A stretch of 25,245 nucleotides of DNA from the IMG/VR virus record IMGVR_UViG_3300048592_000033, positions 1 to 25,245 of that record; one strand, written 5' to 3'. The notes below the pieces were generated by a model. That model saw only the letters and a program-made list of their open reading frames with translations, searched no databases and was not told where the DNA came from. The translations under genes were made by a program, and so were the position numbers. How positions within the stretch are numbered: position 1 is the stretch's first letter; each line of letters opens with the position of its first letter. This stretch comes from a virus. Positions 1 through 25,245 of this stretch are shown one piece after another.

Positions 1-35
1 ATGACTTGTTTTCAGACATTGAGGACGCAGCATAA
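1..35 (+). CDS. 3' end of an upstream gene (partial)
   Basis: Reading frame 3 is open from the window edge and ends DLFSDIEDAA followed by TAA at 33-35. That stop overlaps the ATG of the next gene by one base (TAATG), a junction used repeatedly in this phage, which is the main reason to believe this frame. Ten residues are too few to assign a function. An acidic tail of this kind is common in phage DNA-metabolism proteins, but that is only an impression. Confidence 0.5.
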   Translation, partial: DLFSDIEDAA

Positions 36-277
36 TGCAACAGACAAGACTAGGATCGCTGATTGAATCAGGAATTAATATCGCCATCGGTTACGTGGTG
101 GCGCTTGCTTCTCAATTGCTGATATTCCCGATGTTTGATATTTACATTCCGCTATCGGACAACATGATGATAGGCGCTTGGTTTACAGTGATAAGCTTGG
201 CGCGCAGCTATGTAATCCGACGATGGTTCAACGCAAAACTACACCGGGCAGCTTTAGCGATGGCAGCTAAGGCATAA
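35..277 (+). CDS. DUF7220-like small membrane protein
   Basis: This 80-residue protein opens MQQTRLGSLIESGINIAIGY and has two hydrophobic stretches, about residues 14-33 and 43-56, followed by a basic tail (RSYVIRRWFNAKLHR). The order 'xQTRxGSLIE, hydrophobic hairpin, RSYxxRRWFN' is what I recall of the phage family DUF7220, whose function is unknown. The likely location is the host inner membrane with both ends on the cytoplasmic side. It follows the previous gene with a TAATG overlap, so it is probably translationally coupled. Family assignment is by remembered pattern; the membrane prediction is from the sequence. Confidence 0.75.
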   Translation: MQQTRLGSLIESGINIAIGYVVALASQLLIFPMFDIYIPLSDNMMIGAWFTVISLARSYVIRRWFNAKLHRAALAMAAKA

Positions 278-400
278 AGTGCAAGACGCAAGATAACCTG
301 CTGCTGTGCGTTTAAAGGCCGCACCGTGGTTATGCGATGGGGATCGCTGGTTGTCAAGCTGGCAGGCCGGAAAGACGGCCACATACGACAAGGGGCGTTT
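278..400 (+). other. non-coding gap with small hairpin before the next start
   Basis: I see no convincing gene here. A GTG-initiated extension of the next frame from 326 is possible but has no good ribosome binding site. Positions 365-380 form a 5-bp GC hairpin (GGCCG / CGGCC, loop GAAAGA) just upstream of the ribosome binding site AGGGG at 391-395. The hairpin could modulate translation of the next gene, which is speculative. Confidence 0.4.
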
Positions 401-778
401 ATGAGCTTCGCAGAGTTTTGGGCAAAGTACCCACGGAAGGTAAGCCGCAAGATGGCTGAAACCGCATGGCGCAAACTTGACATGCTTGAACAGCGTAAGG
501 CGCTAGATGCAATCGACACCCATATAAAGTATTGGGAAACGATGGGGACTGCAAAAGAGTTTATTTGCCATGCCTCTACATGGCTTAATCAAGCCCGCTA
601 TGAGGATGAAATAGAAATCGAGCAACCCAAGCAGCAATCGCCTAAACTTGTGGCGTGGTGGACAAGCGATGCAGGGATAATGGCAAAAGGCAAGGAACTC
701 GGAATAGAGCCAAGGCCAGGTGAGACCATGTATACATTTAAGGATCGTGTGGCAGATCGTGTGAGGGTTGCAGCATGA
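401..778 (+). CDS. replication-protein-like C-terminal domain protein
   Basis: The protein has 125 residues. It begins MSFAEFWAKYPRKVSRKMAE and has HASTWLNQARYEDE at about residues 57-70. The pair 'F-x-x-F-W-x-x-Y-P-R-K ... A-W' and 'H-x-x-T-W-L-N-x-x-R-x-x-D-E' is typical of the C-terminal part of phage replication initiator (O-like) proteins and of stand-alone proteins made of that part. No N-terminal winged-helix origin-binding region is present, so origin binding is not claimed. I chose ATG 401 over GTG 326 because AGGGG lies six bases upstream and the motif starts at once. It overlaps the next gene by ATGA at 775-778, suggesting coupling. Confidence 0.6.
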   Translation: MSFAEFWAKYPRKVSRKMAETAWRKLDMLEQRKALDAIDTHIKYWETMGTAKEFICHASTWLNQARYEDEIEIEQPKQQSPKLVAWWTSDAGIMAKGKELGIEPRPGETMYTFKDRVADRVRVAA

Positions 779-978
779 AGCGCAACCATACCGGCCATCG
801 TGTAGGCGAATGCCACCACCGCGCCAAGCTGACGGATGCTCAGGTTAAAGACATGCGACAGCTATACGCGGAATGGAAAAAGGCAGGCGGGCGCAAGGGG
901 TATTGCGCATTGGCTGAAATGTTTGAGTGTGGAATATCGACAGTGCGTGACATTGTTCAGCATCGGACGCGGCAATGA
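775..978 (+). CDS. small helix-turn-helix-like phage protein
   Basis: This 67-residue basic protein has a C-terminal stretch (KGYCALAEMFECGISTVRDIVQHRTR, about residues 41-66) that reads like a recruiter helix-turn-helix: 'A-L-A-x-x-F-x-x-x-x-S-T-V-R-x-I'. The N-terminal H-R-A-K-L-T-D-A-Q-V segment resembles the linker before such helices in phage regulators and homing-endonuclease tails. It probably binds DNA, but the target is unknown. The start overlaps the previous stop by four bases. C44 and C52 are too isolated to call a zinc site. Confidence 0.6.
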   Translation: MKRNHTGHRVGECHHRAKLTDAQVKDMRQLYAEWKKAGGRKGYCALAEMFECGISTVRDIVQHRTRQ

Positions 979-1031
979 GAAAGGCGACTTATGCGGCGCT
1001 GGCTGAAGAGATACGGAAGGGGGAGGCATGA
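975..1031 (+). CDS. 18-residue micro-ORF linking two genes
   Basis: ATG at 975 overlaps the previous stop (ATGA) and the frame ends TGA at 1029-1031, overlapping the next ATG (ATGA at 1028). The predicted peptide is MRKATYAALAEEIRKGEA. There is no ribosome binding site before 975. Instead the strong AGGGGGAGG of the next gene lies inside it at 1018-1026. It may be a coupling device that carries ribosomes across the gap, a tiny protein, or a chance frame. Confidence 0.35.
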   Translation: MRKATYAALAEEIRKGEA

Positions 1032-1420
1032 AGCAACCAATTACCAAAGCCACCCGAGCCCGTCTAATCCAGCAGCTACAGGATGCCCCTGATGGCCACT
1101 ACGTCAGCATCAATCCGCCTACCCGGACGCTACAGCAGAACGCCTACTTCCACGATCTATGCGGCGAGATCGCCAAGGCCGGGGTGCATTGGATGGGCAA
1201 GCCGAGAACCGCAGCGCAATGGAAAGTGCTGCTTATAAGCGGGCATGGCATAGCAACCGGCAACGGTGCGGAGGTGGTGGCGGGGCTTGAAGGGGAAATT
1301 GTGAATATCCGCGAATCATCGGCACAGATGGGCATAGGGCGGCTGAATAGCCTGATTGATTACACGCTGGCTTTCTGTGCCGAGCATGGCGTGAAACTAC
1401 CTTACAGGGAGGAAGCATGA
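1028..1420 (+). CDS. ninB: NinB-like phage recombination protein
   Basis: The protein has 130 residues. The segment P-P-T-R-T-L-Q-Q-N-A-Y-F-H-D-L-C (about residues 30-45), the following K-P-R-T-A-A-Q-W-K-V-L-L and the C-terminal 'M-G-I-G-R-L-N-S-L-I-D-Y-T-L-A-F-C-A-E-H-G-V' match the NinB (lambda Orf) family in order and length. In lambda the protein interacts with SSB and DNA and helps recombination replace host RecFOR. It is expressed with replication genes in the cytoplasm. The start is supported by AGGGGGAGG at 1018-1026, and the end overlaps the next gene by ATGA. The family call is from pattern memory. Confidence 0.8.
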   Translation: MKQPITKATRARLIQQLQDAPDGHYVSINPPTRTLQQNAYFHDLCGEIAKAGVHWMGKPRTAAQWKVLLISGHGIATGNGAEVVAGLEGEIVNIRESSAQMGIGRLNSLIDYTLAFCAEHGVKLPYREEA

Positions 1421-1833
1421 TAGACAAATTTGAAACCGCAGCAAACACCCGGCAAGCCATCCTTGATTACGCGAACAAGCATGGCCGATGTACCTGTATC
1501 GAGGTAGCTGCCTACATTGGCATCAGCAACGATCACGCAAACCGCAGTATGAACAAGATGGTGGCCGATGGCGAGATGGAACGCATCGGAGCATATAAGC
1601 ATGTTGTTTACATTCCGTTGGCAACCAAGGCCAGATCAGCCGATGAAATGCGGGAACGGATGATTGGCAGGCGACGGACAGCGCGGGCGCATGAAGTGGA
1701 GAAGGCAAAGGCAAAGGCCAAACGCACAGGGCGCTTTGTACACGTTTGCAGCGATACCGAGCCGCCGATTAAGAACCAGGGCGGGCAAGGTGCCATCCGG
1801 CGTGGCGTAACCATTCAGGCTATCGAGCTTTGA
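1417..1833 (+). CDS. winged-helix DNA-binding protein
   Basis: In this 138-residue protein, residues about 8-66 have a winged-helix pattern. There are three helices (T-R-Q-A-I-L-D-Y-A-N-K-H; C-I-E-V-A-A-Y-I-G-I-S; D-H-A-N-R-S-M-N-K-M-V-A-D-G) followed by an M-E-R-I-G-x-Y-x-x-V-V-Y wing, as in MarR- or phage Roi/Ash-type regulators. The C-terminal half is very basic (K-A-K-A-K-A-K-R), suggesting added DNA or RNA contact. It lies between NinB and the Q-like gene, a position where ninH- or roi-like genes occur in lambdoids. Its specific target is unknown. Confidence 0.6.
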   Translation: MIDKFETAANTRQAILDYANKHGRCTCIEVAAYIGISNDHANRSMNKMVADGEMERIGAYKHVVYIPLATKARSADEMRERMIGRRRTARAHEVEKAKAKAKRTGRFVHVCSDTEPPIKNQGGQGAIRRGVTIQAIEL

Positions 1834-1852
1834 AAACGGTTAAGGGGAAGTA

Positions 1853-2350
1853 ATGGGAACACTTGATAGACTGGCAACGGCTGAGACTTCATCCGACCTG
1901 CAGCACCACGACAGGCCGTGCGATGTGTATGTACTCGCAGCGGCAGGGATGGCGGCAAGCCACAACCACGCCCACATGTCGCTCTTCCGTTTGAAGTATC
2001 TGAACGATGCAACCGAGATAGACATAGCCAAACGCCTGTTTATCATGTGGGCAAGGCGGGCGATGATCAATCGCAAACTCGATCCTGCAAAGGCCAGCCG
2101 GTTAGGGGTTCAAGCATTGACTCAATGGCTTAGTGATGTATGCCAGTCCTGCAATGGACTCAAGTTTCAGGTGATTACTGGTGCGCCTGCCCTATCAGAC
2201 AAGCCCTGCCAGTGCTGCAAGGGAACTGGACGCAGCAAGGTTAAAGAGCATGGCGACATGGGAGAGGTGGTGAAGGACTTGCACGAACGAGCAGATACGG
2301 CCATTAGGGTGATACAGGGCGGCGTCAAGGAAAAGATGGGAGATGAGTAA
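1853..2350 (+). CDS. Q-like late antiterminator with zinc finger (putative)
   Basis: The protein has 165 residues. C97-x2-C100 and C119-x2-C122, the latter followed by K-G-T-G, form a DnaJ-like four-cysteine zinc site. A basic, helical region precedes it (R-L-F-I-M-W-A-R-R-A-M-I-N-R-K, about 61-75). This zinc arrangement with 'C-x2-C-x-G ... C-x2-C-x-G-x-G' is found in one class of phage late antitermination (Q) proteins, which load on RNA polymerase at the late promoter and make it ignore terminators. Position supports the call: a near-consensus promoter starts eight bases after the stop, and terminators occur through the late genes. Ribosome binding site AAGGGGAAG at 1842-1850 fixes the start. 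A general zinc-finger protein remains possible. Confidence 0.6.
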   Translation: MGTLDRLATAETSSDLQHHDRPCDVYVLAAAGMAASHNHAHMSLFRLKYLNDATEIDIAKRLFIMWARRAMINRKLDPAKASRLGVQALTQWLSDVCQSCNGLKFQVITGAPALSDKPCQCCKGTGRSKVKEHGDMGEVVKDLHERADTAIRVIQGGVKEKMGDE

Positions 2351-2357
2351 AAAACTC

Positions 2358-2384
2358 TTGACAATATCGAAAATGCTGTATAAT
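2358..2384 (+). promoter_or_regulatory. putative late promoter (pR'-like)
   Basis: TTGACA at 2358-2363 and TATAAT at 2379-2384 both match sigma-70 consensus exactly. The spacer is 15 bases, shorter than the usual 17, so strength or activator dependence cannot be judged by eye. A start near 2391 is expected. It follows the Q-like gene directly and faces all late genes. Confidence 0.75.
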
Positions 2385-2390
2385 GGCGTA

Positions 2391-2766
2391 ACCACTGACT
2401 ACGCCGCCTGTCAATCCATGCGGCCATAACGAAAAGCGGTGGCGCTAAGTAGCGGATTCGTTCGCTCTAAAGAAACGTACCAAGACGCATGGCGGTTGCT
2501 CGTTCTGGCCCTTAGCGGGGCTGTACATTGTCGAAGCTGAATCCAGTGAGTGCGCGCTTAATCTGGATAGTAAGAGATAGCAAACAGCCGCCAGTCGTGT
2601 TGGTGGGCAAATCGTGCTGGCAGTGAATAAGATTAGGCAGTGGTGCATAACCAAGAAACCACAGACCGAAGCCGCCCGCTAGAGCTTGGGTGAAACGGGC
2701 CACCAACAACCTACAGTAACAACACCCGCCACGCTTCATGATAGCGCACCCCGGCGGGTTTTTTTA
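2391..2766 (+). ncRNA. structured late leader RNA, gene-free region
   Basis: The 489 bases between 2351 and 2839 hold no frame with a plausible ribosome binding site. From the promoter to the terminator there are several pairable segments. CGCTAAG (2443-2449) is complementary to CTTAGCG (2511-2517). AGCGGA / TTCGCT (2451-2456 / 2461-2466) closes a TTCG loop. ATCCAG (2541-2546) pairs with CTGGAT (2563-2568). GCCCG (2674-2678) pairs with CGGGC (2696-2700). I interpret it as the constitutive short late transcript of a Q-type switch, comparable in role to the lambda 6S RNA. An independent small RNA is also possible. Confidence 0.5.
2724..2765 (+). terminator. rho-independent terminator before the first late gene
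   Basis: ACCCGCC (2724-2730) pairs with GGCGGGT (2753-2759), followed by seven T (2759-2765). The long loop holds a second small stem, CGCT (2732-2735) with AGCG (2743-2746). It lies about 375 bases after the promoter, where a tR'-like terminator would sit. Confidence 0.7.
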
Positions 2767-2769
2767 TGC

Positions 2770-2819
2770 CTGCCCCTGCCGATAACCCATAGGCCTGCAA
2801 CAGCCGTTGTCGGGGGCAG
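2770..2819 (+). promoter_or_regulatory. large leader hairpin upstream of the first late gene
   Basis: CTGCCCC (2770-2776) pairs with GGGGCAG (2813-2819). After a three-base bulge, CGATAAC (2780-2786) pairs with GTTGTCG (2806-2812) with one G-U pair. The 14-bp stem ends 20 bases before ATG 2840. There is no T-run, so it is not a simple terminator. It may protect the 5' end of processed late mRNA or act on antitermination. Confidence 0.45.
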
Positions 2820-2839
2820 ACCTAAACCAAGGCCACTCC

Positions 2840-3040
2840 ATGAAGCTGTGTATCAATTGCCAGCACTTCAGGGACGGCCATTACTCCAAAACCTACATAA
2901 CCCCACGCTGCCAAGTACGCGGTGACGATGATGCCGCCTACATGCGCGAGCACGTTTGCGGGCTTGATGGGAAATTGTACGAACCTGTGGCCGACCTACC
3001 CGACAGGGCGCAAGGCGAAAGGACAGTAGATGCCGAGTAA
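2840..3040 (+). CDS. small Cys-containing phage protein
   Basis: This 66-residue protein begins MKLCINCQHFRDGHYSK and ends acidic. C4-x2-C7, a third Cys in T-P-R-C and a fourth in V-C-G-L-D-G-K-L-Y-E-P suggest a small zinc-binding fold. Proteins of the form 'M-K-x-C-x-x-C-x-H-F ... C-G-x-x-G-x-x-F-E-P' are widespread in phages and have no known function. I chose ATG 2840 rather than an earlier ATG at 2807 because the family begins at this Met and the extension runs through the leader hairpin. The ribosome binding site is weak (AAGG at 2829-2832). It overlaps TerS by 11 bases. Confidence 0.7.
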   Translation: MKLCINCQHFRDGHYSKTYITPRCQVRGDDDAAYMREHVCGLDGKLYEPVADLPDRAQGERTVDAE

Positions 3041-3326
3041 TTTAAAAACTGACAACAAAGGGAAACCTAAAGCAGGCCCAGGAAGGCCAAAGGGAAGCCC
3101 TAATAAGGTCAACAAGGCCGCGAAGGATGTTATTGCAGAAGCCGCCGAGTCGCTTGGTGGTGTAGATCGCTTGGTGGCTTGGGCGAAGGAAGACCCATTA
3201 AACGAGCGTTCATTCTGGTCGAGCATTTATCCGAAGCTGCTCCCGCTTCAGGTTAGCGGAGAAGGTGGTGGGCCAATCCTGTTCCAGGAAGTGCGTAGGT
3301 TGATTGTTGACAGTTCTAACGATTGA
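3030..3326 (+). CDS. terS: terminase small subunit (putative)
   Basis: This 98-residue protein lies directly before TerL. The N terminus carries G-R-P-K-G-S-P-N-K-V-N-K (about 18-29), an AT-hook-like basic motif seen in DUF5681 and small terminase proteins. It is followed by a helical segment (A-A-K-D-V-I-A-E-A-A-E-S-L-G-G) and the ending F-Q-E-V-R-R-L-I-V-D. TerS recognises the packaging site and activates the TerL motor. AAAGG at 3018-3022 supports ATG 3030. It is shorter than many TerS proteins, and the call rests on motif plus position. Confidence 0.65.
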   Translation: MPSNLKTDNKGKPKAGPGRPKGSPNKVNKAAKDVIAEAAESLGGVDRLVAWAKEDPLNERSFWSSIYPKLLPLQVSGEGGGPILFQEVRRLIVDSSND

Positions 3327-4530
3327 AACCCCGCGCATATTCGTTCCGCTGCTACAGCCTGCCCGTTATAAGGGCGCACACGGCGGGCGCGGTTCTGGCA
3401 AATCGCATTTCTTTGGTGAGCTATGGCTAGAGGAAAACATATCCGAAAAGCTGGATTGTGTTTGCCTGCGGGAAACCCTGAAGTCTTTGGAGTTCTCGGT
3501 TAAGAAGCTGCTTGAGCAGAAGATCGAGCGGTTTAACGCCGGGGCTTACTTCGAGGTTCAGGATAGACGCATCCTGACAAAGCGTGGCGGTGTAACCATC
3601 TTCGAGGGGATGCAGAACCACACGGCGGACTCTATCAAGTCGCTAGAGGGGTTCGACCGGGCATGGTTTGAGGAAGCGCAGAACGCCAGCAACAAAAGCC
3701 TGACGCTGCTTAGGCCAACGATCCGCAAGGTAGGCTCTCAGATGTGGTTCAGTTGGAACCCTGAGAACCCTACTGACCCGGTAGACGTGCTGCTTAGGGG
3801 CGAAACTCCACCTGATGATGCAATCGTGGTTCAGGCCAATTACCGGGACAACCCCTATCTGCCTGATGTACTCAAGGCAGAAATGGAGTACGACCGCAGG
3901 CGTGACCCCGACAAGTACACCCATGTATGGCTAGGTGGATACCAGCGCAACAGCGAGGCCAGGGTATTCAAGAATTGGAAGGTTGAGGAATTCACCCCGC
4001 CCAAAGATGCAGCCTTGAAGCAGGGCGCGGATTGGGGGTTTTCTGTTGACCCGACTGTATTGGTTCAGGCTTACATCGTTGGCCGCAAGCTGTATGTGTT
4101 GCATGAGGCGTACCGGGTTGGATGCGAGATTGTGGATACCCCGGATTTGTTCATGACTGTCCCAGAGTCCGAGAAGTGGCCGATTACCGCCGACTCAGCG
4201 CGGCCAGAAACGATCAGCCACATGCAGTCTCATGGATTCCCCAAGATCATGCCAGCCGTCAAAGGGGCCAAGAGCCTTGAAGAAGGCGTTGAGTTCCTGA
4301 AGTCGTTTGACATCATCGTCCACCCGCGATGCACGCATGTAGCTGATGAGTTGGCGCTGTATTGCTACAAGACAGACCCACTGACCGGCGAAGTGATGCC
4401 GCTGCTGGAAGACAAGCACAACCACACTATTGATGCGCTGCGTTATGCCTGCGAGGCTGCGCGCCGAACGATGAAAAGCGAGAAAGAATGGACGGAACCC
4501 CTGAAGTACAACACAAAGTACGTCGTGTGA
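3304..4530 (+). CDS. terL: terminase large subunit (packaging ATPase-nuclease)
   Basis: The protein has 408 residues and is complete. The ATPase domain has a Walker A motif G-G-R-G-S-G-K-S at 27-34, a Walker B motif ending W-F-E-E at 121-124, and a coupling segment W-F-S-W-N-P at 148-153. The RNase H-like nuclease has acidic residues in A-D-W-G (D243), A-D-S-A-R-P-E (D297) and I-D-A-L-R-Y (D377). It translocates DNA into the prohead at the portal and cuts the concatemer. The gene has no ATG near its start. TTG 3304 or TTG 3307 must be used, inside the end of TerS; AGG at 3297-3299 fits TTG 3307 at least as well. Confidence 0.95.
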   Translation: MLTVLTIETPRIFVPLLQPARYKGAHGGRGSGKSHFFGELWLEENISEKLDCVCLRETLKSLEFSVKKLLEQKIERFNAGAYFEVQDRRILTKRGGVTIFEGMQNHTADSIKSLEGFDRAWFEEAQNASNKSLTLLRPTIRKVGSQMWFSWNPENPTDPVDVLLRGETPPDDAIVVQANYRDNPYLPDVLKAEMEYDRRRDPDKYTHVWLGGYQRNSEARVFKNWKVEEFTPPKDAALKQGADWGFSVDPTVLVQAYIVGRKLYVLHEAYRVGCEIVDTPDLFMTVPESEKWPITADSARPETISHMQSHGFPKIMPAVKGAKSLEEGVEFLKSFDIIVHPRCTHVADELALYCYKTDPLTGEVMPLLEDKHNHTIDALRYACEAARRTMKSEKEWTEPLKYNTKYVV

Positions 4531-4757
4531 GGCGGACGAAAGAGCAGATGGCCGCTGATGCCGCGTCTCCTGTCGTTGAGGATGAAACGACAGCCATAGA
4601 ACCCATGAACGCCTACGCCATGCGTATATGGAACGGACAAAGCCTGTCCGCACCGGAAGACTGGCGGGTTATGCGCGTGATCGAAGGGCTGAAGTCACAC
4701 GGTTACGACATTACCGGCCTTGAATTGCCTGTTGAGAACATCGGCCAATACCTGTGA
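4527..4757 (+). CDS. hypothetical linker gene between TerL and portal
   Basis: This 76-residue protein, if started at GTG 4527, begins with a basic segment (R-R-T-K-E-Q-M-A-A-D), followed by an acidic patch and a helical tail with I-E-G-L-K-S-H-G-Y-D-I-T-G-L. No domain is recognised. GTG 4527 overlaps the TerL stop (GTGA), as do the portal and the gene after it. The alternative ATG 4488 would add 13 residues and a 43-base overlap with TerL without a good ribosome binding site. Small genes in this place are common in podovirus-like genomes and usually uncharacterised. Confidence 0.7.
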   Translation: MRRTKEQMAADAASPVVEDETTAIEPMNAYAMRIWNGQSLSAPEDWRVMRVIEGLKSHGYDITGLELPVENIGQYL

Positions 4758-6838
4758 AGAACAAACTGACTGACACATACCTCGTTGGGATTATAGCGGC
4801 ACACCGCCGCGATAGTCTCGGGGTCGAGGATGGCGAACTGTCCAATGCCCGCGCTACGGCTATGGATCACTATCATGGGCGACCCTACGGCAACGAGATG
4901 GAAGGCCGCTCTGCTGTTGTAAGCAAAGACCTATCCGAGACGGTTGATTGGGCGATGCCTGCCATCATGCGTATCTTCACGCAGTCGGGGAACATTGCCG
5001 AGTTCGACCCGGTTGGGCCAGAAGATGAGCAGATGGCGCAGCAGGAGAGCGATTACGTCAATCAGGTAATCATGAAGGACAACCACGGCTTCCTGCTGCT
5101 GCACGATGCTGTCAAAGACGCATTGCTGCTTAAGAACGGCTATGTAAAACACTTCTGGGATGAGTCCGAGAAGATTACGGATGAGGAATACTCAGGCCTG
5201 ACGCTGGATGAACTGACCAAGTTGCTGTCAGACCTTGAGGCCGATGGGGCTGAAGTCGAAATCAAGGGGCAGGAAGTCGAAATGTCGAACATCGACGGCA
5301 TGGAAGTTCCGTTGTTCGAGGTCAAGCTACAGATCAAGCGTACAAAGGGAAAATGCTGCATCCTTGCTGTCCCGAGCGAGGAAGTCCGGGTAAGCAAGCG
5401 CTGCCGTGGCAGTCTTCAGGATTCGCCGTTCTCTGAGCATGTCACCATCAAGACCCGTTCCGACCTGCTCGAAATGGGTATGGATGCGGAGTTCGTTGAT
5501 ACACTGTCCGCCTATAAGGAAGACGAAAACGACAGCCAGACAAGGGCACGCGATTCGATTTCGGATGAGTCTGATAGCGTGGGTTCGTCCATATCCGACC
5601 GCTCGATGGATGAAATCGAGTATTGCGAGGCTTATGTCAAGGTCGATTTCGACGGTGACGGCATAGCAGAGCTGCGCAAGGTTGTTACCGTTGGGGGGAA
5701 GATCCCCCCCGGCGATGAATGGAACGAGCCGATTGACGCAGTTCCGCTGTCTGGCTTCGTTTCCAAGCGCGTCCCGCATCGCCATATAGGGGAATCGCTG
5801 GACGATGAGCTGAACGACCTTCAGGAAATCAAGACAACGCTGTTCAGGCAGATTCTCGACAACATCTATCTGACCAATAACAACCAATGGGTTGTGAATG
5901 AGAGGGTGAACCTTGCCGACTTCATGCAAAGCCTGCCGGGTGGGGTCAAACGTGTTCGCGGCATGGAGCCTGTCAGCGGATCTTATGAGCCGGTCATGTC
6001 TACCCCTATCGTCGCGCAGATTCTGCCTGTCATCGACATGGTGAACAGCATCAAGGAAGACCGCACGGGCATCAACCGCTCGACAACCGGACTCGACCCT
6101 GATGTGTTGAAGCAGAGCACCAAGGGCGCATTCATGGAGAATCTGAACCGCGCCAGCCAGAAGATCGAGATGATTACTCGGATGCTGGCCGAGACTGGCG
6201 TGAAGGAAATGGTGCTGCAAGTTCACGCCATTCTGATGAAGAACCAGGACAAGGCCCGCATGGTCAAGCTGCGCGGCAAGTTCGTCCCGATCAACCCGCA
6301 GGAATGGCGGGAGCGCACCGACCTTACCGTTAATGTTGGAATTGGTACGGGCAACGAAGACGAGAAGCGCGAGAAGCTCATGATGCTGGCCGGAATGCAG
6401 GAAAAGCTTGGGCTTGCGTTCGGGCTTGTCGGCCCGCAGCAGGGATATGCGATGTTCTCCGACATGGCAGAAACGATGGGCTTCCAGATGCCCGAGAAGT
6501 ACGCCATGAGTCCCGGATCTCCCGAGCATCAAGAAGCGATGCAGCGCAAGCAACAACAGCAGCCTAACCAGCTTGCCGAGGCCGAGCAGGTAAAGGCCAA
6601 CGCGAATATGCAGATCGCGCAGGCGAAGATGCAGATGGAAGGGCAGGTTAAGCAGATGCAGGCCCAGCAGCAGCAGCAGATTGAAATGCTCAATCTTCAG
6701 TTCAAAGCCCAACAAGCCGACTTGGATCGCAAGAGCCGCGAGGCGATTGAAACCGCCAAACTTGAAGTGCAGGCGTATTTGCAGGGCTTGCAGATTGACA
6801 TGGGGCGGCCAGGAATCGGCGGAGGGTTGGAACAGTGA
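4754..6838 (+). CDS. portal protein
   Basis: This 694-residue protein is of P22-like podovirus portal size. The N terminus (S-N-A-R-A-T-A-M-D-H-Y-H-G-R-P-Y-G-N-E, then K-D-L-S-E-T-V-D-W-A-M-P) and the central G-I-N-R-S-T-T-G-L-D-P-D (about 438-449) are typical of portals of this group. Residues from about 580 on form a long Gln-rich helix (Q-M-Q-A-Q-Q-Q-Q-Q), likely the barrel or tail of the C terminus. Twelve copies would make the DNA entry ring bound by TerL. The start is GTG 4754, overlapping the previous stop. A very stable G6/C6 hairpin lies in the coding sequence at 5693-5709. Confidence 0.9.
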   Translation: MKNKLTDTYLVGIIAAHRRDSLGVEDGELSNARATAMDHYHGRPYGNEMEGRSAVVSKDLSETVDWAMPAIMRIFTQSGNIAEFDPVGPEDEQMAQQESDYVNQVIMKDNHGFLLLHDAVKDALLLKNGYVKHFWDESEKITDEEYSGLTLDELTKLLSDLEADGAEVEIKGQEVEMSNIDGMEVPLFEVKLQIKRTKGKCCILAVPSEEVRVSKRCRGSLQDSPFSEHVTIKTRSDLLEMGMDAEFVDTLSAYKEDENDSQTRARDSISDESDSVGSSISDRSMDEIEYCEAYVKVDFDGDGIAELRKVVTVGGKIPPGDEWNEPIDAVPLSGFVSKRVPHRHIGESLDDELNDLQEIKTTLFRQILDNIYLTNNNQWVVNERVNLADFMQSLPGGVKRVRGMEPVSGSYEPVMSTPIVAQILPVIDMVNSIKEDRTGINRSTTGLDPDVLKQSTKGAFMENLNRASQKIEMITRMLAETGVKEMVLQVHAILMKNQDKARMVKLRGKFVPINPQEWRERTDLTVNVGIGTGNEDEKREKLMMLAGMQEKLGLAFGLVGPQQGYAMFSDMAETMGFQMPEKYAMSPGSPEHQEAMQRKQQQQPNQLAEAEQVKANANMQIAQAKMQMEGQVKQMQAQQQQQIEMLNLQFKAQQADLDRKSREAIETAKLEVQAYLQGLQIDMGRPGIGGGLEQ

Positions 6839-7116
6839 CACCAGAAGCACGTAAGTTCGCCAGCGAGGATGCCAAGCACCTGCTGGACAACAATCTGTTC
6901 AAATCGGCCTTTGATGGCGTGAGCCAATACCTTGAGGCACAAGCCTTGGGATGCGACCCTGACAACTCAGCCAAGGCGCAACGCATCGTGATTGCCAAGC
7001 AGATTCTGGCAGGCATCAAGCGCGAGATTGAGCGTGTGATCGAGGATGGAATCGTAGCCGAGATCCAGCTTAACGAAATTGAGCAGAAGAAAAAGTTGTT
7101 CAGTTTCCGTCGCTAA
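6835..7116 (+). CDS. small head-region protein, function unknown
   Basis: This 93-residue protein is mostly helical and opens MTPEARKFASEDAKHLLDNN. It has a mixed-charge helix G-I-K-R-E-I-E-R-V-I-E-D-G and a basic end (K-K-K-L-F-S-F-R-R). It starts with GTG overlapping the portal stop. It sits between portal and scaffold and is followed by a terminator, so it ends a transcript segment. I recognise no family. A role in prohead assembly is guessed from position only. Confidence 0.75.
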   Translation: MTPEARKFASEDAKHLLDNNLFKSAFDGVSQYLEAQALGCDPDNSAKAQRIVIAKQILAGIKREIERVIEDGIVAEIQLNEIEQKKKLFSFRR

Positions 7117-7140
7117 ACCCACACAGGAGCAGCAACCACA

Positions 7141-7163
7141 ACCGGCCTAGAGCCGGTTTTTTT
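7141..7163 (+). terminator. rho-independent terminator
   Basis: ACCGGC (7141-7146) pairs with GCCGGT (7152-7157), loop CTAGA, followed by seven T (7157-7163). It lies between the portal segment and the scaffold gene, reading toward the scaffold. Confidence 0.85.
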
Positions 7164-7186
7164 ACGTCCACATTTAGGAGCAACAC

Positions 7187-8212
7187 ATGCAAACGGAGAA
7201 CCCCACCCAATCGGGCGACAGTATCCAGGAGCGGCTTGAGAGTCTTTTGTCTGCCGATGAGCCTCAAGAAGTAACCGAAGCGCCGCAGGAAGAACCTACC
7301 AGCGAGGCTGACCCGGCAGAAGTAGAAGCAGAAGTTGAAACCGCAGACGATGAAGGCGATGAAGGTAACGAGCCGTCATTGTCCCTGACCGACCTAGCCA
7401 AGTATCTAGGGGTTGATGAGTCCGCGCTTGATGTAGACGAAGCCGGCCAACTCAACCTCAAGACCAAGGTGGACGGTACAGAGGGCAAGGCCAAGCTGAC
7501 CGACCTGTTGACCTCCTACCAATTACGGGGCCACTTGGACAACCAGACACGGGCTGTAGCCGAGCAGCAGAAGGCTTTGGCCCAACAAGCAGCGCAGCAA
7601 GAGGCGCAGGTACAGGCGCGAGTCCAGCAGGTTATGGACTTGGCGAGTGCCGCACAGGCTGAACTCAATCGAGAGTTTCAGAATGTTGACTGGCAGACGT
7701 TGCGTGTAACTGACCCAGCCGAATACGCTGCGTCCATTCAGGACTATCAGGCACGGCAGGCCCATATCAACAACATTGCCAACAACGCAGCGCAGCAGCG
7801 CCAGCAATACGAAGCGCAGCAACAGCACCACCAGGCCGAAACCCTGAAGGCGGAAGCGCAGGCATTGCCGACGCTGATTCCGGAATGGAAAGACCCGGTT
7901 GTGGCTGACAAGGAGCGCGCGGAGATCAAGGACTGGGCCATCAACCTTGGCATTCCCAAGGAAGAAGTTGACCAGGTATCGAAAGCCTCCTACGTCGCTG
8001 TGCTGCGCAAAGCAATGATGTTTGACCGGATGCAATCCAGCAAGGCAGCGGTGGAAAAGAAGGTTCACGCAGCCCCCCGTTTGGTCAAGCCCGGACAGAC
8101 CCAGCCCGCCAATAGCCAGGAAACCAATCTGCGCAGCATCAAGGCGCAAATCAAGCAATCAGGCGGCAAGCAAGGCATTACTGATTACCTGCTTGCCTCA
8201 GGCAAAGTTTAA
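7187..8212 (+). CDS. scaffolding protein
   Basis: The protein has 341 residues. The first 65 are strongly acidic (many E and D, for example E-V-E-A-E-V-E-T-A-D-D-E). Then comes S-L-T-D-L-A-K-Y-L-G-V-D, then a Gln/Ala-rich coiled coil from about 115 to 220. The C terminus is basic (S-I-K-A-Q-I-K-Q-S-G-G-K). Acidic head, coiled coil and basic coat-binding tail directly before the coat gene is the usual scaffold plan. It would guide coat assembly inside the prohead and leave before packaging. AGGAG lies before ATG 7187. Confidence 0.8.
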   Translation: MQTENPTQSGDSIQERLESLLSADEPQEVTEAPQEEPTSEADPAEVEAEVETADDEGDEGNEPSLSLTDLAKYLGVDESALDVDEAGQLNLKTKVDGTEGKAKLTDLLTSYQLRGHLDNQTRAVAEQQKALAQQAAQQEAQVQARVQQVMDLASAAQAELNREFQNVDWQTLRVTDPAEYAASIQDYQARQAHINNIANNAAQQRQQYEAQQQHHQAETLKAEAQALPTLIPEWKDPVVADKERAEIKDWAINLGIPKEEVDQVSKASYVAVLRKAMMFDRMQSSKAAVEKKVHAAPRLVKPGQTQPANSQETNLRSIKAQIKQSGGKQGITDYLLASGKV

Positions 8213-8223
8213 GGAGAATCACC

Positions 8224-9171
8224 ATGGCAGCACCTACCAATACCCGCACTTCCCACAGCACTGTCGGAAACCGTGAAGACCTGAGCGACATCATTTATGA
8301 CGTGTCGCCCACCGAAACTCCGTTCCTGTCGGCCATTTCCAAGAACAAGGCGACCAGCACCAAGCACGAATGGCTCACCCGCTCGCTGACTGCGGCAAGC
8401 TCGACCAACTTCGTGGTTGAAGGCGAAGACGCGACCAACGACGCAGCGAACAGCAATACGCGCCTGTTCAACTACACCGGCATCTCTGACAAGGTTGCTC
8501 AGGTTTCCGGAACACAGGAAGCCGTCAGCAAGGCTGGAATGAAGTCGAACATGGCCCGCGAGATGACGGACAAGATGAAGGAACTGAAGCGCGACGTTGA
8601 AAAAATCCTGCTGGAAAACAACGCATACGTTGCAGGCGATGCCACCACCGCACGCGAAGTTGCAGGCGCACAGGCTTACATCCTGACCAATACCAGCAAG
8701 GCGTCTAACGCGACTGCCTCTGCCGGTACGGGTGCTGACGCCCACACGGACGGCACCGCCCGCGCCTTGCAGGAATCGTTTGTTGAGTCTGTGTTGTCGT
8801 TGGCATGGACAAACGGCGGCAATCCGACGATGGGCATCCTCAACGCTTTCCAGAAGCGCAAGTTTGCCACCTTCGCCGGATCGGCCACCAAGAACATGGA
8901 CGCCAACACCAAGAAGGTCGTGAACTCGGTTGATGTGTATATCGACCCGCTTGGTACAGAAGTTCGTCTGGTTCCCTGCCGCCAGGCGCCGACAGACGTG
9001 GTGTATTTCTTCGATCCTGAGTATGTGGCGTTCTCCACGCTGCGCGACTTCGGAACCTCCGACTTGGCGAAGAACGGCGACTCGGTGCGTAAGCAGATTC
9101 TGGTGGAATACACGCTGGAAATGCGCAACGAAAAAGCCCATGCCGGCATATATGATCTTACTGCGAGCTAA
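8224..9171 (+). CDS. major capsid protein (DUF5309/SU10-type)
   Basis: This 315-residue protein has an N terminus with N-R-E-D-L-S-D-I-I-Y-D-V-S-P-T-E-T-P-F-L (about 17-36), followed by K-H-E-W-L-T and F-N-Y-T-G-I-S-D-K-V-A-Q-V-S-G-T. This is the signature of the DUF5309/SU10-type major capsid family, an HK97-fold coat. Later G-N-P-T-M-G-I-L-N-A-F-Q-K-R and Y-F-F-D-P-E-Y-V agree. The best ribosome binding site of the window (AAGGAGAAT) precedes it, fitting the most abundant virion protein. It is the only product expected at hundreds of copies. Confidence 0.9.
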   Translation: MAAPTNTRTSHSTVGNREDLSDIIYDVSPTETPFLSAISKNKATSTKHEWLTRSLTAASSTNFVVEGEDATNDAANSNTRLFNYTGISDKVAQVSGTQEAVSKAGMKSNMAREMTDKMKELKRDVEKILLENNAYVAGDATTAREVAGAQAYILTNTSKASNATASAGTGADAHTDGTARALQESFVESVLSLAWTNGGNPTMGILNAFQKRKFATFAGSATKNMDANTKKVVNSVDVYIDPLGTEVRLVPCRQAPTDVVYFFDPEYVAFSTLRDFGTSDLAKNGDSVRKQILVEYTLEMRNEKAHAGIYDLTAS

Positions 9172-9244
9172 TCGTTAACTGTGTAGTTGACTAAGCATTA
9201 CACGCTCGCTATCATGAGGCTTGTTCTTGTGAATGGAGTGTGTG

Positions 9245-9862
9245 ATGCCTGCTCGGAAAAATCTTGCTGGATGTGTGTTTGGTAGGTGGACTGTAGTTGA
9301 TTACGCTTGCTCTAGCGGGCAAGGCGCGGTGTGGAACTGTGAATGTGAGTGCGGCACCAAAAAGGCCGTTCACGCTTCATCGTTGCTGTCTGGTAAGTCT
9401 GTGTCGTGTGGTTGTTTCATGCGCGAGGACTTGTCAAGGCGTGCAACAAGACATGGGCATAACACAAAGCGCGAAGGCCAATCACCAACATATCGGACAT
9501 GGCGTGCAATGCTTCGGCGCTGCAATGACCCAACGCATACGTCATATTCAAACTATGGCGGCAAGGGGATCAAGGTATGTGATGAGTGGAAGTCGTTTGA
9601 TAGGTTCATTGAAGACATGGGGGAGCGTCCAGAAGGTAAGACGCTTGACCGTATCGACGGGGACGGTTTTTATTCAAAGGACAATTGCCGCTGGATGGAT
9701 ATGCAGGAACAGGCCAATAACAGGGTAAACAACCATCACCTTCAGTTCCAAGGTAAGTCGCTCACGATTGCAGAGTGGGCGCGTGAACTTGGAATTAACG
9801 TCAACACTATCCGGGTGCGATTGCTTCGCGGCAAAAGCACAGAAGAAGCACTATCTAAGTAA
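9245..9862 (+). CDS. free-standing homing endonuclease-like protein
   Basis: The protein has 205 residues. An N-terminal zinc ribbon has W-N-C-E-C-E-C-G (C32, C34, C36) and S-C-G-C (C55, C57). A central block, S-P-T-Y-R-T-W-R-A-M-L-R-R-C then G-G-K-G-I-K-V-C-D-E-W and L-D-R-I-D-G-D-G-F-Y-S-K-D-N-C-R-W, is the core found in phage HNH-like endonucleases. The C-terminal G-K-S-L-T-I-A-E-W-A-R-E-L-G-I plus R-G-K-S-T-E-E-A-L is a NUMOD-type DNA-binding tail. TGGAG at 9234-9238 selects ATG 9245 over 9233. It lies between the coat gene and the next terminator, an insertion site such genes often use. Whether it still cuts is unknown. Confidence 0.8.
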   Translation: MPARKNLAGCVFGRWTVVDYACSSGQGAVWNCECECGTKKAVHASSLLSGKSVSCGCFMREDLSRRATRHGHNTKREGQSPTYRTWRAMLRRCNDPTHTSYSNYGGKGIKVCDEWKSFDRFIEDMGERPEGKTLDRIDGDGFYSKDNCRWMDMQEQANNRVNNHHLQFQGKSLTIAEWARELGINVNTIRVRLLRGKSTEEALSK

Positions 9863-9883
9863 GGTTTGAAGGATCAATGAAAG

Positions 9884-9904
9884 GCCCGCTTCGGCGGGCT
9901 TTTT
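9884..9904 (+). terminator. rho-independent terminator with TTCG loop
   Basis: GCCCGC (9884-9889) pairs with GCGGGC (9894-9899) around the stable tetraloop TTCG, followed by T5 from 9900. It probably served the coat gene before the endonuclease gene came between. Confidence 0.9.
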
Positions 9905-9920
9905 CTTTTAGGAGAACAAC

Positions 9921-10505
9921 ATGGCTTATCGCATCAAGCAACACAACGGCAGTTTCCACATCACCGACAATCTGGATAACAGTGAAGTCGGTTCTTCTCC
10001 GGTTTCCACCGTATCTGCAAAACATGTTCAGCTAGGCCCGCTGTGTATCACCACGCTGACGCTGGATAACGTGGCTCAAGCCGTGGTGAACGGCACCGAG
10101 TATCAGGGAACGAAGATTTATGACTTCCCGGCTGGCCGCATCAGCGTATTGGGCGTTACCGCAACGCTGCAACAGAAAACCACCTCTGCCATTGCTTCAA
10201 CGCTGAACTCTGGCGTTACGGGTGCGATTGCGCTGGGCACGGCGACTGCTTCCAACGTGTCGCTAACCAGCACAATGGTTGATCTGTTGCCGTCCACCGC
10301 GTTTGCATCGTCCACCACGATCAACGTGGCTGGTACGGCGGTTTCTGCTGCATTGGCTGCTGCTGCGCAGTTCGACGGCACCAGCACAGCGAAGGACGTG
10401 TATCTGAACACGGCTTATGCAACCACCACAGACGTTGACGGCAATGCCACGCAGACAATCAGCGGCACGGTTGTTATCTCTTGGCTGAATTTGGGCGACT
10501 ACTGA
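9921..10505 (+). CDS. virion structural protein downstream of coat
   Basis: This 194-residue protein is rich in Ala, Thr, Ser and Val, of beta-rich appearance, with no signal peptide. It opens MAYRIKQHNGSFHITDNLDN and ends T-I-S-G-T-V-V-I-S-W-L-N-L-G-D-Y. Proteins of this size and composition directly after the coat gene in related phages are head decoration or minor head proteins, which I infer but cannot show. AGGAG precedes ATG 9921. Confidence 0.7.
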   Translation: MAYRIKQHNGSFHITDNLDNSEVGSSPVSTVSAKHVQLGPLCITTLTLDNVAQAVVNGTEYQGTKIYDFPAGRISVLGVTATLQQKTTSAIASTLNSGVTGAIALGTATASNVSLTSTMVDLLPSTAFASSTTINVAGTAVSAALAAAAQFDGTSTAKDVYLNTAYATTTDVDGNATQTISGTVVISWLNLGDY

Positions 10506-10508
10506 TAG

Positions 10509-10533
10509 AGGGGGCTTATGCCCCTTCTTTCTT
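10509..10533 (+). terminator. weak terminator-like hairpin
   Basis: GGGGC (10511-10515) pairs with GCCCC (10520-10524), loop TTAT. It extends by one G-U and one A-T pair, then a broken T-rich run follows (TTCTTTCTTT). The stem is good but the T-run is interrupted, so termination would be partial. Confidence 0.5.
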
Positions 10534-10548
10534 TACTAAGGACACGAA

Positions 10549-10896
10549 ATGCCAACTATCGCATACCTTGGCCCGACCAAGATCATCAGCGGAGCAATCG
10601 CTACGGGTGCAGGCTCGACCTATGAAGTTGATCGCCGCATCAACAGCAACCAAAAGCGCGTGTTTCAGGCTACCGGCACAACCTCTGCCGGTGCTGGCGC
10701 GGCGACGGTTGTTGTCGAAGTCAGCGAAACCGGCGCGACGAACGAGTGGATCACGCTCGGCACGATCACCCTCACGCTCGGAACCACTGTCACCACTGAC
10801 GGATTTGCCTCCGATGCCGCATGGACTTATGTGCGCGGCAACGTCACCGCCATTTCAGGCACCGATGGCACCGTAAATCTCTATATGGGCCTGTAA
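10549..10896 (+). CDS. small virion structural protein
   Basis: This 115-residue protein is beta-rich, full of Thr, Gly, Ala and Val. It has an ordered middle (R-V-F-Q-A-T-G-T-T-S-A-G-A-G-A-A-T-V-V-V-E-V) and ends G-T-D-G-T-V-N-L-Y-M-G-L. This looks like a small jelly-roll or Ig-like head protein. AAGGA lies before ATG 10549. It shares composition with the upstream gene, and both may decorate the head. No specific family is recognised. Confidence 0.7.
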   Translation: MPTIAYLGPTKIISGAIATGAGSTYEVDRRINSNQKRVFQATGTTSAGAGAATVVVEVSETGATNEWITLGTITLTLGTTVTTDGFASDAAWTYVRGNVTAISGTDGTVNLYMGL

Positions 10897-11228
10897 TGAG
10901 CGAAGACGGGCTAATCAGGGAAACGATTTACGATCAGCTTGAAGATCGCATTATTTCAATCGTCACATACGACCCTTCGGACGTGCTGGATGCAAATGCT
11001 GCAATGCGTGCCGACCGGCAAGGCCCACAGAAGTACAAGGGCAATCTGGTTCACGCTGCCCGCATCCATTTGGGCGATGTCGAACGCCTGAAGAATCTCG
11101 GATACAACCTGCTTTCCCCCGACCCGGAAGAAGTCAAACGGGCCTTGCTCTACATCCAGTCGGAAGAAAAGAAGCACCTGACCGTTGACGGCACGCCGTT
11201 TGCACGCAAGCGGGCCAAGTGGGCATGA
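10896..11228 (+). CDS. hypothetical phage protein, head-connector cluster
   Basis: This 110-residue soluble, charged protein opens MSEDGLIRETIYDQLEDRII. Its C-terminal half has S-P-D-P-E-E-V-K-R-A-L-L-Y-I-Q-S-E-E-K-K. ATG 10896 overlaps the previous stop (TAATG) and is preferred to an earlier ATG at 10821 lying inside the upstream gene. It overlaps the next gene by ATGA. No domain is recognised. The tight coupling on both sides suggests it works in head completion or with the Rossmann-like protein after it. Confidence 0.65.
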   Translation: MSEDGLIRETIYDQLEDRIISIVTYDPSDVLDANAAMRADRQGPQKYKGNLVHAARIHLGDVERLKNLGYNLLSPDPEEVKRALLYIQSEEKKHLTVDGTPFARKRAKWA

Positions 11229-11779
11229 AGGTTGCGATTGTCGGTTTATCGCCCAGCACGCACGATCTAGCCCCGTTCGGCAATCCTGAATGGGAAGTGT
11301 GGGGCCTGCCTTGGGATGGCTACTGGGCGCAGATGGACCGGCATTTCGAGATGCACGACATGCGCCTGCTGACCGGCCCGCACAGCCGCAGGAAGCCTGA
11401 TTATTTCGACAAGCTCCGCCAGTGCGAAACGCTCTACATGCAGGAAGCATGGGAGAACGCGCAGGCTTACCCGTTCGACGAGGTAGCCAGGACAACGGGC
11501 TACTACTGGAATTCCTCGATTGCCTACGCAATGGCGCTTGCCATCCACGAATACGCTGACGAAATCGCTGTGTTCGGGGTGGACATGACCGGGAATGACG
11601 AATACGGCTATCAAAAGCCAAACATGGAATACCTGATAGGACTTGCAAGAGGGAAGGGGATAAAGGTTCATGTCCCCGACGAATCGCCTTTGTGCAAGTT
11701 CCAGGCTCACGGGATACGGTTCTACGACCATACGCCCACTTATCAAGACCGTTATGGATGGCTAGGCGATGGCGATTAG
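11225..11779 (+). CDS. Rossmann-like phage protein, possible transferase
   Basis: This 184-residue protein opens M-K-V-A-I-V-G-L-S-P-S-T, a first beta strand and nucleotide-type loop. Then comes W-E-V-W-G-L-P-W-D and R-H-F-E-M-H-D. Later S-S-I-A-Y-A-M-A-L-A-I-H-E-Y-A-D-E-I-A-V-F-G-V-D-M resembles the 'S-S/G ... A-L-A ... I-x-L-x-G-x-D' core of DUF115/MptE-like and GT42-type Rossmann proteins. A diphosphokinase- or glycosyltransferase-like role is possible, but active residues cannot be assigned. ATG 11225 is chosen over GTG 11219 for its ATGA overlap. An enzyme-like protein here, between head and adaptor genes, is unexpected. Confidence 0.6.
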   Translation: MKVAIVGLSPSTHDLAPFGNPEWEVWGLPWDGYWAQMDRHFEMHDMRLLTGPHSRRKPDYFDKLRQCETLYMQEAWENAQAYPFDEVARTTGYYWNSSIAYAMALAIHEYADEIAVFGVDMTGNDEYGYQKPNMEYLIGLARGKGIKVHVPDESPLCKFQAHGIRFYDHTPTYQDRYGWLGDGD

Positions 11780-12380
11780 TTCTTACAGCGAATTGCAGAC
11801 GGCGGTAATTAACCGTCTTCACCGCGCAAACCTGACCACCCTCGTCCCTGACTTCATCGCATTGGGTGAGGCGAGGATCTACCGCGAATTGCGCATCCGC
11901 TGCATGGAAACAACTCTGAGCAGCGCGATTGCATCCGGCGTGGTTGCTGTCCCGAGTGGGTACATCGAACTGAAGCACGCCTATATCGATGGTTCGCCTG
12001 TCGGAAAACTGACGCGCAAGAACTCAGACTTTATCTACCTGAACTATCCGACCCGTTCGGCAGATGGGAAGCCCAAGTTCATCGCCCGCGAGGCTGACAA
12101 CTTCATCTTCGGGCCTTATCCCGATTCTGCCTATACGGTGAAGGGCGTCTATTACAAGCGGCTCGATGCGCTTAGTGACTCCAACACAACCAACTGGTTC
12201 ATCACCAACGCCCCCGACATTCTGCTCTTTTCCGCATTGGCCGAGGCGGCAGACCACACCGGCAACGACGCGGCGCTTATGAAGTGGGAGCAGAAATACA
12301 ACCAAGTCAAAGACCGCATCCAGCGTGAAAGCGATGCGGAAGAATTCAGCGGTTCGCCTCTTTCAATGAGCGCGGCTTAA
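11769..12380 (+). CDS. head-tail adaptor, gp6-like
   Basis: This 203-residue protein begins S-Y-S-E-L-Q-T-A-V-I-N-R-L-H-R and has F-I-A-L-G-E-A-R-I-Y-R-E-L-R (about 31-44). It is followed by V-A-V-P-S-G-Y-I-E-L and a final helical region with A-L-M-K-W-E-Q-K-Y. This order fits the gp6-like adaptor family of short-tailed phages, which forms the ring under the portal. The product joins portal to the tail hub encoded at 13054. It overlaps the preceding gene by 11 bases. Confidence 0.75.
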   Translation: MAISSYSELQTAVINRLHRANLTTLVPDFIALGEARIYRELRIRCMETTLSSAIASGVVAVPSGYIELKHAYIDGSPVGKLTRKNSDFIYLNYPTRSADGKPKFIAREADNFIFGPYPDSAYTVKGVYYKRLDALSDSNTTNWFITNAPDILLFSALAEAADHTGNDAALMKWEQKYNQVKDRIQRESDAEEFSGSPLSMSAA

Positions 12381-12392
12381 CAAAGGCACGAT

Positions 12393-12986
12393 ATGACCAC
12401 ATCACTTGTACCAAAAATAGGCGCAGTCGGTACTCTGGCGCAAATCTCCACCGACGCCAACGGCCAGACTGCGCTGGTGGGGGCGGATGGGCTTACTCAT
12501 TTACTGACGGCCTATGCCGGCATGGTGGTATGCCAGCCTAGCGCATACATCGAAATCCCAAACGCAAGCCCAACGGTAATGGAGTTCGATACGGTGCTGC
12601 ATGACCCGCTCGGAGTTTATAACGCGGCTGACAACACATTTAATCCCCCGTCAGACATCGTAATGGTTGACTTCGAGATTAACGTCGAGTTGGCAAACAC
12701 GACATCAACGTATGGCAACGCTACAGGTAATCGCAGCATTATTCTTCCTGCCGTCATTGGCATGGGCACACACATCCTGCCACTTGTGCCGCAATCAGGA
12801 ACGTCAGCAGGGGGCGGAAACGTCCGGTACAGCGGTTTCGGTATCGAGTGGGATTATTCCAATGTTCCGTCGTTCGACGTTAAGTTCTCCCAGAACAGCG
12901 GCTCAATAATCCGCATTGGGGATAGTACCGGGACAGCCGTAGGTCAGACGTATTTCAAGATGCGGATGTATCGCGCTTTCGCGTAA
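12393..12986 (+). CDS. virion protein, probable beta-sandwich
   Basis: This 197-residue protein has an all-beta look with few helices. It has M-V-D-F-E-I-N-V-E-L-A-N-T and a last strand Q-T-Y-F-K-M-R-M-Y-R-A-F-A. The pattern resembles a jelly-roll trimer domain, but I cannot name a family. AAAGG at 12382-12386 precedes ATG 12393. It lies between adaptor and tail hub and is followed by a terminator. A decoration or tail-attachment role is only inferred. Confidence 0.65.
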   Translation: MTTSLVPKIGAVGTLAQISTDANGQTALVGADGLTHLLTAYAGMVVCQPSAYIEIPNASPTVMEFDTVLHDPLGVYNAADNTFNPPSDIVMVDFEINVELANTTSTYGNATGNRSIILPAVIGMGTHILPLVPQSGTSAGGGNVRYSGFGIEWDYSNVPSFDVKFSQNSGSIIRIGDSTGTAVGQTYFKMRMYRAFA

Positions 12987-13014
12987 CCACCAGCCTAAAC
13001 AAGCCATAACCCAC

Positions 13015-13038
13015 AGCCACCTTTCGGGGTGGCTTTTT
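13015..13038 (+). terminator. rho-independent terminator
   Basis: AGCCACC (13015-13021) pairs with GGTGGCT (13028-13034), loop TTTCGG, followed by T5 (13034-13038). It lies ahead of the tail hub gene. Confidence 0.85.
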
Positions 13039-13053
13039 AACGCCCGGTAAAAC

Positions 13054-14514
13054 ATGACGCCATTCTCCTCCTTCGCTCCTGACGCTGACCCGACATCTCC
13101 GGGCGTGATTACCGAAATCACGAACATGGTGCCAACGATCCGTGGCTCGTATGTCGGCGGGCCGTCCGGGGTGGATGTTGGCATGGCTGCTATGGCTGCT
13201 GCTGCTTTGGGGGCTGCAATCGTTACAAAACTCGATGGCAGTACCCGGCTGTTTGCAGGAACAGCAACCGCGCTGTATGAGAAATCCAGTGCCACATGGA
13301 CAGATGTAACCAGGACGGTTGGGGGGGATTATGGGGCCACCTCGACTAACCCGTGGCGGTTCGCGCAGTTTGGTAATACAACCCTTGCAATCAACAAGGT
13401 CAACCAGCTTCAGAGCATCACGGCTGGAACCGACTTTGCCAACGAGTCGGCACCGACAGCTTTGGTGATGTGCGTATCAAACAGGTTCGTGATGCTTGGA
13501 AACACAAACAACGGCGGATCGGGCACAACTTACGGAGATAGCCCTGATCGGTGGTATTGCTCGGCAATTGAAGATCATACCGACTGGACGCCATCCATCA
13601 CGACCCAATGCGCCACTGGTTTGCTGGTAGACACTCCCGGCCCGATTACGGCCATGCGAACGCTGGGTGAAAACATCGTCGTCTACAAAGACGGCTCGAT
13701 GTATCTGGCAACTTACGAAGGCCCGCCCGCTGTTTGGCGGTTCGATCTTGTGTCTTCTGAGATCGGCTGTTCGTCGCATGAATCCGTAGTTGAGCTTGAT
13801 AACGCCCATTTCTTCATCGGCCCGGATGACTTCTACCGCTATGCCCCTGGCGGTCTTCCTGTACCAATCGGCACTCCGGTTAAAGAGTGGTTTTTCAGCC
13901 ACATTGATCAGGGATACAAAGGGCTTATCAGACACGCGCACGACAAGGTTAATTCGCTGATTTACTGGTATTACCCGGCGCTTGGAACATCTGTTTTGAA
14001 TTCATGCATCGTATACAACTACAAGTCGAATAAATGGGGCGTGGCTGATCGTTCGATTGAATGTGTGGCTGAGTATGTGTCTGGTGGATACTCCTACGAT
14101 ACTCTGCCGTTTTCCACCTACGACACCTGGCCTGAAGTTTCCTACGATTCCCCATTCTGGAATGCATCATCAAGGTATGTGGGTTACATCGGAACGGATC
14201 ACAAGATCATGACGATGACCGGCGCGAGTACAAGCAGCGATTTGACTACCGGGCATTACGGGACTGATAACGAATTCTCGCTGTTGTCCCGCGTGACGCT
14301 CAGGTATCTGAACAAACCTTCCCTTGCCACGATGACCCACTATTACATGAACGAACACGGCGGAACGTGGACAACAGGTGACACGACTGTTGAAAGCTCT
14401 GGGCGGTTCGATTTGCTTCATTCTGCGCCGTGGCACAAGGTTAAATTTTACTTCGGAGGCGACGTGGAAGTGGTTGGGGCAAGTGCTGATGTACAGGGCG
14501 ATGGGGTGTACTGA
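13054..14514 (+). CDS. tail hub / DNA-stabilisation protein, gp10-like
   Basis: The protein has 486 residues. The opening P-T-S-P-G-V-I-T-E-I-T-N-M-V-P-T is the 'P-G-x-x-x-x-x-N-x-x-P' start of P22 gp10-like packaged-DNA-stabilisation proteins. Blade-like repeats follow, such as L-F-A-G-T-A-T-A-L-Y-E, W-R-F-A-Q-F-G-N-T-T-L-A-I-N and D-S-P-D-R-W-Y-C-S. These, with V-V-Y-K-D-G-S-M-Y and D-D-F-Y-R-Y-A, indicate a beta-propeller hub. It would seal the filled head and carry the tail spikes or fibres. The ribosome binding site is weak. Its end overlaps the next ATG (TGATG). Confidence 0.75.
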   Translation: MTPFSSFAPDADPTSPGVITEITNMVPTIRGSYVGGPSGVDVGMAAMAAAALGAAIVTKLDGSTRLFAGTATALYEKSSATWTDVTRTVGGDYGATSTNPWRFAQFGNTTLAINKVNQLQSITAGTDFANESAPTALVMCVSNRFVMLGNTNNGGSGTTYGDSPDRWYCSAIEDHTDWTPSITTQCATGLLVDTPGPITAMRTLGENIVVYKDGSMYLATYEGPPAVWRFDLVSSEIGCSSHESVVELDNAHFFIGPDDFYRYAPGGLPVPIGTPVKEWFFSHIDQGYKGLIRHAHDKVNSLIYWYYPALGTSVLNSCIVYNYKSNKWGVADRSIECVAEYVSGGYSYDTLPFSTYDTWPEVSYDSPFWNASSRYVGYIGTDHKIMTMTGASTSSDLTTGHYGTDNEFSLLSRVTLRYLNKPSLATMTHYYMNEHGGTWTTGDTTVESSGRFDLLHSAPWHKVKFYFGGDVEVVGASADVQGDGVY

Positions 14515-15518
14515 TGGGGCTGCTTGAGTCTAAATGGCGCGGCCTGCTGGACTACATCGAAGCCAACACGCCCAGGGCCACAAGACCGCGCACAAGCCCG
14601 GCACAGGTGTTTAACGAAGGGCTGGTGAACCCGAACGAATACAACGCGCCCGCAGCCAACAGATTCAAGGATTCGGCATTCGGGTTGCTGGGTGGAATTC
14701 CGGGTGCCGATGCTCCGGTAGGGTTCACGCAGGGCGCTGATTACTTCAACCGTGGTGAGCCGCTTGCCGGGTCTGTGTCTGTTGCAAGTGGAATTCTGCC
14801 GTTCATTCCGCCGACAGCAGCCAGTCTTTTTGCAATGAACAAGGTGGCGCAAAAGATCGGCACGCCGCTACCTGCTGGACCGGCCAGAAACCAAGCCGGG
14901 GCAATTGTTTATCAAGACGGATTGTTGGGGGAGGTGGATAATGTTGGGATGGGTTACACAGTAAACAGTCTTGGCAGTTTAGGCCATCAAATCATTAAAG
15001 ATGGTGCGGTTGTTGGAACTGTGAAAACGGGCAAAGCAAAAGATGCCATTACAGCATTCCTGAAACAGCAGGATGCTGCTGTAATGGCAAAAAATGCAAG
15101 AAAAGAAGCATCGAATATTTCAACTGTTGCGCGCGCCGCTAGGCAAAAAGAGATTGATGCGTTAAGCATAGCCAACACAGAATATGCTGATGTTATTGCT
15201 TCTGCTCACAAAAACAAAAATCTTGAATTCAAACCTTTACCAGATGGCATTTCCGGCTTGAAGGGTAATCCGCAAATTCATCGTTCACCATCTTACGGCA
15301 AGAAGCCTGGTAGTTCATACGAACTTGTAATGGTTGACGGAAAACCTGCGTATGCAAGAACGTCAGACCATTGGGGGCAGTTTTTTACAAATGACTTTAT
15401 TAACGGCGAACAGGTATCCAGTTCATATAATTGGCCGCTTGCAGGTGTTGAAACCAAGCCCTATGGAGACATTCGCCGGTCAGGATATGTGTTACTTGAT
15501 GATCTTCTTAAGAAATAA
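14514..15518 (+). CDS. virion-associated protein with atypical C-terminal domain
   Basis: The protein has 334 residues. About 115 N-terminal residues (MGLLESKWRGLLDYIEANTP, then G-A-D-Y-F-N-R-G-E-P-L-A-G-S-V-S-V-A-S-G-I-L-P-F-I-P-P-T) look like phage virion or ejection proteins with a short hydrophobic stretch. From about residue 140 the DNA becomes AT-rich and Lys/Asn-rich. It ends in an unrecognised domain (G-S-S-Y-E-L-V-M-V-D-G-K-P-A-Y-A-R-T-S-D, H-W-G-Q-F, S-G-Y-V-L-L-D-D-L-L-K-K). The composition break suggests a swapped-in C-terminal module, possibly a delivered effector. It starts in the previous stop (TGATG). The gene call is firm, the function open. Confidence 0.6.
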   Translation: MGLLESKWRGLLDYIEANTPRATRPRTSPAQVFNEGLVNPNEYNAPAANRFKDSAFGLLGGIPGADAPVGFTQGADYFNRGEPLAGSVSVASGILPFIPPTAASLFAMNKVAQKIGTPLPAGPARNQAGAIVYQDGLLGEVDNVGMGYTVNSLGSLGHQIIKDGAVVGTVKTGKAKDAITAFLKQQDAAVMAKNARKEASNISTVARAARQKEIDALSIANTEYADVIASAHKNKNLEFKPLPDGISGLKGNPQIHRSPSYGKKPGSSYELVMVDGKPAYARTSDHWGQFFTNDFINGEQVSSSYNWPLAGVETKPYGDIRRSGYVLLDDLLKK

Positions 15519-15520
15519 AA

Positions 15521-15562
15521 AAGCCCCAGACTAATAACGGCTTTCGCCTTCGTCTGGGGCTT
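15521..15562. terminator. long hairpin, terminator-like only on minus strand
   Basis: AAGCCCCAGAC (15521-15531) is perfectly complementary to GTCTGGGGCTT (15552-15562). A small inner stem GGC/GCC flanks TTTC. A-rich sequence precedes it, so the T-run lies on the minus strand. On the plus strand no T-run follows. No minus-strand gene lies nearby, so its role may be RNA 3'-end protection. Confidence 0.6.
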
Positions 15563-15655
15563 ACCCTGGAGCGCCTTACGGGGAACCAAGGTGCGCTGTT
15601 CTGATAAGGAAGCGCGTGCCAGTTGTTAAGTTAGCAAAAATATAATTAACAGTCA
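15563..15655 (+). ncRNA. structured spacer, possible small RNA
   Basis: There is no open gene. AGCGC (about 15570) can pair with GCGCT (about 15594) with a further CTT/AAG extension. TGTTAA (15624-15629) pairs with TTAACA (15646-15651) around an A-rich loop. With the flanking hairpin and terminator this makes a compact folded unit behind the AT-rich gene part. I do not recognise an RNA family. Confidence 0.35.
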
Positions 15656-15678
15656 ACCCGCCCAGCGCGGGTTTTTTT
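15656..15678 (+). terminator. rho-independent terminator
   Basis: ACCCGC (15656-15661) pairs with GCGGGT (15667-15672), loop CCAGC, followed by seven T (15672-15678). The ATG of the next gene begins only five bases after the T-run. Confidence 0.85.
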
Positions 15679-15683
15679 ACGCC

Positions 15684-15977
15684 ATGCGCCTTCCAGCCAA
15701 CCCCACCCTAGCCAACGTATCCCCAGACCTTCTCCGTCTTATCGGAAAGATCACGCAGCAGCTTAATTCGCTGACCGAAGGCAACGCGGCTGCGGTACAT
15801 AACGCGGCGACAGCGGCACCCACTACGGGATCGTGGGCGGTGGGCGATGTGGTGAAGAACTCGGCACCGGCTGAAGCTGGCGCGGGTGGATCGAAATACG
15901 TCATCACTGGCTTTATATGCACCGTTGCAGGCACGCCCGGTACGTGGCTTGAAATGCGCTCCCTTACTGGAAACTAA
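15684..15977 (+). CDS. small tail/virion accessory protein
   Basis: The protein has 97 residues. The first part is helical (L-L-R-L-I-G-K-I-T-Q-Q-L-N-S-L). The second part is G-S-W-A-V-G-D-V-V-K-N and Y-V-I-T-G-F-I-C-T-V-A-G-T-P-G-T-W-L-E-M-R, a pattern common to phage tail and fibre proteins, where a T-x-G-T-P-G-x-W strand ends the unit. No clear ribosome binding site exists, since the terminator T-run fills that place. Translation may depend on upstream ribosomes or longer mRNA. It overlaps the next gene by TAATG. Confidence 0.65.
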   Translation: MRLPANPTLANVSPDLLRLIGKITQQLNSLTEGNAAAVHNAATAAPTTGSWAVGDVVKNSAPAEAGAGGSKYVITGFICTVAGTPGTWLEMRSLTGN

Positions 15978-16384
15978 TGCACCTGGCAATCATTCAACCA
16001 GCCTTTATCGATAAAGCATGGAAAGACGGAGCGGCGTGTCTTGAGGAAGCCTGCAAAACCAGTGGCGGAGAGATTGAAGGCCCGCAGCTAAAGATGATCC
16101 TGTCGCGTGGCGAGAGAACGCTGGTTGCATTGGTTGAAGGGGATAAGCCTGTTGGCTGGGGAGTATGGCGAATAGACCAACTACCAAACATCAGGGTGCT
16201 GCATTGCACCGACCTAGTAGCCCACAACGCCCACTTTGAGGCGTTTTTTTTCGCCCTGAAGCAAGCGGCTGAAGGCTACGGGTGCTCTGAAATTAGATGC
16301 TGTGCCAAACCCGCACAAGCGCGGCTTTACAAAATGAAATTGGGCATGGAGCCGGTGTACGAAACTTTAAGGATTGCAATATGA
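15977..16384 (+). CDS. GNAT-like protein in the tail operon
   Basis: The protein has 135 residues. The layout is that of a small GNAT acetyltransferase fold: R-T-L-V-A-L-V-E-G-D-K-P-V-G-W-G-V-W-R-I (beta 2-4), a long helix (F-F-F-A-L-K-Q-A-A-E-G-Y-G-C) and the end A-R-L-Y-K-M-K-L-G-M-E-P-V-Y-E. The usual acetyl-CoA loop Q/R-x-x-G-x-G/A is not visible, so it may be a structural derivative without activity. A perfect terminator lies inside the gene at 16226-16251. It is joined to neighbours by TAATG and ATGA overlaps. Confidence 0.55.
   Translation: MHLAIIQPAFIDKAWKDGAACLEEACKTSGGEIEGPQLKMILSRGERTLVALVEGDKPVGWGVWRIDQLPNIRVLHCTDLVAHNAHFEAFFFALKQAAEGYGCSEIRCCAKPAQARLYKMKLGMEPVYETLRIAI
16226..16251 (+). 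terminator. intragenic rho-independent terminator
   Basis: AACGCC (16226-16231) pairs with GGCGTT (16240-16245), loop of eight, followed by eight T (16244-16251) encoding two Phe codons and part of a third. It lies inside the GNAT-like gene in the direction of transcription. By form it is as good as the intergenic ones. Confidence 0.65.
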
Positions 16385-17139
16385 AAATCAAACACGATGG
16401 CCCTTTCGAGCTTTCAAACGCTACACGTTCGTCTTTTGGAAAGAAACGCATCTATGGCGGCGGCGGCGATAGTGGCGGCTCTACCACCACCACAAACGCC
16501 AGCATAGCCCCTGAATTTAGGCCGCTGGTTGACCTGTATACCCAGCAAGCAACCGACATTGCGCAGACTCCGTATCAGGCATACGAAGGCCAGCGATACG
16601 CCGACCTCAACCCGACGCAGAACCTTGGAATTGGAATGGTTCAAGATCGGGCTTTGGGAGGTTCGCAGACGTTCAATAATGCCGAGTCGAACCTGAACCA
16701 GATGATGGGTGGGCAAGACAATCCATATCTTGATCGGATGGTACAGAAGTCGCTCGGTTCGGTGATGAGCGGGGCGGCTACCGCAGGAAACCGCAGCGGC
16801 TCGTTTGGCAACTCCGGTATTCAGGAACAAGCATTGAACCAGATGGCCGACCAGGCAAACAACATGTACGGCCAGCAATACCAGTTCGACCAAGGCCAAC
16901 GGATGAACGCTATTGGAATGGCCCCGCAGTTTGCCAACCAGCAATATCAGGATGCGAGCCAGCTTATGAACGCCGGTAACATTTTGCAGAACCAGGATCA
17001 GCAGAATCTTGACTTCGGTTATCAGCAGTTCAAAGAAGGCGCGGATTACCCATTCAAGCAACTTGCAGCAACGGGGCAGGTTGCTAATGCTGGTATCGGT
17101 CAGACTTCATCGACTACTGGCGGCGGCGGGGGTAAATAA
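16381..17139 (+). CDS. ejection/tail protein, Gln-Gly-Asn rich
   Basis: This 252-residue protein is rich in Gln, Asn and Gly. It has glycine patches near the start (Y-G-G-G-G-D-S-G-G-S) and end (T-G-G-G-G-G-K). The core has P-E-F-R-P-L-V-D-L-Y-T-Q-Q-A and long Q-rich helices (N-N-M-Y-G-Q-Q-Y-Q-F-D-Q-G-Q-R). This is the style of small internal virion or ejection proteins of short-tailed phages, first in a run of such genes. ATG 16381 is chosen because AAGGA lies at 16369-16373 and it overlaps the previous stop by ATGA. An earlier frame start at 16297 lies within the upstream gene. Confidence 0.65.
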   Translation: MKIKHDGPFELSNATRSSFGKKRIYGGGGDSGGSTTTTNASIAPEFRPLVDLYTQQATDIAQTPYQAYEGQRYADLNPTQNLGIGMVQDRALGGSQTFNNAESNLNQMMGGQDNPYLDRMVQKSLGSVMSGAATAGNRSGSFGNSGIQEQALNQMADQANNMYGQQYQFDQGQRMNAIGMAPQFANQQYQDASQLMNAGNILQNQDQQNLDFGYQQFKEGADYPFKQLAATGQVANAGIGQTSSTTGGGGGK

Positions 17140-17140
17140 C

Positions 17141-17755
17141 ATGCCATTCCTTATTGACGACATTCTTCTGATGGCCGCGCTTGGTGCTGGTGCTGGTGCG
17201 CTCACAAACAAGAAAGACCCACTGAAAGGGGCGCTGATGGGTGGTGCGCTTGGTGGGGTGGGCGGTGCTGTTGTGCCGGGTTTACTCAGTGCGGGTGGTG
17301 CAACCGCTGGAATTGCTCCTGGGGCAACAGCGGCAGCGGAAGGCGGGTTGCTTGCAGGGGGAGAGCAGGCCGCGATGCTGGCCGCTCAAGAAGCCGGTCT
17401 AGGCGCTACAGGCTCACTTGGATGGGGCGGTGCAACTACCGGATTACAAGGTGGAATGAATAGCATGTTTGGAGCCGATGCCGGGATGCAGGCGGGTGGG
17501 CTGCTTGGGCAGGCTGGTAGTGTGATGGACAAAGCCAAGCCAGTAATGCAAGCCGCTCAAACGGGGCAGCAGATGGCGTCTGCAACTGATCAGCCGCAAC
17601 TTCCAGCCCCAGCCGCGCCGATGATCCGCAGTTCCCCGCCTGACCTGAATGGCATTTTGCAGCAGGGCTATCAGGAGCAGAAGTACCTTATGGACGATGC
17701 AGAACGCCGCCGCAGGCTGATGCAGCAGTACGCGCAAAACATGGGGGGGTATTGA
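17141..17755 (+). CDS. glycine-zipper ejection protein (putative)
   Basis: This 204-residue protein has Gly/Ala-rich helices near the N terminus: A-A-L-G-A-G-A-G-A-L, then G-A-L-M-G-G-A-L-G-G-V-G-G-A-V-V-P-G. These give repeated small-x3-small spacing, the glycine-zipper pattern of membrane-inserting channels. The C terminus is soluble and basic (D-A-E-R-R-R-R-L-M-Q-Q-Y). It could enter the cell envelope during DNA injection. The start follows the previous stop by one base. Function is inferred from sequence pattern and gene order. Confidence 0.65.
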   Translation: MPFLIDDILLMAALGAGAGALTNKKDPLKGALMGGALGGVGGAVVPGLLSAGGATAGIAPGATAAAEGGLLAGGEQAAMLAAQEAGLGATGSLGWGGATTGLQGGMNSMFGADAGMQAGGLLGQAGSVMDKAKPVMQAAQTGQQMASATDQPQLPAPAAPMIRSSPPDLNGILQQGYQEQKYLMDDAERRRRLMQQYAQNMGGY

Positions 17756-17756
17756 G

Positions 17757-19148
17757 ATGGCAGGTTTGTTAGATTGGCTCCAGACACCAGCCGGGATCGG
17801 CTTGTTAAGCGCGGCAGCCGGTAGCATGGCGGGCGCACGTAAGGGACAGCCTTGGAATACGGCGGGCCGTGGACTGGTAACAGGCTTGCAAGGCTACGCA
17901 GGCGCTCAGGATCAGCTTAAGCAGGACAGCGAGAACGCCATCACCAAGCGTTATCGTGAAATGCAGATGCAGAAGATCGAAAGCGAGCTAGCGAATCAGA
18001 AGGCGATGAAGGAAGCCAGTTCCGCTGCTGCTGGCAAGGCAATGGTTCCCGGTTCGTATGGCCCGCTTGGCTATCGCCCGACCGACCCAGGCGCATTTAC
18101 AGACCAGCTTGCACAAGGAAACTCGCCAGAAGATATTGCGTTCAATCAGGCCAATATCCCGGCGATTGCCGAGGGGAACAACGCGCTTGCGCCAGAGCTG
18201 CCTAGTCAGTTCGACCCGACAGCATACAAAGGCGCAATGCTTGAGCAACTTGCACAACGCGGGATGCCTGAAGAGGCTTTGAAGTATGCGCCGAAAGACT
18301 CCGAGAACAAGCCGCAACTTGTTACCGTGTACGGTGAAGACGGCAGGCCGATGCAAAAATGGATGCGTCCCGGAGAATCGACGGGCGTTGATATTGGCAT
18401 GGGTAAGCCTGAAGGCGAATCCTACAAGGAACGCACCATCTCCCCGGACGGGCAGACCTACATCAAGCAATCGTCCAACGATGGCGGCAAGACGTGGACT
18501 CAAATCGAAGGCACCAAGCCGTATGACATTCGGGCTGCATCGGGTTCTTCAAACGTGACGGTTAATGGCTTCCCTAAAGAGACATTCAAGAACGAGAGAG
18601 ATCTTCGTAATGACTTCCAAGGCTTGCCGACCACCAAGGCATTCCGTGAGGTTCAAACTTCATACGATCAAATCAGGTTTGCTCTAAAAAACCCAAGCGC
18701 GGCCAATGACCTCGCCGCTGCAACCAAGTTCATGAAACTCCTTGACCCTGGCTCGGTTGTCCGTGAGAGCGAGCTTGGCATGGCGATGGCCGCAACTGGT
18801 CAATTTGACCGCATGGGCAACTATTACAACATGCTCAAGACTGGGCAAAAACTAACACCATCGCAGCGCATTGATTTCTACAATTCTGCCAATGGTTTGT
18901 ATAAGGCAGCGACTGATCGTTACAACCAGTCAGCGGCAGAGTTTAGAACGATGGCGCAGGAATACCAGCTTAATCCTGACCGCATCGCCAAGCCAGCAGC
19001 AGCAGAGCAGCCAGCGAAACCAGCACCAAAAGCAGCCGCGACCTTTGACCTGCCCCCCAACGCAAAACAGTACGAAGGCAAGACGCTACGCGACACCAAA
19101 TCAGGTAAGCGTTTCAAGTCTGTTAATGGTAAATGGGTGCAGCAATAA
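17757..19148 (+). CDS. ejection protein (internal virion protein)
   Basis: The protein has 463 residues. It begins L-L-D-W-L-Q-T-P-A-G-I-G-L-L-S-A-A-A-G, then R-K-G-Q-P-W-N-T-A-G-R-G-L. This opening is shared by ejection proteins of several podovirus groups. A charged coil follows (M-Q-M-Q-K-I-E-S-E-L-A-N-Q-K). The middle has beta-like T-W-T-Q-I-E-G, the later part helices with D-P-G-S-V-V-R-E-S-E-L-G, and the C terminus a K-P-A-P-K-A-A linker and Y-E-G-K-T-L-R-D. The first residues are hydrophobic enough to meet a membrane. It ends at the next ATG with a TAATG overlap. Confidence 0.7.
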   Translation: MAGLLDWLQTPAGIGLLSAAAGSMAGARKGQPWNTAGRGLVTGLQGYAGAQDQLKQDSENAITKRYREMQMQKIESELANQKAMKEASSAAAGKAMVPGSYGPLGYRPTDPGAFTDQLAQGNSPEDIAFNQANIPAIAEGNNALAPELPSQFDPTAYKGAMLEQLAQRGMPEEALKYAPKDSENKPQLVTVYGEDGRPMQKWMRPGESTGVDIGMGKPEGESYKERTISPDGQTYIKQSSNDGGKTWTQIEGTKPYDIRAASGSSNVTVNGFPKETFKNERDLRNDFQGLPTTKAFREVQTSYDQIRFALKNPSAANDLAAATKFMKLLDPGSVVRESELGMAMAATGQFDRMGNYYNMLKTGQKLTPSQRIDFYNSANGLYKAATDRYNQSAAEFRTMAQEYQLNPDRIAKPAAAEQPAKPAPKAAATFDLPPNAKQYEGKTLRDTKSGKRFKSVNGKWVQQ

Positions 19149-20710
19149 TGGGCCGCTATGTAATCGAGGAAGACGAACAGCCAAAGGCATCGGCGTCAAA
19201 ACGCTATGTCATTGAGGATATTGAGCCTGCAAAACAGCGACAATGGTCTGACGTTCCGCTGGAGGCACTTGGCAACATTCCAAAGAGTGCTGGCGAGTTT
19301 GCAGGTGGAATCTATCAGGCCGTAACCAGCCCGATTGAAACCGGTAAAAATCTGTTGCGCTTGGGTGCCGGTGCGGTACGCAACACTATCCCTGAAGCCT
19401 ACCAAAGCCAGCGGCCTGAGGCTGTAGCGGCAAGCCAGACCGCAAATGCTGTCGGCCAGTTCTACAAGGATCGATACGGCAGCATGGAGGGATTTAAAGG
19501 TACGCTTGCGACTGATCCGGTTGGGGCGCTTGCTGACGTGTCGGCGGTATTTGGAGGCGGCGCAATGTTGGCTCCAAAAGCATCAAAGGCCGCATCTGTG
19601 ATGCGTAAAGCATCAACCGTAACCAATCCAGTGTCGATCACGTCAAAAGCAATTGGCAAAGCCGCGCCGTATGTTGGAGGAAAGGTGGCTGATGTTATTG
19701 GTGGTCTTGGCACGCATACGGGCGGAGAATCATTGCGGCAGGCTGCTCGCTCTGGGATGCAAGGCGGGAAATCTGCGAAAACATTCACGCAAAATATGCG
19801 TGGTCAGGTTCCTATGACAGATGTACTGGAAACTGCCAAATCTAACTTGGCCGACATGGGGCGTGCTAAATCTGCTGAGTACCGTGCAGGCATGGCGCAG
19901 GTTTCTGGAGATAAAACCGTTCTCGACTTCAAAGGAATTGATGATGCGATTCGGAACGCTGCTCAGAATGTCACATTCAAGGGGCAGGTAAAGAACCAGA
20001 AAGCTGCTGAAGTGTTGCAGAAAATAGCGGATGACGTAAATCAATGGAAGGGGCTTAATCCTGCCGAATACCACACGCCGGAAGGATTGGATGCACTTAA
20101 ACAGCGGGTCGGCGCAATGGTTGAATCAATCCCATTCGAGGAAAAGACTGCCCGCATGGTTGGAAACAATATCTACCATTCGATAAAAGGCGAGATCACC
20201 AAACAGGCCCCGGTATATTCCGACGTGATGAAGGGATATTCGGAAGCAACAGACCAGATCAAGGAAATTGAACGCGCTTTGTCTCTTGGCGGAAAGGCTT
20301 CGGTAGACACTGCAATGCGCAAGCTACAATCTTTGACGCGCAACAATGTAAACACAAACTACGGAAACAGGGCAGGACTTTCGCGCCAACTTGAAGCACA
20401 GGGTGGGCGAGAGATCATGCCTGCGCTTGCTGGTCAGGCTCTTAACACTTGGACGCCAAGGGGATTAGGTGGTGCGGTTGCCGGAGGTCTTGGGCTTGGC
20501 GGTTATGCTGTTGGTGGCGCACCTTTGGCTGTACCGATGATGGCCGCGCAGTCTCCAAGGCTAATGGGAGAGGCAGCACTTAAGGCTGGGCAGGCTGCAC
20601 GCCTTGTCAAGCAGGGCGCAAACGCTCCTGCAAAGCTAACTGGTGGATTGCTTGACCCGGCAACGTTGGCCAATATCCTGTATCAAGCAGGGCGTTTGCC
20701 TCAACAGTAA
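19148..20710 (+). CDS. ejection protein with RYVIE repeats
   Basis: The protein has 520 residues from ATG 19148, preferred to an earlier Met at 19133 because of the TAATG junction. Two short copies of R-Y-V-I-E occur at residues 3-7 and 19-23, each followed by an acidic stretch, as in several phage ejection proteins. Then come helical segments with G-A-L-A-D-V-S-A-V-F-G-G-G-A and a glycine-rich hydrophobic run near the end (G-L-G-G-A-V-A-G-G-L-G-L-G-G). It probably is the largest injected protein and crosses the envelope with the genome. A terminator follows. Confidence 0.7.
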   Translation: MGRYVIEEDEQPKASASKRYVIEDIEPAKQRQWSDVPLEALGNIPKSAGEFAGGIYQAVTSPIETGKNLLRLGAGAVRNTIPEAYQSQRPEAVAASQTANAVGQFYKDRYGSMEGFKGTLATDPVGALADVSAVFGGGAMLAPKASKAASVMRKASTVTNPVSITSKAIGKAAPYVGGKVADVIGGLGTHTGGESLRQAARSGMQGGKSAKTFTQNMRGQVPMTDVLETAKSNLADMGRAKSAEYRAGMAQVSGDKTVLDFKGIDDAIRNAAQNVTFKGQVKNQKAAEVLQKIADDVNQWKGLNPAEYHTPEGLDALKQRVGAMVESIPFEEKTARMVGNNIYHSIKGEITKQAPVYSDVMKGYSEATDQIKEIERALSLGGKASVDTAMRKLQSLTRNNVNTNYGNRAGLSRQLEAQGGREIMPALAGQALNTWTPRGLGGAVAGGLGLGGYAVGGAPLAVPMMAAQSPRLMGEAALKAGQAARLVKQGANAPAKLTGGLLDPATLANILYQAGRLPQQ

Positions 20711-20772
20711 CAGGAAGCAATGCCTTCAATGATCCAGTAGAAACAAACAATCAATATAAGCGCATCCATACT

Positions 20773-20798
20773 AAGCCCCCCCCTAACGGGGCTTTTTT
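20773..20798 (+). terminator. rho-independent terminator
   Basis: AAGCCCC (20773-20779) pairs with GGGGCTT (20788-20794), loop of eight, followed by six T (20793-20798). It separates the ejection genes from the tail fibre. Confidence 0.85.
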
Positions 20799-20836
20799 AT
20801 TGCCCCAAAAACACAAGATAGCACAAGGAAACCACT

Positions 20837-22012
20837 ATGTCCTCAACAGCCGTACCAGTCGTGCTAACCGATTTAAGCGTGGACGAGGGAGACAATCACC
20901 CACCTGATACATGGATTATTACAGCCTCAACGCGACCTAGCGACAATCTCCGCGCTTTGGGTGCTTTGCTTCGCCGTGAGCAGGCACAGTTTACCGCTGT
21001 TGCATCAGCTTCAAGCATTGACCTTGGGGCAATTACAACCGGTAACTATGGGCATGTAACAGGCACCACGACCATAACCAGCTTTGGCACTGTTGCTGCT
21101 GGGATCGAGCGCACGCTTGTATTTGACGGCATCCTGACGCTTACCCACAACGCGACAAGCCTGATTCTGGCGACTGGTGCGAACAGAACTACAGCGGCGG
21201 GTGATGTTGGAGTTTATGTTTCCGAAGGCTCTGGAAACTGGCGCGAGAAGGCTTATCACGCAATCGGAAGCTATCAGCCGCTTGACGCGCTGCTAACCGC
21301 ACTGGCCGCGCAAACCACGTCAGCTAACAAGATTCAAGCCTATTCAGGCGCGGATACGCCGACCCTGCTGACCACTGGCACCTCATCCGGCAACGTCCCT
21401 TTGGTCGGCACCAAGTCAGCAACTACCACGCTGGCCGGTCTGGTCGAGCTTGCTATTCAGTCAGAAGCGGAAGCCGGAACGGATAACACGGTTGTGATGA
21501 CCCCTCTTACCACTGCGCAGGCTATTACAGCTTTAGCAACATCACTTACAAGTGGCACAGCAGTCGCAACAACCTCTGGTACCTCCATTGATTTAACTGG
21601 CATCCCTGCCGGGACAAAGCGGATTAATTTGTTGTTAAACGAAGTTAGCTTAAATGGCGTCTCTAACTTTCGATTGCAGCTTGGGGTAAGCGGAACCCCA
21701 GAAACCAGCGGGTATGCTGGTCAGTTGGGCTCATGGGGTACTTCGGCGGTTAGTGGTGCCGCGTCCTCAACATCTGGGGTTGATTTTGTAATGGGCGACG
21801 CCTCATGGGCGGTATCAGGACGGATCACCCTATCTCACATGGGTGGAAATCTATGGATTATTGAGGGAATGCTTGAGCTGGGGAATGCAGCAAACGGAAT
21901 TTATTTGATTAATAGAAAAACCCTTGCTGGCGTTTTGGACATGGTACGACTCACAACGGTAAATGGAACAGATGCTTTTGATGCAGGTTCCATCAACATT
22001 TTTTACGAATAG
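20837..22012 (+). CDS. tail fibre protein
   Basis: The protein has 391 residues. The N-terminal part resembles virion attachment segments of phage fibres (W-R-E-K-A-Y-H, then Y-Q-P-L-D-A-L-L-T-A-L). A repeat-like shaft has T-T-L-A-G-L-V-E-L-A-I-Q-S-E-A-E-A-G-T-D, a classic fibre unit. The C terminus, about 245-391, is a beta-rich receptor-binding-type domain (I-P-A-G-T-K-R-I-N-L-L-L-N-E-V-S-L). The DNA for the C-terminal domain is richer in A and T than the shaft, consistent with domain exchange. AAGGAA at 20825-20830 supports the start. Host specificity is not predictable here. Confidence 0.8.
   Translation: MSSTAVPVVLTDLSVDEGDNHPPDTWIITASTRPSDNLRALGALLRREQAQFTAVASASSIDLGAITTGNYGHVTGTTTITSFGTVAAGIERTLVFDGILTLTHNATSLILATGANRTTAAGDVGVYVSEGSGNWREKAYHAIGSYQPLDALLTALAAQTTSANKIQAYSGADTPTLLTTGTSSGNVPLVGTKSATTTLAGLVELAIQSEAEAGTDNTVVMTPLTTAQAITALATSLTSGTAVATTSGTSIDLTGIPAGTKRINLLLNEVSLNGVSNFRLQLGVSGTPETSGYAGQLGSWGTSAVSGAASSTSGVDFVMGDASWAVSGRITLSHMGGNLWIIEGMLELGNAANGIYLINRKTLAGVLDMVRLTTVNGTDAFDAGSINIFYE
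21978..22004 (+). terminator. weak terminator-like hairpin at end of fibre gene
   Basis: TTGATG (21978-21983) pairs with CATCAA (21991-21996), loop CAGGTTC, and T6 follows after two bases (21999-22004). It overlaps the fibre stop region. The stem is AT-rich and short, so efficiency would be modest. Confidence 0.35.
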
Positions 22013-22019
22013 GGACGCC

Positions 22020-22442
22020 ATGAGACACGTTATCAATATAAAAACTGGTGATACAACTATCGAGCCGGATGCACCAATTATTCCCATTCCATTTTCTGAC
22101 ATCACGCACGAAAAACGAAGCGAAATTATCAAAGCCCGCAACGCCACCATAACAGGTGGCTTTACCTACCTTAACAAGACCATCGACTCTGACCGTGACT
22201 CAGTTATGTCCATCACCGGGGCGGGGGTGGCTGCACTGGCCGCAAAGGCTTCAGGGCTTCCTTACAGTGTCACATGGACGTGCGCAGACGATAGCACCAT
22301 CGTTCTAGACGCTGACGGCGTACTCGGCATGGTTGTATCGCTTGCAATGTTTGCCGACGCACAACACGCCAAGGCTCGACCACTGAAGGACGCGATCAGG
22401 GACGCGAAGACTCCCGAGGACATTGGCAGGGTGGTGTGGTGA
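22020..22442 (+). CDS. DUF4376 protein (fibre-linked)
   Basis: The protein has 140 residues. H-E-K-R-S-E-I-I-K-A-R-N-A-T-I-T-G-G-F-T-Y followed by D-S-D-R-D-S-V and the ending L-K-D-A-I-R-D-A-K-T-P-E-D-I-G-R-V-V-W is the DUF4376 pattern. This domain accompanies tail fibres and is often fused to or beside fibre assembly proteins. Its role may be fibre folding or attachment. ATG 22020 has AGGGA at 22011-22015, and an upstream Met at 21963 falls within the fibre gene. It overlaps the next gene by three bases (TGATG region). Confidence 0.8.
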   Translation: MRHVINIKTGDTTIEPDAPIIPIPFSDITHEKRSEIIKARNATITGGFTYLNKTIDSDRDSVMSITGAGVAALAAKASGLPYSVTWTCADDSTIVLDADGVLGMVVSLAMFADAQHAKARPLKDAIRDAKTPEDIGRVVW

Positions 22443-22771
22443 TGCAGTTCGACGACATCAACAACGCCCGTCAACTCTTATCAAACTGGCAGCATTGGGT
22501 GCCATTCGCGGCCCTGATGGTGCGTGATTCAGCCCCGCCGAATCGACCAATGACAACCAGAATCATCGAGCAAGCATTTGTCGCTGCAATCGCCGGGGGC
22601 GGGTCGGCCTACGGGGTCAGCAACAGCCTGCAGGCTGTACACGACGAGCAGATCAGGACGCTACGAGTCCAGGCCGACACCAGCAACCGAGAACTGCGCG
22701 AACAGGTTCGGGACAGCGAGATCCGGCTGACGGCGCAGATCGTTGAGCTAAGGTCAAGGCAGTTGAAATGA
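22442..22771 (+). CDS. small membrane-associated coiled-coil protein
   Basis: In this 109-residue protein a weakly hydrophobic Ala/Gly segment (Q-A-F-V-A-A-I-A-G-G-G-S-A-Y, about 46-59) is followed by a charged coiled coil to the end (L-R-V-Q-A-D-T-S-N-R-E-L-R-E-Q-V). The plan 'one membrane segment plus coil' beside an endolysin resembles lysis accessory or spanin-like proteins, but no family is certain. ATG 22442 overlaps the DUF4376 stop. It overlaps endolysin by ATGA. Confidence 0.6.
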   Translation: MQFDDINNARQLLSNWQHWVPFAALMVRDSAPPNRPMTTRIIEQAFVAAIAGGGSAYGVSNSLQAVHDEQIRTLRVQADTSNRELREQVRDSEIRLTAQIVELRSRQLK

Positions 22772-23253
22772 GCGAACCAGCCTGGGTCATCGAGGCGCGC
22801 AAGCATATCGGCCTGAAGGAAATCCCCGGTCCACGGAATGAGCCAAAGATTCTCGGCTGGTGGAAGAAGATCAAGCGCGGCGGCATCAAGAGCGACGAGG
22901 TGCCGTGGTGCGCTGCCTTCGTCGGCGGCTGCCTTGAGGAAGTCGGGATTATCTCAAGCCGCTTTGAATCAGCACGTTCCTACATGACATGGGGCATTCC
23001 GTTGAGTCAGCCGGTGCCGGGCTGCATTGCGGTATTCAGCCGGGCCGGTGGCGGGCATGTCGGGTTTGTGGTGGCCGATGACGGAGAGCGGCGCCTGTTG
23101 ATCCTGGGCGGAAACCAGAAAGATCAAGTCAGTATCGCCCCGTTCGAGAAAAGCCGGGTGATGGGCTATCGGTGGCCGCGTGCAGTACCGATCACCGACC
23201 GCACGCTGCGCGTCATTGGCAGCACTCAAGCAAGTTCAACCAACGAAGCATAG
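22768..23253 (+). CDS. endolysin, TIGR02594-type peptidase
   Basis: The protein has 161 residues. E-V-P-W-C-A-A-F-V-G (C48), G-G-G-H-V-G-F-V (H97) and L-G-G-N-Q-K-D-Q-V (N116) form the Cys-His-Asn triad and motifs of the TIGR02594 (NlpC/P60-CHAP-like) phage family. It would cut peptidoglycan peptide bonds to release virions. No signal peptide is present, so it needs a holin. The likely holin follows at 23263. Confidence 0.85.
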   Translation: MSEPAWVIEARKHIGLKEIPGPRNEPKILGWWKKIKRGGIKSDEVPWCAAFVGGCLEEVGIISSRFESARSYMTWGIPLSQPVPGCIAVFSRAGGGHVGFVVADDGERRLLILGGNQKDQVSIAPFEKSRVMGYRWPRAVPITDRTLRVIGSTQASSTNEA

Positions 23254-23262
23254 GAGCAAGAC

Positions 23263-23499
23263 ATGGACTATCAAACCAAAGCCGCAACCCAAAGCATGGG
23301 GGTCGTCACCCAACTTCTCGCCATCGTCGTTGCCATGCTGATGATGGCCGGCGTCGATATTTCGGCCGAGGTCGCCAACATCCCGGCGCAAGTTGCATCG
23401 CTGGTTGACGGCGGTACGCTGCTCGGCCTGCAAGTGGCCGCGCTGTACGGGCGACTGCGCGCGAACAAGCGCATCACCGGCATTTTCAAGGCCGAATGA
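23263..23499 (+). CDS. holin-like small membrane protein
   Basis: In this 78-residue protein one clear hydrophobic segment (V-V-T-Q-L-L-A-I-V-V-A-M-L-M-M-A-G-V, about 14-31) is followed by a second weaker one (G-T-L-L-G-L-Q-V-A-A-L-Y-G) and a basic C terminus. Size, topology and place after an endolysin suggest a holin. No established holin family is recognised. AGGAG precedes ATG 23263. It overlaps the nuclease gene by ATGA. Confidence 0.6.
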   Translation: MDYQTKAATQSMGVVTQLLAIVVAMLMMAGVDISAEVANIPAQVASLVDGGTLLGLQVAALYGRLRANKRITGIFKAE

Positions 23500-23837
23500 G
23501 CTACGTCTACCGCCACGTCACGGTCGAGCGCGTCATCGACGGCGATACAGTCTGCATGGTGGTGGACCTGGGCAACAAAATCACCTGGCGCGAGAACTTC
23601 CGCCTGATGGGGATCGACACGCCGGAGCGCGGGCAGGATGGCTATGTCGAGGCGACGGATTACCTCAAGCGGTTGCTGCTGCTGCCGCTGGCACGCATTG
23701 AAACCCACAAGCCCGACAAGTTCGGGAGGTGGCTGGCCGACATTTATCTCGATGCCGACAACGGCGGCGAGTTGCATGTGAACCGGCTGATGGTGGTCGA
23801 GGGCCATGCCGTTGAATATTTCGGGGGCAAGAAATGA
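23496..23837 (+). CDS. staphylococcal-nuclease-like (SNase) protein
   Basis: The protein has 113 residues. V-I-D-G-D-T (D17), R-L-M-G-I-D-T-P-E (R36, D41, E44) and F-G-R-W-L-A-D-I-Y (R78) carry all the metal-binding and catalytic residues of thermonuclease. It would cleave DNA or RNA with calcium. No signal peptide is seen. It sits between holin-like and lipoprotein genes, each joined by ATGA overlaps. Possible roles are degrading host DNA at lysis or processing nucleic acid in packaging. Confidence 0.85.
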   Translation: MSYVYRHVTVERVIDGDTVCMVVDLGNKITWRENFRLMGIDTPERGQDGYVEATDYLKRLLLLPLARIETHKPDKFGRWLADIYLDADNGGELHVNRLMVVEGHAVEYFGGKK

Positions 23838-23995
23838 AAACCGTGCTGGTGATTATGTTGCTGCTGTTGGCCGGGTGCGGATCGCTGCCCAGCATGAAGG
23901 CGTGCCACAAGGTTGAGTACACGCGCATCGGGGCTGACATTCACATCGAGGCCGACTGCCGGGCACCTATCGGCGGAAGCCTGCCGGGGCTGTAA
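23834..23995 (+). CDS. 53-residue lipoprotein
   Basis: Translation from ATG 23834 gives M-K-T-V-L-V-I-M-L-L-L-L-A-G-C: a basic start, hydrophobic core and lipobox L-A-G-C with C15 as the lipidated Cys. The mature part is about 39 residues with two further Cys (C24, C42). ATGA overlap with the nuclease and TAATG with the next gene support a real gene. It would sit in the host envelope. It may be an outer spanin, although it is not Pro-rich and no overlapping Rz-type gene is present. Confidence 0.75.
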   Translation: MKTVLVIMLLLLAGCGSLPSMKACHKVEYTRIGADIHIEADCRAPIGGSLPGL

Positions 23996-24411
23996 TGCCA
24001 TTCGTTTCCCCGTACAGTAATCCAAAGGTGATGCTGCTCAACGACCGGGCAGAAAAACCGTGGATCATGCTTGAACAACTTGTCTTCGATAGCGAGACAA
24101 CCGGAGAAACGCATATTGTGCCAAAGCATTTCAGGCATGACGGCGCTTCGCTTCCTGCTGCTGTGGTGCTGTTGCCGGTGGCCGGGCCGCTGCTGTTCAT
24201 GCGCTACTTCGGCAAAGGCGTGTTCCAGGGCTTCCGCGAGGGTACGCTACACGACTGGATGCGCACACCGGACGAGAACGGGCAAACGCCCGTTCCGGCC
24301 AAGGTCGCGCACATGGTTTTCCGCGAAGCCCTGTATGCGGCTGGCTATCCGCCAGACCTGTGCGAAACCTATTACGCGGCCGTTGTCGCATTTAACTCAG
24401 GCGAACCATGA
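23995..24411 (+). CDS. DUF1353 family protein
   Basis: The protein has 138 residues. F-R-H-D-G-A-S-L-P-A-A (about 46-56), T-L-H-D-W-M-R-T-P (about 84-92) and the later F-R-E-A-L-Y-A-A-G-Y are the three characteristic blocks of DUF1353, with the H-D pair conserved. The family is common near phage lysis genes and has no agreed activity. A peptidase-like metal site has been suggested by its shape, but I do not claim it. The start overlaps the lipoprotein stop by one base. Confidence 0.85.
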   Translation: MPFVSPYSNPKVMLLNDRAEKPWIMLEQLVFDSETTGETHIVPKHFRHDGASLPAAVVLLPVAGPLLFMRYFGKGVFQGFREGTLHDWMRTPDENGQTPVPAKVAHMVFREALYAAGYPPDLCETYYAAVVAFNSGEP

Positions 24412-24599
24412 TCTGCGTATCCTGCAAGGCATGCCTGACCTTCCGCAAGCTGCTCGATTGCCCGGATGAAGACGACGCCATCAGGATTGCAAAGGCGCGC
24501 ATGAAGGCGGCGGCGATGCAGATTGCGCTTGATCTGCAGGCCGAAGGCTACAAGGTTGAGCTTGAGGTGGATTACCTTGTCGCATACGAGACGAACTAG
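24408..24599 (+). CDS. small Cys-rich hypothetical protein
   Basis: The protein has 63 residues. C3, C6, C9 and C18 in M-I-C-V-S-C-K-A-C suggest a small metal site. The rest is one amphipathic helix (A-K-A-R-M-K-A-A-A-M-Q-I-A-L-D-L-Q-A-E-G) and a strand. It overlaps DUF1353 by ATGA and is the last gene of the plus-strand late operon. No family is known to me. Confidence 0.65.
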   Translation: MICVSCKACLTFRKLLDCPDEDDAIRIAKARMKAAAMQIALDLQAEGYKVELEVDYLVAYETN

Positions 24600-24630
24600 C
24601 TGGCCACAAAATGGCGCGTTTAGCTGGCGC

Positions 24631-24691
24631 GGGCTGCGCATTGTAACGCAATCTAGGATGAGCCAACCCTCGGCAGGCTCTTGCGCAGCCC
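24631..24691. repeat. 10-bp inverted repeat at the convergent junction
   Basis: GGGCTGCGCA (24631-24640) is an exact reverse complement of TGCGCAGCCC (24682-24691), 41 bases apart. It overlaps the 3' end of the minus-strand gene. There is no T-run on either side, so it is not a clear terminator. It may be a long hairpin that separates converging transcripts. Confidence 0.5.
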
Positions 24692-24955
24692 TTCCAGTGT
24701 CTTCGACCATCCGATGCGCGCCTTCCACGGTTTTCCGTCAACAGTTACGCGAAAACAATCTACGCGATTTGTCTTGAAAAACTCCATCACATGCACGTCA
24801 TGCCCAAAGTCGAAGCTCTCGATGATGATGCGGCGGCGTAGTTCGGGCAATTCTGGCACGCGCTCAGGTGCGGGACGCTCCATCCTGGCGGCGTCCCTGC
24901 CTGCCCGCATCCGGGCTAATGTTTCCTTGCTGCGTCTGGTTTTTCTGTAGGCCAT
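24653..24955 (-). CDS. hypothetical phage protein, minus strand
   Basis: This 100-residue protein is very basic at the start (MAYRKTRRSKETLARMRAGR). It is followed by P-E-L-R-R-R-I-I-I-E-S-F-D-F-G and V-D-G-K-P-W-K-A-R-I-G-W-S-K-T-L-E-G-L. The last block recurs in uncharacterised phage proteins. On the minus strand AAGG precedes ATG by a few bases, supporting the start. It lies downstream of the partial zinc-motif gene and probably shares its transcript. Function is unknown. Confidence 0.65.
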   Translation of the reverse strand: MAYRKTRRSKETLARMRAGRDAARMERPAPERVPELPELRRRIIIESFDFGHDVHVMEFFKTNRVDCFRVTVDGKPWKARIGWSKTLEGLRKSLPRVGSS

Positions 24956-24976
24956 ATACCTTGCAAGCTCCGTATA

Positions 24977-25245
24977 TTATTTGTTCGGCACCTGCGGTGC
25001 GTGCATGTCCGCATAGTCCGCAACAAGCTGCCTCTGGTCTTCAAACGGCTGGGCGCAGTAGCCTAGTTCCTCCAGCGAAAAACTCAGGTCTGCGCACCGT
25101 TCGCACATGAATTTCGGGGCCAGTGGTATCTCGCCATCCTCGCCATAAATCCGGCATTCGATGTCGCTCTCTGGCACCTTCACCCGTGGCACCTCGCAGC
25201 AGGTATCGCCAACCGCAATTTTCTCGCCGCAGCTACAGCATTTCC
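24977..25245 (-). CDS. zinc-motif protein, 5' end beyond the window
   Basis: A minus-strand frame is open to the edge of the window. It reads K-C-C-S-C-G-E-K-I-A-V-G-D-T-C-C-E-V-P-R before the internal GTG at 25192, so that GTG is not the start. The C-x2-C with later M-C-E-R-C forms a likely zinc ribbon of the kind 'C-x-x-C-G-E-x-I-x-x-G-D'. It ends H-A-P-Q-V-P-N-K. About 89 residues are visible. It is transcribed toward the late operon. Its function is unknown; the family is common in phage early regions. Confidence 0.7.
   Translation of the reverse strand, partial: KCCSCGEKIAVGDTCCEVPRVKVPESDIECRIYGEDGEIPLAPKFMCERCADLSFSLEELGYCAQPFEDQRQLVADYADMHAPQVPNK

Follow-up and report, generated by a model that had tools for sequence, protein, structure and literature searches.

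Upstream of the packaging genes in IMG/VR virus record IMGVR_UViG_3300048592_000033 lies a gene-free segment that opens with a promoter and closes with a terminator. Is this a late transcription switch on the plan of lambda Q, pR' and tR', and does its RNA carry a second function? We address both questions in the window, by which we mean the whole 25,245 nt stretch of DNA that was analysed. Coordinates refer to the window, and the features placed between 1028 and 4530 are all on its plus strand.

Anatomy of the late region

The Q-like late antiterminator gene (1853–2350, 165 aa) encodes a zinc ribbon of the form CxxC-x18-CxxC. An exact -35 element, TTGACA (2358–2363), begins 7 nt past its end and is followed after a 15-bp spacer by an exact -10 element, TATAAT (2379–2384). 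Together they form the sole sigma-70 promoter with a 12/12 match in 25 kb, which a standard scan misses because that scan allows spacers of 16–18 bp. Direct reading confirms the initial annotation on this arrangement of gene and promoter, and the arrangement is kept in the only close relative, IMGVR_UViG_3300027640_000058 (L002), whose Q is 61% identical. There the same 12/12 promoter, with both elements identical and the same 15-bp spacer, stands 4 nt after the Q gene. The initial annotation had also placed a terminator ahead of the first packaging gene. The terminator is real, but the next gene is a 66-aa Cys-rich ORF (2840–3040, 52% conserved in L002). It is followed by a small-terminase-like (TerS-like) ORF (3030–3326, GPGRPKGSPNK..), recognised from its position, PHROG_11043 and relatives, and by the large terminase subunit (TerL; 3304–4530, PF04466 E 1.5e-28, PF17288).

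The early region is lambdoid, with NinB, Ren-like and replication genes identified by Pfam and PHROG. NinB, the Orf-type recombination mediator of the lambdoid nin region, lies at 1028–1420 (PF05772, E 3.3e-31). Further downstream, within the head gene cluster, a 209-aa ORF (9233–9862) looks by eye like an HNH-type homing endonuclease.

The Q-like protein has no Pfam match, including to PF03589, which lambda Q itself matches at 6e-58, and its match to the Q-like PHROG_127 is weak (E 0.017; E 0.0014 for the L002 homologue). Structure brings it closer to lambda. An AlphaFold2 model built from four window and locus sequences, of moderate quality (pTM 0.60), has as its best PDB match in Foldseek 7ubn_Q, the lambda Q of the engaged complex (probability 1.00, E 9.6e-3), and no other match (41 matches) exceeds a probability of 0.23. 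When a profile of the family was compared with 1,200 ORFs, only its four members ranked ahead of lambda Q (E 0.013). Profile comparison also aligned the N-terminal V-L/M-AA-x-GMA motif. We take the window protein as a distant lambda-type Q, one that would work like lambda Q and is not a formal member of PF03589.

More distant zinc-finger Q-like genes occur in L008 and L064, each with a terminator. Eight terminase relatives (L003, L007, L010, L017, L024, L044, L046 and L166) carry an unrelated Q-like family in the same slot, one member of which matches the Q-like PHROG_79 (E 7.8e-5). The annotated Q of PBR31 was considered as a homologue of the window protein and rejected; it is informative as a non-homologous swap. 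A strong terminator lies 30–450 nt past the stop codon of 10 of 12 Q-like ORFs, as against 61/358 control ORFs (17%). That non-homologous genes share one slot and the same downstream plan argues for Q function, and the swapping of an unrelated Q-like family into the same place in terminase relatives identifies the plan as the lambdoid pR'-tR' module. The fold match to lambda Q, the swaps, most of them with a terminator, and the lambdoid early region thus support well the lambda-type late switch that had been proposed for this locus. Compared with lambda Q, pR' and tR' (PF03589), the window shares the order of Q gene, promoter, gene-free leader and terminator, the zinc ribbon and fold of Q, and a nin-region neighbour. 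It differs in lacking the PF03589 match, in its 15-bp spacer, in a leader of 375 nt rather than about 194, in a terminator that resembles abiF RNA, and in leading directly to terminase genes where lambda has lysis genes.

The terminator hairpin and its likeness to abiF RNA

The terminator stem (2724–2759) together with its T run folds at -15.7 kcal/mol (z -2.5), and the T tract that completes the intrinsic, tR'-like terminator is read directly at 2759–2765. When the leader was scanned against Rfam, abiF RNA (RF03085) came first of 4,227 families, at 29.4 bits and E 0.0027 (0.13 window-wide), with all 37 model positions matched. The score is below the RF03085 gathering score of 37, which the motif of contig L199, beside a true Abi_2 gene, is likewise not among the loci to reach. 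The hairpin (2725–2759) shares with abiF RNA the CCCGCC/GGCGGG stem, the 1x6 internal loop, the inner GC stem and a 5' AACAACA flank. The flank, GTAACAACA (2716–2724), fits the consensus nCAACAACA of our alignment A6.

The apical loop is where the two part. Nearly all other abiF RNAs have CCUCU(C/U)AACRA at this place, and the 9-nt loop of the window, UUCAUGAUA, departs from it; in the DNA, the conserved CCTCT is absent and the loop reads TTCATGATA. The window further differs from RF03085 in the absence of Abi_2 from the contig, in its sub-gathering score, in its single copy of the motif and in doubling as a terminator. The characterised antitoxin RNA of C. difficile has two motifs (PMC12373285), as against one here.

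Is this likeness more than that of one terminator to another? The alternative is a plain lambdoid switch in which the hairpin is an ordinary tR', abiF-like by chance or with only the stem kept, and has no decoy role. The strong T tract, the divergent loop and the sub-threshold Rfam score fit such a terminator, as does the plain, ordinary terminator, not abiF-like, that L002 has in the same place. A second terminator of the window, moreover, scores 29.7 bits with a different sRNA family (an isrB-like match at 9833–9904, gathering score 35, which overlaps the terminator-like hairpin). On the other side, it is unusual for a terminator to have a stem with a 1x6 internal loop. To search more widely we used a pattern of the 22 fixed letters common to the Rfam abiF consensus and the window. 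Letters that this pattern does not force are nonetheless common to the window and abiF-bearing contigs, namely AACAACA before the stem, which lies outside the pattern, CCC in the 3' internal loop, and the T tract; the first two argue against a plain terminator. So does a covariance model, R2, built without the window from sequences chosen with the pattern. The window scores 58.9 bits, a value inflated by the partly window-derived pattern, beside 58.8 and 60.6 for bona fide plasmid AbiF RNAs and 24.1 for the highest-scoring ordinary terminator in 645 kb from 85 relatives and lambda. We therefore regard the plain terminator as unlikely, though it keeps a substantial share of the probability. Judged from sequence, 2725–2759 is likely homologous to abiF RNA, and we call it a loop-divergent abiF-type hairpin and not a formal member of RF03085.

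Solitary abiF RNAs in viruses and plasmids

The 22-letter pattern matched 47 viral contigs, where by our estimate chance would give about one, and in 42 the match spans 37 nt, exactly as long as abiF RNA. The Rfam gathering score was passed by 15 of the 18 motif loci tested. In C. difficile the abiF RNA holds AbiF, a HEPN ribonuclease toxin (PMC12373285), and we searched for this partner, Abi_2, in the 48 virus records that carry the motif, the window among them, and also in L002, which is without it. Only L199 encodes it, adjacent to the motif (PF07751, E 4.7e-56). None was found in the 25 kb window contig, which is partial, so that a gene could lie outside it; nor was any defence protein found among the eight window ORFs searched. 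Plasmids present the opposite picture. In PLSDB, five of seven motif records have Abi_2 directly downstream of the motif, once split by a transposase gene. On one Legionella plasmid, near the AbiF unit, there is also a RAGATH-13 ribozyme-like match (L221, 218–312; 76.1 bits, gathering score 80).

Abi_2 was also absent from all nine named phages that carry the motif, which include T7-like Aeromonas phages, Rhizobium phage Pasto, Salicola phage CGphi29, Acinetobacter phage Acj61, mycobacteriophage Thibault, cyanophage S-SZBM1 and Brevundimonas phage Bajun. The excess of Abi_2 in plasmids has a Fisher p of 1.6e-5 against all viruses and 0.005 against the named phages, in both cases for records that are not independent. 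In an alignment of the nine toxin-less phages, for which a gap was set by hand in two sequences, pairing holds in 80 of 81 stem cells and five of the nine pairs vary, each with two to four standard pair types; members of the T7-like set have either CCCGCC/GGCGGG or CCCGAC/GTCGGG. The CCTCT start of the loop is invariant throughout. Because the stems covary and the loop is kept in phages without the toxin, orphan abiF RNA is under selection as RNA, and such RNAs are under structural constraint in many phages.

In all nine phages the motif has the same orientation as the genes around it, and it is found either ahead of a terminase, capsid or scaffold gene or within or close to a tRNA cluster. 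The motif precedes a terminase in L173, L193, L201 and CGphi29, and a portal gene in the L171 group. From 3394–4305 onward, L193 has a NusG-like gene (PF02357), an orphan abiF RNA, a TerS-like ORF and Terminase_3, in that order, so that a second type of antiterminator stands just upstream of the same element. The orphan abiF RNAs of four large lytic phages, Acj61, S-SZBM1, Bajun and Thibault (loci L229, L231, L232 at about 2500–2550, and L230), are in or near tRNA clusters. Dozens of Mycobacterium phages (H54–H88; Thibault, Baka, Optimus, LittleE and others) have an abiF-like RNA in a similar place.

This distribution bears on two further readings. The RNA might serve a function of the phage's own, such as RNA processing, mRNA stability or expression of the capsid and terminase genes that it precedes, with AbiF having recruited an RNA of this kind. 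That the motif recurs just ahead of genes for capsid, scaffold, portal or terminase would fit. The copies in or near the tRNA clusters of large phages have no head gene following, and we hold this reading to be quite improbable. Alternatively, a complete abiF toxin-antitoxin unit may once have sat between Q and the terminase genes as a moron and lost its toxin, leaving the RNA functionless. AbiF units do occur in phages, as L199 attests, and L002 has a leader shorter than that of the window by about 200 nt; but no Abi_2 remnant follows the hairpin, and covarying stems with conserved loops, shared as an orphan motif by unrelated lytic phages, are not expected of relics. We give such a relic a low probability.

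The leader upstream of the hairpin

The initial annotation described the leader as folded and without a gene. It is indeed without an ORF of more than 33 aa on the plus strand inside 2391–2685, but it folds no better than its shuffles (z +0.28; equalled by 54 of 100 shuffles). Its first 93 nt (2391–2483) align ungapped with L002 at about 68% identity, including the exact common blocks ACCACTGA, GTCAATCC and GGTGGCGC, and are candidates for initial-transcribed-region signals or for an RNA element. For the rest (2484–2715) we found no homologue, no coding signal and no unusual folding. ACCACTG at the leader start (2391–2397) is exactly complementary to CAGTGGT some 240 nt downstream (2638–2644); the L002 counterpart of this complementarity is 5 nt long (ACTGA/TCAGT).

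The leader had been suggested to carry new RNA signals of antitermination, and the 93-nt block could in principle be a put-like or nut-like antiterminator RNA, acting with or without Q. Its exact blocks are common to both viruses, and in both CCACU can pair with GGUGG, which gives five invariant pairs. To these the two sequences add a single compensatory pair. Viral and genome contigs, scanned by protein and by DNA pattern, gave no third homologue beyond L002; L165 and other DNA-pattern matches were judged to be chance. The structure-covariance search on homologous leaders that had been recommended was run, and its model (R1) matches only its two training sequences, so that a covarying antitermination RNA could not be shown. 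No similar phage or plasmid DNA was found, and boxA is absent from the leader and not enriched. Q proteins of lambda and 21 act through DNA elements (PMC6606751, PMC7171158), which also speaks against an RNA signal (PMC6606751). With its ordinary folding and one compensatory pair, the leader lends the suggested RNA signals no support, and we rate an RNA antiterminator here as decidedly unlikely. Since lambda and 21 Q use DNA elements, the conserved block may instead hold those of the window Q. A search for a Q-binding element (QBE) and a -10-like pause element in the two sequences found conserved letters after the start and no clear -10-like element. That the leader is mainly a cos or pac packaging site, as its position just upstream of the terminase genes might suggest, is very improbable, because a full sigma-70 promoter and a terminator bracket it and the conserved block begins where transcription is expected to start.

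A late switch whose terminator may act as a decoy

The explanation that we favour joins the switch and the hairpin. We infer the action of Q, the transcript ends and any binding of AbiF as follows. A lambda-type Q would act on RNA polymerase that has started at the strong promoter at 2358–2384, and this polymerase would read through the terminator at 2724–2765 to transcribe the genes for packaging and head. If Q is absent, the product would be a leader RNA some 375 nt long, the counterpart of lambda 6S RNA, ending in the abiF-homologous hairpin. That hairpin would then have two jobs, as the terminator of the switch and as an antitoxin mimic that aids escape from AbiF-type abortive infection. 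A decoy that doubles as tR' would already be transcribed, from the strong late promoter, before there is any Q. We give this combined reading, a lambdoid late switch whose abiF-type terminator also mimics the antitoxin against AbiF, about an even chance. The divergent loop casts doubt on the decoy role in the window, whose RNA may not bind AbiF, and because the terminator of L002, the one close relative, is of the ordinary kind, the abiF likeness is not a fixed trait of the lineage. We know of no experiment in which a phage orphan abiF RNA was found to bind AbiF.

A decoy would have precedents. AbiF has been proposed as an ancestor of Cas13 (PMC12165695, PMC12373285), and phages are known to mimic both antitoxin RNA, as pseudo-ToxI (PMC3475682), and CRISPR repeats, as RNA anti-CRISPRs (Racrs; PMC10651486). 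Pseudo-ToxI of phage PhiTE is likewise a phage-borne copy of a toxin-antitoxin RNA without its toxin. It differs in that the toxin is ToxN and the RNA a type III repeat pseudoknot, and PhiTE needed expanded repeats (PMC3475682). Racrs are solitary copies of defence RNA in phage genomes that are used as mimics, in their case of CRISPR repeats (PMC10651486). An abiF RNA has been annotated in the genome of cyanophage S-CREM1, where the passage concerned reports it as an Rfam hit, with no tested role and no discussion of a decoy (PMC9964418); in the literature searched, the passages on abiF RNA or RF03085 do not propose a decoy role.

The simplest reading of the conserved toxin-less abiF copies is that they are decoys, which would make them the AbiF counterpart of the RNA anti-CRISPRs. 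We tentatively propose, at somewhat less than an even chance, that many phage families carry solitary abiF RNAs as anti-AbiF decoys and that in the window the decoy became the terminator of the late switch. AbiF is widespread as a phage defence. If the proposal is true, a recurrent, structurally constrained antitoxin RNA without its toxin in lytic phages would be a new form of RNA-based counter-defence, open to direct test in laboratory phages that already exist, for example those of M. smegmatis, and a lambdoid late switch could house a second function in its leader slot.
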